Of a DNA stretch of 64,000 bases, positions 1 to 64,000 are shown in pieces; position 1 is the first letter of the stretch, and each line of letters starts with the position of its first letter. The translations under genes were made by a program, and so were the position numbers. The notes beneath the pieces are model-generated. The model was given only the letters and a program-made list of their open reading frames with translations. It had not been told where the DNA came from and ran no database searches. The DNA comes from Flavobacteriia bacterium (GTDB lineage Bacteria > Bacteroidota > Bacteroidia > Flavobacteriales_D > Crocinitomicaceae), in the NCBI GenBank assembly GCA_947462925.1, contig CANHQP010000006.1, forward strand, positions 1 through 64,000, written 5' to 3'.

Positions 1-1
1 A

Positions 2-118
2 GCCAACTATTTACAAAATTATTTGAACGAGTTTTGTTTCAAATACAACCGAAGATATTTTGGTGAAAAGGTATTCGACAGACTTTTGATTGCTGCTGTA
101 TCTTTTGTTTGGTATTAA
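2..118 (+). CDS. IS1595-family-like transposase, C-terminal end (cut by window edge)
   Basis: The first bases read, in one open frame ending in TAA, as the tail of a protein containing NEFCFKYNRRYFGEKVFDRL. This resembles the C-terminus of IS1595/ISXO2-type transposases, which typically end with an Asn-Glu-Phe-x-(F/Y)-(R/K)-(F/Y)-N-R-R stretch followed by FDRLL. Only about 38 residues are inside the window, so catalytic residues and completeness cannot be judged. No clear terminal inverted repeat is visible in the following bases without the other end for comparison. The assignment rests on motif recall only. Confidence 0.6.
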   Translation, partial: ANYLQNYLNEFCFKYNRRYFGEKVFDRLLIAAVSFVWY

Positions 119-496
119 TTACTGGTAAAGTTTACGATATGCATTTTTAATTATTTTTTCTGATTTGATGTAGATTCCATTTTGAAAGAACTTGATTAGA
201 TAGGTGCCTTTTTCAATGTTACTGAAGAGTTTTTTCACTTGAGCATATTTTGAACAAAACCAACTGAACTTATGCAAAAGATGAAAAACATTAAAATTGA
301 TAATTGCGTTTTCATAGAGTTAGATTTTTAAGTTAAGGATACTAAAGTATTCAAAATGCGAAATCAACTGCGCAGATATGAACGAAATGGTATAGCCGCC
401 AAACAAAACAGGTTTTAAGATGAAAATTTGAGCTATTTGTCTGTCTAAAAATTAAAATTTAATAGATAAACATTGTCGGCACTTTGATATGAACAA
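119..496. other. non-coding stretch after the transposase tail
   Basis: About 380 AT-rich bases between the transposase end and the lipoprotein gene. I see no convincing open frame, RNA gene or strong hairpin. The right terminal repeat of the insertion sequence should lie in the first few dozen bases, but it cannot be delimited without the left end. Some of it may be decayed mobile-element sequence. Confidence 0.4.
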
Positions 497-1291
497 TTAC
501 TCCACCCAACTCGCACCAGTGTACAATTGATATTCAAATCCAGAATTTTCCGCAATTTGGAAAGATACGCGACATTTTTTGTTTAGATATTTTTGTTGAT
601 TTCTCAAGGCATCTTTGATGAAATTATCTTCCACCTCGACCCTTAATGCACTAGAATAACCGTCTTCACCGGGCTGACCTACAATTAAATAATTTAAAGA
701 TTCAGTTATCGCAAAACCTTGAAAGGTGGTTTCAAAGTCACCTTTTTGTTCTAACACGCGCATCGCTCTGTCAATAGAACACGTTTTTAGCGGAACCGAA
801 AGGAACGAAACACTTGGCAATTCTTCTTGGTAATTCACGCGTTTTTCTTTCGTTGAAATCGCTTTTCCTTTTTTGTCGTAATAAGAAACACGTTCCACGA
901 ATTTCGTTGCGGTTGGATTTGAAAGGTCTTCAAATAATTCTTTGGTTACAAATGGGTATTTGTCTTTGAGATAATAGGTAATCGCACCGCTGTTTTTTCC
1001 GTTTCCATCCGAAAATTTTTCTTCGATTTTCAAAATTACATTGTCTGCGGAAAGATGCGCCAACACTTCAATTGCTTCTCCATTTTCTTTGGCGTAGCTG
1101 AGTGAATGTGCCACCAAATCTGCTTTCACAATTTCTTCTTCAATCGCAGCAATTTCTGCTTCAATCGCATCTTCATTGTCAAGTTTTTGAGAAACTTTTT
1201 CAACTTTTTTCTCGGTTGAATTGTCTTCTCCGCAAGCACTTAAAATCGTTAATCCTCCGATTATTGCTACTACTAAAAACCACTGTCTCAT
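497..1291 (-). CDS. hypothetical lipoprotein
   Basis: A predicted lipoprotein of about 264 residues. The chosen start gives a hydrophobic signal segment followed by the lipobox LSAC, with an acidic stretch after the cysteine (EDNSTEKK). An alternative Met nine codons upstream would put extra residues before the signal peptide and is less likely. The N-terminal third of the mature protein is rich in Glu/Ala and probably helical (EAEIAAIEEEIVKADLVAH). The rest contains Tyr/Lys-rich segments and no motif I recognise. It is probably anchored in the outer or inner membrane facing the periplasm. Function unknown. It stands alone between the transposase remnant and a small gene on the other strand. 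Confidence 0.75.
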   Translation of the reverse strand: MRQWFLVVAIIGGLTILSACGEDNSTEKKVEKVSQKLDNEDAIEAEIAAIEEEIVKADLVAHSLSYAKENGEAIEVLAHLSADNVILKIEEKFSDGNGKNSGAITYYLKDKYPFVTKELFEDLSNPTATKFVERVSYYDKKGKAISTKEKRVNYQEELPSVSFLSVPLKTCSIDRAMRVLEQKGDFETTFQGFAITESLNYLIVGQPGEDGYSSALRVEVEDNFIKDALRNQQKYLNKKCRVSFQIAENSGFEYQLYTGASWVE

Positions 1292-1668
1292 CTTAAAAAA
1301 TTGAATGTTCAAAAGCATAATACGCTGTTCGGTAAAAGTAACATGAAAAATTTAAAAAATGGAGATTGAAATTATGTTGGGTAAATATTTTAAACCAAAA
1401 ATTAATTTGATGTTTTGTCTTGTCATGGTTTTTATTCAAAAACACACGCCAAAACAATTATCGATATCCTATCAACGCTGCGGATTGCATCCTCGCTAGG
1501 GATATTTGACTCCTACGGAGCCTGCTGTTATCACAGAGCAAAGTCAAAATTTCATTGAATTCAAAGAAAATTTGAATGCTTTTTTCCACAAATTTTTGTT
1601 GTAAACTTTTACTTGTAATCTTCCAAAAAAAATGTAATTTCAAGCTTCAATTATAGAAACACTGCATT
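1292..1668. other. intergenic region with a GC-richer island
   Basis: No gene is supported here. A locally more GC-rich segment at about 1462-1530 contains the short hairpin CTCCTACGGAG (1510-1520) and differs in composition from its surroundings. It could be a repetitive extragenic element, but only one copy is visible in this window. A 61-codon frame on the minus strand runs through it and lacks protein-like features. Confidence 0.35.
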
Positions 1669-1845
1669 ATGGAAGAAGCTCAAATCCAAGCGCAAATCGC
1701 GCACTTAAAAACACTTTTGACCGGAAATCTTTTCGAAGATGGGGAAACACAACAACAAATTTACGATTTGAAAAAAATGCTTAATCCAGCGATTGAGTTA
1801 CAGCCAGAATTAGACGATGATGAGTGTTTATCTTGCGGAAGCTAG
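1669..1845 (+). CDS. small acidic protein with C-terminal CxxC (58 aa)
   Basis: A 58-codon ORF from ATG to TAG encodes a soluble protein beginning MEEAQIQAQIAHLKTLLTGN and ending with an acidic stretch and the Cys pair DDDECLSCGS. The N-terminal two thirds look helical and amphipathic. The CxxC tail could bind metal or be redox active, but this is inference. A rho-independent terminator follows 26 bp after the stop, which supports it being a real transcribed gene. It has no same-strand neighbour. I do not recognise the family. Confidence 0.65.
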   Translation: MEEAQIQAQIAHLKTLLTGNLFEDGETQQQIYDLKKMLNPAIELQPELDDDECLSCGS

Positions 1846-1870
1846 AACTAATTAGCCTTGTATAGGAATG

Positions 1871-1902
1871 ATGGACAAGTTTTCGATTTGTCCATTTTTT
1901 TT
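1871..1902 (+). terminator. rho-independent terminator of the small CxxC gene
   Basis: The 8-bp stem ATGGACAA / TTGTCCAT with a 9-base loop is followed by eight T residues. It lies 26 bp downstream of the stop codon at 1845 on the plus strand. Confidence 0.8.
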
Positions 1903-1925
1903 GACCGAAAAATTATTTTGGTAAA

Positions 1926-2165
1926 TTATTTTGAAAGCAATCCTTTGAAAAATGCAATGATTCTTTTTCTGAATAAAAACAAAAGCAAGAAATAAGGAAT
2001 GATCATCAAATACATGATTCCTGTATTCATGTTTGTTCCAAAAGATGCTTCGTCCATTTCTGAACCTTGTTCTGCTACCAACTTACATTGTGAACAACCT
2101 TGCGCATAAATGTTTTGACCGATTAAAATCAATGATAAAACCAATGTGATGATGTACTTTTTCAT
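1926..2165 (-). CDS. small secreted/membrane protein with CxxC (79 aa)
   Basis: This 79-residue protein has an N-terminal signal segment (MKKYIITLVLSLILIGQNIYAQ), then the motif GCSQCK, a short acidic linker and a C-terminal hydrophobic helix (about residues 48-66) ending in a basic tail. The topology suggests an extracytoplasmic CxxC loop held at the inner membrane by one helix. Small proteins of this shape are common in Flavobacteriia but uncharacterised. It is a single gene, separated by about 130 bp from the anti-sigma gene downstream. Confidence 0.7.
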   Translation of the reverse strand: MKKYIITLVLSLILIGQNIYAQGCSQCKLVAEQGSEMDEASFGTNMNTGIMYLMIIPYFLLLFLFRKRIIAFFKGLLSK

Positions 2166-2296
2166 GCTATTTTTTCTTTACGAAAGACAATCCAATTGAA
2201 CAGCTACAAAAGTACGAAATAAACACAGTTGATTCTTTTTATAGCTATTTTTTTGTGCTTTTTATGATTAAAATCATCCTTAGCTCAGATTGCCTA

Positions 2297-2908
2297 TCAA
2301 TAGATTGTGTTGACCATCTTAGGCAGTAAACCGATGGTGTTTTCATCTTTGAGCGAACTTCCTCTCACTTCTAGTTTTTCAGGCGATAAATCCAAGATTG
2401 GCAAGTTATTATTTGCTTGAAATAACCTCGGTTCTTCAGATTTAAAATTGCTTTGCACAACCGCTGTAATGGTATCATAAACCACTCTTTCCGCAATTTG
2501 CGTGAGCGTGATGTATTTCACAACAGTGTCGTGTACGAAATTCGTTTTGATCTCTTGTTTTTGCTGTGCAACCGGACGAATAACTGGTCGTTCGATTTCT
2601 TGATTATTTGGCCACAACATTAAAAATACCAAAACCGTTGCTGCAACTGCTAAAATGGTTTGATATAAAGGAATGCTAATTGCAAAAATGGGAGTAACTT
2701 TTTTTGCAGGCAACAACAATGGCTTTGCCTCTAGATTTTCGTCAAAGATGTCGTCCGCTTCTACTAAAATTTGGCGTTGAAAATGATATTCGTCTTCAGT
2801 CATGTGCAACAAAACAAATTGCATTTCTTCAAGCGTCAACTGATTCCAATTTCGTGACTCAATTAAATCGAATAATTTTTCTGAGTTTTTGTCTAATTCT
2901 CTGTCCAT
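2297..2908 (-). CDS. putative anti-sigma factor, single-pass membrane protein
   Basis: A 203-residue protein with a soluble acidic N-terminal region of about 75 residues, one transmembrane helix near residues 78-98 (YQTILAVAATVLVFLMLW) and a periplasmic C-terminal part. It begins 1 bp after the ECF sigma gene and on the same strand. That is the usual arrangement of a sigma factor and its membrane-bound anti-sigma factor, so the N-terminal cytoplasmic part probably sequesters the sigma factor. I see no zinc-binding HxxxCxxC motif, so it is not a ZAS-type anti-sigma. The role is inferred from position and topology. Confidence 0.65.
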   Translation of the reverse strand: MDRELDKNSEKLFDLIESRNWNQLTLEEMQFVLLHMTEDEYHFQRQILVEADDIFDENLEAKPLLLPAKKVTPIFAISIPLYQTILAVAATVLVFLMLWPNNQEIERPVIRPVAQQKQEIKTNFVHDTVVKYITLTQIAERVVYDTITAVVQSNFKSEEPRLFQANNNLPILDLSPEKLEVRGSSLKDENTIGLLPKMVNTIY

Positions 2909-2909
2909 A

Positions 2910-3521
2910 TCAATTCATTTTAAATAAGTTGTTTTCATATCGAGGATCAAATTCTTTGAGTAATTCTGCCATTTTTTTGGTGGCGTAAAACAAGCGAGAT
3001 TTTACAGTACCGACAGATGTTTCTGTAATTTCAGCGATTTCATTCAAACTGAATTTTTCCATGTACCTCAAGATGAAAGTCGTTTTGTGATGCATTTCAA
3101 GTTGTGCCAAACTTGCTTTATAGATCTGTTTAAATCTTTCTTTTTCAGACAAATCATCGCTAAATACTGCTTTTGATTGCAGTTCATATTCATCTGTCGA
3201 AATGCTTTGGAAAAACGGTTTTCGGTATTCAGATTTGCACATGTTACTCGCAATCGTAAAAATCCACGTGTAGAATTTTTTGTCTGTATCGAATAAATGC
3301 TTTTTTTCGATGATTTTCAAGAAAATGTCTTGCACAAAATCTTGCGCTTTTTCTTGGTCGTTTTGCAACATTTTGATAAAATAGCCCAACAGCTTTTTGC
3401 TATATCTCTCGTGAAGAATAGTCAATGCAGGATGGGAATGATGGACAATGATCTCAACCATCAGCTCCTCATCGCTGCATTTGCTATATTGATTGTTGCT
3501 ACTCAATTTTCTATTCTTCAA
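2910..3521 (-). CDS. RNA polymerase ECF-type sigma factor
   Basis: About 203 residues with sigma-70 region 2 (the segment around AQDFVQDIFLKIIEKK and FYTWIFTIASNMCKSEYRK) and region 4 (FSLNEIAEITETSVGTVKSRLFYATKKM). This is the layout of an ECF sigma factor that directs RNA polymerase to a small regulon. The first in-frame ATG would remove part of region 2, so the start is probably the TTG at 3519-3521, which overlaps the end of the upstream FGE-like gene by 11 bp. The anti-sigma gene follows after 1 bp. Translational coupling across the three genes is likely. Confidence 0.88.
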   Translation of the reverse strand: MKNRKLSSNNQYSKCSDEELMVEIIVHHSHPALTILHERYSKKLLGYFIKMLQNDQEKAQDFVQDIFLKIIEKKHLFDTDKKFYTWIFTIASNMCKSEYRKPFFQSISTDEYELQSKAVFSDDLSEKERFKQIYKASLAQLEMHHKTTFILRYMEKFSLNEIAEITETSVGTVKSRLFYATKKMAELLKEFDPRYENNLFKMN

Positions 3522-5424
3522 TAATTTCCATTACAATTCTAAATCCGATTCCTGGATCGGCATTGCTGTAAGTTGTTTTTTTCTGAAAATCGCTGTCTTC
3601 AAATGTATCATACCATGATCCGCCTTTGGCAACGCCTTTTACGTTAATCATTTCTGCCACATTCCCAGTCATATTGAAGAATCCCAGCTTATTAGCGAAA
3701 TAGGTACCGACTTTTGCTGTATAAAAAGCACCATCTTCAAAAAAAGTATTGTTTCCAGTTTTGATATTCGCTAAATAACAACCTTTTTCATTTTTTACAT
3801 CGTCTTTGGCGAAAGTCGATTTTGCATTTTCATTTCCCGCCCCCGCGGCATATTTCCACTCTTTCTCTGTTGGTAAACGAAAAACAACCTTGGTATATTT
3901 TCTTTTGCGCTGTAAATTGTATTGTTCTGTCAGCCAAGCACAATATGCAACCGCAGCATCGTGTGAAATATTGACAACGGGATAATTTTTATATGCTGGG
4001 TGCCAATGGTAGTTTGATTCCATCGGTTCGTTCGTCGATTTCGGAAATTTTTTCATCCATTGACTAGAATCGTAAACAACCATTTTGTATAAATCCAATT
4101 GTTTAGATCGAAGCGTATTGTCTAAAAATTTTTGGTAATCTTCATTGGTTGTTTCATATCTGCTCATCTTTACTTTATTGGAAATTTGAATCATGTTTTC
4201 CTCTATCGTTTTTGAATCCAATAAAGCAGTTAGAAATGTCGGATTAGATTTACTTTGACTTAAGAACTCAAATATTTCCGTTTGTTGTCCAGAGTTTTCG
4301 CTGATGGAAAGAATCAATGGTTCTAAGTTTTTCATTTTGTAGAGTGATTCACTTTCTTGATAGTGCTTGTAAAGCTTTAACATCGAAGGAATATAAGTTT
4401 CATCAAAGTATTCAGCATGGGCATTCATTTGATGAAAAGCGAAGTTTTGTTTCAAATAATCCAACAAATAGCGGCTTTCATAATTGCGCTGAATGATGGA
4501 AATATTGTCAAATTCATTGTCACTGTATTTGTAACTCAATCCCGTCAAATATAGGTTTTCTGCAAACTTTTTTTCAAAGTATGAAATAGCAGTGGTAGAT
4601 ACATACACCGGAATTCCCACTTTGTTTTTGAGAATGTGTTCAAAAACCAGTTGTTGATTTTTTTCAAAATCTTCTTCAATTCCTTTACTTACTTTGATGT
4701 CTAAAGCAGGTATTTTAAGTTCTTCAAAGATCTTGTTTCGGTAGTCATCCTCGGTGATTAAGTAGGTATTGATTACAGTCACATCTTCTCGAAAATTTTT
4801 GGACCCTTGCGCAATCCATCCAGCATAAGTATCATTGTCACCTGCTGTAAATACGATAGCGTTTTGGTCCAATTCTGAGAGTAAATTGTAGCCCCAATTC
4901 AGTAAACTTGACGGTAAATCATTGGCTAAATACAATTGATTCGCGAATTGTTTGAACTTCGTTTTGTCTCGTCGTATCTCATATTGAATCATAATATCAT
5001 CATAAGCACGGACATCGTTGGGGTCTATTTCATAGGCTTTCATCAAGAAAGGGAGCAATTCTGGATTGTTGTTTCCGTCCCACCATTTCATGTGATTGGC
5101 TTCAAAACTATTCGGAATCACTTTATATGCTTCTTCGACGATTTGATTTCCTTGTTTGATATATTCCTCCTTTTTTTTGGCAGAACCTTCAGGATCTTTT
5201 TCGTCGTAACAAGAATTTTTCATTGCTCGCGTGGCACTGTAATAGTTGTACCAAGCATTTGCGTTCATTTTGTTTTTTACAGTTTCTTCTTTCCACAATT
5301 TTTGTTGTGTCAGATACCAATCCATGGATCTTTGCTCACGGGCAACACTGTAAACAGTTTCTGGTTTTTGCGCTTGTAAAGCAATTGATTGCAAGCAAAA
5401 TAAAACAAAAAAGATTTTTTTCAT
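3511..5424 (-). CDS. secreted protein with C-terminal FGE-sulfatase (SUMF1)-type domain
   Basis: A 637-residue protein with a cleavable signal peptide (ends ...QSIALQAQ). The N-terminal half is helical and TPR-like, and includes FTAGDNDTYAGW, which resembles the C-terminal region of DUF2723 proteins. The C-terminal 230 residues form a formylglycine-generating-enzyme-like domain: RYETTNEDYQKFL, FRLPTEKEWKYAAG, GNVAEM, KGGSWYD and GFRIVME. The two active-site cysteines of true FGE are not apparent, so it is probably a structural or ligand-binding relative, as in T9SS GldK/GldJ-like proteins. It heads an operon with an ECF sigma and anti-sigma gene. Confidence 0.75.
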   Translation of the reverse strand: MKKIFFVLFCLQSIALQAQKPETVYSVAREQRSMDWYLTQQKLWKEETVKNKMNANAWYNYYSATRAMKNSCYDEKDPEGSAKKKEEYIKQGNQIVEEAYKVIPNSFEANHMKWWDGNNNPELLPFLMKAYEIDPNDVRAYDDIMIQYEIRRDKTKFKQFANQLYLANDLPSSLLNWGYNLLSELDQNAIVFTAGDNDTYAGWIAQGSKNFREDVTVINTYLITEDDYRNKIFEELKIPALDIKVSKGIEEDFEKNQQLVFEHILKNKVGIPVYVSTTAISYFEKKFAENLYLTGLSYKYSDNEFDNISIIQRNYESRYLLDYLKQNFAFHQMNAHAEYFDETYIPSMLKLYKHYQESESLYKMKNLEPLILSISENSGQQTEIFEFLSQSKSNPTFLTALLDSKTIEENMIQISNKVKMSRYETTNEDYQKFLDNTLRSKQLDLYKMVVYDSSQWMKKFPKSTNEPMESNYHWHPAYKNYPVVNISHDAAVAYCAWLTEQYNLQRKRKYTKVVFRLPTEKEWKYAAGAGNENAKSTFAKDDVKNEKGCYLANIKTGNNTFFEDGAFYTAKVGTYFANKLGFFNMTGNVAEMINVKGVAKGGSWYDTFEDSDFQKKTTYSNADPGIGFRIVMEIIEE

Positions 5425-5524
5425 ACTTTCGATTTTTTAAAAACAGGTGCACCTCGTTTTCTGCGTTCGAAAGTAATACTCAACCAACCTTCAAAGGTTC
5501 ATTGAAAAATAAAAAAAAGATTTT

Positions 5525-7051
5525 TTAATATTCTACCAAACTTCTCCCTGTCATTTCCATGGGAGCTGCCATTCCCATGCGATTCAAAATCGTGGGTGCA
5601 ACATCCGCTAAAATTCCATTGTTTAGTTTCAAGTGATTTTCTGTCACCAAAACCGCTGGCACAGGATTCAAAGAATGGGCAGTATTTGGCGAACCATCTG
5701 GATTGATCGCGAAATCTGCATTTCCATGATCGGCGATGACCAAAAATTCATAGCCTAGTTTTTGGCCACATTCAACCACAGCTTGCAGACAAGAATCTAC
5801 CGTTTCCACCGCTTTTACGATTGCTTCATAAACACCAGTATGACCAACCATGTCTGGATTGGCAAAGTTTAGACAGAAAAAATTTGGTTTGTCTGTTTCC
5901 ATGCTTTTGATGATCGTGTCTCGCACGCCAAAAGCACTCATTTCTGGTTGCAAATCGTAAGTTGCAACTTTGGGAGAATTGACCATCAAGCGTGTTTCAT
6001 CTCTAAATGTTTCCTCTCTTCCTCCACTGAAAAAGAAAGTTACGTGCGGATATTTTTCCGTTTCGGCGATGCGCACTTGTGTACGGTCTAATTTTGAAAG
6101 GACTTCTCCCAAGGTGTTTTGCAAATTGTCTTTGTCGAAAATGACATGTACATTTTTATAAGTCGCATCGTAATTGGTCATTGTAAATAAATGCAAATCA
6201 AGTGCATGCATATTGAATTCATGAAAATCCTTTTGGGTCAAGGTTGTCACGATTTCACGCGGTCTGTCTGTTCTAAAGTTGAATGAAATCAACACATCTC
6301 CATTTTGAATCGTTGAAATAGGATTTCCGTTTTCAGTGATAACAGCAGGTTCGATAAATTCATCCGTAATGTTTGCAGCATACGCAGCTTCGATGGCTTC
6401 ACTTGCTGACGTAAAAGCTTGACCAGTTCCGTGAACCATTAAATCGTAGGCTTTTTTCACTCTTTCCCAGCGTGTATCTCTGTCCATCGCGTAATAGCGA
6501 CCGATTACTGAAGCAATTTTCCCAGTAGTTTTTGCGATTTTTTGTTCCAATTCTTGGATGAATCCCAAGCCACTTTTTGGGTCACAATCACGACCGTCAG
6601 TAAAAGCGTGAATGAACACTTTTTTCAAACCATAAGTATGCGCCATTTCACACAACGCATAAATGTGTTCTTGCGACGAATGCACGCCACCTTTGGAAAC
6701 CAAGCCCATCAAATGCAAAGCTACATTGTTCTTTTTGGCAGTTTCCATGGCTAAAATCAGCGCTTCGTTTTTGAAAAATTCTTTTTCGCGGATCGATTTA
6801 TTGATGCGCGTCAATTCTTGGTAAACAATTCTTCCAGCGCCAATATTCAAATGTCCTACTTCAGAATTTCCCATCTGACCTTCTGGCAAACCAACATCTT
6901 CACCACAAGTTTTCAATTGCGCGGTTGGGTATTTGGCCATCAAAGCATCCATAAACGGAGTATTGGCATTGTAAACCGCATCCGATTTAGAATGATCACC
7001 GATTCCCCATCCGTCTAAAATGATTAAGCCAAAGTGATTGGTCATTTCCAT
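5525..7051 (-). CDS. gpmI: 2,3-bisphosphoglycerate-independent phosphoglycerate mutase
   Basis: A 508-residue cytoplasmic enzyme interconverting 3- and 2-phosphoglycerate in glycolysis and gluconeogenesis. Family marks visible are the N-terminal metal site LIILDGWG, the phospho-acceptor serine in GNSEVGHLNIG (about residue 63), FTDGRD, RYYAMDRD and the C-terminal metal ligands VIADHGNAD and TAHSLNPVP. Length is normal for the alkaline-phosphatase-superfamily GpmI. Translation may start at Met1 or Met3. A histidine kinase gene lies 22 bp upstream on the same strand and probably shares the transcript. Confidence 0.96.
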   Translation of the reverse strand: MEMTNHFGLIILDGWGIGDHSKSDAVYNANTPFMDALMAKYPTAQLKTCGEDVGLPEGQMGNSEVGHLNIGAGRIVYQELTRINKSIREKEFFKNEALILAMETAKKNNVALHLMGLVSKGGVHSSQEHIYALCEMAHTYGLKKVFIHAFTDGRDCDPKSGLGFIQELEQKIAKTTGKIASVIGRYYAMDRDTRWERVKKAYDLMVHGTGQAFTSASEAIEAAYAANITDEFIEPAVITENGNPISTIQNGDVLISFNFRTDRPREIVTTLTQKDFHEFNMHALDLHLFTMTNYDATYKNVHVIFDKDNLQNTLGEVLSKLDRTQVRIAETEKYPHVTFFFSGGREETFRDETRLMVNSPKVATYDLQPEMSAFGVRDTIIKSMETDKPNFFCLNFANPDMVGHTGVYEAIVKAVETVDSCLQAVVECGQKLGYEFLVIADHGNADFAINPDGSPNTAHSLNPVPAVLVTENHLKLNNGILADVAPTILNRMGMAAPMEMTGRSLVEY

Positions 7052-7073
7052 AAATATTTTAAATTACTGAATA

Positions 7074-7964
7074 TCATAATGTTATTTCAAAAATTGATCC
7101 TGTCGGTTTGTTCGGATAGTAATTCAATCTTCCGCCGTTCAATTTGGTAAATTCAGCAGCGATGAACAAGCCCAAACCGGTTCCTTTTTGAGAGCGTGTT
7201 TCTTCGTTTTCGATGCGAAAAAACTTTTTAAATATGTCTTTCTGTAAATCAGCAGGAACGCCAGGACCATTGTCTCTCGTTCCAAATTTCACATGGTTCA
7301 ATTCTCGATTCAAGAAAACGGTTAAATGCTCAGAATTGGAGGCATATTTCAAACCGTTTTCTATCAAATTTCTCAAGATTGTTTTAATCATAAATGCATC
7401 TGCCTCAATTTTCACTGCGACTTGATTTTCAAAAACAATCCAATTTTTTCCAGATGTAATGTTGTAATTTTCAATTAATTGTTGAATCAATTCATTTAAA
7501 TCAATCCATTCTTTGTGCAATTTTAAAGTGCGATTCTCTAATCTTGTAGCTGTTAAAATCGATTCCACAATTTCCTCTAATCGTTGGTTTTCAATGATGG
7601 CTTTTTGCAACATTTCTTCCCTTTTTTCAGTCGAGAAATCACGCTTAATCAAAGTTTGTAAATACAATTTTGTGGAAGCCAATGGTGTTTTTAACTCGTG
7701 TGTAACGGAAAGCAAAAAATTGCTTTGTCGTTCTGAAAGTTGTTGGTCTTTTTTGATAGAAAGTTTGATGCGCCAGAGTCCGAAAAGAAGGATTGAAAAG
7801 AAAACAATGCCTTCGCCCACAATCATGATTGCTTTATTGTTGGCTTTTCCATTTACAGACTGTAATTCATTGGTAATTTGAATCAAATGAAATCCCCACC
7901 AAGCGAACTGCAAAACGACGTATATTCCAAGAATATAAAAGAATAATGCCGTCTGTTTTTTCAT
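7074..7964 (-). CDS. sensor histidine kinase
   Basis: A 296-residue two-helix membrane kinase. A first transmembrane helix (residues about 5-27), a very short extracytoplasmic loop and a second helix (about 48-66) precede the HisKA domain with the phospho-accepting histidine in SVTHELKTPLAS. The HATPase domain follows (N box LIENGLKYAS, G1 RDNGPGVP, GTGLGLFIAAEF). The minimal sensor loop suggests it senses the membrane or a partner protein. No response regulator gene is adjacent, so its partner is elsewhere. gpmI follows after 22 bp. Confidence 0.9.
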   Translation of the reverse strand: MKKQTALFFYILGIYVVLQFAWWGFHLIQITNELQSVNGKANNKAIMIVGEGIVFFSILLFGLWRIKLSIKKDQQLSERQSNFLLSVTHELKTPLASTKLYLQTLIKRDFSTEKREEMLQKAIIENQRLEEIVESILTATRLENRTLKLHKEWIDLNELIQQLIENYNITSGKNWIVFENQVAVKIEADAFMIKTILRNLIENGLKYASNSEHLTVFLNRELNHVKFGTRDNGPGVPADLQKDIFKKFFRIENEETRSQKGTGLGLFIAAEFTKLNGGRLNYYPNKPTGSIFEITL

Positions 7965-8040
7965 TTTTTTCGCTGATTTTCTAGTTCAAACCCTCTCAAC
8001 AAAAACCGTGCTAAAATGTAAATTATTTGTTAATTTTAGA

Positions 8041-8217
8041 TATTAGGACAATAGGATATTAGAACAATAGATATTAGGATGTTATGATATTAGGATTTTA
8101 AGACTTTCAATTTTCTTGAGATTTTGAGATAATCTAGGGTTGAGAAGCAACCGAAAGAATTCAGTCCTAAAGTTGCACAGCAACGACTCTTAATATCTTA
8201 AAATCCTAATATCTTAA
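8041..8217. repeat. 8-bp-periodic inverted repeat element
   Basis: The left arm (about 8041-8104) is a run of related 8-mers such as ATTAGGAC, AATAGGAT, ATTAGAAC and TTAGGATT. The right arm (about 8188-8217) carries CTCTTAAT, ATCTTAAA, ATCCTAAT and ATCTTAAA on the opposite sense. An 18-bp block, GATATTAGGATTTTAAGA (8086-8103), has its exact reverse complement at 8196-8213. The arms enclose about 92 bp of ordinary sequence. It occupies the gap between the histidine kinase and the PurF-like gene. Its function is unknown. Confidence 0.7.
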
Positions 8218-8234
8218 AGCGCAGCGGGTCTTTT

Positions 8235-10136
8235 TTAGTAAGCGCGTTCGTTTTTTCCTTCAACAAAATTGATAAATGCACGGTTGACCACTTTATTTCC
8301 GCCTGGAGTTGGGTAATTTCCTGTGAAATACCAATCTCCTAAGTGATTTGGAATGGCAGCGTGTAAGTTTTCGATTGTTTGATATACAATTTCAACTTTT
8401 GCTTGGATGTTTGCAGGAGTCAACAACTCAGCGATTTTTGCGGAGATTTCTTCCGCAGTGAAAGGCGCGTAAATTTCTTTGACGTAATTTTTGATTTGCT
8501 CTTTCGGCAATTTGGCTTGATCCAAACATTTTCTGTAAACATCGTCAATGATGTGTCCTTTTCCTTGATCTTTCAACAATTGAATGGCTGCTTCGAAAGC
8601 AATAAAATCGCCCATTTTCGCCATGTCGATTCCATAGCAATCAGGATAACGAATCTGTGGAGCGGAAGAAACAACAACAATTTTTACAGGCTCAAGTCTG
8701 TCCAAAATGCGCAAAATACTTTGTTTCAAAGTGGTTCCACGAACAATACTGTCGTCAATCACAACCAAATTGTCTTTTCCTCGAACAACAGAACCGTAAG
8801 TGATATCGTAAACATGCGCCACTAAATCGTCGCGTGCATCATCTTGCGTGATGAACGTTCTCAATTTTGCATCTTTGATCGCGATTTTTTCAATGCGTGC
8901 TCGTTGGTAGATGATTTCTTTCAATTGCTCAGGAGTAGGATTTGCTCCTAAATCCAAAATTGCTTGAAATTTTCTGTCGTTTAGGTAATCTTCCAATCCT
9001 TTAATCATCCCATAAAAAGATGTTTCAGCAGTGTTAGGAATGAATGAAAAAACGGAATTATCTAAATCATAATCAACAGATTTCAATACTTGATTTACCA
9101 CCAATTTTCCCAAATTGATGCGTTCTTTGTAAATATCTATATCGTTTCCTCTGGAGAAATAAATGCGCTCAAAAGAACAACTTTTTCTTTCACGAGGTTC
9201 GTTGATTTTAACTTCATTTACTGTACCTGATTTTTTGATAATCAACGCGCTACCTGGAGTCAATTCTTGAACTTGGTCGTATTTCAAACGGAAAGCAGTT
9301 TGAATTACAGAACGTTCAGATGCTACGACACAAACTTCTTCGTCTTCATACCAAAATGCTGGTCTGATTCCTGAAGGATCGCGCAATACAAATGCATCGC
9401 CATGCCCAAATAAACCTGCCATTGCGTAACCACCGTCCCAATCAGAAGAAGCTCTTTTTAGGATTTTTTCTATGTTTAAGTTTTTGGCAATGCGCTCGTA
9501 AATTTCAGGAATGGAGAAACCTTGTGCTGTCAAAGATTGCAACATTTCGTCGTTTTCTTCATCCAAAAAGTGACCTATCTTTTCCAATACGGTAACTGTA
9601 TCGGATTTCTCTTTTGGATGTTGGCCGATTTCTAACAATACATCAAAAAGTTCGTCAACGTTGGTCAGATTAAAATTTCCTGCAACAGCTAAGTTTCTAG
9701 TAATCCAGTTATTTTGTCTCAAAAATGGGTGACAACTTTCGATGCTATTTCGCCCAAAAGTTCCATATCTCAAATGACCCAAGAAAAGTTCTCCAGTAAA
9801 ACCAGCGTTTTTTTTCAGGTATTCAACATCTTTCAATTTGGAAGAATCTTCTTCTTCGATTTGTTTGAAACGACTGTTGATGTGATCAAAAATGTCTTGA
9901 ATTGGTTTGCTGTCGATAGAACGGTAGCGAGAAATATAACGCTCACCAGGTTGCATGTCAAACTTAATATTTGCCACACCGGCTCCGTCTTGTCCGCGGT
10001 TGATTTGTTTCTCCATCAAAAGATGCAGTTTACTCAAACCGTAAAAGGCAGTCCCATATTTTTCGAGATAAAATTGAAGGGGTTTTTTCAATCTTAACAG
10101 TGCTATTCCGCACTCATGTTTGATCGGATCACTCAT
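8235..10136 (-). CDS. purF: amidophosphoribosyltransferase-like protein (long PurF form)
   Basis: A PurF-family protein combining an N-terminal class II glutamine amidotransferase domain with a phosphoribosyltransferase domain. The start chosen gives MSDPIKHECGIALLR, leaving the nucleophile Cys near the N-terminus as in precursors trimmed to Cys. A -7 box overlaps the upstream in-frame TTG, which argues against the longer form. Further marks are NRGQDGAGVA, the GHLRYGT region and the PRPP motif VVIDDSIVRGTTL. At about 633 residues it is over 100 longer than E. coli PurF. Bacteroidota often carry such a long form, and whether it does the committed purine step or a side role is not settled by sequence. 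Confidence 0.82.
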   Translation of the reverse strand: MSDPIKHECGIALLRLKKPLQFYLEKYGTAFYGLSKLHLLMEKQINRGQDGAGVANIKFDMQPGERYISRYRSIDSKPIQDIFDHINSRFKQIEEEDSSKLKDVEYLKKNAGFTGELFLGHLRYGTFGRNSIESCHPFLRQNNWITRNLAVAGNFNLTNVDELFDVLLEIGQHPKEKSDTVTVLEKIGHFLDEENDEMLQSLTAQGFSIPEIYERIAKNLNIEKILKRASSDWDGGYAMAGLFGHGDAFVLRDPSGIRPAFWYEDEEVCVVASERSVIQTAFRLKYDQVQELTPGSALIIKKSGTVNEVKINEPRERKSCSFERIYFSRGNDIDIYKERINLGKLVVNQVLKSVDYDLDNSVFSFIPNTAETSFYGMIKGLEDYLNDRKFQAILDLGANPTPEQLKEIIYQRARIEKIAIKDAKLRTFITQDDARDDLVAHVYDITYGSVVRGKDNLVVIDDSIVRGTTLKQSILRILDRLEPVKIVVVSSAPQIRYPDCYGIDMAKMGDFIAFEAAIQLLKDQGKGHIIDDVYRKCLDQAKLPKEQIKNYVKEIYAPFTAEEISAKIAELLTPANIQAKVEIVYQTIENLHAAIPNHLGDWYFTGNYPTPGGNKVVNRAFINFVEGKNERAY

Positions 10137-10157
10137 GGCTCTTCCTGAAATTTTTTG

Positions 10158-10189
10158 CAAAGATACTTATAAAATGCAGGGATTACAAT
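10158..10189 (-). promoter_or_regulatory. putative promoter of the PurF-like gene
   Basis: On the minus strand TATCTTTG (10165-10158) matches the Bacteroidota -7 box TAnnTTTG, with ATTG (10189-10186) 20 bp upstream as a weak -33 element. The implied start site lies just before the ATG at 10136 and supports that start codon. Confidence 0.45.
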
Positions 10190-10205
10190 TTAAGGAAAGG
10201 AATAA

Positions 10206-10239
10206 AAAATATTTAGCTAAAGCGAATCATAAATATTTT
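10206..10239 (-). terminator. putative terminator after lspA
   Basis: The inverted arms AAAATATTTA and TAAATATTTT are separated by 14 bases and followed on the minus strand by a T-rich run. The stem is all A-T, so it is weak. It lies 5 bp beyond the lspA stop codon. Confidence 0.45.
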
Positions 10240-10243
10240 ATTT

Positions 10244-10981
10244 TTAGGAAATTACTTCCGTTTCATTTTTTTCTTCAGCGATTTCGAGATTGTCTTTAAC
10301 CAAAGGTTCATTTTTCTTTTTCTTTGGGAAATAACTTCTTTGTCTGATTAAAATCAATACGACACCGCAAGTGATTGAACCGTCTGCAACATTCCAAACC
10401 GCTGGAAAAACATCTTTTCCACCTAACCAAGGAATCCAAGATGGCCAAGTGAAATCAAATTGAAACATATCGACTACATTTCCAAGTAAAAATCCAGCAT
10501 GACGTACTTCTACTTTTCCGTAGAAATCACAATTGGCAAAAACGCCAGACCCTTCTAATTGGTTGAAAGACATGCATGGTTTGAATGGAAAAATGAAATC
10601 GTAAAACATGGAATCAATGAGGTTTCCTGTTGCACCCGCAAAAATGAGTCCGATGGCAATTAGAAACTCCATTTTCACACCTGCTTTGGCTTGTTTTACC
10701 CAATAATACCCAATTCCACCAATAGCGATAATTCTGAAAATACTTAGGGCCAGTTTACCCCAAATTCCAGAACCAAAAGTTGTACCGAAAGCCATTCCTT
10801 GGTTTTCAACATACACGATTTTGAACCAATTTCCAATTAAATTGATTGGCTGATCCATGGTTGAAACAGAGGTTTTCACCCAAATTTTAATCAGTTGGTC
10901 TAATAACAAAATAAGGGCCACGACAGCCCCTACAATAATTAATTTTTTTCTCACAATTTTATTTTTGAGCGTTTTTGGCAT
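10244..10981 (-). CDS. lspA: lipoprotein signal peptidase II
   Basis: A 245-residue integral membrane aspartyl protease that cleaves the signal peptide from prolipoproteins after diacylglyceryl transfer. The catalytic aspartates lie in GNLIDSMFYD and in NVADGSITCGV, matching the conserved GNxxD and N(x)AD motifs. Four membrane helices are evident. Compared with E. coli LspA (164 residues) it has an insertion between the two catalytic motifs and a charged C-terminal tail, both usual in Bacteroidota. Its start overlaps the end of the dksA-like gene by 23 bp, a conserved pairing in this phylum. Abundant predicted lipoproteins in the window are its likely substrates. Confidence 0.95.
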   Translation of the reverse strand: MPKTLKNKIVRKKLIIVGAVVALILLLDQLIKIWVKTSVSTMDQPINLIGNWFKIVYVENQGMAFGTTFGSGIWGKLALSIFRIIAIGGIGYYWVKQAKAGVKMEFLIAIGLIFAGATGNLIDSMFYDFIFPFKPCMSFNQLEGSGVFANCDFYGKVEVRHAGFLLGNVVDMFQFDFTWPSWIPWLGGKDVFPAVWNVADGSITCGVVLILIRQRSYFPKKKKNEPLVKDNLEIAEEKNETEVIS

Positions 10982-11339
10982 CGATGCTTAAAGTAGCATG
11001 CGGTACCAAACGAAGTCTTTCTTTTTGGATCAATTTTCCTGTCACGCGGCAAATTCCATACGTTTTATTTTGAATACGCATCAACGCACTTTGCAAATTT
11101 TGGATGAACTTTTCTTGACGAGCACTCAATTGAGCAACTTCCTCACGAGAAAGCGTTTCAGAACCATCTTCCATCATATTGAAAGTACGAGCGGTATCGT
11201 CTGTTCCGTGATTGTCACTGTTTGAAAGTGAATTTTTCAACATATCATAATCTTCTTGCGCTTCTTTCAACTTTTCGTTGATCAAAATTCTAAATTCATC
11301 TAATTCAGCGTCAGAATATCTTGTTTTTTCTTGTGACAT
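10959..11339 (-). CDS. DksA/TraR-family protein with reduced zinc finger
   Basis: A 126-residue protein with a coiled-coil N-terminal part (LDEFRILINEKLKEAQEDYDML), the DxxD-like tip, and a C-terminal degenerate zinc-finger segment reading YGICRVTGKLIQKERLRLVP. Only one of the four usual zinc-binding cysteines remains. DksA-family proteins enter the RNA polymerase secondary channel and alter initiation with ppGpp, but activity of this form is inferred. The reduced finger is typical of Bacteroidota homologues. It overlaps lspA downstream by 23 bp. Confidence 0.85.
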   Translation of the reverse strand: MSQEKTRYSDAELDEFRILINEKLKEAQEDYDMLKNSLSNSDNHGTDDTARTFNMMEDGSETLSREEVAQLSARQEKFIQNLQSALMRIQNKTYGICRVTGKLIQKERLRLVPHATLSIDAKNAQK

Positions 11340-11383
11340 AATTTTAACTTTTTCGAGACTTTCGCCTCATCAACTATTGCTGA

Positions 11384-11391
11384 CAAATATA
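11384..11391 (-). promoter_or_regulatory. -7 box upstream of the dksA-like gene
   Basis: The minus strand reads TATATTTG, an exact TAnnTTTG match, about 45 bp before the start codon at 11339. No good -33 TTTG is found at 19 bp. Confidence 0.35.
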
Positions 11392-11611
11392 ATTCAAAAT
11401 AATTTGGAATAAGAACTAAATTATACCACTTTATCAACAATTTATGTAAATTTAATAATTAGTTCAATTTAGGAAGATTTCTTATATAATTCTAGTTTAA
11501 AGTGATTTAGAATTTGTATTTTCAAATTTTTTTCCTGAGTCTTTGTTAATTTTTTAAATTTAAACGTTTTTGCCTCGAAATTGTACAACTTTGAAATTAA
11601 AATCAAAAAAA

Positions 11612-11983
11612 ATGAAATTTCCAAAATACGCTTTCATCTTATTGTTGAGTTTCTGTTCTTTCAATCTTTTTGGTCAGACAGGAGAAGAGAAAATTGCACC
11701 GGTGACTCCGATTTTTAGTCAAATTGTGTCAGTCAATTCTGAACACCCATATTTTGAAATTACAAATCTAAACTTGTTTCCTGACAATGAGTTAATGATT
11801 TACAATAGATGGGGAAATGAAATTTTTAAAGCTTCTCCTTACTTGGGAAATTGGAATTGCACAGTCAAAGGTAAAACCAAAAAAGATCCAGCTACTTTGA
11901 TTGAAAGTGGCACTTATCTTTACATTTTCATCGACAAAAAGACACAAACGAAGTATCAAGGATATTTTAATTTCATTGGTTAG
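11612..11983 (+). CDS. small secreted protein: stand-alone T9SS type B sorting (CHU_C-like) domain
   Basis: A 123-residue product. The start chosen gives a good signal peptide (MKFPKYAFILLLSFCSFNLFGQ), while an in-frame Met 14 codons upstream would spoil it. After about 30 residues the rest matches the gliding-motility-associated C-terminal (type B) domain: LFPDNELMIYNRWGNEIFK, a GNW core, ESGTYLYIF and YQGYFNFIG. Such domains normally sit at the end of large secreted adhesins and direct export by T9SS. Here it makes up almost the whole protein. It converges on the TonB_C gene, overlapping its end by 4 bp. Confidence 0.75.
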   Translation: MKFPKYAFILLLSFCSFNLFGQTGEEKIAPVTPIFSQIVSVNSEHPYFEITNLNLFPDNELMIYNRWGNEIFKASPYLGNWNCTVKGKTKKDPATLIESGTYLYIFIDKKTQTKYQGYFNFIG

Positions 11984-12660
11984 TCATATTCAAATTTGAC
12001 TGGGAAAATGAAATAAGAACGGACTGCACGACCGTTATTCATTGCTGGTTGAAATTTCGGCATTGATTTTACAACCCTTAAGGATTCTTTGTCACATTCA
12101 GGACAATTAAATGCACCTTTGACTATTTGAATATTGGATAACATTCCGTTTTTTTCAACGACCATTTTCACATAAGACGTTAATTTGGTTTTACCTTGAT
12201 GCTCAATTTCTGGTTTTTGAATCATTTTTGAAAGGTACAAAATCATTTTTTCCGATCCTCCTGGAAAAGAAGCTGTAACTTCCGGAGCATCATAAATTTT
12301 TTCTTCATCTTGAATATATTCTGGTTCAGGCACAGCGACATTGAAATCCAAGCCCAATCGTTCTTCAATCGTTTTCACTTCCAATTCAATTTCTTGAAGA
12401 TCTTTTGGATTGCTCTTTGTTGCAACGTAGGTATAAGTGACATAATCGTTTCCACTTCTGAAAATGATCGTGTCATTTTTTTTGATCGAAGAAACTTTAA
12501 TCATTCCTTCTTTGTCGGTTTTGCCAATGCTTGTTTTACTGTTCAAGACATCAACATTTGCAATTGGAATTCCTTCACCATCAGTGACTAAAAAAGTGGT
12601 TTGTGCATGCAAACAATTTGCAAATAAACCCACAATCAGCAAGACAATCAAATTTTTCAT
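11980..12660 (-). CDS. secreted TonB C-terminal domain protein with CarboxypepD-like region
   Basis: A 226-residue protein with a signal peptide (MKNLIVLLIVGLFANCLHAQ), an N-terminal beta-sandwich similar to the carboxypeptidase regulatory-like fold (VTDGEGIPIANVDVLNS) and a C-terminal TonB_C-type domain. That domain carries the unusual insert FNCPECDKESLR in place of the ordinary TonB turn, followed by MPKFQPAMNNGR and the terminal YFIFPVKFEYD. Without the TonB N-terminal anchor and Pro-rich linker it is unlikely to energise receptors. Two further proteins in this window share the same CxxC-bearing domain. Confidence 0.75.
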   Translation of the reverse strand: MKNLIVLLIVGLFANCLHAQTTFLVTDGEGIPIANVDVLNSKTSIGKTDKEGMIKVSSIKKNDTIIFRSGNDYVTYTYVATKSNPKDLQEIELEVKTIEERLGLDFNVAVPEPEYIQDEEKIYDAPEVTASFPGGSEKMILYLSKMIQKPEIEHQGKTKLTSYVKMVVEKNGMLSNIQIVKGAFNCPECDKESLRVVKSMPKFQPAMNNGRAVRSYFIFPVKFEYD

Positions 12661-12736
12661 AAGCTAGAGATAGCACAACCTTTGCAGTTGCATTTAATCA
12701 AATGTACGATATTTAATTAGACTAAAAAATTAAATT

Positions 12737-14572
12737 TTAATCTTGTTTTACCACTTTGAAAGTTGAGATTTTTTCACCTTGTTGCAACTGAATTAGATAA
12801 ATTCCAGGAGATAAATTTCCAAAATCAATGCTTTCTGCATTCGTGCTTTCAAAGATATTTTTTCCTGTAAAATCGAAAAGTTCAACCTTAAACTCACCGG
12901 ATTTTGCATCTATATGAACGATGTTTTGCGTTGGATTTGGATAAATCTTAAAGTTTTCATTTTCATTTTCTTCCAATGACAAAGAACTTGTACAAGGCAC
13001 AAAATTCACTACATCGTCCCACAAATCTGATTGCGCTGTTCTCAATCCGCACTGATTTCCATTAGGAGTTGCCTTGATTTCCAAGTAGCAATCTGTGGTT
13101 GCATTGTATTGTGGCCAAGCGACCAAATCTGTCCCATTTGGATTTCCTGTTTTTGCAAAATTGACCCAATAATTCAACATATTTACTTGCACAGAATCGT
13201 CTGCTGGTTTGAATAAAATGCCAGAACCTGCTGTGGCATTTTCCCAATTGTTGAATACATAAAAAAGTTCCATTCCGTGGTAACTGCCCAGATTTGCTAG
13301 CGCTGCCAAAGTATGTTTGTGGCTGAAAAAATACCTCCAAACTGGTTCAGTTTGATTTTGACTTACGCATTGCGCTGTTCTTCTCGTTGTAGCTGTGAAT
13401 TGCGAATCAGTCAACAAACCAATATAAGATTGTTTGGCTTGCGTTGTGTTTGACCCTGGAGGATAAAGTGCAGTTGCAGTTGCTTGATTTGCTGCTGGAA
13501 CTGATGCGTTTATCAAAGCTGTAACCATCGCTGGAAGCACAGTTGGTGGTGCCGACAAACTCATTTCATCTGCGTTTGAACCAATAATCAAAGGAACTTT
13601 GTTGTAAACACCACTTTGAATGGTTTGCAAAGGATAATTTGAAAAAACCAAATTGTCGATGACTGGTTGCCAGGCCAATTGTACTGCGCCACCTGAAAGG
13701 GGAGAAGTTTCGTATTTCACCAAACTATCGCTTGGCAATGAACGCATGTATGCGATTTTTTGAACGTCATTTCCTGTAGTTGTAAAGTCTGCGACGTAGT
13801 TGATTCCTTTGGTTTTAGAATCGCTGTAAGTATTTACCACTGGCATCGCACTTTGAATGCAAGCTCGCTGAAACAATCCAGCGGCAAGAGGTGTCGTGAG
13901 TAAGTTTCCAACGTTGATTCCGCCAGCACTTTCACCAAAAATCATCACTTTAGTAGGATCTCCACCGAAATTGGCGATGTTATTTTGTACCCATTTCAAT
14001 GCTAAAATTTGGTCCAAAACGGCATAATTTCCAGCTGTCCCATTCGCGTTTTCAGGTTCTAAACCTGGGTGAACTAAAAATCCCAAAGGACCCAATCTGT
14101 ATTGAATTGTTACGATTACCGCATCTCCACGTTCTGCCATGTTTTTGCCAAAATACATCTGCGTTCCACCATTCACTTCATTCGCGCTTCCTTGCTGATT
14201 TCCGCCTCCGTGGATAAAAACCAAAACTGGTCTGTTTCCAGCGCCTACTTGTGGCGTCCATACATTGAGATACAAGCAATCTTCATTTCCAATAATCGTC
14301 GAAGTGGTATCACCTTGTTGAAAAAGTTTTTGAGGACAAACGGGTGCAAAACTTGTTGTAGCTAAAGTATTTAACCAGTTAATCGGATTTTCTGGAGCCT
14401 TCCATCTCAAGTCATTGACAGGCGGTTTCGCAAATGGAATGCCCAAAAATTGATACACATTTCCATTTTGTGCTCCTTGGATAGAACCGAATTGTGTGGA
14501 AACAGTTTGTGATTGAATTGCGCCAACATTAGCCAGTATCAGAAAGATGACAGAAAGTATTCTTGCGTTCAT
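12737..14572 (-). CDS. secreted type B carboxylesterase with T9SS type A sorting domain
   Basis: A 611-residue alpha/beta hydrolase of the carboxylesterase/lipase type B family. After a signal peptide (ends ...VGAIQSQ) it shows NEDCLYLNVW, the oxyanion-hole HGGG, the nucleophile elbow GESAGG, the acidic residue in GSNADEMSL and the catalytic histidine in SYHGMELFYVF. The last 75 residues form a type A T9SS C-terminal domain (FKIYPNPTQNIVHI ... LSPGIYLIQLQ ... KVVKQD), which predicts export through T9SS and release or attachment at the surface. The substrate is likely an ester or short lipid but cannot be specified. Confidence 0.92.
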   Translation of the reverse strand: MNARILSVIFLILANVGAIQSQTVSTQFGSIQGAQNGNVYQFLGIPFAKPPVNDLRWKAPENPINWLNTLATTSFAPVCPQKLFQQGDTTSTIIGNEDCLYLNVWTPQVGAGNRPVLVFIHGGGNQQGSANEVNGGTQMYFGKNMAERGDAVIVTIQYRLGPLGFLVHPGLEPENANGTAGNYAVLDQILALKWVQNNIANFGGDPTKVMIFGESAGGINVGNLLTTPLAAGLFQRACIQSAMPVVNTYSDSKTKGINYVADFTTTGNDVQKIAYMRSLPSDSLVKYETSPLSGGAVQLAWQPVIDNLVFSNYPLQTIQSGVYNKVPLIIGSNADEMSLSAPPTVLPAMVTALINASVPAANQATATALYPPGSNTTQAKQSYIGLLTDSQFTATTRRTAQCVSQNQTEPVWRYFFSHKHTLAALANLGSYHGMELFYVFNNWENATAGSGILFKPADDSVQVNMLNYWVNFAKTGNPNGTDLVAWPQYNATTDCYLEIKATPNGNQCGLRTAQSDLWDDVVNFVPCTSSLSLEENENENFKIYPNPTQNIVHIDAKSGEFKVELFDFTGKNIFESTNAESIDFGNLSPGIYLIQLQQGEKISTFKVVKQD

Positions 14573-14679
14573 ATTTGCTTATTTATGAGCTAAATGTAGC
14601 AAGAAAAACAAATCGAAAGTTGAAATGGATTTGATTTAACAATTAATCAAGTAAATTTAACAAAATGCTTTTATTTTCT

Positions 14680-15729
14680 TTAATCTTCCACATTGAAAGG
14701 AATGATCACGCTGTAAAAAGAATCGATCGCCTCTCCATTTTTTATTGCAGCTCCCATTTTTGGCATAGACAATACAAGCCTAATACTTTCTTGGTCACAA
14801 GCTTCGCAGTTTGGCACACCTTTAATGACTTTCGGAGTATTTACGATTCCTTCTTTCGAAACCTGAAATAAAACGATTGAATTTCCTGCATAATGTTTCG
14901 ACCCGTTGATGGTTGGCAGTATTAGATTTTCTTTCAAAAAGGATTTAAGCGCTACATTTCCACCAATAAATTCAACGTTTCTATCAGTAGGTTTTTGATT
15001 TTTTAAATTTTCATTCTCAGTGACAACTTCATTAAATTCAGCGGTTTCAACATTACTATCCGACGACTGAGGTTGAAATAATAGAAAATATTCTTGAGAA
15101 TATTTTTTCTTCTTGTAGTTTCTCATGAAATCATTTTCTACTTCAGCAAAAAGTGCTTCGTTTTTTAATTTTGTGTTACGTAACTTTAGATATGAAGTCA
15201 AAAGTGAGTCGTAAAACAATGGAATAAAAGCATTTACTTGGGCATATTTTTCTTGGTAATCAGTTAAGCAACCGTTGTAATCCGCAATTTTTTTATTTAA
15301 TAATTCGATTTCCTTTAATTGGTTTTTCAATTCACTTTTTTCTACGATTTGAAATTCGGTTTCTGCCGAAAGAAAAGTTTTGTACTCGCATTTTTTCTCC
15401 ACAAAAGTCTTACTATCATTGTTCAGTAAAACTTGTATGGATTCATATTTTGTTGAATCATAAGTTTGCAATTTCAAATAGTTGAATTTTAAAATAAAAT
15501 CTTGATTTCGATCATAATACCGAACGTATAAAGCTTCTAATTCTAGTAAGTTTTTTCGTAAGCTATCAGTTATTTTATATGCTTTATTATTCAATTCCTT
15601 TAGTTCTTCATATTTACCAAAGTGCATGGAATAATTATTTTTAGCCGTTTCAACTTGCTTACTCAAATTCTGGCTAGACGCGGTTTTTACAAAAATGCAA
15701 AGAATAAGAAGCAATAATTGTTTAAGCAT
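14680..15729 (-). CDS. secreted coiled-coil protein with TonB C-terminal domain
   Basis: About 349 residues. The Met chosen begins a signal peptide (MLKQLLLLILCIFVKTASSQ). The middle 220 residues are Lys/Glu/Asn-rich and largely helical, probably coiled coil. The C-terminal 90 residues form a TonB_C-type domain with VIKGVPNCEACDQESIR and SMPKMGAA, including the same CxxC insert as the proteins at 11980 and 34679. It probably acts in the periplasm. The partner is unknown. It stands alone between the esterase and a beta-barrel-like gene. Confidence 0.7.
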   Translation of the reverse strand: MLKQLLLLILCIFVKTASSQNLSKQVETAKNNYSMHFGKYEELKELNNKAYKITDSLRKNLLELEALYVRYYDRNQDFILKFNYLKLQTYDSTKYESIQVLLNNDSKTFVEKKCEYKTFLSAETEFQIVEKSELKNQLKEIELLNKKIADYNGCLTDYQEKYAQVNAFIPLFYDSLLTSYLKLRNTKLKNEALFAEVENDFMRNYKKKKYSQEYFLLFQPQSSDSNVETAEFNEVVTENENLKNQKPTDRNVEFIGGNVALKSFLKENLILPTINGSKHYAGNSIVLFQVSKEGIVNTPKVIKGVPNCEACDQESIRLVLSMPKMGAAIKNGEAIDSFYSVIIPFNVED

Positions 15730-15851
15730 ATTATCAAAATATATTGTCAAAACTTGAACTAAAAGTAGTAAATAAAGACAAAAAAGGGAAAATTACAGTT
15801 GGCAATGATCCCTTTGGAAGTGTGAAAATGGATTTGTTTGGTGAACGAGTT

Positions 15852-16562
15852 TTATTCGCCTGTAGTTCTTTTTTGGTCTTTCTTTTTGAAATTTAGAGGG
15901 TAATTTATGCCTAGACCGAGATTACTATAAAAACCAAAATTAGACCCTGGAGTAAAATGTTTTGCGTTTTTTATTTTTATCATCATCCAATACGGCTCAA
16001 AATAAAATTTAAGCGCACATTTTTTAAAATTGTATTGCACTGCCAAATTAGTAGTTAAGGCATACGGAACGCTAGTGATGAAGCTATAATTTGCTAAACC
16101 ATTTTCGAAAGGGTACACGTAATCTGTTGCATTCAATAAAGCACTTGGTTTCAGCGACTGTAAAACATGGTCATTAGTCCCGAGGCTTAATGAATCTTTC
16201 ATTTGATTTAAAAAGTACACCTTAGCGCCTCCACCAACTCTGATTGAAAGTTTAGTCTTTGGAATAGAAAACTGGTAATCAAACATCGCTGCTATTTTGT
16301 ATGTTCTACAATGTGAAATGTATAGAGACATATTTGTGTAGGGTTTATATTTATTGTTAAAGTAATCGGCCGACCAATCCTCGCGGCCAACTCCCATGGA
16401 AAAGAGTATTTTATTCATTTTAACTCCAACTGAAAGGCGGTTGTCTAAAACAAGAAAATCACTACTAAAAACAGTAGTTGAAATGTTGTATTCAATAAAA
16501 TACTTCAATTGAGCATTAGCGTTCAAACTTAAGAATAGGCAAAAAGCAAGGATAAATTTCAT
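15852..16562 (-). CDS. hypothetical outer-membrane beta-barrel-like protein
   Basis: A protein of about 236 residues with signal peptide MKFILAFCLFLSLNANAQ, for which this start was chosen; an upstream in-frame start adds a hydrophobic leader that fits less well. The mature part shows alternating hydrophobic and aromatic residues (LKYFIEYNIS, LAVQYNFKKCALKFYFEPYW) and Gly-rich strands such as FGFYSNLGLGINYPL. This suggests a small outer-membrane beta barrel. No family can be named. It is monocistronic. Confidence 0.6.
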   Translation of the reverse strand: MKFILAFCLFLSLNANAQLKYFIEYNISTTVFSSDFLVLDNRLSVGVKMNKILFSMGVGREDWSADYFNNKYKPYTNMSLYISHCRTYKIAAMFDYQFSIPKTKLSIRVGGGAKVYFLNQMKDSLSLGTNDHVLQSLKPSALLNATDYVYPFENGLANYSFITSVPYALTTNLAVQYNFKKCALKFYFEPYWMMIKIKNAKHFTPGSNFGFYSNLGLGINYPLNFKKKDQKRTTGE

Positions 16563-16725
16563 ATCAATTGGTTCAATAGGATATAGAAAGCACAGAAAAG
16601 CAAACAATAAAAAGTCAAAAATATCTTAGTTTGTTGTTTGTTTTTTTCCAACAAATATTCATGAATTTTCACTTAAATGTAAGAAATTATAACAAAAACG
16701 CAAAAAATATTATTTTTCTTTCAAT

Positions 16726-17295
16726 TCAACTTCGCCACCAAGTCCGCCAAACGGTATAGGAAACCAATATCCCAATCAGCGCGCCGCCGATTAAGTCAGA
16801 GAGGTAATGCACGCCGAGGTACAACCTCGAAAAACTGACCAAAACCGCAATAAAAATCAGTGTTGGAAAAAGCCATTTGTGGGATTTTTTCAGTGAAAGT
16901 CCGATGAAAGTGGCCATGGCAAAAAAATTGGCGGCGTGGGAAGAAACGAACCCAAATTGTCCGCCTTTGTAGAATTCGCCCGGTTTTATTTCGTAGAAAT
17001 GCAATTTATTTGTCAGCAAAGCATGGTGCGAAGGGCGGTAACGTTCAATGATGTTTTTGATTAATTGACTGGAGATTAAATCCGCCAAACCAACGCAAAT
17101 CAGCGCCACGAGCAAAAAGAGCATCGATTTTTTGAAGCCGTACTTTTTGTAAGCCAAAAAAAGCAAAAACAAGTAAAATGGAATCCAAAAAAACTTCCCA
17201 GAAACGAGCCACATCAATTCATCGAGCCAAGGAGTGTGAATCGAATTTACGGCTAAAACGATAGACCGATCAACAGATTCAAGCCATTCGATCAT
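16726..17295 (-). CDS. PAP2-family membrane phosphatase
   Basis: A 189-residue polytopic protein with the three phosphatase motifs of the PAP2 superfamily: [22 protein letters not shown] and [16 protein letters not shown]. Such enzymes dephosphorylate lipid phosphates, for example phosphatidate or undecaprenyl diphosphate, on the periplasmic side. The substrate is not determinable. Its start overlaps the obgE stop by 4 bp, so it is translationally coupled as the last gene of an hpt-adk-obgE-PAP2 run. Confidence 0.88.
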
Positions 17296-18284
17296 TCATC
17301 GTTGAGTTTCTTCCAAATCATGTCTTTCAATTCCACCAAGTTTTGTTGAGCCAAAGAGGAAATGAAAAGATAAGGAATCGCAGGTAAATCTACTTCCATT
17401 TGCGATTTCATCACGTCGTCTAACATGTCAGATTTGGTAATTGCCAGCAAACGGTCTTTGAGCAACAATTCTGGATTGTATTGTCTCAATTCGTTGAGCA
17501 GAATTTCGTATTCTTTGGCCACATTGTCGCTATCTGCGGGAACCATGAAAAGCAATAGAGAATTTCGTTCAATGTGTCTTAAAAAGCGCAAACCAATGCC
17601 TTTTCCTTCGTGCGCTCCCTCGATGATTCCAGGAATGTCTGCCATCACAAAAGAACGGTAATCGCGGTAAGAAACGATGCCTAAATTGGGGCGCAAAGTG
17701 GTGAAAGGATAATTTCCGATTTCAGGTTTCGCTGAACTCAATACAGAAAGCAAGGTACTTTTTCCAGCATTTGGAAAACCAACCAATCCAACATCAGCCA
17801 AGACTTTCAATTCCAAGACTTTCCATCCTTCTTGTCCAGGTTCTCCCGGTTGCGCAAATTGTGGCGCTCGGTTGGTAGAAGATTTGAAATGGTTGTTTCC
17901 CATTCCACCTCGTCCGCCAGGAACCAAAATCACTTCTTCTTTGTCAGCGGTAATTTCGAATAAAATTTCGTCTGTTTCCGCATCGCGCGCGATTGTTCCG
18001 ATGGGAACTTCGATGTATTTATCTTCTCCTTGCGAACCAGTTTTCAAATTTCCAGTTCCATGGGCACCGTGACCCGCTTTGGAGTGTTTGTGAAATTTCA
18101 AATGGAGCAAAGTCCACAATTGTGCATTTCCGCGCAGGATGATGTGACCACCACGACCACCATCACCACCATCCGGACCACCTTGTGGAATGTATTTTTC
18201 TCTTCGATAATGCGTAGAGCCGCCGCCCCCATTTCCAGAGGCACAATGAATTTTAACGTAATCTACGAAGTTATCTGAAGCCAT
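17292..18284 (-). CDS. obgE: Obg-family ribosome-assembly GTPase
   Basis: A 330-residue GTPase with the Gly-rich N-terminal Obg fold ([30 protein letters not shown]) and a G domain carrying G1 GFPNAGKST, switch I FTTLRPN, G3 DIPGIIEGA and G4 TKSD. It functions in 50S subunit maturation and stress control. The C-terminal TGS/OCT extension of some homologues is absent, as is common in Bacteroidota. It lies 12 bp downstream of adk and overlaps the PAP2 gene. Confidence 0.96.
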
Positions 18285-18296
18285 ATTTTTTTGTGA

Positions 18297-18869
18297 TTAT
18301 CTATTGTCAATTGCTTGGTAAAGACGCGTTGAAATTTCGTCAATTTCACCAATTCCTTGAATAGAAATAAATTTATTTTGCGCCTCGTAAAAAGCTTTCA
18401 CGGGAGCCGTTTCGTTTTTGTAAACGTTGATTCTATTTTGGATGATTGCAGGATCGGCGTCATCAGGTCTACCGCTGAATTCTGCTCTTTTCTTCAATCT
18501 TTCTCTCAATTCATCTTCTTCCACATCCAACGCCAACATCATTGTAATGGAAGTGTTTAAAGAACTTAATAATTCGTCTAATGCCGTTGCTTGTGCATTT
18601 GTACGTGGAAAACCGTCGAAAATAAATCCTTTCGCATTTTCGTGTTTCAACACTTCGCTTTTCAGCATATTGATTGTAACTTCGTCAGGAACCAATGCCC
18701 CTTTGTCCATAAAACTTTTAGCCAAAAGACCTAATTCGGTTTCGCCTTTGATGTTGGCGCGAAAAATGTCACCTGTTGATAAATGAACCAATCCGTATTT
18801 TTCGATTAAACGTTCAGATTGCGTTCCTTTTCCTGCTCCTGGAGGACCAAATAATACAATATTTAACAT
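18297..18869 (-). CDS. adk: adenylate kinase
   Basis: A 190-residue enzyme catalysing ATP + AMP = 2 ADP. It has the P-loop GPPGAGKGTQ at residues 8-17, the AMP-binding LSTGDIFRA, GFPRTNAQA and the short lid segment AEFSGRPDD. The short lid without zinc cysteines marks the short variant usual in this phylum. It lies 3 bp after hpt and 12 bp before obgE, so the three are probably co-transcribed. Confidence 0.96.
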   Translation of the reverse strand: MLNIVLFGPPGAGKGTQSERLIEKYGLVHLSTGDIFRANIKGETELGLLAKSFMDKGALVPDEVTINMLKSEVLKHENAKGFIFDGFPRTNAQATALDELLSSLNTSITMMLALDVEEDELRERLKKRAEFSGRPDDADPAIIQNRINVYKNETAPVKAFYEAQNKFISIQGIGEIDEISTRLYQAIDNR

Positions 18870-18872
18870 AGC

Positions 18873-19418
18873 CTATTGTGCGGGATCATTGCCCTTTAGT
18901 TGATAAATTGCTTCAAGATTTCGTCCTTTTTCGTTGTAATCTAGTCCAAAGCCTACAACAAAAACATTCGGAATGGTGAAACCTACATAATGGGGTTCAT
19001 TCTTTCCTTTGAACGCGTCTGGTTTGTACAATAAAGTTGCGATTTTTACTGAACTCGGTTGATGCGCTCTAAGTAGCGTAAAAATTTTGTCGATGGTAAT
19101 TCCCGTATCGACAATATCTTCTAAAATAACGATGTGTTTATCGGTAATATCTGTGTTCAAGCCAATTAATTCGTCCACTCTTCCAGTAGTTTGCGTGCCT
19201 TTGTAAGAGCTAACTTTCACAAAAGAAATTTCGCAAGGAATGGTGATTTTTTTGAAAATATCAGATGCGAACATAAAAGAGCCATTCAAAACCGCAATAA
19301 AGAGTACTTCTTTACCAGCATAATCTTGATTGATTTTTTGCGCAAGGTTGTTAATCTCTTCCTGAATTTTTTCAGGTGAAATGTAAGTCTCGAATGTTTT
19401 GTCCAGTATCTGAATCAC
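18873..19418 (-). CDS. hpt: hypoxanthine phosphoribosyltransferase
   Basis: A 181-residue purine salvage enzyme converting hypoxanthine or guanine with PRPP into IMP or GMP. The PRPP-binding motif VILEDIVDTGIT is intact, together with the flexible-loop Ser-Tyr in KVSSYKGTQTTGRV and the purine-contact segment PHYVGFTIPNVFVVGFGLDY. It is the first gene of the hpt-adk-obgE-PAP2 run. A candidate -7 box lies just upstream. Confidence 0.95.
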   Translation of the reverse strand: MIQILDKTFETYISPEKIQEEINNLAQKINQDYAGKEVLFIAVLNGSFMFASDIFKKITIPCEISFVKVSSYKGTQTTGRVDELIGLNTDITDKHIVILEDIVDTGITIDKIFTLLRAHQPSSVKIATLLYKPDAFKGKNEPHYVGFTIPNVFVVGFGLDYNEKGRNLEAIYQLKGNDPAQ

Positions 19419-19436
19419 TATTTGGCAATTTTACTG

Positions 19437-19444
19437 CAAAATTA
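19437..19444 (-). promoter_or_regulatory. -7 box upstream of hpt
   Basis: The minus strand reads TAATTTTG, an exact TAnnTTTG match, 18 bp before the hpt start codon. No clear -33 element is seen at the expected distance. Confidence 0.35.
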
Positions 19445-19546
19445 AGATTTTTGACCGAAAAATGGTCATTTTTAATGAAATCAAATCAAAAAAACACCTT
19501 TAATTTTACGATTTTGTTAAACTTTTTTGAATAAATGAATGGATTC

Positions 19547-19789
19547 TTACCTTTCCATGCCCTCTTGATCGTATTCACCTTTGAGTGAATAGAATCCAAA
19601 AATGGTGAAACCAATGCTGATTGGGATGAAAATGAACAAAATAATTCCCCATTGAAGTGCAGTATTTGTTCTTGCGATACCTTCTGCTGCGGCACTTGTT
19701 TTTTCAAATGCTTGAATGAACATCAGTACTACAGCTGTTGGAGCCAATAATATCCAAACGATGCCTAATAATTTTTTGATTGCGCTCAT
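19547..19789 (-). CDS. small two-helix membrane protein (DUF6814-like)
   Basis: An 80-residue protein with two transmembrane helices (about residues 8-28 and 46-68), a short polar loop (EKTSAAAEGIARTNTAL) and a charged C-terminus. It lies 30 bp downstream of the MFS transporter on the same strand. Small membrane proteins of this type accompany MHS-type MFS transporters in many Bacteroidota, so an accessory or stabilising role is plausible but inferred. Confidence 0.8.
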   Translation of the reverse strand: MSAIKKLLGIVWILLAPTAVVLMFIQAFEKTSAAAEGIARTNTALQWGIILFIFIPISIGFTIFGFYSLKGEYDQEGMER

Positions 19790-19819
19790 GTTTTTATATT
19801 TTAAAGTTTTACAATGAAA

Positions 19820-21340
19820 TTAATCTTCTTTTGTATGGCGTTTGTTACTCAAATAAACTGTTCCGATAATCAAGCACAAGGATGCCACGCCAATCGGATA
19901 CCACAATCCTGAAAGTGGTGTAGAACCAGGGAAACTTGCAACCAATGTCGCGATAAATGGAACCAATCCACCGAAAACACCATTTCCAATGTGGTAGGGC
20001 AAAGACATCGAAGTGTAGCGAATTTTGGTTGGGAACAATTCCACCAAGAAAGCCGCAATCGGACCGTAAACCATTGTCACCAAAAGGATTTGAAAGAAAA
20101 CCAATGCTACGAACATCCAGAAATTTCCTGATGATAATTCTTTATCGACTTGCGTTATTTCAGTTTTAGATTTTTTTCCATCAGCAGAAATTACTGTTTT
20201 TTGTAGTTCAATGAATTTAGCACCATTTTTCAAAACCATGGGAGTTTTAACGGTCATCAAACTGTCTTTAGAATCTTTGACCAATTCCATTTTTGTTTCA
20301 GATTTACCAGTAGAAACCAATTCTGTTTTCTGTAACGTTTTGTAATCTGTACTGTCCAAGAAATGCTGGTAAATCGGTCTGTAAAAGATAATTCCCAGTG
20401 CCATTCCTGTCATCATGATCCATTTTCTTCCGACTTTATCACTCCACGAACCAAAAATTACAAAGAAAGGAGTTGCCATTGCAATCGCCCAAAGCAAAAT
20501 GTAACGGGAATCATTGAAGCCAAGTTTACAAGTGTTTTCCAAGAAAGATTGTGCGTAGAATTGACCTGTGTACCAAATCACACCTTGTCCCATTGTTGCT
20601 CCAAACAAAGCCAACAAGACCATTTTGAAATTGGTTTTATTTCTGAAACTTTCTTTCAAAGGATTTTTAGAAACTTTTCCTTCTGTTTTCAATTTTGTAA
20701 ACTGAGGAGATTCGTGCATTTTCATTCTGATGTAGATCGAAACGACAACCAACAAGATTGAAATCAAGAATGGAATTCTCCAGCCCCAAGCACCAAATGC
20801 TTCAGAGCCGATTAAGTTTTGTGTCAACACGATTACACCCAAAGACAAGAAAAGTCCCAAAGTTGCAGTCGTTTGAATCCAACTTGTGAAATATCCTCTT
20901 CTTCCAATCGGCGCATGTTCTGCGACATAAGTTGCAGCTCCACCATATTCACCACCAAGTGCTAAACCTTGAACCAATCTCAAAATCAACACTAAAATCG
21001 GCGCCAGATATCCAATGCTTTCATACGATGGAATCAAACCGATTAAAAAGGTTGAACCTCCCATTAAAACCAAGGTCAAAAGGAAAGTGTATTTTCTTCC
21101 AATTAAATCGCCCAATCTTCCAAAGACCAAAGCTCCAAATGGACGAACGATGAAACCTGCGGCAAAAATCGCCAAGGTATTTATCAAGGCAGAAGCGCCT
21201 GAATCTGATGGAAATAAATGTTTTCCAATGACTCCAGCCAAACTTCCAAAGATGTAAAAGTCATACCATTCAATCAAGGTCCCAAGAGACGATGCACCGA
21301 TGACTTTGATGATGCTGTTTTTCTTTTCTACTGTATCCAT
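19820..21340 (-). CDS. MFS transporter, metabolite:H+ symporter (MHS)-like
   Basis: A 506-residue, 12-helix major facilitator. The first half is typical of the metabolite:H+ symporter family (GTLIEWYDFYIFG, RPFGALVFGRLGDLIGRK, LALGGEYGGAATYVAEHAP). The substrate could be an organic acid, proline or betaine. Divergent placement against acs makes acetate or another short acid attractive, but unproven. An insert of about 80 polar residues (about 325-405; TGKSETKMELVKDSKDS) breaks the second half between helices. A small membrane protein gene follows. Confidence 0.88.
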   Translation of the reverse strand: MDTVEKKNSIIKVIGASSLGTLIEWYDFYIFGSLAGVIGKHLFPSDSGASALINTLAIFAAGFIVRPFGALVFGRLGDLIGRKYTFLLTLVLMGGSTFLIGLIPSYESIGYLAPILVLILRLVQGLALGGEYGGAATYVAEHAPIGRRGYFTSWIQTTATLGLFLSLGVIVLTQNLIGSEAFGAWGWRIPFLISILLVVVSIYIRMKMHESPQFTKLKTEGKVSKNPLKESFRNKTNFKMVLLALFGATMGQGVIWYTGQFYAQSFLENTCKLGFNDSRYILLWAIAMATPFFVIFGSWSDKVGRKWIMMTGMALGIIFYRPIYQHFLDSTDYKTLQKTELVSTGKSETKMELVKDSKDSLMTVKTPMVLKNGAKFIELQKTVISADGKKSKTEITQVDKELSSGNFWMFVALVFFQILLVTMVYGPIAAFLVELFPTKIRYTSMSLPYHIGNGVFGGLVPFIATLVASFPGSTPLSGLWYPIGVASLCLIIGTVYLSNKRHTKED

Positions 21341-21716
21341 AAATATAAATATAAATTTATAGCAATTATTGTTTTTCGTTTAACAATACAATCTAATCTT
21401 TTGAAACTTTTCACATTTTGAAATTATACAGCTGTTTTCCTTTAAAAATGCCACTTTTAATCATTACCTTGTGCTGTTATTTCGTACATTTTATGCCTTT
21501 CAAATGTTTTGAAAAAGTTTTAAAATTTTTAGAAAAATGCAAACATTTAAGAACAAGTATATTAAATTTAGATCACTATGCTAATTTAGTAAGATAATTT
21601 GAGTTTTCACTTTTTTTTAATCTGCTAAATTCGCCTGAAAGAACCAATGTTATTGGTTCACGGATGGACAAACGCTCACAGAAAAGAATTATATATTATC
21701 AATCAATTCAAAAATC
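21341..21716. other. divergent promoter region between the MFS transporter and acs
   Basis: This 376-bp AT-rich region must hold the promoters for both divergent genes. The only clear structure is the 19-bp palindrome at 21641-21659. I found no exact TAnnTTTG box with a good -33 element on either strand. Confidence 0.5.
21641..21659. promoter_or_regulatory. perfect palindrome upstream of acs
   Basis: GAACCAATGTTATTGGTTC has 8-bp perfect inverted arms around a 3-bp centre, ending 57 bp before the acs start codon. It could be an operator or an RNA hairpin in the acs leader. No oligo-T follows, so it is not a terminator. Confidence 0.55.
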
Positions 21717-23633
21717 ATGAAAAAGTATCCTTATCAAATCACTTCTTTAGAAGAATACAAGGAAGCTTACGAAAAAAGCATCCAACAGCCAGAAGCATTT
21801 TGGGGAGACATCGCTGAAAATTTTACTTGGAAAAAGAAATGGGACGATGTATTAAGTTGGAATTTTCAAGAACCGAAAGTAGAATGGTTCAAAGGAGCCT
21901 CGTTAAATATTACTGAAAACTGCTTAGACAGACACATTGAATCTATTGGAGATCGTCCTGCGATCATTTGGGAGCCTAACGACCCGGAAGAGCATCACCG
22001 CGTTTTGACTTACAAAGATTTGCACAAAAAAGTTTGTCAATTTGCGCATGTGTTGGAAAATAATGGCGTCAAAAAAGGCGATCCAGTTTGCATTTACATG
22101 GGAATGATTCCTGAATTAGCGATTGCAGTATTGGCTTGCGCTAGAATTGGTGCGATTCATTCTGTTATTTTTGGTGGATTTTCAGCACAAAGTATTGCAG
22201 ATAGATTATTGGATGCGAAAGCAGAATTTATTGTTACTTGCGACGGGGCATTCAGAGGTCAAAAAGACATTCCATTGAAAAGTGTGATTGATGATGCGTT
22301 GATTGCTTGTCCATTTGTGAAAAGAGTCATTGTTTGCACCAGAACAAGAATTCCTGTGAGTATGATCAAAGGAAGAGACGTTTGGTGGGAAGAAGAAATC
22401 AAAAAAGTGGAAACGTTGGGCTTGAAATATTTCGATGCAGAACCGATGGACGCTGAAGATCCTTTGTTTATATTATACACTTCAGGTTCGACAGGAAAAC
22501 CAAAAGGCGTAGTGCATTCAACAGCTGGTTATATGGTGAATACCAATTATTCGTTTGTCAATGCGTTTCAATACAATCCCGGCGACATTTTCTTTTGTAC
22601 GGCTGATATTGGATGGATTACAGGACACAGTTACATTTTGTACGGACCATTGAGCGCTGGAGCAACAACGGTGATTTTTGAAGGAATTCCAACTTGGCCA
22701 GACGCTGGTCGTTTTTGGGACATCGTTGATAAATACAAGGTAAACACACTCTACACAGCGCCAACTGCGATTCGCAGCTTGATGGGATTTGGATTAGAAC
22801 CTTTGAAAGGGAAAGATTTATCATCTTTGAAAGTCTTGGGAAGTGTGGGCGAACCAATAAATGAAGAAGCTTGGCATTGGTATGATGAACACATCGGAAA
22901 AGGAAAATGTCCGATTGTCGATACTTGGTGGCAAACAGAGACGGGTTCAATCATGATTACCAATTTTGCCGGTGTAACTCCAGCCATTCCTGGAACTGCA
23001 ACTTTACCAATGCCTGGAGTTTTGCCATGCTTGGTAGATGAAAATGGAAAAGAAATTGAAGGAAATAGTGTTTCTGGTAATTTATGTATCAAACAAACTT
23101 GGCCGTCAATTATTAGAACGACTTATAACGATCACGAAAGATGCAAACAAACGTATTTTTCCACTTATGAAAACATGTATTTTACTGGTGACGGTGCCAT
23201 GCGTGATGACAAAGGGAATTACAAAATTACGGGCCGAGTAGATGATGTGTTGAATGTCAGCGGACATCGAATTGGAACTGCGGAATTGGAAAATGCCATG
23301 AATATGCACGCAGGAGTGATTGAAAGTGCGATTGTTGGATATCCGCATGATTTGAAAGGACAAGGAATTTATGCGTTCTTGATTTATGAAGGAAATTTGG
23401 AAGATCCAGATTTGATTCGTCAGGATATTATTCAAACTGTTTCAAGAATCATCGGACCAATTGCAAAACCAGACAAAATTCAATTTGTGACAGGTTTGCC
23501 AAAAACCAGAAGTGGTAAAATCATGCGTAGAATTTTGAGAAAAATTGCGGAGAATGACTTTGCCAATGTGGGAGATACCTCAACTTTATTGGATCCTGCT
23601 GTAGTGGAAGAAATTATCGCTGGGAAAATTTAG
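21717..23633 (+). CDS. acs: acetyl-CoA synthetase
   Basis: A 638-residue AMP-forming acetate:CoA ligase. It shows the adenylate motif YTSGSTGKPKGVVHS, TADIGWITGHSY, the acetate-pocket segment WWQTETGSIMIT, YFTGDGA and the regulatory lysine in KTRSGKIMRR (Lys about 601), the site usually acetylated in this family. Length matches E. coli Acs. It activates acetate for the TCA cycle or lipid synthesis. It is transcribed alone, divergently from an MFS transporter, with a palindrome in its leader and a strong terminator after it. Confidence 0.97.
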   Translation: MKKYPYQITSLEEYKEAYEKSIQQPEAFWGDIAENFTWKKKWDDVLSWNFQEPKVEWFKGASLNITENCLDRHIESIGDRPAIIWEPNDPEEHHRVLTYKDLHKKVCQFAHVLENNGVKKGDPVCIYMGMIPELAIAVLACARIGAIHSVIFGGFSAQSIADRLLDAKAEFIVTCDGAFRGQKDIPLKSVIDDALIACPFVKRVIVCTRTRIPVSMIKGRDVWWEEEIKKVETLGLKYFDAEPMDAEDPLFILYTSGSTGKPKGVVHSTAGYMVNTNYSFVNAFQYNPGDIFFCTADIGWITGHSYILYGPLSAGATTVIFEGIPTWPDAGRFWDIVDKYKVNTLYTAPTAIRSLMGFGLEPLKGKDLSSLKVLGSVGEPINEEAWHWYDEHIGKGKCPIVDTWWQTETGSIMITNFAGVTPAIPGTATLPMPGVLPCLVDENGKEIEGNSVSGNLCIKQTWPSIIRTTYNDHERCKQTYFSTYENMYFTGDGAMRDDKGNYKITGRVDDVLNVSGHRIGTAELENAMNMHAGVIESAIVGYPHDLKGQGIYAFLIYEGNLEDPDLIRQDIIQTVSRIIGPIAKPDKIQFVTGLPKTRSGKIMRRILRKIAENDFANVGDTSTLLDPAVVEEIIAGKI

Positions 23634-23662
23634 AAATCAAATTCTTTATTAATCAAAGTTTT

Positions 23663-23693
23663 AAATGCAGGTGATTTTTCATCTGCATTTTTT
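23663..23693 (+). terminator. rho-independent terminator of acs
   Basis: A 12-bp stem (AAATGCAGGTGA with TCATCTGCATTT, one G-T pair) and a short T loop are followed by a T run. It begins 29 bp after the acs stop codon. Confidence 0.85.
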
Positions 23694-23803
23694 GTGTCTT
23701 GGTCGATTTTATTGTTTTTTTTCATCCAATTATTGTTTTTTTCAAGAAGTTGAAAATAGCATTGGTAACTGTTTGTTGTTTAAAATGTTATCATTATTCT
23801 TGA

Positions 23804-23820
23804 TTTTTGTGTAACAAAAA
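23804..23820. promoter_or_regulatory. palindrome containing TTGTGTAACAA (copy 1)
   Basis: TTTTTGTGTAACAAAAA is a perfect 17-bp inverted repeat about 210 bp upstream of the Crp/Fnr gene. Its core TTGTGTAACAA is repeated exactly at 23885-23895. It is a candidate regulator-binding site. Confidence 0.45.
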
Positions 23821-23884
23821 TGGCAGAAGACCATATTTTTAAATAACTAATAATTAACCATTTATTTTTTAATTATTTTCTTGA

Positions 23885-23895
23885 TTGTGTAACAA
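23885..23895. promoter_or_regulatory. palindrome TTGTGTAACAA (copy 2)
   Basis: This is an exact second copy of the 11-bp palindrome, 78 bp from the first. It is centred about 47 bp upstream of the start site implied by the -7 box at 23925-23932. The spacing fits a regulator acting at the promoter, perhaps autoregulation. Confidence 0.45.
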
Positions 23896-23924
23896 AAGTT
23901 GCTAAATAAATTAATAATATAGTT

Positions 23925-23932
23925 TATATTTG
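23925..23932 (+). promoter_or_regulatory. -7 box of the Crp/Fnr gene
   Basis: TATATTTG matches TAnnTTTG exactly, about 98 bp before the ATG at 24030. No strong -33 TTTG is present at 19 bp, which is consistent with a promoter needing an activator. Confidence 0.4.
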
Positions 23933-24029
23933 TTAGAATAATAACAAGTAAAGTACAACGCTACTATATTAACTGATGGACTTCTTAAAAGAGAAAATTC
24001 GTTACGGTGGTGAAAAATTTTGATTCAAC

Positions 24030-24665
24030 ATGGAACTTCAAAATATTCAAGAGTTCAAAGCAGCACCCTCAATAATCGATAAATTATTGGCAACGGGCTT
24101 AGAAAAATCTTTTTCCAATGGAGAAATTATTATCAATGAAAATGCAATAGTTAATTCTGTTCCAATTGTTAAAAGTGGTTGTATTAAAGTAATGAGAACT
24201 GATGAAGAGGGGAAAGAAATTTTACTCTATTATATCAAACCCGGTGATTGTTGCATCATGGGTTTTTTAGGAAGTTTGAATGACCAAATAAGTAGAATCA
24301 AAGCAACTGCGGAAGGTGACACTGATGTTTTATTTGTTCCTGTAACAACTGTGGCAATTTTAAATCGTGAGCATCCAGAATGGTTAGATTATATTTTTAG
24401 AGTTTATTATAAGTGTTACGATAATCTACTTGAAGTTGTCAATGCGATTGCTTTCAAAAAAATGGATGAAAGAATTTTAGCCTCAGTTCGTCAAAAGGTT
24501 GAAATGGCTCAAAATGACACGATTTTTATTACGCATGAACAACTGGCAGTTGAACTTGGTACTGCAAGAGTTGTTGTTTCAAGACTACTCAAACAAATGG
24601 AAGATGACGGTTTCGTGCAGTTAGGTAGAAATAAAATTAGGTTATTGGAGAAAGGAGTGATCTAA
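24030..24665 (+). CDS. Crp/Fnr-family transcriptional regulator (paralogue A)
   Basis: A 211-residue regulator with an N-terminal cyclic-nucleotide-binding-type beta roll (IIINENAIVNSVPIVKSG, KEILLYYIKPGDCCIMGF), a long dimer helix (EVVNAIAFKKMDERI) and a C-terminal winged helix-turn-helix (HEQLAVELGTARVVVSRLLKQM). It lacks the N-terminal Fe-S cysteine cluster of true Fnr and the arginine-phosphate cassette of Crp is not obvious, so the signal is unknown. It is closely similar along its length to the regulator at 46342-46962. Palindromes upstream suggest autoregulation. The YceI gene follows with its own promoter. Confidence 0.92.
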   Translation: MELQNIQEFKAAPSIIDKLLATGLEKSFSNGEIIINENAIVNSVPIVKSGCIKVMRTDEEGKEILLYYIKPGDCCIMGFLGSLNDQISRIKATAEGDTDVLFVPVTTVAILNREHPEWLDYIFRVYYKCYDNLLEVVNAIAFKKMDERILASVRQKVEMAQNDTIFITHEQLAVELGTARVVVSRLLKQMEDDGFVQLGRNKIRLLEKGVI

Positions 24666-24716
24666 GATCACCAAAACTCTAAAAGTAAAAAACACAATAA
24701 AAAAGATAAAAAATAC

Positions 24717-24747
24717 TTTCCATGGTAAATAAATGACATTACTTTTG
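24717..24747 (+). promoter_or_regulatory. promoter of the YceI gene
   Basis: TTTC (24717-24720), a 19-bp spacer and TACTTTTG (24740-24747) closely match the Bacteroidota -33/-7 consensus TTTG-N19-TAnnTTTG. The implied leader before the ATG at 24803 is about 50 nt. Confidence 0.6.
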
Positions 24748-24802
24748 TACCATCAAATAAAATTGAGCACAAATAAAAATTTATACATTAAAATTAAAAG
24801 TT

Positions 24803-25339
24803 ATGTCAACAAAAACTATTTGGAAATTAGATCCTTCTCACTCAGAAGTACAATTTAAAGTGAAGCACTTGGTTATTTCAACTGTAACAGGTCAATTTAC
24901 TGATTTCACAGGAGAAATTCACACAGAAGGAAATGAAATTGCTGGAGCAAATGCGATTTTTGAAGCGAAAGTGGATAGTATTTCTACCAACAATGCAGAC
25001 AGAGATGGTCACTTAAAATCAGCAGATTTCTTTGATGCAGCAAGTCATCCAACAATCAATTTTTCTGCAACTTCTTTTGAAAAAGTAAGTGGAGATGAAT
25101 TTGAAATCACAGGAGATTTGACTTTGAGAGGTATCACAAAATCAATCAAATTGAAATCAGAATTGGGTGGAATGGCAACAGATCCATACGGACAAGAGAA
25201 AGTAGGTTTTGAAATTACTGGTAAAATCAGCCGCAAAGAATTTGGTTTGACTTGGAGCGCAGTAACTGAAGCTGGTGGCGTTGTAGTTGGTGATGAAATC
25301 AAATTGTTGTTGAACTTACAATTTGTAAAACAAGCATAA
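24803..25339 (+). CDS. YceI-family protein
   Basis: A 178-residue lipocalin-like protein with the YceI hallmarks WKLDPSHSEVQFKVKHL at the N-terminus, GHLKSADFFDAASHPTI in the middle and FGLTWSA near the C-terminus. The fold binds polyisoprenoid-like amphiphiles. No signal peptide is visible, so this copy is likely cytoplasmic, unlike periplasmic E. coli YceI. It is a single gene with its own promoter and terminator, downstream of a Crp/Fnr regulator that may or may not control it. Confidence 0.92.
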   Translation: MSTKTIWKLDPSHSEVQFKVKHLVISTVTGQFTDFTGEIHTEGNEIAGANAIFEAKVDSISTNNADRDGHLKSADFFDAASHPTINFSATSFEKVSGDEFEITGDLTLRGITKSIKLKSELGGMATDPYGQEKVGFEITGKISRKEFGLTWSAVTEAGGVVVGDEIKLLLNLQFVKQA

Positions 25340-25378
25340 TTCAATCTTAGCAGATTAAAAATAAATAAAACAAAAATT

Positions 25379-25411
25379 CAATCCCGTTAGTTTTCTAGCG
25401 GGATTTTTTTG
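25379..25411 (+). terminator. rho-independent terminator of the YceI gene
   Basis: The stem ATCCCGTTAG / CTAGCGGGAT (one G-T pair) with a TTTT loop is followed by seven T residues, about 40 bp after the stop codon. Confidence 0.85.
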
Positions 25412-25464
25412 TGAATTATAATTTGTTGGATTCTAATCTCAAACTGAATGCTTACTTTTGATTT

Positions 25465-26088
25465 ATGAACGTAAAAAACATCGATTCAAAAGTTGCTTTG
25501 CCTGTCATGGAACGATTTTACACCATCCAAGGTGAAGGTCGTTATTCAGGAAGAGCGGCTTATTTTATTCGTTTAGCAGGCTGTGATGTCGGTTGTGTTT
25601 GGTGTGATGTGAAAGAAAGTTGGGATGCTGAAATTCACCCGCTTTTGACAATCGATGAAATTATCGATGAAATAAAACTCACTCCAACCGAATTTGTAGT
25701 CATCACAGGAGGCGAACCTGCCATGTATGATTTGACCACCTTGGTTGAAAAATTGCACGAAAATAAGTGGGAAGTTGCCATCGAAACATCTGGCTGTTAT
25801 CCGCTCAATGGCGCAATCGATTGGTATTGTTTTTCACCCAAAAAGTTCAAAGCACCTTGCGACGAAGCTTATCAAAAAGCTGCAGAATTGAAAGTCGTAA
25901 TTTTTCACAAGTCTGATTTTGAATGGGCTGAAAAACACGCATCACTTGTAAATTCAAATTGTTTGTTATACCTTCAACCCGAATGGTCAAAACAGGAACA
26001 ATTATTGCCACTCATCATCGAGTATGTGAAAAGCAATCCAAAATGGAAAGTTTCTTTACAAACACATAAATTCATGAATATTCCTTGA
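25465..26088 (+). CDS. queE: 7-carboxy-7-deazaguanine synthase
   Basis: A 207-residue radical SAM enzyme that converts carboxy-tetrahydropterin to CDG in queuosine/7-deazaguanine synthesis. It shows FYTIQGEGRYSG, the variant Fe-S motif GCDVGCVWCDVKESWD and the SAM-binding VITGGEPAM. The Cys spacing and the reduced (beta/alpha) barrel fit QueE. The other queuosine genes are not in the window. The PorE-like gene begins 2 bp after its stop, so the two are probably co-transcribed. Confidence 0.94.
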   Translation: MNVKNIDSKVALPVMERFYTIQGEGRYSGRAAYFIRLAGCDVGCVWCDVKESWDAEIHPLLTIDEIIDEIKLTPTEFVVITGGEPAMYDLTTLVEKLHENKWEVAIETSGCYPLNGAIDWYCFSPKKFKAPCDEAYQKAAELKVVIFHKSDFEWAEKHASLVNSNCLLYLQPEWSKQEQLLPLIIEYVKSNPKWKVSLQTHKFMNIP

Positions 26089-26090
26089 AA

Positions 26091-28130
26091 ATGAAACATA
26101 TATTCTTAATTGTCAGTCTTTTTAGTTTGCTTTCTTGTGCAACAGCACAGCAATCTTATTCTACAAAAAATAAAAAAGCCATTTCCCTTTTTGAAGAAGG
26201 ACAAAAAGCCCCAAATCAGTCTGCGAGTCCAAATGGAATGCCAAATTATCCAGCAGGAATTGCTTTGATGGACAAAGCAATAGAAAAAGATCCAATGTTT
26301 TGGGAAGCTTATTTGGTTGCAGGGGAATTTGCAGAATATTCTAATCAATACAGTAAAGCGATAAAATACTATGAAGAAGCTTTGCGCATTAATCCAAATC
26401 ACAGTGTTACCGGAAGCACACAGTTTTATTTAGCTAATTTGAAATTTGCTGTTGCAGATTACAAAGGTGCATTGGATTTGTTGAAAGGATTTATCTCCAA
26501 TCGAAATGCGAATCCTGAATACGTGAAAGTTGCTAGAGAATTGCAAGCATCTTGCGAATTTTCAATTCAAGCGTTGAATAATCCTTCTGATTTCGAACCA
26601 ATCAATATTGGGCCTGGAATCAACACGAAGGATCCAGAATATTTCCCAACAATCACGGTCGATGGAAAAACGATTTTATTTACACGTCGAATTTTTGATG
26701 CACGTGTTCCTCGACATTTAGACCAGCCAGAAAATTTACAACAACAACAAGAAGATTTTTACATCTCTCATTTGAGTGATAAAAATATTTGGATGAAAGC
26801 CGATCCAATGCCTGTAAATATTAATACAGTGAACAATGAGGGTGCGCCAACCTTGGGACCTGACGGAAGAACCTTGATTTTTGTTGGTTGTCCTGATCAA
26901 ACAGGTGAAAATTATGGCGAAGGAAGAAATGGAAAAGGAAGTTGTGATTTTTTCATTACCAAAAAATTAGGTCAAAAATGGACCAATCCAATCAATTTAC
27001 CAGGAGGAGTAAATACGCGCAATTGGGAAACACAACCTTCTCTTTCGTCAGATGGAAAAACAATGTATTTCATCCGTGGAATGCGTGGACAAAGTACCAC
27101 AAGAAACGATGATATTTACATGTCAACGATGAAGGAAGATGGAACTTGGAATGAAGCGGTGAAATTGCCATCTTATATTAATTCACCACAAAATGAGGAG
27201 TCCGTATTGATTCACCCTGATGGAAAAACGTTGTATTTTGCTTCGCGTGGTCACGTCGGTATGGGAGGAACAGATTTATTTGTTTCAAGAATGGACGACA
27301 AAGGAAATTGGGGAAAACCTGAAAATTTGGGTTATCCAATCAACACCAAATTTGACGAAAACTCTTTGATGGTGAGCGCCGATGGTGAAATTGCATTTTT
27401 TGCTTCTGATAGAGCAGGTGGTTATGGAGATTTGGATATTTATTATTTCGTAATGCCAGAAAAATTACGTCCGACGAAAACATTGTATTTCGAAGGAATT
27501 GTTTACGATGCAGTGACCAAAAAACCTGTTCCTGGAAGATTTCAGTTGATCGATGTGAAAACAGGAAAAGAAGTCATTCGTTCTCAAGCAGATTTAATTA
27601 CGGGAGAATTCATGGTTTCATTGCCATTGAATGCCGATTATGCCTTAAGCGTTGAATTTGAAGGGTATTTCAATTTCTCCAAAAACTTCAATATGATGGT
27701 TGCCGAAGGTTTGGAATCTTTCAAAATGGATGTTCCGATGATTCCATTGACAAGCGCAGAACCTGTGCTTTTGGACAACATTTTCTTTGATTTCAACAAA
27801 ACAGCTTTATTGCCAGAATCTTACGTTGAATTGGCCAAATTGAAGAAATTCTTGGTTCAAAATCCAACTTACAAAATTGAATTGGGTGGTCACACAGATA
27901 CACGCGGTGAGGCAGCTGATAACTTGGTGCTTTCTCAAGGTCGTGCCAAAGCGGTTGTTGATTATTTGATTAAAGAAGGAATCGCTGCAGATAGATTGGT
28001 TGCCAAAGGTTATGGTGAAACATTACCAAAAGTATCTGATGCTGAAATTGCTAAATTGAAAACAACTGCTGAACAAGAAAAAGCACACAGAAAGAATCGT
28101 AGAACTGAATACAAAATCATCGCTAGATAA
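26091..28130 (+). CDS. PorE-like lipoprotein: TPR, PD40 propeller, CRD and OmpA domains
   Basis: About 679 residues. The ATG chosen starts a lipoprotein signal peptide (MKHIFLIVSLFSLLSCATAQ); a TTG two codons upstream is a poorer start. Domains in order: TPR-like helices (about 25-160), a five-bladed PD40/WD40-like propeller (about 180-460, with repeats such as PSLSSDGKTMYFIRG), a carboxypeptidase-regulatory-like fold (about 470-560) and an OmpA C-terminal peptidoglycan-binding domain (IFFDFNKTALLPES ... GGHTDTRGEAADNLVLSQGRA). This order matches PorE, which links T9SS to peptidoglycan in Porphyromonas. Similar proteins form a large family, so the exact role is inferred. Confidence 0.85.
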   Translation: MKHIFLIVSLFSLLSCATAQQSYSTKNKKAISLFEEGQKAPNQSASPNGMPNYPAGIALMDKAIEKDPMFWEAYLVAGEFAEYSNQYSKAIKYYEEALRINPNHSVTGSTQFYLANLKFAVADYKGALDLLKGFISNRNANPEYVKVARELQASCEFSIQALNNPSDFEPINIGPGINTKDPEYFPTITVDGKTILFTRRIFDARVPRHLDQPENLQQQQEDFYISHLSDKNIWMKADPMPVNINTVNNEGAPTLGPDGRTLIFVGCPDQTGENYGEGRNGKGSCDFFITKKLGQKWTNPINLPGGVNTRNWETQPSLSSDGKTMYFIRGMRGQSTTRNDDIYMSTMKEDGTWNEAVKLPSYINSPQNEESVLIHPDGKTLYFASRGHVGMGGTDLFVSRMDDKGNWGKPENLGYPINTKFDENSLMVSADGEIAFFASDRAGGYGDLDIYYFVMPEKLRPTKTLYFEGIVYDAVTKKPVPGRFQLIDVKTGKEVIRSQADLITGEFMVSLPLNADYALSVEFEGYFNFSKNFNMMVAEGLESFKMDVPMIPLTSAEPVLLDNIFFDFNKTALLPESYVELAKLKKFLVQNPTYKIELGGHTDTRGEAADNLVLSQGRAKAVVDYLIKEGIAADRLVAKGYGETLPKVSDAEIAKLKTTAEQEKAHRKNRRTEYKIIAR

Positions 28131-29116
28131 TGCATTTTTTAAAACTTATTCGCCCGATTAATTTGGTCATTATTGCGTTGACCATGTATTCCGTACGGTT
28201 TTTTTATTTCGTATTGGGAGGTGCATATTCAAGTAATTCGGCGGAAGGTTTTGATTTCTTTTTATTGGTTTTTTCGACGGTTTTAATTGCCGCTGGGGGA
28301 AATATTATCAACGATTATTTCGATGTTCGTGCCGATAGAATCAATCGACCTGAAAGATTGATCATTACCAAATATATCAAACGACGTTGGGCCATTATCA
28401 GTCACTGGGTACTCAATTTAGTTGCTTTTTCCATTGCGATATATTTGAGCGTGCGTTACCAAACTTTGTGGTACGTTTTTGTTCATTTAGTAACCATCAA
28501 TAGCTTGTGGTTTTATTCGATGTATTTCAAGAGAAAACCTTTGATAGGGAATATTTTGATAGCAGGAATGACGGCGCTTGTTCCGATTTTGTGTGGCATT
28601 CATTTCTATTTTCAAATTGATTTTCCTAAAGAAAACATTTCAGTTTTTCCATCAGTAGAATCCTTACACGATAGCATTGCAGTTTGGAAAAACTTTTTGT
28701 TGACCAAAGGACGTTTCATTTATGTGTTGGCTTATTTCGCATTTACCTTGAATTTGAGCAGAGAAATAATCAAAGACATCGAAGATATGGAAGGCGACAA
28801 ATTGATTTTTGCTAAAACTTTGCCCTTGATTTTGGGAATCAAAAAATCACTTTGGATTGCGATGTTGATTTTACTTGCAGCACCAGTTTGTTTTACAGTC
28901 TTATTTTTGTTGCAAGTACACCAAGATTTTGCATTTCATTTATTAGCCTTGCTTCCCTTGGCACTTTCCAGTATTTTGAATTTGCTGAGTATTGTTTATT
29001 TATTGAAAAAACAAATAGACAAGAAAACCCTAGAAAGGGCAGATTTTTTCATCAAAATAGCGATGTTAAGTGGTATTCTAATCCCCTTTTATTGGTGGTT
29101 TTTATTGATGCGTTAA
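28130..29116 (+). CDS. UbiA-family prenyltransferase
   Basis: A 328-residue polytopic protein with the first Asp-rich prenyl-diphosphate motif NIINDYFDVRADRINRP and a second, KDIEDMEGDK, which are the two Mg-binding sites of UbiA-type aromatic or glyceryl-phosphate prenyltransferases. About eight membrane helices are evident. Flavobacterial homologues are often annotated as geranylgeranylglycerol-phosphate geranylgeranyltransferase. The acceptor cannot be read from sequence; MenA-like use is also possible. Its ATG overlaps the stop of the PorE-like gene by one base, indicating translational coupling. Confidence 0.87.
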   Translation: MHFLKLIRPINLVIIALTMYSVRFFYFVLGGAYSSNSAEGFDFFLLVFSTVLIAAGGNIINDYFDVRADRINRPERLIITKYIKRRWAIISHWVLNLVAFSIAIYLSVRYQTLWYVFVHLVTINSLWFYSMYFKRKPLIGNILIAGMTALVPILCGIHFYFQIDFPKENISVFPSVESLHDSIAVWKNFLLTKGRFIYVLAYFAFTLNLSREIIKDIEDMEGDKLIFAKTLPLILGIKKSLWIAMLILLAAPVCFTVLFLLQVHQDFAFHLLALLPLALSSILNLLSIVYLLKKQIDKKTLERADFFIKIAMLSGILIPFYWWFLLMR

Positions 29117-29205
29117 TGACCTTTAACCAGAACTGATGAATTTCATATTTTGTTGGTCATCTTGCATCATTTCTTTTTGTAATTTCGTTTCAAAATTGTT
29201 GAGTT

Positions 29206-29730
29206 ATGATGATGCCGTTTAATTTGCACCAATGGATTGAAGAAAACAGAGATTTGTTGAAACCACCTGTTGGAAATAAAAATTTGTACAAAGAAGCAGG
29301 TGATTTTATTGTGATGATCGTTGGTGGACCAAATGCACGCAAAGATTATCATTACAACGAAAGTGAAGAACTTTTTTACCAAATTGAAGGTGATATCACG
29401 GTGAAAGTTCAATTAGACGGCAAAGCGCAAGAAATCCAAATCAAAGAAGGCGAAATGTTTTTGTTGCCTGGAAATATTCCTCACAACCCAATGCGTGGAC
29501 CAAATACAGTCGGTTTGGTAATCGAAAAAGTCCGCAAAGGAACAGATTTGATGGATGGTTTGATGTGGTTCTGCGAAAAATGTAATCATCCATTACAAAC
29601 ATACAGATTCCCGCTTTCAAACATTGAAAATGATTTCTTGCCAAGATTCAGAGAATTTTATGGTTCTGAAGACATGAGAACTTGTAAAAGTTGCGGAGAT
29701 GTGATGGAAGTGGATCCTAAATTTGTTTAA
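29206..29730 (+). CDS. nbaC: 3-hydroxyanthranilate 3,4-dioxygenase
   Basis: A 174-residue cupin dioxygenase that opens the ring of 3-hydroxyanthranilate in the kynurenine route from tryptophan to quinolinate/NAD. The iron ligands are in DYHYNESEELFYQIEGD and PHNPMRGPNTVG, and the C-terminal rubredoxin-like site has two CxxC pairs (CEKCNHPL and CKSCGDVM), as in bacterial homologues. Tryptophan 2,3-dioxygenase lies 11 kb away at 40829-41794. The intervening kynurenine enzymes are not in the window. It is followed by a bidirectional terminator. Confidence 0.95.
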   Translation: MMMPFNLHQWIEENRDLLKPPVGNKNLYKEAGDFIVMIVGGPNARKDYHYNESEELFYQIEGDITVKVQLDGKAQEIQIKEGEMFLLPGNIPHNPMRGPNTVGLVIEKVRKGTDLMDGLMWFCEKCNHPLQTYRFPLSNIENDFLPRFREFYGSEDMRTCKSCGDVMEVDPKFV

Positions 29731-29749
29731 AACAATCCGCTTAAGTATT

Positions 29750-29790
29750 AAAAAAGCCACTCAATCTTCAGAGATGAGTGGCTTTTTGTT
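29750..29790. terminator. bidirectional rho-independent terminator
   Basis: A strong stem AAAAGCCACTCA / TGAGTGGCTTTT, flanked by A and T runs, lies between the convergent dioxygenase and der genes. It can terminate both transcripts. Confidence 0.88.
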
Positions 29791-29803
29791 TATCTTAATT
29801 TTA

Positions 29804-31111
29804 TTATTTCTTTCTAAAGAAAATACGAATCGGAATTCCTGTAAAGTTAAAATTAGCGCGCAATTTGTTTTCCAAGAAACGTTTGTAACTGTCTGGAATA
29901 TATTGCGGTAAATTACAGAAAAATGCAAATGCTGGTGCGTGCGTTGGCAATTGCGTGATGTATTTGATCTTGATGTATTTTCCTTTCAACGATGGAGGAG
30001 GAGTAGCATCAATAATCGGCAACAACAAATCGTTTAATTCTGATGTTTGTACTTTCTTGATTCGATTTTCATATACTTCCATCGCGGTTTCAAGCGCTTT
30101 GTGAATACGTTGTTTGGTCAAAGTGGAAGTAAAAATAATTGGAACATCGTTAAACGGCGCCAATTCTTCTCTCAATTTTTCTTCGTATTGCAACATCGTC
30201 GTGTGGTCTTTCTCCACCAAATCCCATTTATTGACCAAAACAACCACGCCTTTGTGGTTTTTCTCAATCATGTAATAAATGTGCAAATCTTGCTTTTGAA
30301 TGCCTTCTGTGGCGTCGATCATGAAAATACAAACGTCTGCATTTTCAATCGTGCGCACTGAACGCAAGGTTGAATAATACTCAATGTCTTCCGTAACTTT
30401 CGCTTTCTTGCGAATTCCAGCAGTGTCAATCAACATGAAGTCAAAACCAAAGGCTTTGAAACGGGTATTAATCGCATCTCTCGTTGTTCCAGAAATGTCG
30501 GTTACTATGTTTCTTTCTTGGCCAGTAAAAGCGTTGATCAAAGAAGATTTTCCAACGTTTGGTTTTCCAACAACCGCAATTCTCGGTAAATCAGAAACTT
30601 CTTCAAATTGCGCGTTTGGATCAAAAGCATTGATGATATCATCTAACAATTCTCCTGTACCTGAACCATTTGTAGCAGACATGTCGTACACATCTCCCAA
30701 ACCAAATTGGTAAAATTCAGACGACAAACCGTAACGTTGTGTATTGTCTACTTTGTTGGCAACGATGAAAACTTTCTTTTTAGATTTTCTCAGCATCGCA
30801 GCTACCGTTTCGTCTAGATCAACGATACCAGTGGTTACGTCCACCATAAAAACAATGACACTTGCTTCTTCAATCGCCAATTTCACTTGCTTGCGGATTT
30901 CTCCTTCGAAAATATCTTCCGAACCGTGCACATAACCTCCAGTGTCGATCACTGAAAAAGGCATTCCGTTCCATTCCCCACGACCATAAATTCGGTCACG
31001 CGTCACACCGCTAATTTCTTTCACAATCGCATTCGACGATTCTGTCAATCGATTAAACAAGGTCGATTTCCCCACATTTGGCCGCCCTACAATAGCTATA
31101 ATATTGCTCAT
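29804..31111 (-). CDS. der: ribosome-assembly GTPase Der (EngA)
   Basis: A 435-residue protein with two tandem G domains, each with its own motifs ([14 protein letters not shown] and NKVD in the first; [17 protein letters not shown] and NKWD in the second), followed by the KH-like C-terminal domain. It acts in 50S subunit assembly. Length and arrangement match the family. It converges on the nbaC gene. era lies upstream on the same strand, separated by a 200-bp gap filled with a periodic repeat element. Confidence 0.97.
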
Positions 31112-31125
31112 AATTTCTTTTTTTA

Positions 31126-31305
31126 AGACCGAAGACCTGAGACCAAAGATATTAGACTGTATTGATCTTATAATTTTCGGTTACCATCTATTTTCTAGAG
31201 TCTACTGTATATAATCTAATGTCTTAAGTCTAATGTCTATTGTCTTAAATCTAATGTCTATTGTCTCAAGTCTAATGTCTATTGTCTCAAGTCTAATGTC
31301 TCAAC
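31126..31305. repeat. 7-bp-periodic inverted repeat element between der and era
   Basis: The right arm, 31215-31305, is exactly thirteen consecutive heptads of form TCTnnnn (TCTAATG, TCTATTG, TCTCAAG and variants). Three of these heptads make a higher-order 21-bp unit repeated three times. The left arm, 31126-31160, is five heptads of the reverse sense (AGACCGA, AGACCTG, AGACCAA, AGATATT, AGACTGT). The arms flank about 54 bp. The period in both arms is strictly 7. No reading frame uses it. Confidence 0.8.
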
Positions 31306-31312
31306 ATCTTCC

Positions 31313-32191
31313 TTAATACCCATATTTCTTCAATTTCACTTCAGAAGCTCTCCAGTCTTTGTCTACTTTGACAAAAGTTTCTAGGAACACTTGTTTGCCG
31401 ACAAAGTTTTCGATGTCTTTGCGTGCTTCGCGACCGATTTTCTTCAGCATAGCGCCGCCTTTTCCGATGATAATTCCTTTTTGGGAATCTCGTTCAACGA
31501 CAATGACTGCGCGAATTTTGATGATTTTTTCCTCGTCTAAGTACGTATCCACTTCAACTTGACAAGAATATGGAACTTCTTTGTCGCAAAACAAGAAAAT
31601 TTTCTCGCGAACCATTTCTGAAACGAAAAAACGAACTGGTCTATCTGATAATTCTTCTTTGTCAAAGTATGGAGGCGATTCTGGAAGCAATTCCAACAAT
31701 CTGTCCCAAACCCATTCTTTATTGAATCCGTGCAAAGCAGAAACTGGAATGATTTCCGCTTTAGGAAGTTTTTCTTGCCAAAAATTCATTCTAGCAGTGA
31801 CTTGTGCTTGATCTGCAACCAAATCCACTTTGTTGATAATCACCAAAACAGGGATATTCAATTTTTGAATGCGCTCCAATGTAGCCACGTGATTCATTTC
31901 ACTTTCGTAAATATCTGTGATGAAAAGTAAAATGTCTGCATCTTTGAAAGAGCTTTCCACATAACTCATCATCGCTTCGTGCAATTTGTATGCAGCATTC
32001 ACAACGCCAGGCGTATCAGAAAAAACAATCTGATAATCTTCTTCGTTAACGATTCCGTGAATTCTGTGTCTGGTGGTCTGTGCTTTGGATGTTACAATCG
32101 ATAGTTTTTCTCCTACCAATTGGTTCATTAACGTGGACTTACCGACGTTTGGGCTGCCAACGATATTGACAAATCCTGCTTTATGTGACAT
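31313..32191 (-). CDS. era: GTPase Era
   Basis: A 292-residue GTPase of 16S rRNA maturation. The G domain shows GSPNVGKST, TTRHRIHGIV, DTPGVV and NKVD. A KH domain follows, with the RNA-binding segment GIIIGKGGAMLKKIGREARKDIE. It acts in 30S assembly at the 3' end of 16S rRNA. Length is standard. The helicase gene lies 75 bp upstream on the same strand. Confidence 0.97.
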   Translation of the reverse strand: MSHKAGFVNIVGSPNVGKSTLMNQLVGEKLSIVTSKAQTTRHRIHGIVNEEDYQIVFSDTPGVVNAAYKLHEAMMSYVESSFKDADILLFITDIYESEMNHVATLERIQKLNIPVLVIINKVDLVADQAQVTARMNFWQEKLPKAEIIPVSALHGFNKEWVWDRLLELLPESPPYFDKEELSDRPVRFFVSEMVREKIFLFCDKEVPYSCQVEVDTYLDEEKIIKIRAVIVVERDSQKGIIIGKGGAMLKKIGREARKDIENFVGKQVFLETFVKVDKDWRASEVKLKKYGY

Positions 32192-32266
32192 TCTTGTATT
32201 CTAAATTGAACTGCAAAGTAACGAATAATCTGTTTGTTATCCTATTTTTAGCCTAGACAGAAAATT

Positions 32267-34561
32267 TCACTTCAGTAAACTCGCGCGATATAACTTCAAT
32301 TCGTCCCAAGAAAATTCGTCCCCATATTTTTCTTTTAATGGCGTAAGTGATTCTTCAGCATAACCTTCAAAAGCATTTTGCAAAGCAGCCAATCTTTCAG
32401 GTGAAAGCACCTGTTCAATTTCGATTAATTCCTGTTTGATGAGGTTTGCCACATGACCCAAAATCGTTGATTCGGAAAGCATTCTGAGTGTTGCAATTTG
32501 GGCAACGGTTTTGTTTTCTTGAATCATTTCGTATGTCAAATCAACACTCGATTTTTTCTCTTTCTTTTCCTTGGTTTTCGTTTTGTTTGCAACTTTCACC
32601 TCTATTACTTCTGTTTCTTCAAAACTGTTGTCTAAATCCATGAGCGAAGGATTTTGTCTCATCTCTTGTTTTATTAACGCAATTTTGGTGACTTTATAGT
32701 TTTGAATTTCAGCATTGAAAACAGATTCTTTGGTAATTTCTTTTCCATTGAAAACATTCTCCAATAGAATTTTAGCACGTTTCAAATTGAGCACGACAGT
32801 AATTTGTTTTTCGTCAATTTCTTCCAATTCTTCCACATATGCTTTGATTTGTTTTAACTTTTTGACTTCCTCGATTTTCTTCAAAGTAGTATACACTAAA
32901 CCATCTAAAGTCTTATAAAAATAATCAAAAGCGGCTTGAAATCGTTCTGCAATAAATTCAATATCAAAAGGTTCTTTTCTAAAAAGATTATCTAATTGGT
33001 TCATGAATTTCTGAGAAGGATCGACCAATTCATTCATGCTTGATGCTTGTCGGTGCGCCCAAACTTTGTGTTTGTATTTTTCTGTTTTCGAACCTGAACC
33101 TGCATAGGATGCTTCATGGATACGCCAAGCATCGTTCAGATCTCGCCATTCAAAAGCACTTTTTAGCGTATTCAATAAAAAGGTTTTTGTCTCAATTTCT
33201 AGGCTCGTTTCCAGCTGTTTTTCATCCGCTTTGTTGTTGGCAAATTGCATCACATGTTGATCATTGCTCAATCCATTCATGCGCATGGGCGAAAGTAAAA
33301 CCAATCCTTCCAAAGAACGCAAACGTGAAAGTGCAACATACGCTTGTCCGGGTGCAAAGACCTGAGAAACATCCAAAACCGCTTTGTCGAATGTCAAACC
33401 TTGGCTTTTGTGTACCGTAATCGCCCAAGCCAATTTCAGCGGAAAATGAACGAAAGAACCCAAAACTTCTTCATTGATTTCTTTGGTGTTTTCATTCAAC
33501 GAATAGCGAATGTTCTGCCATTCGTGTGTTTCCACTTCAATCGTTTTCTTTTCCTCAGGAAAATAGACCAAAATTTCACCTTCGGAAAGAGATTTCACAA
33601 CGCCCATTTTTCCGTTGAAATAATTTTTTTCGGACGAAGGATCATTTTTGATAAACATCACCTGTGCGCCTTTTTTCAATTCCAAAGTTTCTTCCAAAGG
33701 ATACATGTGTGCAGGAAAATCGCCAGTAATTGTGGCGTCGTATTTGAAACTTTTGCCTTTCAATTCTGCCAATGATTTGGCGTTCATTTCATCTGCTTTG
33801 GCATTGTGAGTCGTCAAAGTGATGTAGCCTTCATTGCTTTTTAAATCAAAATCTGGATGCACAAATTCATTCAAATTTTCGACGTCTTGCGCCGTAATCG
33901 AGTTGTTTCTCAGATTGTTTAGGATGTGAATGAATTTTTCGTCCGATTGTCGATAGATTTTCGTCAATTCAATATACAAGGGCGGATTTTCTTGGATCAC
34001 GCGGGCATGAAAAAAGAAAATTCCAGGGTAATATTTGCGCAATTCTGCCCATTCTTCGTTTTTAACTACTGGTGGCAATTGCAATAAATCTCCAATATAT
34101 AACACTTGTACGCCACCAAAAGGCGCGTTGTTTTTTCTTACATTTCTAAGTGTCCAATCAATTGCATCTAACAAATCTGCGCGCAACATGCTGACTTCGT
34201 CGATGATTAAAAGTTCCATGCCGAGCAACACATTTTTGCGCTGTTTATTCATGTTGAAATGGCGCATCAAGGTGTCTTTCGTTTCCAATTTTGCTCGATC
34301 TGAGAAACTAGGTGCTGTTCCAAATTCTGGAATAAATCCTGCGAAGGGCAATTGAAACATGGAATGAATAGTCACTCCACCTGCATTCAAAGCCGCGATC
34401 CCAGTGGGCGCAACAATGACAGCTTGCTTGTGTGTTGAAGCAATGATTTTGTGCAATAAAGTTGTTTTTCCTGTTCCGGCTTTACCCGTTAGAAAAATGG
34501 AGCGTTGAGTTTGGTTGATGAAACGAGTTGTAAATTCCGCAGGATCTGATGTTTGTGACAT
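32267..34561 (-). CDS. PIF1-like helicase with C-terminal helix-turn-helix
   Basis: A 764-residue SF1 helicase. Motif I is FLTGKAGTGKTTLLHK (about residues 24-39), followed by PTGIAALNAGG, the Walker B region LLIIDEVSMLRADLLDAID, GDLLQLPPV and the late motif TVHKSQGLTFDKAVLDVS with VALSRLRSLEGL. The last 150 residues include a Lys-rich linker and a helicase-associated helix-turn-helix (SVDLTYEMIQENKTVAQIATL) found in RecQ- and PIF1-type proteins. It probably resolves DNA structures or R-loops in replication and repair. Such proteins are common in Bacteroidota. Confidence 0.9.
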   Translation of the reverse strand: MSQTSDPAEFTTRFINQTQRSIFLTGKAGTGKTTLLHKIIASTHKQAVIVAPTGIAALNAGGVTIHSMFQLPFAGFIPEFGTAPSFSDRAKLETKDTLMRHFNMNKQRKNVLLGMELLIIDEVSMLRADLLDAIDWTLRNVRKNNAPFGGVQVLYIGDLLQLPPVVKNEEWAELRKYYPGIFFFHARVIQENPPLYIELTKIYRQSDEKFIHILNNLRNNSITAQDVENLNEFVHPDFDLKSNEGYITLTTHNAKADEMNAKSLAELKGKSFKYDATITGDFPAHMYPLEETLELKKGAQVMFIKNDPSSEKNYFNGKMGVVKSLSEGEILVYFPEEKKTIEVETHEWQNIRYSLNENTKEINEEVLGSFVHFPLKLAWAITVHKSQGLTFDKAVLDVSQVFAPGQAYVALSRLRSLEGLVLLSPMRMNGLSNDQHVMQFANNKADEKQLETSLEIETKTFLLNTLKSAFEWRDLNDAWRIHEASYAGSGSKTEKYKHKVWAHRQASSMNELVDPSQKFMNQLDNLFRKEPFDIEFIAERFQAAFDYFYKTLDGLVYTTLKKIEEVKKLKQIKAYVEELEEIDEKQITVVLNLKRAKILLENVFNGKEITKESVFNAEIQNYKVTKIALIKQEMRQNPSLMDLDNSFEETEVIEVKVANKTKTKEKKEKKSSVDLTYEMIQENKTVAQIATLRMLSESTILGHVANLIKQELIEIEQVLSPERLAALQNAFEGYAEESLTPLKEKYGDEFSWDELKLYRASLLK

Positions 34562-34678
34562 TCTTTTTGTTAATTTGATAATGAAGATACGAAAAAAGTA
34601 TAGATTGAAAAGTGTTTTTCGAAAAAAAATAAATTATTTTGAATTTCTGAAATTAAGGTGAAAATCGTACATTTGAGT

Positions 34679-35092
34679 ATGATAAAATGCCTTATTAGTT
34701 TGGTTTTTCTTGGATTTATGATTCCAAATTTCACCGCACAGGTGGATAAAAATATGCAAACCATCGATAGCACATCCGTGATTGAGGTAGATAAGCCGGC
34801 TGAGTTTCCTGGAGGTGAATCTGCCATGTTTCAATTTTTAAGCAAGCATTTGGTTTATCCTCCTCGCGCAAAAGAAGAAGAAATCAGTGGCAAATGTTAC
34901 ATGCAATTTGTTGTCACAAAAGAAGGTTTGATTGTGAACGTAAAAGTGATGCGAGGTGTTCCAGGTTGTCCTGAATGCGACCAAGAATGTATTCGGGTTA
35001 TCAAATCAATGCCCAATTGGATTCCAGCACAAAAAGATGGAAAACCAGTAAATTCATATTACACTATTCCTTTCACTTTTAAAACAAATTAA
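34679..35092 (+). CDS. secreted TonB C-terminal domain protein with CxxC
   Basis: A 137-residue protein; this Met begins the signal peptide MIKCLISLVFLGFMIPNFTAQ and was preferred over one seven codons upstream. After a short linker with PAEFPGGESAMFQFLSKHL, the rest is a TonB_C domain carrying VMRGVPGCPECDQECIR, MPNWIPAQKDGKPVNSY and a beta-strand end. It has neither membrane anchor nor Pro-rich linker. The CxxCD insert is shared with the proteins at 11980 and 14680. It begins a three-gene plus-strand set with an ArsC-like protein 6 bp downstream. Confidence 0.78.
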   Translation: MIKCLISLVFLGFMIPNFTAQVDKNMQTIDSTSVIEVDKPAEFPGGESAMFQFLSKHLVYPPRAKEEEISGKCYMQFVVTKEGLIVNVKVMRGVPGCPECDQECIRVIKSMPNWIPAQKDGKPVNSYYTIPFTFKTN

Positions 35093-35098
35093 AGTTTT

Positions 35099-35449
35099 AT
35101 GAAACGCATTTACCACTTAAGTAGTTGTTCAACTTGTCAGCGCATATTGAAAGAAATCAGTCCATCAGCTGACGTTGAATTGATTGATATCAAAGTACAA
35201 AACATCGATGCTGAAACCTTGGATTGGATCAAGTCTAAAATTGGCTCTTACGAGGCCTTGTTTTCGAAACGCGCGATGAAATTCAAAAGCATGGGATTGA
35301 ATCAAATGCAATTGACCGAAGCGGATTACAGAAAATACATGTTGGAAGAATATACCTTTTTGAAGCGACCTTTCATGATTTTCGGCGAACAAGTTTTTAT
35401 TGGCAATGCAGCCAAAGAGGTTGAAAAAGCAAAAATTGCATTTGGATAA
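35099..35449 (+). CDS. ArsC/Spx-like thioredoxin-fold protein
   Basis: A 116-residue protein of the arsenate reductase/Spx family. It has the N-terminal CxxC in YHLSSCSTCQRILKE, a helical insert typical of the family, and the C-terminal RPFMIFGEQVFIGNA. The CxxC resembles Spx and YffB rather than the single catalytic Cys of plasmid ArsC, and no ars genes are nearby. A general thiol-redox or stress role is therefore more likely than arsenate detoxification. It follows the TonB_C gene after 6 bp. Confidence 0.85.
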   Translation: MKRIYHLSSCSTCQRILKEISPSADVELIDIKVQNIDAETLDWIKSKIGSYEALFSKRAMKFKSMGLNQMQLTEADYRKYMLEEYTFLKRPFMIFGEQVFIGNAAKEVEKAKIAFG

Positions 35450-35494
35450 ACAAAGTTTATTGAACTAATTTAAGTCGAATTTGTACTGCGTTCC

Positions 35495-36118
35495 ATGAAA
35501 AAATGGTTTTCAGTACTTTTCATTCAATTTTTTGTGATAGGGGCTTTCCATGCTCAAAGCAAAGGATTGATTATGGGTCGTAACATCCAATTACCAGAAA
35601 TTGATAGTTCAATACATCTTCAGTATGAGTCAACATTTCCAGTAGACTCATTAAAAAATTACGATTTCATTTTGATTTTTTCTTCTTCCAATTCAAACCT
35701 CACGACTGACGCGGTTTCTAAAATCGAAGCATATGTCAATCAAGGCGGAAGGTTGTATCTCGGAGCTGACAATTGGCCATTTGTGGAGGAAAGCAATCAA
35801 TTGACGCAAGTTTTTTTCGGAAAACGCTATTGGGGAAATCAGCAACAGAACAACGAATTGATACGCGAAAAAAAGCTACTAAAAGATGATTCTGACAATA
35901 ACCAAGATTTTGCGTTACAATCAACAGTCACATTTCCGATGGATTATCGCTTGAAAGTCGAAGTTTGGTCGGGAGATGAGCCTTTGATTCTATCCGGTAA
36001 TTTCGGAAAAGGTAAAATAATCCTCGATGGCGGATATGCAAGATTTAATGTAGCCCTGAATCAATCAGCTGAAAGCAAGCAAATTTTCAAAGAATTGATT
36101 GATTTTTTGGTGAAATGA
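35495..36118 (+). CDS. secreted protein with ThuA/GATase1-like fold
   Basis: A 207-residue protein with a signal peptide (ends ...IGAFHAQ). The body has an alternating alpha/beta pattern with YDFILIFSSSNS, KIEAYVNQGGRLYLGADNWPF and SGNFGKGKIILDGGYARFN. These recall the class I glutamine amidotransferase-like fold seen in ThuA-type and related periplasmic proteins. No catalytic Cys-His pair is visible. The fold assignment is tentative and the function unknown. It follows the ArsC-like gene by 45 bp. Confidence 0.6.
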   Translation: MKKWFSVLFIQFFVIGAFHAQSKGLIMGRNIQLPEIDSSIHLQYESTFPVDSLKNYDFILIFSSSNSNLTTDAVSKIEAYVNQGGRLYLGADNWPFVEESNQLTQVFFGKRYWGNQQQNNELIREKKLLKDDSDNNQDFALQSTVTFPMDYRLKVEVWSGDEPLILSGNFGKGKIILDGGYARFNVALNQSAESKQIFKELIDFLVK

Positions 36119-36167
36119 TTTTTGGTGATTACGATAAAAATATAGAACTTTATGAAAATTTATTTTT

Positions 36168-36401
36168 ATGACAGCTTTAGAAATTATTAAGAATAACTTA
36201 ATTGAAAAGATTTTAGCGACCAAAAATGAACAAATTCTTGAAACTTTAAATCAAATGCTAGATTCAAGTAACGAGAATGATTTTGTTACTTTTTCTCAAG
36301 ATCAAATAGAAATTTTGAATTTGAGTGAAACTGATATTTCGCTAGGTAATCTGATTTCCGAAGCCGATTTAAACAAACGGGATTCAAAGTGGCTCAGTTA
36401 A
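36168..36401 (+). CDS. type II antitoxin
   Basis: A 77-residue acidic protein with an N-terminal helical region (TALEIIKNNLIEKILATKNEQILETLNQML) and a C-terminal segment (SQDQIEILNLSETDISLGNLIS ... RDSKWLS). That tail is typical of Bacteroidota antitoxins paired with ParE/RelE toxins, where it wraps the toxin. The toxin gene overlaps its end by 13 bp. DNA binding for autoregulation is likely but no ribbon-helix-helix motif is obvious. Confidence 0.8.
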   Translation: MTALEIIKNNLIEKILATKNEQILETLNQMLDSSNENDFVTFSQDQIEILNLSETDISLGNLISEADLNKRDSKWLS

Positions 36402-36700
36402 AAGTTTTTTGGACTGAATCAGCTATTCGACAGAGAAATTTCATTTTTGAATATTGGATTGAAAGAAATCAAAACTACAATTTTGTCAAGAAACTAAATC
36501 TTCAAATTAAAAATGTAATTAGTCTTCTCAAGAAAAATCCTGAATTGGGAAAGCAAACAGATTTTAAAAATACAAGGGCTTTAATAATTGGCAATTATAG
36601 TATTCTTTATCAGAAAATAGATAACCAAATTATTATCACTGGACTCTGGGATAACAGACAAAATCCAAATCAACTTTTGAAGTATTTACTTAAAAAATAA
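36389..36700 (+). CDS. ParE/RelE-superfamily toxin
   Basis: A 103-residue basic protein beginning at GTG. It shows the ParE-type layout: LKVFWTESAIRQRNFIFEYW at the start, a helical hairpin, PELGKQTDFKNTRALIIGNYSILYQ and a final beta strand ITGLWDNRQNP. The GLWDNRQNP ending is characteristic of this toxin group. It could inhibit gyrase (ParE) or cleave mRNA (RelE); sequence alone does not decide. It overlaps the antitoxin and converges on the large cyclase gene with a 12-bp gap. Confidence 0.85.
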   Translation: MAQLKVFWTESAIRQRNFIFEYWIERNQNYNFVKKLNLQIKNVISLLKKNPELGKQTDFKNTRALIIGNYSILYQKIDNQIIITGLWDNRQNPNQLLKYLLKK

Positions 36701-36712
36701 TTGAACGTTGAT

Positions 36713-39700
36713 TCAATCAACATATTCATTCCTCGCCAATCTGTCTTTGATTTCCTGAAGATTTTGTGCTTTTTTCTCGTTTCTTGCTGCTTTTGCTGTT
36801 TCTGTGAAATAGCGGTGACTTTCTAAAAAACCGACTTGTATTTCGTCCCACTTTCTATCGCTGTCAATTTTGCCGTGTTCGCGTAATTCAAGGCGTAATT
36901 TATCAGCAATTTTATGGAAATCGTCTCTTCCCAAGTAATCTAAATCCGCATCACAAATGATTTCTTCCAAATGATTTTGTGGATTGTGAGGAATTTGCGT
37001 TACATAAATCAATTCTCTGATTTGCTCGATGTGACTTTCAGAATATCCGAAGTTCGGCAAAATTTCTTCAGCCATGCGTGCTCCTACAGGTTCATTGTTC
37101 TCATAACTTTCAACAAATCCAGCATCGTGATACGTTGCTGCTGATTTCAATAAAAACAAGCCTTCATCAGTAATTCCTTCAGAAAGTGCCAATCTTTCAA
37201 TTGCATGACAAACATCTTTGGTATGTTCAACACAATGGTAGTGCAATTTTGGAGAAAGTTTCTTTTCCAAAATTTTCATGATGTGTTTTTCTGCCTTGTA
37301 ATAATTGATGCTACTGTAAAAGTGCAAGTTCATGATTTGTTTGAACTTTTCGTTTGGCACCAATCCTTTTCCGTCTATCGATAATTCAGGTTTGATTCCC
37401 TCAACGGAGTACATTTCCAGGTAGCCTTTGCTTTTAGACATGGCTTTTCCTCTGAAAACGCAAACAAAATAGGGTTCAATGTGTTTGAATGTATTTCCAG
37501 AAATATTTACTTTTCCAGGATCGCCCAACATTTCCATTCTTTGTGCCTGATTGACCGTTGAGCCCCAAATGTCATATTGCAATTTTTCAGAACCAATGAC
37601 TCCAGCTGTTACTTCGCCAGTATTGATTCCTAAACGTAAATCCCAAATAATTTGGTTGTTTTTTTCTGCTTCAAGTCTTAGCGTTTTAACATAATCTTGA
37701 ATTTGCAATGCAGCCACACAAGCATCAATTGGATTGGTAATATTCCGCACCGGAACACCGCCTGCACACATATAGGCGTCACCGATGGTTTTAATTTTTT
37801 CTAAATTGTTTTTGACAATGATATCATCAAATTTTCTGAAATAAATATCCAATTGATTTACTAGTTCTGAAGGTCTGATTTTTTCCGCAATTTTTGTAAA
37901 GCCAACAAAATCAGTAAACATCACAGAAACAGATTTGAAAGCCCTAGCTTGTGCTTTTCCTTTTAATTTTAACTCTTCGTAAGTTGATTCAGGAATAATA
38001 TTTTTAAGCAGTTTTTCAGTCTTTTCTTTTTCAATTTCTAACAATTGCTTTTGTTCCTCAAGCTTGTCTTTTTTCTCTTCAATCGTTCTTTTTTGCTTTT
38101 CAATTTTGACATTTTGCAATCTAATCTCTTTTGTTCTTTCAGCAATTTTCATTTCTAAACGAACTTGTTCTCTTCTTTCGTTGTCAATTTTTTTTCTGAT
38201 CAAAACAAAAATCGCAATACCGATAATTAAGATCATTAAGATCCAAAACCAAGCGGTTTGCCAGAATGGGGTTGCAATTACTATTTCAAGAGTTGCAGGT
38301 TCTTCGCTCCAATCTCCGTTACCAAGTCTTGCGTACACTTTTAAAACATAAGCACCAGGTTGGAGAGAATTAAAGTGAATTTGATTAAAATTTCCCATCA
38401 ATATTTCGCCCTCATCTGAACCTTCAAGTAAGTATTTATAAGATACTAATTCTGGATTACTTAAATCGACAGCCATGATTTTAAGCGTAAAACTGCGCTG
38501 TTTATAAGACAAATCGATATGAGAAGTATTCGAAATCGTGGTCGACAAAATTTTTGTTTCGTCATTTGGTTTGAGCCAGTTTGCATCTAATTTTATTTTA
38601 GTGAAACTCACTTCCATTTTTCGAGTGACATTATTGAGGGTATTTGGATCGAAATAATTGAAACCTGAAATTCCTCCAAAATACAATAAACCAGATTTCG
38701 AACGTAGAAAAGCTCCTTGGTTAAATTCATTGCTTAATAATCCATCGACTTCAGTGAAATTTGTCGCTTCATAATTGAAAATATTGAATTTAGAAATACC
38801 CTTATTTGTACTCAACCACAAGTTACCTTGGTTATCATTTAAAATTCCGTAAATTACATTGTTTGGCAAGCCATTTTTTTTGCTAAAGATCTTTCCTTTC
38901 TGATTTTTAACGTCCAAGCGAATGATGCCTGAACCCATGGTTCCTAGCCAAAATATATTTTTCGAACATTGATTGATGTGTGTGATATAATCTTTCGAAA
39001 GACCTGAAATGATTCCGTTTAATTTAGAAGGAACAATGGACAATTTATTTCCATCGATTTTCAATTCATTCAGTCCGCCAACGCTTGTAGTGAACCAAAT
39101 ATTCCCATTTAAATCTTTGTAGATCAAGCGGCAAACACCCGGAGCAATCGTTTCCTTTTTCTTTTTTGGATTGTGCTCGAAAACGGTAAAATCGTTTTTA
39201 CTTCTATCGTATAAAAGTACACCACCTTTTGTTGCTAAAAAATAGAGATTGTTTTTCCAATGCACGATATTATAGACTCTATCAAAATTTGATGGGTTTT
39301 TAATTTTATCGAATTTGATTTTCTCATACTTGAAATTATTTCCAACTATTTTGAGTGAAAATAGCCCGTCTGTTGCGCCAACTAACAAGTCGTTTTCCGA
39401 CAGGACATGAATGCTTAAAATCGAAGTTTCACCAACACTTCCTTGAGAGTTAAACTGTTTTTGTTTAAAGAATTGATCAAATTTTCCCGTTGAAATATTA
39501 AGTCTTGAAATGGCGTTATCTGTTCCGACGAATAGAAATTTTGTTTTTGGATCTTCCCCAAAACACCAAACACTTGGCGAAGGAATTCCTTTGGTCAAAT
39601 CACCACTTGCGCCGATGCTCAAAAAGCCCGCATTGATTGGATCAAAGCTGCCTAAACCACGATTTGTTCCCAACCAAAATGTTCCTTTTTTGTCTTTAAA

Positions 39701-40624
39701 AAGTACATTTAAATCATTGTCAAGCAAGCTGTTTTTTTGAAAAATATCATTGGTTGCTTGTGAAATGATTGGTTTTTCTGAGTTTAAATCAATCGAAAAA
39801 AGCCCTTGAGATTGCGAAGCGACGAAAAAATGATTGTCTGTTTCAATCTCAATGTCTGAAATATTTAACAGGCCATATGATTTATCTAAAACAGGAAGAA
39901 AAGCTGTCGCATTGGTCGAATGATTTTTCAATTGATAAAGTCCTTGGTTTGTGCCGATCATCCAAGAATAATTGTCCATGGCACGCATGGTATTTACCCG
40001 AACAAAACTTCCTTTTTTTCCAAAAATATAAATTGGAGTCGCTTGTTTCGTTTTGATATTTAGCGTAAAAAGACCTTGATCTTCAGTACTTACAAAAATG
40101 TGATTCAGATCTTTTTGAGCAACAAATTTTATTTTATTGGAAGGAAGATTTGATTTTAGGTGCTCAATTTTCTGGGTTTTTTTATTGAGTAAATACAATC
40201 CACTTGATGCACTTCCAAACCAAATATTTCCTTGATTGTCTTCAACTAAGCTTTCAATTTGCAATGCCACATTTCCCTTCAATTGAAAAGTTTTAAAAAC
40301 CTCTAAAAGCGGGTTGTAGCAGGTTAAACCATTGGCGGTACCAAACCACAATTTACCATCAGTTGCTTTGATAGACGAATGAATGTAGTCGTTTTCAAGT
40401 CCGTCGATTTTATCTGAAGTGAAATTTTCAAAATTTTGACCATCAAAACGATTCAAGCCATCTTGCGTTCCTATCCAAAGTGTTCCAACATTGTCTTGAA
40501 TAACAGTGGTTACAGCACTTTGTGATAAACCATCATTGATCGTATAATTTCTGAATCGATAATTATTTTGAGCAATAGCTTGGCAAAGACTGGCAATGAA
40601 TAATATGGCAATTAACTTTTTCAT
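36713..40624 (-). CDS. Reg_prop sensor with adenylate cyclase and HD domains
   Basis: A 1303-residue membrane protein. A signal peptide precedes a periplasmic two-component-regulator propeller (about 25-680; repeats such as GTLWIGTQDGLNRFD and GNIWFGSASSGLYLL) and a Y_Y_Y domain. One helix follows (FWILMILIIGIAIFVLI), then a coiled coil (about 815-890), a class III cyclase (FTDFVGFT at 903, KTIGDAYM, YDIWGSTVNQAQRM) and a C-terminal HD domain (His1130, HD at 1166-1167). The Lys and Asp specifying adenine are present, so the product is probably cAMP. The HD part may hydrolyse a nucleotide or signal. External ligand sensing is inferred from the hybrid-sensor-like front. Confidence 0.9.
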   Translation of the reverse strand: MKKLIAILFIASLCQAIAQNNYRFRNYTINDGLSQSAVTTVIQDNVGTLWIGTQDGLNRFDGQNFENFTSDKIDGLENDYIHSSIKATDGKLWFGTANGLTCYNPLLEVFKTFQLKGNVALQIESLVEDNQGNIWFGSASSGLYLLNKKTQKIEHLKSNLPSNKIKFVAQKDLNHIFVSTEDQGLFTLNIKTKQATPIYIFGKKGSFVRVNTMRAMDNYSWMIGTNQGLYQLKNHSTNATAFLPVLDKSYGLLNISDIEIETDNHFFVASQSQGLFSIDLNSEKPIISQATNDIFQKNSLLDNDLNVLFKDKKGTFWLGTNRGLGSFDPINAGFLSIGASGDLTKGIPSPSVWCFGEDPKTKFLFVGTDNAISRLNISTGKFDQFFKQKQFNSQGSVGETSILSIHVLSENDLLVGATDGLFSLKIVGNNFKYEKIKFDKIKNPSNFDRVYNIVHWKNNLYFLATKGGVLLYDRSKNDFTVFEHNPKKKKETIAPGVCRLIYKDLNGNIWFTTSVGGLNELKIDGNKLSIVPSKLNGIISGLSKDYITHINQCSKNIFWLGTMGSGIIRLDVKNQKGKIFSKKNGLPNNVIYGILNDNQGNLWLSTNKGISKFNIFNYEATNFTEVDGLLSNEFNQGAFLRSKSGLLYFGGISGFNYFDPNTLNNVTRKMEVSFTKIKLDANWLKPNDETKILSTTISNTSHIDLSYKQRSFTLKIMAVDLSNPELVSYKYLLEGSDEGEILMGNFNQIHFNSLQPGAYVLKVYARLGNGDWSEEPATLEIVIATPFWQTAWFWILMILIIGIAIFVLIRKKIDNERREQVRLEMKIAERTKEIRLQNVKIEKQKRTIEEKKDKLEEQKQLLEIEKEKTEKLLKNIIPESTYEELKLKGKAQARAFKSVSVMFTDFVGFTKIAEKIRPSELVNQLDIYFRKFDDIIVKNNLEKIKTIGDAYMCAGGVPVRNITNPIDACVAALQIQDYVKTLRLEAEKNNQIIWDLRLGINTGEVTAGVIGSEKLQYDIWGSTVNQAQRMEMLGDPGKVNISGNTFKHIEPYFVCVFRGKAMSKSKGYLEMYSVEGIKPELSIDGKGLVPNEKFKQIMNLHFYSSINYYKAEKHIMKILEKKLSPKLHYHCVEHTKDVCHAIERLALSEGITDEGLFLLKSAATYHDAGFVESYENNEPVGARMAEEILPNFGYSESHIEQIRELIYVTQIPHNPQNHLEEIICDADLDYLGRDDFHKIADKLRLELREHGKIDSDRKWDEIQVGFLESHRYFTETAKAARNEKKAQNLQEIKDRLARNEYVD

Positions 40625-40726
40625 TTACTTCAAAATTAATAAACTAGAATTAAAATTTCACTTTTTTGTTGTTAATGTTTTCGGTTTCACAAACAGATGG
40701 AGTTTTTTTAAGATTTAAATAAACCA

Positions 40727-40760
40727 AAAAGCCACTAAAATCGAGTGATTTCAGTGGCCT
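40727..40760 (-). terminator. terminator of the tryptophan dioxygenase transcript
   Basis: On the minus strand, the stem GCCACTGAAAT / ATTTTAGTGGC (one mismatch) is followed by a T run. It lies about 70 bp beyond the kynA stop codon and upstream of the cyclase gene. Confidence 0.75.
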
Positions 40761-40828
40761 TACTTCTTGTTTATAGAAATATGATTTTGGTCAGTTTATT
40801 TTTAGACCTTGATTTTTAGTATTTTAAA

Positions 40829-41794
40829 CTATTGCAATTTCGGATCTGCCAAAACACCATCGACCCAAGATTTTCCCCAAAGTTCGATTTCTTCATTTGA
40901 CCAAATGGCTGGGTAAAAAATGCGTTTTTGGAATCTTGGAGGTAAATATTGTTGCCAATTTGTTCCACCTGTTGCAGCTACATCTGAAGATTTCATCTGC
41001 AAGTATCGAACCGCTGATTTATAATGTGCCAAAGGCCAATTTACGTTGACATTGATGTCATTTTGCTTCAACGCTTGAATGATTGCAGGATTTTTTTGCT
41101 CTTCATCGGTCAATCTTAAGTATGCTTGCCAAAGATTCGTTGTTCTATTTGCTTTACCAAGCGCAATAAATTCGTCTTTATATTTGGCTTCAAATTCAAT
41201 CAAAGTCAACGTTTTAATCCCAGTTGCAATTTCAGTTGCGCCCTCTTTCCAATAAATGTGTTCAAACATTGCTTCAATGTCATCAGAATCGGCAAACATC
41301 GCGCGTTTATCTTTGTGAACCAAATTGACAAATTCCGTTGAATACATTTCAATTTTTCTGTATTGCGCAGATTGAAAACCACTTGCAGGAAGTAAAGACA
41401 ATCTAAATTTTAGAAATTGTTCTTTTTCCATCCCATCTATCATGATTTGAAAACTAGCAGTTAGCGCCTCAAAATAACGATTGATTCGAGTAACTCTTTC
41501 TAAGAAAAATTTTCCTGTTAATGCTTGATGATTTCCTATTTGCTCAAATTCATGTAATGCCAAATTGAAATACAATTCAGTAATTTGATGATACATGATA
41601 AAGATCTTTTCATCTGGAAAACTTGTACGAGGATTTTGTAATCCAAGCAAGCTATCTAACTGTATGTATTCCCAGTATTTAACTGAGTCTGCATACAACA
41701 AACCATCCAAATATGCATTCAAATCCTGACCAATTAAGGCATATTTTTCCTGCAACTTTTCAAGTCGTTCTTTTAGTTCGGGTGTTATTTCCAT
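40829..41794 (-). CDS. kynA: tryptophan 2,3-dioxygenase
   Basis: A 321-residue haem protein of the TDO family, which oxidises L-tryptophan to N-formylkynurenine. The distal-histidine segment reads IMYHQITELYFNLALHEFEQI, and FRLSLLPASGFQSAQYRKIE and NWPLAHYKSAVRYLQ match conserved TDO regions. GGTNWQQYLPP near the end fits the flexible TGGS-type loop. Together with 3-hydroxyanthranilate dioxygenase at 29206, it points to a tryptophan-to-quinolinate route. It has its own -7 box and a terminator. A DUF3108 gene lies upstream on the same strand with its own terminator. Confidence 0.93.
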   Translation of the reverse strand: MEITPELKERLEKLQEKYALIGQDLNAYLDGLLYADSVKYWEYIQLDSLLGLQNPRTSFPDEKIFIMYHQITELYFNLALHEFEQIGNHQALTGKFFLERVTRINRYFEALTASFQIMIDGMEKEQFLKFRLSLLPASGFQSAQYRKIEMYSTEFVNLVHKDKRAMFADSDDIEAMFEHIYWKEGATEIATGIKTLTLIEFEAKYKDEFIALGKANRTTNLWQAYLRLTDEEQKNPAIIQALKQNDINVNVNWPLAHYKSAVRYLQMKSSDVAATGGTNWQQYLPPRFQKRIFYPAIWSNEEIELWGKSWVDGVLADPKLQ

Positions 41795-41813
41795 TGTTAA
41801 TGTTTGACAATAA

Positions 41814-41821
41814 CAAATATA
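41814..41821 (-). promoter_or_regulatory. -7 box of kynA
   Basis: The minus strand reads TATATTTG, an exact TAnnTTTG match, 20 bp before the start codon. No TTTG is seen 19 bp further upstream. Confidence 0.4.
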
Positions 41822-41908
41822 AACTTTACAACAACATGAAAATAAATAATTCTAGTTAAGAATTTAACAAGCACTAAATACTTTTGATTATCAATCTATT
41901 ATGACAAA

Positions 41909-41934
41909 AAATGACGTTTATTTAAACGCCATTT
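41909..41934 (-). terminator. terminator of the DUF3108 gene
   Basis: On the minus strand the arms AATGGCGTTT and AAACGTCATT (with a G-T pair) enclose a short loop and run into a T stretch, 24 bp beyond the stop codon. Confidence 0.7.
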
Positions 41935-41957
41935 CTTAATATTGTTAAAATTTAAAC

Positions 41958-42746
41958 TTATTTTACTTTGTTTATTTCATGTTTTAATCCTTCCCATTCC
42001 ACCAAATGTAACTTTACAACACCCACAGGAATTTTTGCACGAATAAAAATTGGAATTCGATTTTCATCGTTGGTAACCCAAAAATTGACATCGTTTTCGC
42101 TTTTAAAATACCTTCCTTTTTGAACCACAGGAACAAATTTCTTACAATTGAATTTTCCTTTGCGAATATGAATCACTTCATCGCCGACAAATTTGATTTT
42201 CAAAGGCCAGATTTCATCGTCCATGAAGCATTTAAATTCTACTACATCACCGACTTTCATTTTTTTGAAATCCAAGGTTCTTGCATAATAAAAGGAAGAA
42301 ACCATGTCTTGAATTGCCAAAGGAATCGCGAATTCTTTACCGTTTCCGTTATTGACTTTCAATTTGTCGTGCTTGAAGGTATAATCCTGATTCACTTTGT
42401 GTCCGCCCTCATCTACTCTGCGTACAAACTGCCATGGGAAAACACCTTTTTTATCTATATAGCTCTCATACACATCGTTCACTTTGAAAAATGTATTGAA
42501 CCCTCCAAGTGTTTTTCCTGTTCCCTTCATGTGCAACAATTCTCGTTCACCTGCTTTTTTGGTCGTTTTTTTAACTTCTAACACCGCTTCTCCCGCGTCC
42601 ACAAAACCGTAAGTAATTCGATACCTCAATTTTTCTCCTGCTTGAAATGCTTTGTTTGTAACTGTGGGATAAGTTACAACTGAAGTACTACTTGTCATTC
42701 CGAAAAGAACAGCAACCAAACTCCAAACAAAAAACCAATTTTTCAT
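41958..42746 (-). CDS. DUF3108 family secreted protein
   Basis: About 262 residues. This start gives a signal peptide (MKNWFFVWSLVAVLFGMTSS); the longer frame adds 23 residues of poor leader. The mature part has DUF3108 features: FQAGEKLRYRITYGFVDAGEAVLEV, TFFKVNDVYESYIDKKG.FPW, KHDKLKV, IQDMVSSFYYARTLDF and a C-terminal IPVGVVKLHLVEWEGL. The family is predicted periplasmic and beta-rich. Its role is unknown. It neighbours kynA but has its own terminator. Confidence 0.85.
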   Translation of the reverse strand: MKNWFFVWSLVAVLFGMTSSTSVVTYPTVTNKAFQAGEKLRYRITYGFVDAGEAVLEVKKTTKKAGERELLHMKGTGKTLGGFNTFFKVNDVYESYIDKKGVFPWQFVRRVDEGGHKVNQDYTFKHDKLKVNNGNGKEFAIPLAIQDMVSSFYYARTLDFKKMKVGDVVEFKCFMDDEIWPLKIKFVGDEVIHIRKGKFNCKKFVPVVQKGRYFKSENDVNFWVTNDENRIPIFIRAKIPVGVVKLHLVEWEGLKHEINKVK

Positions 42747-42941
42747 AATCATAGATTTTAGATAAAAACTGTAAATCAAAGTATATGCCAGAAAATAATT
42801 GACTTTTGCTGACACCTTAATTTCAGTTTAAACTTCTAACTACAGTAAATGTTGTTTTTGCCTAAACATTAATAAATCTAAAAGCTAAGAAACTTTGCCT
42901 ACTTCGCTCAAAAGTCATGTTTCTGTCTGATTTTAATCATG

Positions 42942-42970
42942 TTTAGCACATGAAAGAAGACGTAATTTTG
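42942..42970 (+). promoter_or_regulatory. promoter of the DUF465 gene
   Basis: TTTA (42942-42945), a 17-bp spacer and TAATTTTG (42963-42970) resemble the -33/-7 promoter. The ATG follows at 42994. Confidence 0.45.
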
Positions 42971-42993
42971 TTTCAAATCAAGACATAATAAAA

Positions 42994-43224
42994 ATGGAAA
43001 AACACGATCTTCGCCACGAGTTTCCTGAATTGGAACAAAAAATTCACGATTTAAAAATTTCGAACAATCATTTCAGAAAATTGTTTGAACAGTATGATGA
43101 GGTGAACCACGCAACACACAGAATTGAAACTGGTGCAGAAGTGGCCTCAGATGAAGTTTTGAATGATTATCGTATGAAAAGAGTTCATTTGAAAGATGAA
43201 CTTTACAAAATATTGACGCAGTAA
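42994..43224 (+). CDS. YdcH/DUF465 family protein
   Basis: A 76-residue helical-hairpin protein with the DUF465 pattern: HDLRHEFPELEQKIHDLKISNNHFRKLFEQYDEVNHATHRIE followed by the second helix YRMKRVHLKDELYKIL. This family is widespread, small and of unknown function. It is a single gene with its own promoter and a strong terminator. Confidence 0.88.
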   Translation: MEKHDLRHEFPELEQKIHDLKISNNHFRKLFEQYDEVNHATHRIETGAEVASDEVLNDYRMKRVHLKDELYKILTQ

Positions 43225-43313
43225 GTCAAAAATTGCTGACCTTGAAGATTGAATTTCAGTAGTTATCAAATTTAACGGCAAGGTTTTCTTAGCATCAGTA
43301 GTAAAATTAGTGT

Positions 43314-43352
43314 AAAAAAAGGGTCTCGTCAATTTTGGCGAGACCCTTTTTA
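43314..43352. terminator. bidirectional rho-independent terminator
   Basis: GGGTCTCG (43321-43328) pairs with CGAGACCC (43339-43346), flanked by seven A and six T residues. It serves the DUF465 gene and the convergent sulfur/redox operon ending at 43377. Confidence 0.9.
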
Positions 43353-43376
43353 AATTATTTTAATCTTTAAGCTTTT

Positions 43377-44096
43377 TTATTTTAACTTTTCAATTTCAGA
43401 AACCATCTTCGCTTTTTCAGTAAAACCAAGGTTATTCCAAGCTAATTTTTGATTTTTATACAATTGAATCACTGGCAACGCTTCGATTTTCATTTCTGCG
43501 CACAATGCTGGATTGGCGTCAGCATCGATGCGAATAATTACCACTTGGTCAGCCATTTCTTTGGAGATTTCATCCAAGGAAGGCTTCATCTTTTTGCAAG
43601 GTGCACACCATTCCGCGTAAAAGTCGATCAATACAACTTTGTCGGTTTGCAACAATTTGTCGAAATCTGCCTTGCTCATTCCTGCTGAAACAATTTTATT
43701 GTCTGTCGTTTCTGGCATTTTGGCACTGCGCCATTGCATCATTCCACCTTCCATTTCATAAACTTCTTTGAAACCTTGAGAACGCATTTGACTTGCTGCC
43801 GAACCACTTCTTCCGCCGCTTAAGCAATAAACCAAAATAGGTTGCGACTTGTCAAATTTCGAAATTTGCGCGTCAAAATCACTTCCATTCCAATTGATAT
43901 TTCTAGCGTTTTGAACGTGTCCATTGGCAAATTCTTCGGGAGAACGTACATCAATGATTGGCGCGCTTGGAAGTTCTTTGATTTTTGCTGCAAATTCAGT
44001 AGCGGCCAATACTGTTTTGGTATTTTGTGATTGTCCGTTAGAGCAAGCTGCGAAAAGCAATGCAGTTACAAATAAGAAAGGGAAAAGATTTTTCAT
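43377..44096 (-). CDS. rhodanese-thioredoxin fusion lipoprotein
   Basis: A 239-residue protein. The signal peptide ends in the lipobox FAAC, predicting a lipid-anchored periplasmic protein. Residues about 35-130 form a rhodanese domain with active-site Cys in VYCLSGGRSGSAA. Residues about 140-239 form a thioredoxin domain with FYAEWCAPCKKMKPSL. The pairing suggests sulfur-transfer to a persulfide followed by thiol reduction. It is the last gene of the Crp-linked sulfur/redox cluster, 44 bp after DUF983. Confidence 0.92.
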   Translation of the reverse strand: MKNLFPFLFVTALLFAACSNGQSQNTKTVLAATEFAAKIKELPSAPIIDVRSPEEFANGHVQNARNINWNGSDFDAQISKFDKSQPILVYCLSGGRSGSAASQMRSQGFKEVYEMEGGMMQWRSAKMPETTDNKIVSAGMSKADFDKLLQTDKVVLIDFYAEWCAPCKKMKPSLDEISKEMADQVVIIRIDADANPALCAEMKIEALPVIQLYKNQKLAWNNLGFTEKAKMVSEIEKLK

Positions 44097-44140
44097 GAAA
44101 TATCTATTTGATTATTAAAATGTTGATTCGTTGGAAAGAA

Positions 44141-44530
44141 TTAATTTTTTGCTTCTTGTAAAAGCGCTTCTTTGTCAAATTTAGTAAAAAAGTTGATCCA
44201 AATTAAACGTGACCAGCGGTAAGTAAGTGGAACAGAAAGAATCATTGCGGTTACCAAAAAAGTCATGTATTGCCAAGTTTCTGAATGAATCCAAAGATTA
44301 TCAATCACAAAAGAAGAGATGAAAAGTGCTGACATCAGTGCATAACTTACATACATCGCACCGAAGAAAAACCCAGGTTCTTTCTCGTATTTTGCATCGC
44401 AAACGCTGCAATGTTCGTGCATTTTGTCAAACTTTTTTAAGTTGTAAGGATTCTTGTAGATAAAAACATCTCCTTGGTGACATTTCGCACATTTGTTTCT
44501 TACGACAGAATATACAATATCTTTAATCAT
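44141..44530 (-). CDS. DUF983 membrane protein
   Basis: A 129-residue protein with an N-terminal double CxxC domain (CAKCHQGDVF and CSVCDAKYEKEPGFFFGAMYVSY), two transmembrane helices and a short charged tail. The PGFFFGAMYVSY segment is the family hallmark. The Cys pairs probably bind zinc or act as a redox site at the membrane face. Function unknown. It lies 11 bp after the OsmC gene in the cluster. Confidence 0.9.
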   Translation of the reverse strand: MIKDIVYSVVRNKCAKCHQGDVFIYKNPYNLKKFDKMHEHCSVCDAKYEKEPGFFFGAMYVSYALMSALFISSFVIDNLWIHSETWQYMTFLVTAMILSVPLTYRWSRLIWINFFTKFDKEALLQEAKN

Positions 44531-44541
44531 GGTAAATTGGT

Positions 44542-44973
44542 TTAAAATTGAATCTTATTTTTCAAAGTTACTGAAGATTTGATGGAATTCGAAATCAAAC
44601 AAGCAGCTTCAGATTTTTGCAAAATTCTTTCTGCTTTTTCCAAGTCTTTTTCGTTCACCAAAATCAATGTTGGCTCGAGTAAAACTTCTGTCATCAAAAA
44701 TTTTCCTTCCACTTGTTCTAATTTTCCTTTTGCATTGCAACTGAACGATTTGAATTCTAATCTTGAATTTTCAGCGATTGACAAAAAAGTAGTCATGAAA
44801 CAACTGTTTACCGCCGCAGTGAAAAGGTGTTCGGGAGACCAAATACCTTCGATTCCTTTCGGAAATTGAGGTGGAGTTGCAACTTCGATTTTTGAGTTTA
44901 ATTCTGGTGAAGCTATTTCACCTTTGCGGTCTGAAATCCAATTTAGATCAACTTTGTATTCGTGCGCGTCCAT
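44542..44973 (-). CDS. OsmC/Ohr-family protein
   Basis: A 143-residue OsmC-like protein. It shows SPEHLFTAAVNSCFMTTFLSIAE with the first catalytic Cys, and the second Cys in RILQKSEAACLISNSIK. OsmC/Ohr proteins reduce organic hydroperoxides, and some members act on persulfides. It lies 6 bp after the small membrane protein gene. The surrounding rhodaneses make a thiol or persulfide substrate plausible, which is inference. Confidence 0.88.
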   Translation of the reverse strand: MDAHEYKVDLNWISDRKGEIASPELNSKIEVATPPQFPKGIEGIWSPEHLFTAAVNSCFMTTFLSIAENSRLEFKSFSCNAKGKLEQVEGKFLMTEVLLEPTLILVNEKDLEKAERILQKSEAACLISNSIKSSVTLKNKIQF

Positions 44974-44979
44974 TGTATG

Positions 44980-45231
44980 CTATTTTACTTCTTCGAAAAT
45001 GACTTCGTTGCTTGATTCATTAGAACGATTTTGAGGAACTGAACAATTTCCTGTACTACAACTACCACCAGTGCTGCAACCAACATTGGCGAATGCTTGA
45101 TATAGAAAAAAGAGTGCGATAAATCCAGTGAATGCGTCCCAGTGTTGAATTGCTTCAATCGCAATGTAAATTCCGAGCGCTAAGCGAATAAATCGCATCC
45201 AATGCCAATTCCTCAAAAGTTCTTTTATCAT
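44980..45231 (-). CDS. small Cys-rich membrane protein
   Basis: An 83-residue protein starting MIKELLRNWHWMRFIRLALG at an ATG that overlaps the stop of the rhodanese gene by 4 bp (ATGA). It has two hydrophobic helices and a C-terminal Cys-rich tail, VGCSTGGSCSTGNCSVPQ. The helices resemble DUF2892-type proteins. The Cys tail could bind metal or carry sulfane sulfur. Translation is coupled to the rhodanese. Confidence 0.78.
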   Translation of the reverse strand: MIKELLRNWHWMRFIRLALGIYIAIEAIQHWDAFTGFIALFFLYQAFANVGCSTGGSCSTGNCSVPQNRSNESSNEVIFEEVK

Positions 45232-45545
45232 GAGATTTTGTTTTGTAAACTCATCCAGCTTCCACCGTTGTGAACAACAGCGTAACCTTTTGATTTTAAA
45301 ATTCCTTTCGCACTTGCGCTTCTCATTCCAGAGGCACAACATGTAATGATTGGAAGGTTTTTGTTTGCCAATTTAGACAAATTACTTCCCAAAGCATCTA
45401 CAGGAATGTTGATTGAATTTCGGATGTGACCTCCTGCATATTCTGCTTTTGATCTCACATCCACGATGATTGCACCTTGTTTCATTAAGGCTTTGTAATC
45501 TACTTTCGGACCAAATCCGAGTAAATTTTTGATTGCTGTTAACAT
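45228..45545 (-). CDS. single-domain rhodanese (copy 2)
   Basis: A 105-residue protein with IIVDVRSKAEYAGGHIRNSINIP and the active loop CCASGMRSASA. The second Cys is the likely persulfide carrier. No signal peptide is visible, so it is cytoplasmic or peripheral. It lies 3 bp after the next rhodanese gene and overlaps the small membrane protein gene by 4 bp. Confidence 0.93.
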   Translation of the reverse strand: MLTAIKNLLGFGPKVDYKALMKQGAIIVDVRSKAEYAGGHIRNSINIPVDALGSNLSKLANKNLPIITCCASGMRSASAKGILKSKGYAVVHNGGSWMSLQNKIS

Positions 45546-45548
45546 GAC

Positions 45549-45833
45549 TTAGATTGCTTGAGATTGAAAATAATTTACTTCCAACCAAGAACCGCCGTTG
45601 TAGCATTCCAGTCCTTGTTGTGATAACATTTGTGTTGCCATTCCGCTTCTGTTTCCAGATGCACAGCAAAGGATTAAAGGAGCTTCCATCGCTTGGAATT
45701 CTTCTAATCTTGCGCCTACTTCTTGTAAAGGAATGTTGATTGAACCAGCAACGTGTCCGCCTCTGTATTCTTCAATTGAACGTACATCGACGATTGTACC
45801 TTTTTTTTCTTTGATGATGTTTTCGATGTTCAT
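45549..45833 (-). CDS. single-domain rhodanese (copy 1)
   Basis: A 94-residue protein with TIVDVRSIEEYRGGHVAGSINIP and the active loop CCASGNRSGMA. It is closely related to the adjacent copy, pointing to tandem duplication with divergence. No signal peptide. It lies 19 bp after the DUF6132-like gene. Confidence 0.93.
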   Translation of the reverse strand: MNIENIIKEKKGTIVDVRSIEEYRGGHVAGSINIPLQEVGARLEEFQAMEAPLILCCASGNRSGMATQMLSQQGLECYNGGSWLEVNYFQSQAI

Positions 45834-45852
45834 GATGTGTGTGTATTTGTGT

Positions 45853-46044
45853 TTATGATTTTTTGATGAAATTGCTGAATAATAATCCGCCCATAAAAGC
45901 GCCGTACAAAGTGCTATTCAATGGTTTCGAAGTGATTGCGCAGGTTCCGCTCGCGCATCCTACATAGTAGTAGTACATAAAACCACCCAATGCGCCAACG
46001 GCAGCACCTATGAAAACGAGTTTATATTTGAGGATAAAATTCAT
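45853..46044 (-). CDS. small membrane protein (DUF6132-like)
   Basis: A 63-residue protein with two hydrophobic segments flanking YYYYVGCASGTCAITSKP. The GCxxGxC motif and the GGFMYYYYVGC pattern fit small DUF6132-type proteins found beside rhodaneses in Bacteroidota. It starts 0 bp after the stop of the DUF2892 gene, so the pair is tightly coupled. Confidence 0.82.
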   Translation of the reverse strand: MNFILKYKLVFIGAAVGALGGFMYYYYVGCASGTCAITSKPLNSTLYGAFMGGLLFSNFIKKS

Positions 46045-46248
46045 TTACTTTTTTTTGCGTGTTGAGATTCCAAAAGGAAGATATAAAGGACAAAAACTGA
46101 TGAAGCTTGTCAATAAGAAAACGCCACCAAGCACTAACAAAACAATTCCCAATGTTCCAGAAATTACTTTGGTGAAAAATAAAATTGCGATTACTGCTGC
46201 GATGATTGCTCTTAGCACTCTATCGACATTTCCCATATTTGCTTTCAT
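46045..46248 (-). CDS. DUF2892 (YgaP-like) membrane protein
   Basis: A protein of about 67 residues starting MKANMGNVDRVLRAIIA, chosen because the NxGxxDRxxR start is the family signature. Two transmembrane helices are followed by FCPLYLPFGIS and a basic tail. YgaP-type membrane domains are often fused or adjacent to rhodaneses and take part in sulfur handling. It is the first gene of the sulfur/redox operon, downstream of the operator and promoter. Confidence 0.88.
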   Translation of the reverse strand: MKANMGNVDRVLRAIIAAVIAILFFTKVISGTLGIVLLVLGGVFLLTSFISFCPLYLPFGISTRKKK

Positions 46249-46273
46249 AACTTGATTGTTTGAATGTGTGATA

Positions 46274-46281
46274 CAAAGTTC
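46274..46281 (-). promoter_or_regulatory. -7-like box of the sulfur/redox operon
   Basis: The minus strand reads GAACTTTG, one mismatch from TAnnTTTG. Placing it at -12 to -5 puts the start site near 46269, 21 bp before the DUF2892 ATG. The palindrome at 46303-46318 is then centred at about -41.5. Confidence 0.4.
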
Positions 46282-46302
46282 AGACATTTTCAAGTGAAAG
46301 TA

Positions 46303-46318
46303 TGTGACTATTGTCACA
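46303..46318. promoter_or_regulatory. Crp-type operator TGTGA-N6-TCACA
   Basis: TGTGACTATTGTCACA is a perfect 16-bp palindrome that exactly matches the classical Crp consensus. It lies between the crp-like gene and the sulfur/redox operon, 55 bp before the first ATG. Its position relative to the candidate -7 box fits class II activation. Confidence 0.6.
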
Positions 46319-46341
46319 ATTGCGAAAAAAATTATTTTTAT

Positions 46342-46962
46342 TTACAATATTGTAATTTTATTCCGCTCCTGGGTAATCACGCCTTCATCGACCAATTGTT
46401 TTAACAATCGCGTGATTACTACGCGCACTGTGCCTAGTTCGTTGGCGATTTGTTCGTGGGTTACGTGCAAGGTATTGCTATTTGTCAATTTACATTTTTT
46501 ATTCAAAAAGTCCAGCAATCGTTCGTCCATTTTTTTGAAAGCAATGGCATTTACGACTTCCAATAATTCTTCGAATCGTTTGTGGTACAATCTGAAAATA
46601 TAATCCAACCATTCGGGAAATTCACGAATCATGGAACTTACTTTTTCAATCGGAATAAATAGAATTTCTGAATCTTCTTCTGCAACTGCTTTGATTTTGC
46701 TGGTATCTTGGTGCATTCCGCCTAAAAAAGACATGATGCAACTTTCTCCGGCGACGATGTAATACAATAAAATTTCTCTGCCGTCAGGTTCCGTTCTGAT
46801 TACGCGAATGCTTCCTTTGGTCACAATCGGAATGGCATTGATGTAGGCATTTTCGTTCAAAATTACATCTCCAGCCTTAAATTCTTTGGCGATTCCATTT
46901 TCGCTCAGTTTCTCAATGATTCGAGGCGATGATTTAAACTCAACAATTGTATCTAATTCCAT
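46342..46962 (-). CDS. Crp/Fnr-family transcriptional regulator (paralogue B)
   Basis: About 206 residues; the ATG chosen gives MELDTIVEFKSSPRIIEKL, aligning with the start of the paralogue at 24030. Effector domain: VILNENAYINAIPIVTKG, REILLYYIVAGESCIMSF. Dimer helix: EVVNAIAFKKMDERL. DNA-binding domain: HEQIANELGTVRVVITRLLKQL. No Fnr-type Fe-S cysteine cluster is present, so it is not an obvious O2 sensor. It lies directly upstream of the sulfur/redox operon on the same strand, and so is its most likely regulator. Confidence 0.93.
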   Translation of the reverse strand: MELDTIVEFKSSPRIIEKLSENGIAKEFKAGDVILNENAYINAIPIVTKGSIRVIRTEPDGREILLYYIVAGESCIMSFLGGMHQDTSKIKAVAEEDSEILFIPIEKVSSMIREFPEWLDYIFRLYHKRFEELLEVVNAIAFKKMDERLLDFLNKKCKLTNSNTLHVTHEQIANELGTVRVVITRLLKQLVDEGVITQERNKITIL

Positions 46963-46986
46963 AGCGTTAAAGATAAGTAATGTTTC

Positions 46987-46999
46987 TGTTAGTGTAACA
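46987..46999. promoter_or_regulatory. palindrome TGTTAGTGTAACA upstream of paralogue B
   Basis: Five-base inverted arms (TGTTA/TAACA) around GTG, centred about 31 bp upstream of the start codon. It shares GTGTAACAA with the two palindromes upstream of the paralogue at 24030. It is a candidate autoregulatory site. Confidence 0.4.
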
Positions 47000-47193
47000 A
47001 TTTTGAGTTTCTTCAATTATTAAATCGAAAGAAAATACATGAAATAATTTAATTTTTAGAATCGTTCTATTTAGTTGATATTTCAGAATTCCAAACGTTT
47101 TTTCATTACTTTTAACGCCAGTTAGTTTGTGCTAAAAACCCCACAAACTATTCATTAAACACTTAGGTCATGTTAGGTTTAAACGCTTTTTGG

Positions 47194-47805
47194 ATGAAAT
47201 TTTATTTGTTAAGTTTCATCATTTTCTCCCAAACAATCGGTTTTGGACAAGAAAAATTGCCTCGTTGGTTTTCGCTGGGAGCGCGCACCACGTTGAGTGC
47301 TTTTGACCATGATGGTGCTGGATTAGGAACAGGTGGACAATTCAGAATTCAAATCAATAATCGCGTAAACACAGATTGGTTTGCGGATTATATCACCATC
47401 AATGTAAACGACAAAGTGAGAAGCGATTATTACCACATCGGTTGGTCGGTTTTATTTTATCCGTTTGAAGGATTGCATTATCCTAAACATTTTCAACCGT
47501 ATATTTTGGCAGGACATTGTTTTGATTACAATCGTAAAACGGCGATTTTGGATCCTTCAAACACCAAAGACCGCTGGGGCTCGGCAGTGCAAGCTGGATT
47601 AGGGACACATTTAAATTTGACAGAAAGATTTGATGTTTCGTTAACTTGCCAATACATGATTCACTTGACAAAAGAAATTGAAGCAGAAATTGATGGAAAT
47701 ATCGTGACCATTTCGGAACAAAAAAGTTCTCATTTAGAAGGTCATTTGTTGACTACTTTGAGTTTAAACTACAAAATTTTCAAATTATGGAGCCAAAAAA
47801 AATAA
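47194..47805 (+). CDS. hypothetical outer-membrane beta-barrel protein
   Basis: About 203 residues from the Met chosen (MKFYLLSFIIFSQTIGFGQ, a good signal peptide); an ATG eight codons upstream is possible. The mature protein has alternating hydrophobic strands and many Gly and aromatic residues (WFSLGARTTLSAFDHDGAG, FQPYILAGHCFDY, RFDVSLTCQYMIHLT). It looks like a small outer-membrane barrel. It overlaps the next barrel-like gene by 19 bp, suggesting the two act together. Confidence 0.65.
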   Translation: MKFYLLSFIIFSQTIGFGQEKLPRWFSLGARTTLSAFDHDGAGLGTGGQFRIQINNRVNTDWFADYITINVNDKVRSDYYHIGWSVLFYPFEGLHYPKHFQPYILAGHCFDYNRKTAILDPSNTKDRWGSAVQAGLGTHLNLTERFDVSLTCQYMIHLTKEIEAEIDGNIVTISEQKSSHLEGHLLTTLSLNYKIFKLWSQKK

Positions 47806-48353
47806 TCTATTGGATATTATTGCTTGTGTTTCCAATTTGTTTGAACGCACAGGAAAAGATAAGTATTCCAATTGGCCTGGTTAGCGGACAATTAACCTTG
47901 GCACCAAGTTATATGTTTCAGGACCGTACAGGGCAGTTTTATGCACATGGAAGTTTGGAGGTTTTTTTACAACCGAAAGTGTCATTTATAGGTGAAGGAT
48001 TTTACCATTTGGGTTCTTTGGACGACAAAAAAACGTTTGATGCCAACCACAATATATTTTTCGGCTTGGGTTATCACTTCACTAATGGAGGCCATGATTT
48101 GCTTCTAGCATTGCAGCCTGGCGTTTCATTTACCAAATTGAATGAACAAGAAAATGCGTTAATTAAATCTCATTTAGGAGTCAATCCTGTGGTGGCGCCA
48201 ACTGTAGGTTACACATTTTACGTCAGTCGATTTTTCCACTTTTTTGTGCAATCTAAATTGGTTATCGGCGGTCACAAATACGATGAGCAAAAAAGTCTAA
48301 CTGAATTTCGATTTTCAGCAGGATTGGGATTCAATATCAATGCGTTGAAGTAA
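47787..48353 (+). CDS. hypothetical outer-membrane beta-barrel protein
   Basis: A 188-residue protein with a signal peptide (ends ...FPICLNAQ) and repeated barrel-like strands such as GQLTLAPSYMFQD, FFGLGYHFTNGGHDLLLALQPG and FRFSAGLGFNIN. It overlaps the previous gene by 19 bp and ends 1 bp before the convergent glycosyltransferase gene. The family is not recognised. It may form a pair with its upstream neighbour. Confidence 0.62.
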   Translation: MEPKKIIYWILLLVFPICLNAQEKISIPIGLVSGQLTLAPSYMFQDRTGQFYAHGSLEVFLQPKVSFIGEGFYHLGSLDDKKTFDANHNIFFGLGYHFTNGGHDLLLALQPGVSFTKLNEQENALIKSHLGVNPVVAPTVGYTFYVSRFFHFFVQSKLVIGGHKYDEQKSLTEFRFSAGLGFNINALK

Positions 48354-48354
48354 A

Positions 48355-49485
48355 TTATTTGGATTGATTAAGCACTTCCAGAATCGTGTTCCAAATCACT
48401 TTTTCGGTATTGTTCCAATCAAATAGTTGTGCTCTTTCGAGTCCTTTTTGAGCTAATTCTTCAGTCAGTTTTTCATCTTGATCGAACGTTAAAAGTGCTT
48501 TTGCAATTGCTTCCACATCAAATGGATCGACCAACAAAGCTGCGTCTTCCGCCACTTCAGGCAAGGAAGTCAAATTTCCTGAAATAATTGGAACACCACT
48601 TTTCATTGCTTCCACCAATGGAATTCCGAATCCTTCAAAATAAGGAACGAATACAAATCCAGCCGAAGCAGCAACTGTTTTGGCGAGTTTTTCAATTTTC
48701 AAATGTCCTGTAAAATGGATTTTTGATTTCGTTTGTTCGCTGATTTTATCGGTGTAATTGTTGTTGGATTTCCACAAATTCTCACCCACGATAACTAAAT
48801 CATTTTTCCCACCTTGTTGCACGTATGAGTCAAATGCTTGTAACAATCGACCTACATTTTTTCTTGGATGCAATGCACCAACAAACGAAAAATACGGATT
48901 TCCTTGGGCTAATTCTTGCTGCATTTCTTGTTTTTCGACAGCATCAATTGGCTTGAAAACCTCAGAAACGCCATTCCAACCGACATTGATTTTTTCTTGG
49001 TCAATGTTGTATTGTTCAACAATGTCTTTTTTGGAATAATGAGAAACGGTGACGATTTTCGCAGCTTTTTTGGCAAATTTCGGAAAGAAAAAGCGCAAAT
49101 ATTTTCGCGCTGTCCATGGAATGTCTTCAGGATAATGCTCAAAATTGAGATCGTGAATCACTGGAATTTGTGGAATCTTGGAGCGCAAACTCAAATATCC
49201 GTCTGGCGAGAAAAAAACGTCTGCTTTGTATTTTTTCAAGGCACGAAAAACAGCCCATTCAAACCAAATAATAAATAAAATTGGATGCCTAGCTGGGGGA
49301 TTGAGCACGACAGGAATTACATTCGGACCAAAAACAAATCGTTCTTCAAATGGTCGGTCGAAAAAGAGGATAAATGTATGTTCAGGATGATTTTCAACCA
49401 TGCGTTTGGTGGTCTCAAAAGTGTACCAACCAAAACCTTCCATTTTGTGAGAAAGTAAAAACCGAGTATTTATGGCGATTCGCAT
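48355..49485 (-). CDS. GT4-family glycosyltransferase
   Basis: A 376-residue GT-B fold enzyme. The N-terminal half carries MRIAINTRFLLSHKMEGFGWYT and the segment VTVSHYSKKDI. The C-terminal nucleotide-sugar site is GFVFVPYFEGFGIPLVEAMKSGVPIISGNLTSLPEVAEDAALLVDP, with the E-x7-E motif of retaining GT4 enzymes. The donor and acceptor cannot be deduced. It is monocistronic, without other polysaccharide genes nearby, so a general envelope glycan role is inferred. Confidence 0.92.
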   Translation of the reverse strand: MRIAINTRFLLSHKMEGFGWYTFETTKRMVENHPEHTFILFFDRPFEERFVFGPNVIPVVLNPPARHPILFIIWFEWAVFRALKKYKADVFFSPDGYLSLRSKIPQIPVIHDLNFEHYPEDIPWTARKYLRFFFPKFAKKAAKIVTVSHYSKKDIVEQYNIDQEKINVGWNGVSEVFKPIDAVEKQEMQQELAQGNPYFSFVGALHPRKNVGRLLQAFDSYVQQGGKNDLVIVGENLWKSNNNYTDKISEQTKSKIHFTGHLKIEKLAKTVAASAGFVFVPYFEGFGIPLVEAMKSGVPIISGNLTSLPEVAEDAALLVDPFDVEAIAKALLTFDQDEKLTEELAQKGLERAQLFDWNNTEKVIWNTILEVLNQSK

Positions 49486-49571
49486 CTGTGCGAAGTTAGT
49501 AAAGTTTTAGAACCAAGTCGTTAAATTAATTTTGACTTTGTTTTAACAATCGAACTCAGATTTTTAGATTA

Positions 49572-52500
49572 TCATCTTAATTTCACACCAACGACCAAGA
49601 TATCATCTACTTGTTCTTCATCTCCTTGCCAAGTCTCCAGATAATTTTTTAGGTGATGATATTGAGCAATAGAGGGTAGGTGGGCTACTTTTTCAAATTC
49701 GTCAACCATGCGTTTTTTAAGCATGATTTTGTTTTTTGGACCACCAAATTGAGAGTAATATCCGTCAGAAGTCAAAAATATTGCATCGCCCTCCTTGTAT
49801 TCTAATTTCGCCTCCTCAAATCTTTTATCTGAGTAGTGACTAGTTCGTCCACCTATGGCTGACTTATTACCTTTTAATTCATGCAAAACATCGTCCGAGA
49901 AATAGAACAATGGTCTTTGTGCACCAGCATAATAAATTTCTCTTTTGTGTTTGCTAATGCGGCAGAATATCATGTCCATTCCATCTAGATTTGATTCTTC
50001 ATGATTTTGATGGAAAAGATTGACAACTTCAGTATCTAATTGTTTTAAAACTTCAGCTGGTGAAATTTCACCATGGATAATTACGATTTGATTCAACAAT
50101 TGGAAGCCAACCATTGAAATCATCGCGCCTGGCACACCATGACCAGTGCAATCTAAGACCGCGAGGAAATAATCATCTTCTGTTTCGTGGCACCAGAAGA
50201 AATCTCCAGTAACCTTGTCTTTTGGTTTGAAAAGCACAAATGAATCTCTGAAAAGTGATGAAATATCAGCTTCGCTGTGTAAAATTGATGACTGAATGTT
50301 TTGCGCATACGTGATACTATCGCGTGTTTGCTGATGTTGATATGAAAGTAATTGATTTGCCTGATTCAATTCTAAAGTTCGATCCTTTACATTTTGTTCC
50401 AAGCTTTGTGTCAATTTTTTCAATTCACGCTCGTTTTCGCGCTCGCGGGTAATGTCAATTGCTAAAATAAGCCTTGCGTCTCTACCTGCATAATCAATCA
50501 TATTACTCTGTACATCTACATCTATGATTTGACCATTTTTCTTTTTATGACGGAAATCTCCTCTATGAAAAACAACTGATTTTTTCACATAATTTAATGC
50601 ACGCTCAAAGGTACCAAGTTCATCATCAGGTCTGATTTCATCCAATGTCATCGATAGAAATTCAGCATGTGTGTATCCATAGTGGCGCACCGCAGCATCA
50701 TTTACATCTAGGAATTCGAATGTTGTCAAATCATATACCCACATTGGTAATGGACTTAGGTAGAATAAGTTTCTATATCTTTTCTCTGAAAGTTCTAATT
50801 CTGTGCTAAAACGTTTTCTTTCCGAAATATCACGAATAAAAACGGAGAAAGTAATTTCATTATGTTGTTTAATAGGAATGACCGTTAGTTCTATTGGAAA
50901 TTCTTTCTTGAATTTCGTAATAGCCGATTTTTCTACCATTACATTCAAAGTAGACTCGTCTCCTTTTTCCAGGTAATTTCGGATTGATTTGAAATACAAG
51001 GTGTGGTCAGACTTTGGAGCAATGAGTTCTATTAAATTTTTCCCTAGGGCTTCTTCTTCTGTCCAACCAAACGACTTAACAGCTTGCGGATTCCAAAAAG
51101 TAATTTTTCCAGTAGCTTCAATCCAAATAATTGAATCTAGTGAAGCGTTCATGATTAAGCGCGTTTTTTGTTCGCTACTTTTTAATTGTTCTTCAGATTC
51201 TTGAATTTCTGTGATATCTCTGATAATCCCATACAAACCAATGGTTCTGTCATTTTCAACGATGAATTTATTTTCGGAATAAACTGTTCTTACTTCACCA
51301 TTTGGTCTTACAATCCTATGTGTTGATTTATGTGGTTTATCGATGTGGTGTTGCTGATTATATGCTTTAGTTACTCTTTCTGCATCTTCAGGATGGATGG
51401 ATTGAAGGAAATTACTCAGTGTTGGTTCAATTTCTCCAACTTCCAAACCAAGAATTCTGTACATTTCATCCGACCAAGATGATTTTAGTTGAAGGAAATC
51501 AATTTCCCAACTTCCAATATTTGAAATGGCTTGTGATTGTTTAAGTCCCAGCTCACTTTTTTCTAGTTTCAATTGAGATTTTTTTCTCTCAGTAATGTCT
51601 AAAGTGGTAACGATGACATTGTAAATTTCTCCATTTTCATTTACTACGGGACTGAAGACATTGGAAATCCAAACAGTTTCTCTGTCTTGGAATTCAATCG
51701 GAATTTCGGTTTGCGTAATTTGCCCTTCAAAAACACGATTATATAACTCCAAAAGTTGAGGAATTCTATCTGGTGTAGCTATTTCCAGGACGTTCATTCC
51801 TTTGTATATCGCTCGATCTAGAACTTCTTCCGCATGAAGTTTTGCAGATTCATTGTAGAAAACAATATTTAATTTTCTATCTAAAATCATAAATGATTCT
51901 CTAGTATTATTGAGAATCATGGAAAGATTTTCTTGCAAATGATGCTTTTCCGTAATGTCTTTCGCAATGCCAAAAACGCCAATAACTTCTCCATTATTCA
52001 TGTTCGGAATATTGGTGATACTCACCATTTTTCGTTTTCCTGAAGTAGAAATAATTTCTGCGTAATAATGCTGCGGAATTCCGCTTGCTGCTTTTCGAAA
52101 TGAATTCGTGACTTCATCTCTATATTCTGGAGCAACAAAACGAGCGAAAGTGGTTCTTTTAATTTCAGCTTCGCTGATTTCAACCATTTTTATTAGAGCT
52201 GAATTGGCATTTACAAAACGGCCATTTATATCAAAGGAAAAAACGGCATCTGGATTTTGATCAAAAAGAGATTTATAAGCATTTTTACTTGCTTCTAATT
52301 GTGCGTTTTTTTTACGCACTTCAATTAATTGAATAACTTGATTAGATAATATCTTTAAAGCATCTAGTTGATTTTGAGATAATTCACGAGGTTTGTGGTC
52401 CAAAACACATAGCGTACCCAACGCAAATCCATCGTTGTTTACCAGTGGAGCGCCAGCGTAAAACTGAATATTGAATTCACCAGTAACTAATTCATTATTA

Positions 52501-52802
52501 ACAAATCTCTCGTCTTCTTTGGTATTTGGTACAACAAAAACACCATCTTGTTCAAGTGCATAAGAGCAAAAACTCCCTTCACGCATAGATTGTGTTGCGT
52601 CTGTTCCAAAATGAGATTTAAAAATGATTGTCTTTTCACCAACAAAAGTAATGAGAGCAAGTGGTACGTCACATATCGTGGAAACAAGTTTTGTAATTTC
52701 ATCGAAATCACTTTCCGGAAGTGCATCTAAAGTCACATAATCGAGCAATGCTTCGATTCTGTTCTTCTCTTGCTGTGAAATTTCGAGTTCTAACTTTTCC
52801 AT
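49572..52802 (-). CDS. GAF and multi-PAS protein phosphatase (SpoIIE/PP2C)
   Basis: About 1076 residues, starting MEKLELEISQQEKN. An N-terminal GAF domain (PLALITFVGEKTIIFKSHFG) is followed by about five PAS/PAC units (SLFDQNPDAVFSFDING; LVNESFMILDRK-type; IGSWEIDFLQLKSSWSDEMYRILG; IMNASLDSIIWIEATGK; LFYLSPLPMWVYDLTTFEFLDVN). It ends in a coiled coil and a PP2C/SpoIIE domain (LFKPKDKVTGDFFWCHE, AVLDCTGHGVPGAMIS, IFLTSDGYYSQFGG). The metal-binding Asp and Gly residues look intact. The target is probably an anti-anti-sigma factor or similar switch, absent here. Confidence 0.92.
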   Translation of the reverse strand: MEKLELEISQQEKNRIEALLDYVTLDALPESDFDEITKLVSTICDVPLALITFVGEKTIIFKSHFGTDATQSMREGSFCSYALEQDGVFVVPNTKEDERFVNNELVTGEFNIQFYAGAPLVNNDGFALGTLCVLDHKPRELSQNQLDALKILSNQVIQLIEVRKKNAQLEASKNAYKSLFDQNPDAVFSFDINGRFVNANSALIKMVEISEAEIKRTTFARFVAPEYRDEVTNSFRKAASGIPQHYYAEIISTSGKRKMVSITNIPNMNNGEVIGVFGIAKDITEKHHLQENLSMILNNTRESFMILDRKLNIVFYNESAKLHAEEVLDRAIYKGMNVLEIATPDRIPQLLELYNRVFEGQITQTEIPIEFQDRETVWISNVFSPVVNENGEIYNVIVTTLDITERKKSQLKLEKSELGLKQSQAISNIGSWEIDFLQLKSSWSDEMYRILGLEVGEIEPTLSNFLQSIHPEDAERVTKAYNQQHHIDKPHKSTHRIVRPNGEVRTVYSENKFIVENDRTIGLYGIIRDITEIQESEEQLKSSEQKTRLIMNASLDSIIWIEATGKITFWNPQAVKSFGWTEEEALGKNLIELIAPKSDHTLYFKSIRNYLEKGDESTLNVMVEKSAITKFKKEFPIELTVIPIKQHNEITFSVFIRDISERKRFSTELELSEKRYRNLFYLSPLPMWVYDLTTFEFLDVNDAAVRHYGYTHAEFLSMTLDEIRPDDELGTFERALNYVKKSVVFHRGDFRHKKKNGQIIDVDVQSNMIDYAGRDARLILAIDITRERENERELKKLTQSLEQNVKDRTLELNQANQLLSYQHQQTRDSITYAQNIQSSILHSEADISSLFRDSFVLFKPKDKVTGDFFWCHETEDDYFLAVLDCTGHGVPGAMISMVGFQLLNQIVIIHGEISPAEVLKQLDTEVVNLFHQNHEESNLDGMDMIFCRISKHKREIYYAGAQRPLFYFSDDVLHELKGNKSAIGGRTSHYSDKRFEEAKLEYKEGDAIFLTSDGYYSQFGGPKNKIMLKKRMVDEFEKVAHLPSIAQYHHLKNYLETWQGDEEQVDDILVVGVKLR

Positions 52803-53017
52803 AAATATCTTGAAACCTCCTGAAAACTTCAATTACCTATTAAACTAGTAAATAACTTTCAAAAAACTAAAGGTTAAATACTGTTATTTCGATGACAAGG
52901 TACTAAATTTTACAATGGTTTTAAAAAATATTTTAGGATTATTTGTGAATTTTCACTTTAAAAATCAGGTTTTTTAACCTAATCAGATTAAAAAGAATAG
53001 ATTAAAACCAAATGCAC

Positions 53018-53653
53018 TTAAAAATCTAGTTGATAAACATCTGCAAGCTGATTATTATCAAGTATAGTTAATTTCAGATCTTTTATAACACCATTATTCA
53101 CGCCATAAACCCAACCGTGAATGGCAACTTCTTGTCCTTTCATCCACGCTTCTTGAATTATCGAGGTTTTGGCCAAATCTTGCACTTGCTCAAAGACATT
53201 TAACTCGACAAATCTGTCAAATCTTTCTTTTTCGTCTTGGATTTCGTTTAATTCCTTCGCATGAAATCTGTAAACATCCTTGATATGTCTAATCCAGTTG
53301 TCAATTAATCCAATGTGTTGATTTCCCATAGCTGCTTTCACCCCACCACAACCATAGTGCCCACATACAATTACATGTTTTACTTTCAACACATTCACTG
53401 CATAATCTAAAACGCTTAGCATACTCATGTCTGTATGTAACACCATGTTGGCAATATTTCGGTGGACAAAAACTTCACCTGGTTCTGCGCCTATGATTTC
53501 GTTTGCAGGTACACGACTATCCGCACAACCAATCCAAAGTACCGGAGGAGCTTGGCCTTCGGAAAGTTTTTTAAAAAATTCAGGATCTTTCTTTAATTTT
53601 CTCGAAACCCATAATTTATTGTTTTCAAGTAATTTATTATAAAATGTCAACAT
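53018..53653 (-). CDS. beta-class carbonic anhydrase
   Basis: A 211-residue zinc enzyme interconverting CO2 and bicarbonate. The zinc ligands are in WIGCADSRVPANE and CGHYGCGGVKAAMG, with the catalytic Asp-Arg dyad present. The ATG chosen gives MLTFYNKLLENNKLW; a GTG seven codons upstream overlaps the SulP gene. It lies directly downstream of a SulP transporter, so transport and hydration of inorganic carbon or bicarbonate are probably coupled. Confidence 0.95.
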   Translation of the reverse strand: MLTFYNKLLENNKLWVSRKLKKDPEFFKKLSEGQAPPVLWIGCADSRVPANEIIGAEPGEVFVHRNIANMVLHTDMSMLSVLDYAVNVLKVKHVIVCGHYGCGGVKAAMGNQHIGLIDNWIRHIKDVYRFHAKELNEIQDEKERFDRFVELNVFEQVQDLAKTSIIQEAWMKGQEVAIHGWVYGVNNGVIKDLKLTILDNNQLADVYQLDF

Positions 53654-53663
53654 AATACTATTT

Positions 53664-55229
53664 TTAATGACCACTAGTAATTTTTACTTCTGGTATATTG
53701 ATTGTTTTTAAAACGATATTTTTTGCAACTGCGCCATGAATTTTAAATTCTTGAATCAATTCAAGAACATCATAATCGATTGCTTTGCTTTTTGACCCAT
53801 CTATTGTCAAAGTGGCATTTTCTGGTACGTTTTGCAAGGACTCCAAAATACTTCCTTTATTTAAAAAAGTAACCTCTTCTGAAAGAATGATTTGAATATG
53901 TTCATTTCCTCCTTCATTTGTAATATTTTTTTGAAAATTGTTACGCAAGTTTTTTCTTAAAATGTAGAAAATTGAAATGGCCATCCCAATAGCAATTCCT
54001 TTCAATAAGTCAGTAAATAGGACTGCTAAAATAGTGGTTATAAAAGGAATAAATTGGTCAAATCCAAGTTTATACATACTCTTATAAAGTGATACTTTGG
54101 ATAATTTGTAACCCACCATTAATAGAATAGAAGCAAGTGAAGCAAATGGAATCAAGTTTAAAACTTGAGGTATAAAAAGGGCACAGACCAAGAGTAAAAA
54201 TCCATGTAAAATGGTCGCAAGTTTTGATTTCCCTCCAGCATTAATGTTTGCTGAACTTCGGACAATTACCTGTGTGATGGGCAGTCCACCCAATAGTCCA
54301 CTGACAATATTCCCGACTCCTTGCGCACGCAATTCTCTGTTAGTTGGCGTGAAATTTTTATCAGGATCGAGTTTATCTGTTGCTTCAACACTCAATAAAG
54401 TTTCCAAACTTGCCACCAAAGCTATGGTCAAAGCAACAACATAGACTTTAGGATTTTTCAAGGCCATAAAATCGGGAAAAATGAAGAAAGAACCGAAATC
54501 TTCCAATGATTTCGCTACAGGTAGTTGCACCAAATGTTGTCCTTTCATTTCAAAATCTGGAAGAAAATAATGAAAAATTAAATTGAATACTATTCCTAGG
54601 ACAACCACGAATAATGCGCCTGGTAAAATTTTGAAAACAGCCCATTTTTTCATAAATGGTTTGTCTAAAAAAATCAATATAAATATTGAAATAGCGGCTA
54701 TTATCATTGCCCCAGGGCTCAGCGCGTTAGTAGCATACATCAAATCTGAAAAGGTATTGTGTCCATCAAATTGGAAAAAAGATTCATCTCCCATGAAGTC
54801 TTTGTCGTAACCTACCAAATGGGGAATTTCTTTTAAAATTAAAGTGAGTCCTATGGCAGCTAACATTCCCTTAATGACGGAAGATGGAAAAAAGTTTCCT
54901 AAGATTCCAGCGCCAATAAATCCAGCAATTAATTGGATAACACCAGCTAGAATAACAGCAACAAGAAAGTTCTCAAAACTGCCTAAGGATGTAATTGCCG
55001 CTAAAACAATCGTAATAAGACCTGCTGCGGGACCAGAAACACCTAATTTTGATCCACTTAAAAAGCCGACAACGACTCCACCAACCATGCCCGCGATGAT
55101 TCCAGAAAATAAGATAGGTTTAGCACCTGTTGAAGCCAATGCCACCCCCAAACAGAGAGGAAGAGCAACTAAAAAAACAACCAAACTAGCAGGAAGATCA
55201 TTTCTCCATTGACTGAAAAAATTTTTCAT
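53664..55229 (-). CDS. SulP-family anion transporter with STAS domain
   Basis: A 521-residue transporter with a hydrophobic core of about 12 helices (LPASLVVFLVALPLCLGVALASTGA at the start, GLLGGLPITQVIVRSSANINAGGKSK in the middle) and a C-terminal STAS domain (about 430-521; VPENATLTIDGSKSKAIDYD). Paired with a carbonic anhydrase, a bicarbonate (BicA-like) role is more likely than sulfate uptake. No sulfate-assimilation gene is near. The small membrane protein gene lies 59 bp upstream. Confidence 0.92.
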   Translation of the reverse strand: MKNFFSQWRNDLPASLVVFLVALPLCLGVALASTGAKPILFSGIIAGMVGGVVVGFLSGSKLGVSGPAAGLITIVLAAITSLGSFENFLVAVILAGVIQLIAGFIGAGILGNFFPSSVIKGMLAAIGLTLILKEIPHLVGYDKDFMGDESFFQFDGHNTFSDLMYATNALSPGAMIIAAISIFILIFLDKPFMKKWAVFKILPGALFVVVLGIVFNLIFHYFLPDFEMKGQHLVQLPVAKSLEDFGSFFIFPDFMALKNPKVYVVALTIALVASLETLLSVEATDKLDPDKNFTPTNRELRAQGVGNIVSGLLGGLPITQVIVRSSANINAGGKSKLATILHGFLLLVCALFIPQVLNLIPFASLASILLMVGYKLSKVSLYKSMYKLGFDQFIPFITTILAVLFTDLLKGIAIGMAISIFYILRKNLRNNFQKNITNEGGNEHIQIILSEEVTFLNKGSILESLQNVPENATLTIDGSKSKAIDYDVLELIQEFKIHGAVAKNIVLKTINIPEVKITSGH

Positions 55230-55288
55230 GTTATAAAATTTTGATATTCTCCCTTTGGGAAAACCTATTAAAAAACTTGCAAAATAAA

Positions 55289-55588
55289 TTATACAAGTAT
55301 TTCAGGAGGCATCAGAATTTTATCTAATAATGGATTTAAGTAATTTAATCTGCTTTTTAAAGCACTTTTAAAGTCGATTTTTTCTTGCTTTTGACACTTG
55401 ATTTCTAACTGGTTAAATGACCATGGAAAAAAGTAAAAAGTTTCTTCATCGTCAATATCAGCTAAATCTTCTAAGGTTTCTTCAAGTTCATCTTCTTCGA
55501 AATTGGAAAATGTTGACACACGCAAAATAGCAACCATAAAAAGAAGGGTCATTAAAATAATAGATGCTTTTTGCGAGAACGAATTCAT
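55289..55588 (-). CDS. small acidic membrane/secreted protein
   Basis: A 99-residue protein with an N-terminal hydrophobic segment (SIILMTLLFMVAILRVSTF), a strongly acidic stretch (EEDELEETLEDLADIDDEE) and a C-terminal helical part ending in PPEILV. It lies 6 bp after kbl and 59 bp before the SulP gene on the same strand. The acidic segment and the neighbourhood suggest an accessory in bicarbonate transport or envelope, but no family is recognised. Confidence 0.55.
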   Translation of the reverse strand: MNSFSQKASIILMTLLFMVAILRVSTFSNFEEDELEETLEDLADIDDEETFYFFPWSFNQLEIKCQKQEKIDFKSALKSRLNYLNPLLDKILMPPEILV

Positions 55589-55594
55589 CGAATA

Positions 55595-56785
55595 TTATTT
55601 AATCACATTTAATTCTTTCCCTACCTTGATAAATGCTGCAATTGCTTTATCTAAATCGGCAATGGAATGAGCAGCAGAAATTTGCGTTCTAATTCTTGCT
55701 TGACCTTTGGCAACCACAGGATAAAAGAATCCAATTGCATAAACGCCTTCTTGTAATAGTTTATCTGCAAATTGTTGTGAAAGTGCAGCATCATATAACA
55801 TAATTGGTACAATTGGAGAGTCTCCAGGTTTGATGTCAAAGCCAGCAGCGATGATTCTTTCCTTGAAGTATTTTGTGTTGGTTTCTAATTTATCTCTCAA
55901 TTCAGTAGTTGAACTCAAAATATCGAAAACTTTGATCGATGCACCCACAATTGCAGGAGCAAGTGAATTTGAAAACAAATATGGTCTAGAACGTTGACGC
56001 AACAATTCGATGATTTCTTTTCTTCCAGTTGTGTAACCGCCCATGGCACCACCAAGCGCTTTTCCAAGCGTACCTGTGATGATGTCAATTTCACCGTTAA
56101 CGCCACAATATTCAGGAACACCGCGACCTGTTTTACCGATAAATCCAGCCGAGTGACACTCATCAGTCATGATCAATGCATCGTATTTTTTAGCCAATTC
56201 ATTGATTTGATCCATTTTGGCAATGTCTCCATCCATAGAGAAAACACCATCAGTGACAATGATTCTAAATCTTTGCGCTTGGGCAGCAATCAGTTGTGCC
56301 TCCAAGTCAGCCATGTCTGAGTGCTTGTATCTGTAACGTTGTGCTTTACACAAACGAACGCCATCAATAATCGAAGCGTGATTCAATTCATCAGAAATAA
56401 TTGCATCTTCTTCGGTGAAAAGTGGTTCAAAAACACCACCATTGGCATCAAAAGCAGCGGCATACAAAATGGTATCTTCAGTACCGTAAAACTCGGCAAT
56501 CTTGCGCTCCAAAGTTTTGTGAATATCTTGGGTTCCACAAATGAAACGCACAGAAGACATACCATAACCGTGAGAATCTAAAGTATCTTTCGCAGCTTGA
56601 ATTACTTCAGGGTGAGAAGAAAGTCCGAGGTAGTTGTTGGCACACATGATGACCACTTCATCTCCAGATTGAACAGTTACTTTCGCCCCTTGAGGTGATG
56701 TAATGATTCTTTCTCGTTTGAAAATTCCTCCTTCTTCAATCGTTTTTAATTCATTTGCCAAAAAATCTTTCATTTTCCCGTACAT
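55595..56785 (-). CDS. kbl: glycine C-acetyltransferase (2-amino-3-ketobutyrate CoA ligase)
   Basis: About 396 residues. A PLP enzyme of the alpha-oxoamine synthase family that converts 2-amino-3-ketobutyrate and CoA to glycine and acetyl-CoA in threonine degradation. It shows [14 protein letters not shown], the PLP-pocket DECHSAGF and the Schiff-base lysine in [17 protein letters not shown] -7 box at 56813-56820 lies inside the longer frame and favours this start ([11 protein letters not shown]) or the next Met. The threonine dehydrogenase partner is not in the window. Confidence 0.95.
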
Positions 56786-56812
56786 GATACCCTGCTTTTG
56801 ATTATTGAAAAT

Positions 56813-56820
56813 CAAAGGTA
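56813..56820 (-). promoter_or_regulatory. -7 box of kbl
   Basis: The minus strand reads TACCTTTG, an exact TAnnTTTG match, 27 bp before the ATG at 56785. It decides against the upstream TTG start at 56830. Confidence 0.45.
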
Positions 56821-56951
56821 ACATTTTCAATTTTTGAACAGGCTATTTTACTAAAAAATTGGAAAATTTCTGAATCGCTATTGAAATTCTTGTTTTTGAA
56901 AATCTAAAGCGGATAAATATTCATTTCTCTTGGTTTTTTGATGCAATTAAT

Positions 56952-56959
56952 TAGTTTTG
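56952..56959 (+). promoter_or_regulatory. -7 box of the ECF sigma gene
   Basis: TAGTTTTG matches TAnnTTTG, with TTGG 18 bp upstream. It lies 9 bp before the ATG, implying a very short leader. Confidence 0.4.
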
Positions 56960-56968
56960 TCTTAGTCT

Positions 56969-57514
56969 ATGCCAAAAATCGAACAAAAAATAACTGAAGA
57001 AGATTTGATTTCCTTATTGAAAGGAAAATCTGAAACTGCCTTTTCCTATCTCTATGATCATTATGCTGCTGCCTTGCTTGGAATTATTTCTCGCGTCGTG
57101 GTCGACGAACAGCGAGCCAATGATGTTTTGCAAGATACATTCGTCAAAATCTGGAAAAATATAGAAACGTACGAAAGAGGAAAAGGAACACTTTTTACTT
57201 GGATGTTAAACATTGCTAGAAATTCGGCGATTGACTCAAATCGTTCAAAACATGTGAAATATAAAATCCAATTGGATGAACGTGTCGTAGATAACAACAA
57301 CAAAGTTGATAATTCTGCACAAATGGACATCATTGGTCTGAAGGAAACGGTCTTAAAATTACGTCAAGAATACCAAAATTTGATTGAATTCATTTACATG
57401 AAAGGATTCACCCAACAAGAGTACTCGGATGAATTTGGGATTCCTTTAGGAACCGTCAAAACCAGAACAAGAGCCGCTTTATTAGAATTGAGAAACCTTT
57501 TAAAAGAAAGTTAA
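56969..57514 (+). CDS. RNA polymerase ECF-type sigma factor
   Basis: A 181-residue sigma factor. Region 2 shows ANDVLQDTFVKIWKNIETYERGKGTLFTWMLNIARNSAIDSNR and region 4 shows FTQQEYSDEFGIPLGTVKTRTRAALLELR. It is followed without a gap by an anti-sigma gene, as in ECF systems controlled by a membrane anti-sigma. It is divergent from kbl. Confidence 0.93.
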   Translation: MPKIEQKITEEDLISLLKGKSETAFSYLYDHYAAALLGIISRVVVDEQRANDVLQDTFVKIWKNIETYERGKGTLFTWMLNIARNSAIDSNRSKHVKYKIQLDERVVDNNNKVDNSAQMDIIGLKETVLKLRQEYQNLIEFIYMKGFTQQEYSDEFGIPLGTVKTRTRAALLELRNLLKES

Positions 57515-58312
57515 TTGGAAACCGAATCATTTATTGCCTCTGGGATTCTTGAGCGTTATTTTTTGGGTGAATGTTCGGAGTCTGAAATTGTTTTGGTTGA
57601 AAAAATGCTTCAAGGAAATCCTACCATTCAACAAGAATATTTAGAAATCCAACAAGCATTTCAAACCGCAGCAATGGAAAATGCCATCGAACCAAATGAT
57701 GCGCTGCAAACGCAAATTTGGAATGCGATTAAAGCGGAATCTATTTCGATGGTTAATTTAACAACTCATTCAGAAAAAAATCAAAAAAGCATTTCTTGGT
57801 TGGCATATGCTGCCACGTTTACACTTCTTTTTTCAGTTTCCAGCTTGGCGATTTATTTTTTCAGTGAATTAAATATTTCCCAAAAAGCAATGGCGTCAAA
57901 TCTTCAAAAAGTGAAGGATTTAAATGCGCAAGTTTTAAAAACCAAAGATTCATTGAATCAAATAGAATCCAAATTGAAGCTTATCGCAGATCCATCAACA
58001 TTGAAAGTTACTTTGGCTGGTGTTCCCACCTCAAAAGATGCTCATGCGGTAATTTTTTGGAATCAAAAGCAAAAACAAGTGATTTTAACTGGAATTGAAT
58101 TGCCTAAATCACCTGAAGAAAAGCAATACCAATTGTGGGCGTTGGTGGATGGAAAACCAATAAATGCTGGTGTTTTCAATTCAAGTTCCAATCATGATTT
58201 AATTTCCATGAAATCGATAGCAAAAAGTCAAGCTTTCGCCATTACATTGGAACCAAAAGGTGGAAGTCCGACGCCACACTTGGAGGCACTGTGCGTGATT
58301 GGAAACGTATAA
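57515..58312 (+). CDS. anti-sigma factor, RskA-like
   Basis: A 265-residue protein that starts at TTG immediately after the sigma stop codon (TAATTG), with A/G-rich AAAAGAAAG as a possible ribosome site. The N-terminal domain (SGILERYFLGECSESEIVLVEKML) is of the RskA/zinc-less anti-sigma type. One transmembrane helix (LAYAATFTLLFSVSSLAIYFF) follows and then a periplasmic coiled coil and an RskA-C-like domain (AVIFWNQKQKQVILTGIELPKSPEEKQYQLWALVDGKPINAGVF). It should sequester the sigma factor at the membrane until a signal triggers release. Confidence 0.88.
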   Translation: METESFIASGILERYFLGECSESEIVLVEKMLQGNPTIQQEYLEIQQAFQTAAMENAIEPNDALQTQIWNAIKAESISMVNLTTHSEKNQKSISWLAYAATFTLLFSVSSLAIYFFSELNISQKAMASNLQKVKDLNAQVLKTKDSLNQIESKLKLIADPSTLKVTLAGVPTSKDAHAVIFWNQKQKQVILTGIELPKSPEEKQYQLWALVDGKPINAGVFNSSSNHDLISMKSIAKSQAFAITLEPKGGSPTPHLEALCVIGNV

Positions 58313-58328
58313 AAATTCAATCACAAAA

Positions 58329-58357
58329 AAAGGAACCTTTTCAGATTCCTTTCATTT
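58329..58357. terminator. putative bidirectional terminator
   Basis: AAAGGAA (58329-58335) pairs with TTCCTTT (58346-58352), with an A run before and a T-rich stretch after. It lies between convergent genes ending at 58312 and 58372. The stem is short. Confidence 0.5.
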
Positions 58358-58371
58358 TCAAAATATTTGTT

Positions 58372-59010
58372 TTATTTATTGCATTCTTCCAACATTTTGG
58401 TTGCTTCTTCTTTTCCCCAATCTGGATGCATAGCAGAAGGAAGTTTGAAAGTTGCAAACAACGCAACAGCTTTCTCAAATTTTGGCTTGGCAGCTTTTTT
58501 TCCGCCTCCAAATGCTTCTGGAGTGTTGAAAGTTGATTGTGCCTCCAAATAGTAAATTCGTGGATTGTTTGGATCCACATCTTTTGCTTGTTCCAAAGCC
58601 TTTGAAGCTTTTCGTCCGTAACTCATCCAACGAGAATTTGGGTCAACCATCATTTGTTGAACAGCAACCATGTTTCTCATGCAGTACAATTCAGCATTTT
58701 TTGGTTCCAAAGCTTCTGCTTTTTCAATCAGTTGAATGCTTTTTTCAGCGATTTTGTCTTTGTCTGCTTTCTCATCCATCCAACCAGTCATGTAGTTAGT
58801 GTATGCAGCGTAGTAATACGGCAACCATTTGTCTTTTTCAGCATCTCCAATACGCTCAAACAAAGCAGAAGTTGCAGTGTAATCCGCAATAGTTGAATCT
58901 GTTTTCATTTTTGCCAAAGCTTTGGTCATTCCAGCTTCGTACTTGCTCATTTCTTGTGCCGATAACATTCCAGTAATCAACACAAACATTAAAATCAATC
59001 CTCTTTTCAT
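58372..59010 (-). CDS. secreted TPR-like protein
   Basis: About 212 residues. The start is the Met of MKRGLILMFVLITGMLSAQ, a clear signal peptide; a GTG further upstream overlaps the receptor gene. The mature protein is helical, with several TPR-like units (AEALEPKNAELYCMRNMVAV, EQAKDVDPNNPRIYYLEAQSTF). It lies 10 bp after the TonB-dependent receptor, so it is probably co-transcribed and may assist the receptor. The exact role is unknown. Confidence 0.78.
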   Translation of the reverse strand: MKRGLILMFVLITGMLSAQEMSKYEAGMTKALAKMKTDSTIADYTATSALFERIGDAEKDKWLPYYYAAYTNYMTGWMDEKADKDKIAEKSIQLIEKAEALEPKNAELYCMRNMVAVQQMMVDPNSRWMSYGRKASKALEQAKDVDPNNPRIYYLEAQSTFNTPEAFGGGKKAAKPKFEKAVALFATFKLPSAMHPDWGKEEATKMLEECNK

Positions 59011-59020
59011 TCTTCTTAAT

Positions 59021-61261
59021 TTACAAATTATTATTGATAGATTGTTGCGTTCTATCGACACCCCAGCTCATGAACAAACCTACGAAAAAGCCCATGGATG
59101 CTGGTGGTCCAACGGCTTGTTTTAAAAATAATCCTGCTTCGTCTTTGATTCTTGAACTGTATGTATATCCAAAGACTTGTTTTTGGTTGAAAACGTTGTT
59201 TACGCCCACCACAAAAACTGCATTGCTTTTCATTACTTTCGTAATCCAGTTGAAGCTGAAATTGTTTGTACTGTAAAATTTCGTTCTGTCACTCAAATAT
59301 TGTTCCGAAGGTTTATTTGGGTTGTAATAAGGTCTTCCTGTTGCCCAATTGTAACTCCAATTGATTCCAAACATTTTTTTCGACCAGAATTTCTTAATTA
59401 CAACACTTCCTGTGTGATTCGCTGCAAAATTGGGTTGCGCATAAATTGGAAAATTCAAATAATCTCTTTTCGTGTCCAAGTAAGAATAACTGATCCAATA
59501 ATCCAATCCTTTGATGGTTTTTTTGTCTCTCCAAAAGATTTCAATTCCTCGTGCGTAACCATAACCATCTGTGCTTACAGCAAATTGATTGGTTGAATCT
59601 GTTTTCAGTAAACTTCTATATTCTTTGTCGAAAACTTGGGCTCTGAAAGTGTAATCTTTGGTAAAATGTTGGAAAGTCAAAATGTAATGATCTGCTCTTG
59701 TGAAATCGAAATTACTTTGTTGCGTCATGTATTTTCGATCTGGCGTTTGGTAAAAAATTCCGTAATCAAAACTAATTTGCGTTGGTTTTGCGAGCAAATA
59801 AGAAATACTTCCTCTCGGTGCAATGTTTGCTTTTTGTGTTAATGCTGAATATTCGTAACGAAGTCCAGGTCTGACAGCCAATTTTTTACTAATGAAAATG
59901 TCAGATTCCACAAATCCAGCAGAATAGGTTTCCGGCACAAAAGTTTTGAAATCAGCATAGTAAAAAGAGAAATTACTTCTGTCTTCGTTTCGCCAAGTCT
60001 CGCCACCAAATCGAATGGCGTTTAAACCTTTGATTTTTTTCTCAACCACTGTTCTGAATTGCAACATGGTTTTATAAGCATCAATGTCAAAACTTCCATT
60101 GTCCAAAGCCGCAATTCCCGTTACTGGAATTCGATTGTAGTCTTTGTCTTGTACTTCACCGCTGATATTATCGACATTGTTGCTGTAACTTGTAACTGCA
60201 AACAATTTCCAACCTTTTCCAAGTGGTTGTCTCCAACTTACATTGAAAAAGCAATTCACATTATTGAGCTTGAATTGATTGTAAAGTCCAACACTATCAA
60301 AGGAATTATTTTTCAATCCCAATCTGGAAGTATTCAAATAACCATAAACTTTGACCATTCCATTTTTAAAGGTTTTCATTCTGAAATTGGCATCCAAATT
60401 ATGAGAAGTTGGCGGTCTAAAAAAATCTGGTCCCTGAGGAATCAGTTTCATATATAAAGCCAAATTGGTGTAAGAATAACTCATTCCAAAACTGGCTTTT
60501 TTAGATTTAGAAACTCGCTGAAAACCTGCTGTGGTAAAAATTGGAGAAATCCCAAATTGAACTTCTGAAGCGTCAGGAATATCGATACTTTCCAAGTTTA
60601 AAACTGCACTCAAAGCTTGACCGTAAAGTGCGCTATATCCACCAGTACTGAAAGCTGTGCTGCTGAACAAAAAAGGTGAAAATCTTCCTCGTTGTTGAAT
60701 TCCGGGAACTGAACTGAAAAAGAAATTATTTACCACCGCGCCATCAATGATGATTTTACTTTCTTCTGCAGAACCACCACGAATGAACAATCCTTCTTGT
60801 TCGCCAACACGCTGCGCGCCAGGAAGTGTTTGCAATGCTGAAGAAATATCCGCGCCCGCGCCTGCCGTCGTTACAATATCTAAAGGATTTAAAACTGTTG
60901 CTCTTTTTTTGTCATTCGCTTCAAAAGAACCCGCGGTGATTGTCACAGCATCCAATTCCGTGATGTCGTCTTTGAGCGTAAAATTGGCTACAACTGTATC
61001 TTTTTCAAGCAGAATTTTAATTGTTTGCGTGCGATAACCGATCAATGAAGCAGAAATGGCATATTCGCCTTTATCATAGGTTTTGAAGGAAAATTTACCC
61101 AAGGAATCAGAGGTTGCTCCATCGTAAGTGTCAATCAGAGTAATAGAAGCTAATTTGATTGGTTTTCCCTTATTGTCTTTGACGATACCTGTAACCAAAA
61201 TTTGCGATTGAACAGAAAACCCGACCAAAAGTAAGAGAATAAAAATGATGCTTTTTTTCAT
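59021..61261 (-). CDS. TonB-dependent receptor with CarboxypepD-like N-terminus
   Basis: A 746-residue outer-membrane protein. A signal peptide (ends ...GFSVQSQ) is followed by a carboxypeptidase-D-regulatory-like domain (VTGIVKDNKGKPIKLASITL), a plug (ADISSALQTLPGAQRVGEQEGLFIRGGSAEESKIIIDGAVV) and a long beta barrel ending in aromatic strands. It imports or binds an unknown ligand. No SusD-like gene is adjacent, so it is not an obvious polysaccharide locus. A TPR-like protein gene follows. Confidence 0.93.
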   Translation of the reverse strand: MKKSIIFILLLLVGFSVQSQILVTGIVKDNKGKPIKLASITLIDTYDGATSDSLGKFSFKTYDKGEYAISASLIGYRTQTIKILLEKDTVVANFTLKDDITELDAVTITAGSFEANDKKRATVLNPLDIVTTAGAGADISSALQTLPGAQRVGEQEGLFIRGGSAEESKIIIDGAVVNNFFFSSVPGIQQRGRFSPFLFSSTAFSTGGYSALYGQALSAVLNLESIDIPDASEVQFGISPIFTTAGFQRVSKSKKASFGMSYSYTNLALYMKLIPQGPDFFRPPTSHNLDANFRMKTFKNGMVKVYGYLNTSRLGLKNNSFDSVGLYNQFKLNNVNCFFNVSWRQPLGKGWKLFAVTSYSNNVDNISGEVQDKDYNRIPVTGIAALDNGSFDIDAYKTMLQFRTVVEKKIKGLNAIRFGGETWRNEDRSNFSFYYADFKTFVPETYSAGFVESDIFISKKLAVRPGLRYEYSALTQKANIAPRGSISYLLAKPTQISFDYGIFYQTPDRKYMTQQSNFDFTRADHYILTFQHFTKDYTFRAQVFDKEYRSLLKTDSTNQFAVSTDGYGYARGIEIFWRDKKTIKGLDYWISYSYLDTKRDYLNFPIYAQPNFAANHTGSVVIKKFWSKKMFGINWSYNWATGRPYYNPNKPSEQYLSDRTKFYSTNNFSFNWITKVMKSNAVFVVGVNNVFNQKQVFGYTYSSRIKDEAGLFLKQAVGPPASMGFFVGLFMSWGVDRTQQSINNNL

Positions 61262-61364
61262 TGAATAAGTTGACTAATTTGAATATTCGATTCGAAGATA
61301 AATAAACAATTTAGATTTCTGCTAAATTTATCTTGAATCATTTAAGCTCAAATACTTTACTTTA

Positions 61365-63386
61365 TTAGTTGTTTAGATTTTTTACAATTTCAATTGCTGA
61401 ATTAGCATCTGAAACAGGCGGAAAGCAAGTTTGGCTGTGGCAGACAAAAACCTGATTTTCGGTATTAGAAATCCTGTTTTTTAGAATTGGCAAAGTTCCT
61501 TTTTGACCGCCATATAAAAGCACATTTGGTAAATAAACTTTCGCAATTTCAGCCCTGATTTGTTCTTCGTTTGGTCCTGACACACAAATTTCACCGAATG
61601 GTTGAACAAAATTCAACAATGCATTTGACCAATTAGAATAACCTGAGCCGTAATGTTCCATTCCATCATAAATATTGGCAATCATTTGTTCCGCATCCTG
61701 AATATAACTTGGGACATCCAAATATTTTCCAAGTAAAAACAAATTCGAAGCCATTACGCTATTACTTGCAGGCATCACGTTGTCGTTCAGTTCCATTTTC
61801 CTGGCAATCAATTCCGTTTCATTGCTGGTGAAATAGAACATTTTGCTTTTTTCATCCTGAAAATGTGCTTGCGCAAACACGAGCCATTCAGCGGCTATTT
61901 CAATCCAAGTTTCATCAAATGTTGCTTCATACAAACGAATAAAAGCCGCAATCGAATTGGCGTAATCTTCTAAAAATCCGTCGATATTTGATTTTCCGTT
62001 TTTGTAATTTCTGCGTAATTTCCCATTTTCTGCGCATTGAAATTGTTTGATCCAACGCGCATTTTTAAGCGCCAAGTGCAGGAAATAATCATCGTTGAAT
62101 GCAAAATAAGCGTCGACACAACCTTTCAGCATCAAAGCATTCCAAGCAGTCAAACATTTGTCGTCCACGCCTGGTTTTATGCGATGCGCTCTTTCGGTGC
62201 GCAAAATATCGTTGATGCGGTGGATATTTGCCTCTAATTCATCGATGGTCCAGCGCATTTGATTGGCGAAAAGCTCATCTGTCGCATCTCTCAACAAAAT
62301 GTAATTATTTTCTTCCCAATAACCTTTTCCATTCACAGAATAAAAATCTTTGACCCAGTTGAAATCTTCACCCAAAAGTTTCTGTAGTTCATCTTTTTGC
62401 CAAACGTAAAACTTTCCTTCAACGCCTTCGCTGTCAGCATCAATCGCACTGTAAAATGCTCCTTCAGGAGTCAACATTTCGCGTTCTATCCATTCAACGG
62501 TTTGATAAACAATTCTTTTGTAAATCGATTTTGGTGTTTGTTGGTAAGCTTTGGCGTACAATGAAACCAATTGACCATTGTCGTAAAGCATTTTCTCGAA
62601 ATGTGGAACTTTCCAAAGCATATCGACAGAATAGCGCGCAAAACCGCCACCAATCTGGTCATAAATTCCGCCTTGCGCCATTTTTTCAAGCGTCAAATGC
62701 ACATGTTTCAGCAGCAATTCATCTTTTTGCCAATCGCCGAAGCGCAATAAAAATTCATAGTTGGAAGGCAATGGAAATTTAGGTGCTCTGCTGCTTCCGC
62801 CTTCGCGGTTGTCGAAATTGTGTGACCAACGCAAAACCAATTCTTTCAGTTTTTCAACTTCAAATTTCACAATAGGTTCAGGCGTCTGAATCCATTCGCT
62901 TTGTTGAATGCCATCGTGTAATTTTTCTGCGTATTCCAGCACTTCTTCTGGTTTGTTTCTGAAAGAATGTTCCAGACTTTTGAGCACTTGCATCCATTGT
63001 TCACGCTGAAAGTAAGTTCCTCCATAAATAGGTCTACCATCAGGTAAAGTGAAACAATTCAAGGGCCAACCACCGCGTTGAGTCATTAATTGCACGGCAG
63101 TCATGTACACTTGATCAACATCTGGGCGCTCTTCGCGATCCACTTTGATGCAGACAAAAAATTTGTTCATCAATGCAGCAACTTCCTCATTTTCGAATGA
63201 TTCGTGTTCCATCACATGACACCAATGACATGCAGAATAACCAATGCTCACCAAAACCAATTTGTTTTCAGCTTTTGCCTTTTTAAAAGCCTCTTCAGAC
63301 CATGAAATCCAATTGACCGGATTGTGTGCGTGTTGCAACAAATACGGACTTGTTTCTTCAATGAGTGTATTGGTGTATTTCTCCAT
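61365..63386 (-). CDS. thioredoxin-domain protein (DUF255/YyaL family)
   Basis: About 673 residues starting [26 protein letters not shown]. The N-terminal 150 residues are a DUF255 thioredoxin-like domain with [17 protein letters not shown] and [26 protein letters not shown]. The rest is an alpha/alpha barrel typical of the family ([39 protein letters not shown]). The biochemical role is not established. It is monocistronic, and -7-like TACTTTTG lies at 63392-63399 just upstream of the ATG. Confidence 0.9.
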
Positions 63387-63512
63387 AACAGCAAAAGTAA
63401 GGACAAAAATCTGATTCAATTGGAGAAAAATGCACAGTGATTCCAGTGAATAAAATAGCTGTTTTTTAACAAGCCTAAACAGATTTTAAAAAAACCGTTT
63501 GATTAAGAAGCT

Positions 63513-63520
63513 TATATTTG
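63513..63520 (+). promoter_or_regulatory. -7 box of the partial receptor gene
   Basis: TATATTTG matches TAnnTTTG exactly, 32 bp before the ATG at 63553. A TTTG occurs upstream but only at 11 bp. Confidence 0.4.
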
Positions 63521-63552
63521 TATCATATTTTTCTCTCCATAAATCTATTTTC

Positions 63553-64000
63553 ATGTCAAAAATCGGATTATTTCTTAGCATAATGTTTCTTTCATTTGCC
63601 ATTTTTGGACAAGGTCCTGGTGGAAGAGGCATGGGTGGAAACAACAAAACAGGTCACGTTTTTGGGAAAATAGTGGACGAAAAAGGACAAGCGATTCCAA
63701 TGGTGAATATCTTATTGCTTCAAAATAGAATGGATTCCATCACGAAAGTGAAGAAAGATTTTGTTTTAAAATCTACCACGACTGAAAACAATGGAGAATT
63801 TAGTATCGAAGATGTCAAAATTTTGCAAGGACTGAAAATCAAAGTTGCTTTTTACGGATTTGAAACTGTCGAATTGCCTTTCTTTTTTGATCCAGCTGAT
63901 GCGACAACAGGGTTGATCGAGCGCGATTTAGGGAATATTGTTTTCAAGGAAATTAAAGTAGATGAATTGGATGAGGTGGAAGTAACTGCCATTCAATCAA
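63553..64000 (+). CDS. outer-membrane beta-barrel/TonB-receptor-like protein (5' part, cut by window end)
   Basis: The open frame runs from ATG to the window edge (149 codons) without a stop. It encodes a signal peptide (MSKIGLFLSIMFLSFAIFGQ), a Gly-rich GPGGRGMGGNN stretch and a carboxypeptidase-regulatory-like domain (HVFGKIVDEKGQAIPMVNIL). It then reaches VDELDEVEVTA, the lead-in to a plug domain. It is most likely an outer-membrane beta-barrel receptor of the TonB-dependent type, continuing beyond the window. Confidence 0.75.
   Translation, partial: MSKIGLFLSIMFLSFAIFGQGPGGRGMGGNNKTGHVFGKIVDEKGQAIPMVNILLLQNRMDSITKVKKDFVLKSTTTENNGEFSIEDVKILQGLKIKVAFYGFETVELPFFFDPADATTGLIERDLGNIVFKEIKVDELDEVEVTAIQS

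Follow-up and report, generated by a model that had tools for sequence, protein, structure and literature searches.

Does one bacterial chain both make and destroy the same nucleotide signal, under the control of a single periplasmic sensor? The question is raised by a gene at 36713..40624 (minus strand) of the window, by which we mean the whole 64,000-nucleotide stretch of DNA analyzed here. From its ATG start the gene encodes 1303 amino acids arranged as Reg_prop repeats, a Y_Y_Y domain, a TM helix, a coiled coil, a class III cyclase and an HD domain. An earlier note, made from the sequence alone, had read the same order of domains and placed synthesis and possible hydrolysis of a nucleotide signal on one chain controlled by an extracellular propeller. 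Pfam, an AF2 model and alignments bear out this architecture. The propeller, however, must be assigned to the periplasm because the host is a Gram-negative member of the Bacteroidota, a phylum in which, to our knowledge, the making, reading and destruction of cAMP are poorly understood. The reading that we favor, with moderate confidence and on the basis of sequence comparisons and structural models, is that the protein is a bifunctional cAMP synthase/phosphodiesterase controlled by a periplasmic signal, with both activities predicted.

The sensor front and the cyclase

The chain begins with a putative signal peptide (aa 1-18, MKKLIAILFIASLCQAIA; 40571..40624, minus strand, as are all features below). 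This is followed by periplasmic Reg_prop propellers (aa about 20-700; 38525..40567), found by Pfam as five stretches of PF07494 (E 3e-25), a Y_Y_Y domain (aa 722-783; 38276..38461; PF07495, E 1.5e-12) and a single TM helix at a hydropathy peak (aa 790-811; 38192..38257). The protein thus has all of the parts of a Reg_prop/Y_Y_Y periplasmic sensor, and the front is homologous along its whole length to structures solved for the periplasmic portions of hybrid two-component sensors (4a2l, E 2e-78; 3v9f, E 6e-62). The likeness to these histidine kinases comprises the periplasmic double propeller, the Y_Y_Y domain, the single TM helix and the signaling helix, the last of which corresponds in the window protein to a coiled coil (aa about 815-880; 37985..38182) that forms a long helix in the AF2 model and has a weak HNOBA match at residues 837-881. 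Whereas the hybrid systems have a kinase, a receiver and a DNA-binding domain as their output, the output of the window protein is cyclase-HD.

A cyclase behind a Reg_prop front is common, with examples in Treponema H1 and at loci L139, L154-L156 and L168. Reg_prop-class III cyclases such as those of Treponema saccharophilum (NZ_AP025289), L139 and L154 have the same sensor-to-cyclase layout as the window protein but end without an HD domain, and at L113 a Reg_prop cyclase gene is followed immediately by a separate HD gene. The special feature of the window protein is therefore the added HD domain only.

The cyclase domain (aa 893-1075; 37400..37948) matches PF00211 above the Pfam cut-off (E 3e-44). 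Alignment to AC9 shows that Asp905, Lys945, Asp949, Asp1018, Asn1025 and Arg1029 are all present, which from this alignment and general knowledge we take to match the metal (Asp905, Asp949), adenine-specifying (Lys945, Asp1018) and transition-state (Asn1025, Arg1029) positions in the class III adenylyl cyclases of mammals and mycobacteria. The earlier note had reported the adenine-specifying pair, which the alignment confirms, and had regarded missing metal-binding residues as a finding that would count against the cyclase; both metal aspartates are in place. The set of six is complete in 72 of 81 HD-fused cyclases, and the window cyclase is predicted to make cAMP from ATP. We rejected assignment to a Pycsar system, in which a dedicated PycC cyclase acts with an effector through cCMP or cUMP: the residues are of the adenylate type, PycC profile matches are distant and run only through the cyclase domain (E 3e-11), and the window protein has no PycTM domain.

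Fold and active site of the HD domain

When searched alone, the C-terminal domain (aa 1100-1303; 36716..37327) does not reach the cut-off of any Pfam or NCBIfam model. Its relatives match the HD superfamily model PF01966 at E 1e-6 to 8e-8, which the window sequence itself does not, but the H...HD...D metal site of the superfamily is present as H1134, H1166-D1167 and D1227. Across an alignment of 52 diverse relatives H1130, H1134, H1166, D1167, E1178, D1225 and D1227 are invariant, and no other part of the protein is conserved as well as this domain (conservation means 0.76-0.82 over aa 1101-1250).

In the AF2 model the domain is a compact unit of 204 residues with a pLDDT of 96. When this model was compared with known structures by VIA-align, the best 50 listed rows were all class I phosphodiesterases (PDEs), the group that includes the cAMP-destroying enzymes of animals, with Z of 16.9-18.0, rmsd of about 2.5-3.3 and 192-197 of the 204 residues aligned; the number of such rows is inflated by the very many PDE entries in the PDB, and the Z values lie well above the tool's caution level for helical bundles. 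The matches to PDE10A and PDE7A, for example, align 194 residues at Z 17-18 and rmsd 2.7-2.8. Foldseek places 2pq7, YpgQ and PDE4D at the top, with 2pq7 and YpgQ level with or ahead of PDE4D.

Because a PDB search with the single sequence gave chance matches only, sequence comparison with solved proteins required a profile. With such a profile, the solved HD proteins that come closest are 2pq7 (E 1.5e-7), YedJ (1.1e-6) and BH2835, all of which precede any PDE. By hhalign, the match to PDE4D alone is short (35% probability), whereas a profile of PDE4D, PDE5A and PDE9A is matched at 85% probability (E 6.5e-6 for one comparison). This local alignment pairs YHN..H, HD, CADL and QVGF of the window domain with YHC..H, HD, DADL and QVGF of the PDEs, so that H1130/H1134, H1166/D1167, D1227, Q1263 and F1266, the key residues of the domain, coincide with residues of the catalytic site and purine pocket of the PDEs; the placement of Q1263 and F1266 on the PDE QVGF motif comes from a profile-based alignment. 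The earlier note had suggested aligning the domain with known cyclic-nucleotide phosphodiesterases, and in that comparison the window domain keeps the residues that bind metal, together with the catalytic His and a QxxF purine pocket.

Class I PDEs are characterized by eight metal-pocket residues, a purine-scanning Gln and clamp residues, and by the PROSITE pattern PS00126 and a third metal-site His (HDxxH) (PMC5617230). Five of the eight metal-pocket positions are matched in the window domain, as are the Gln and the clamp Phe; for the PDE Glu/His pair, E1178 is the only possible counterpart. HDxxH is absent from the window domain, which has HDAGF, and PS00126 is found in 0/152 HD relatives. 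Neither the window protein nor its HD piece matches PF00233, and this family scores above cut-off in 0 of 296 Bacteroidota genomes; among five sub-threshold matches in the phylum, at least three lie within genes of the window HD family. The domain is also shorter than the class I PDEs (about 200 against about 320 residues). Because five of the eight metal positions, the Gln and the Phe match and HDxxH does not, the domain is, as judged from sequence and model, class I PDE-like but not a PF00233 member.

The same results supply the case for an alternative, unlikely in our judgment, in which the cyclase makes cAMP and the HD domain is a YpgQ/YedJ-type nucleotide pyrophosphatase or phosphohydrolase acting on another substrate, such as a pyrophosphate-containing nucleotide or a different signal. 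The best single-structure sequence matches and the top Foldseek hits are proteins of this type (YpgQ is a nucleotide pyrophosphatase), and the absence of HDxxH would fit it. The H-x3-H, HD and DAD motifs are common to YpgQ, YedJ and 2pq7, and the PDE-specific pointers are therefore confined to the C-terminal half (ATxxP, QxxF). Against this alternative, the top ranks in VIA-align, with alignments that span the whole domain, go to class I PDEs, the QxxF purine pocket aligns with that of the PDEs, and the family is linked to two cyclic-nucleotide modules, as described below. We know of no association of YpgQ, YedJ or 2pq7 with cyclases.

Relatives, genomic company and decay

The HD family is present in 142 of 389 good Bacteroidota genomes, where it occurs as stand-alone proteins of about 200 residues and as cyclase-HD, HD-PycTM (PF18967), HD-YitT and probable TIR-TPR-HD fusions. 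The cyclase-HD fusions bear Reg_prop, REC, GAF and other fronts, and one protein of 1866 residues ends GAF-cyclase-HD. A stand-alone HD gene lies directly after a class III cyclase gene at L112 (Taibaiella), L113, L158 (Rufibacter) and L170, and near one at L172, L175, L178, L180, L184, L186 and L188; the identity of most of these neighboring cyclases was checked with Pfam. PycTM is an effector domain of cyclic-pyrimidine signaling. In the HD-PycTM fusions it is recognized at E 1e-28 to 1e-35, and at L208 a separate PycTM gene overlaps the end of the HD gene. Fusion and adjacency to cyclases and PycTM thus tie the HD family to cyclic mononucleotides.

The residue at position 1263 follows this division. 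Among the cyclase-fused HD domains 79 of 81 have Gln (one cannot be read because its sequence is masked), as do 10 of 12 cyclase-adjacent ones (one of the 12 derives from a piece of a fused gene in which sequence is masked), but none of the 20 PycTM-fused domains does, the residue there being Asn, Ser, Thr, Gly or Asp. A cyclase lies within 7 kb of 8/15 stand-alone HD genes of the Gln type versus 1/25 of the non-Gln type (Fisher p 6e-4, uncorrected for relatedness). In a phylogeny of 133 HD domains, three changes suffice to explain the distribution of Gln, which marks one deep clade that includes all cyclase fusions (SH-aLRT 99), and the pattern is therefore close to a single event, a property of a clade rather than many independent observations. 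The split is suggestive of a difference in base specificity.

Seven of the 81 cyclase-fused proteins, from a Bacteroidales clade, have lost the HD metal ligands while the cyclase is intact, and most of these keep the Gln. Such degenerate copies must do something non-catalytic, which lends some plausibility to a second, improbable alternative: that the HD domain is a non-catalytic or feedback sensor that binds cAMP or AMP and regulates the attached cyclase. Selection for binding alone, however, would not require all metal ligands to be invariant, as they are in both the window protein and the orthologues from its family. Six other Bacteroidales-type proteins show the opposite condition, with altered cyclase residues (D905N/E, D1018E, N1025H) and an intact HD domain, and we saw none in which both domains have decayed. 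This reciprocal decay fits two separable, opposing activities, in small numbers, and resembles that of degenerate GGDEF-EAL proteins.

The HD superfamily includes both ppGpp and c-di-GMP hydrolases, and the domain might in principle link cAMP synthesis to one of these alarmones, but we consider this highly improbable and reject it: the Rel/SpoT HDxxED motif, for which the earlier note had proposed a check, is absent from 152/152 HD relatives, the HD-GYP signature is missing from the window domain, and the compact fold fits the PDEs.

The architecture itself is ancient in the family. A whole-protein search recovered it, at full length or broken at contig ends, from 33 of 36 genomes of the Crocinitomicaceae-like family, which provides the genome count that the earlier note had called for. 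Of the remaining three, two have only the TM/coiled coil-cyclase-HD portion and one, which is 59% complete, lacks the protein altogether; elsewhere in the order the architecture is present in at least 8 of 23 genomes. The family lies within Crocinitomicaceae/Fluviicola-like Flavobacteriales, and cyclase-HD proteins also occur at named loci in Bacteroidales, Marinilabiliales and other groups. Class III cyclases number exactly two in the host genome, and each ends in an HD domain of the window type; the second is a REC-cyclase-HD protein of 576 aa. No conserved operon partners were found for the window gene, whose neighbors are kept only within the genus (an ArsC-like gene and kynA accompany it at 3-5 of 39 loci), and its context is therefore uninformative.

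A predicted cAMP switch and its known counterparts

The PDE-like fold and active-site residues, the fusion or adjacency to cyclases and the fusion to PycTM support, as a prediction, the earlier proposal that one chain carries out synthesis and possibly hydrolysis. In the bifunctional model, the Reg_prop propellers would bind a ligand, as their homologues suggest, and by analogy with hybrid two-component sensors and membrane cyclases this may alter how the Y_Y_Y/TM/coiled-coil stalk packs within a dimer. The change in the stalk would switch a homodimeric class III cyclase that converts ATP to cAMP, and the HD domain would convert cAMP to 5'-AMP using a class I PDE-like two-metal site and the Gln/Phe purine pocket. 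Opposed activities on one chain might keep resting cAMP low and allow short local pulses, or let the ligand set the ratio of synthesis to hydrolysis. An argument against the bifunctional model is that the two activities would waste ATP unless they are oppositely regulated.

Possible readers of the signal were sought in the host genome (92% complete), where no canonical cAMP receptor was recognized. The earlier note had pointed to two Crp-family regulators in the window that could use the product and had seen no obvious cAMP cassette in either. Inspection by eye agrees: the R-[STA]-A phosphate cassette is absent from both (24030-24665 and 46342-47016), which we accordingly reject as evidence of cAMP readers, and also from all four remaining cNMP_binding domains that the genome encodes.

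A broader proposal, which we put forward tentatively and regard as doubtful, is that the HD family is a compact, phylum-wide counterpart of the class I PDEs that erases cyclic mononucleotides in Bacteroidota. Its Gln branch would work with adenylate cyclases, fused or beside it, under periplasmic, two-component or other control, and its Asn/Ser/Thr branch, fused to PycTM membrane effectors, would switch off signaling by another cyclic nucleotide, perhaps a pyrimidine one. If these readings are true, the HD family gains a function, a minimal 200-residue PDE becomes available for comparison with the human drug-target PDEs, and many PycTM proteins may have an eraser of the nucleotide built in, a point relevant to the silencing of Pycsar-type effectors. 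The difference in base specificity suggested by the split between Gln and Asn/Ser/Thr is directly testable.

In the literature searched, coverage of which was partial so that the negative is a weak one, we found no description of a bacterial cyclase-HD fusion of the window type or of HD-PycTM function. The closest known counterpart is CAPE of liverworts and other streptophytes, in which one chain joins a class III adenylyl cyclase to a class I PDE (PMC5159850, PMC8115329). Like CAPE, the window protein combines, on a membrane-associated chain, a class III cyclase with a putative HD-superfamily cyclic-nucleotide PDE, and both active sites are present in silico. In the eukaryotic CAPE, however, a full class I PDE is N-terminal, two TM helices separate it from the cyclase and there is no Reg_prop sensor, whereas the HD domain of the window protein is short, C-terminal and outside PF00233. 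Because the layout and domain order differ, the two fusions appear to be independent. GGDEF-EAL and Rel/SpoT enzymes share the principle of a messenger synthase and hydrolase on one sensor-controlled chain, but they use different messengers and unrelated catalytic domains, the Rel HD domain belonging to the same superfamily only. If the bifunctional model is correct, the window protein would be a one-component cAMP switch in Bacteroidota, analogous to both plant CAPE and the bacterial GGDEF-EAL proteins.

The cyclase-HD module and the window regulators

The genome encodes a second class III cyclase fused to HD, which carries a receiver domain at its front (locus L002, G000:C23, 1144-2871). Here the same output module as in the window protein is placed under two-component control. 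The two Crp/Fnr-type regulators of the window (24030-24665 and 46342-47016) resemble each other, and no cAMP-binding cassette is recognisable in either.

Among the relatives, some cyclase-HD proteins have an intact cyclase and an HD domain that appears dead from its sequence, and others have an intact HD domain and a changed cyclase. Such reciprocally degenerate proteins are sometimes encoded as adjacent gene pairs. Neighbouring cyclase-HD genes occur at L116, L120 and L134; the set also includes L123, L127, L132 and L133, as well as L109, L114, L117, L125, L126 and L143.

HD domains with other partners

Two proteins (L078 375-2963, 863 aa; L079 202-2841, 880 aa) begin with a TIR-like domain, judged from its sequence, continue through a FlgO/TPR region and end in an HD domain of this same kind, all in a single chain; PADLOC returned no match on L078. 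A YitT/DUF2179 membrane protein is a third fusion partner of HD (L052 1420-2937; L061 610-2115).

In many Bacteroidota, the PycTM effector domain is joined to HD (L063 850-2127, L075 841-2208, L076 874-2148, L077 1432-2694, and L210-L225 and L227-L229) or has HD encoded immediately upstream, as in the split genes of L208 (6977-8186), where the HD gene directly precedes PycTM. The purine-reading Gln is replaced by Asn, Ser or Thr in the HD domains of PycTM-linked proteins, and HD may serve these proteins as a built-in off-switch.
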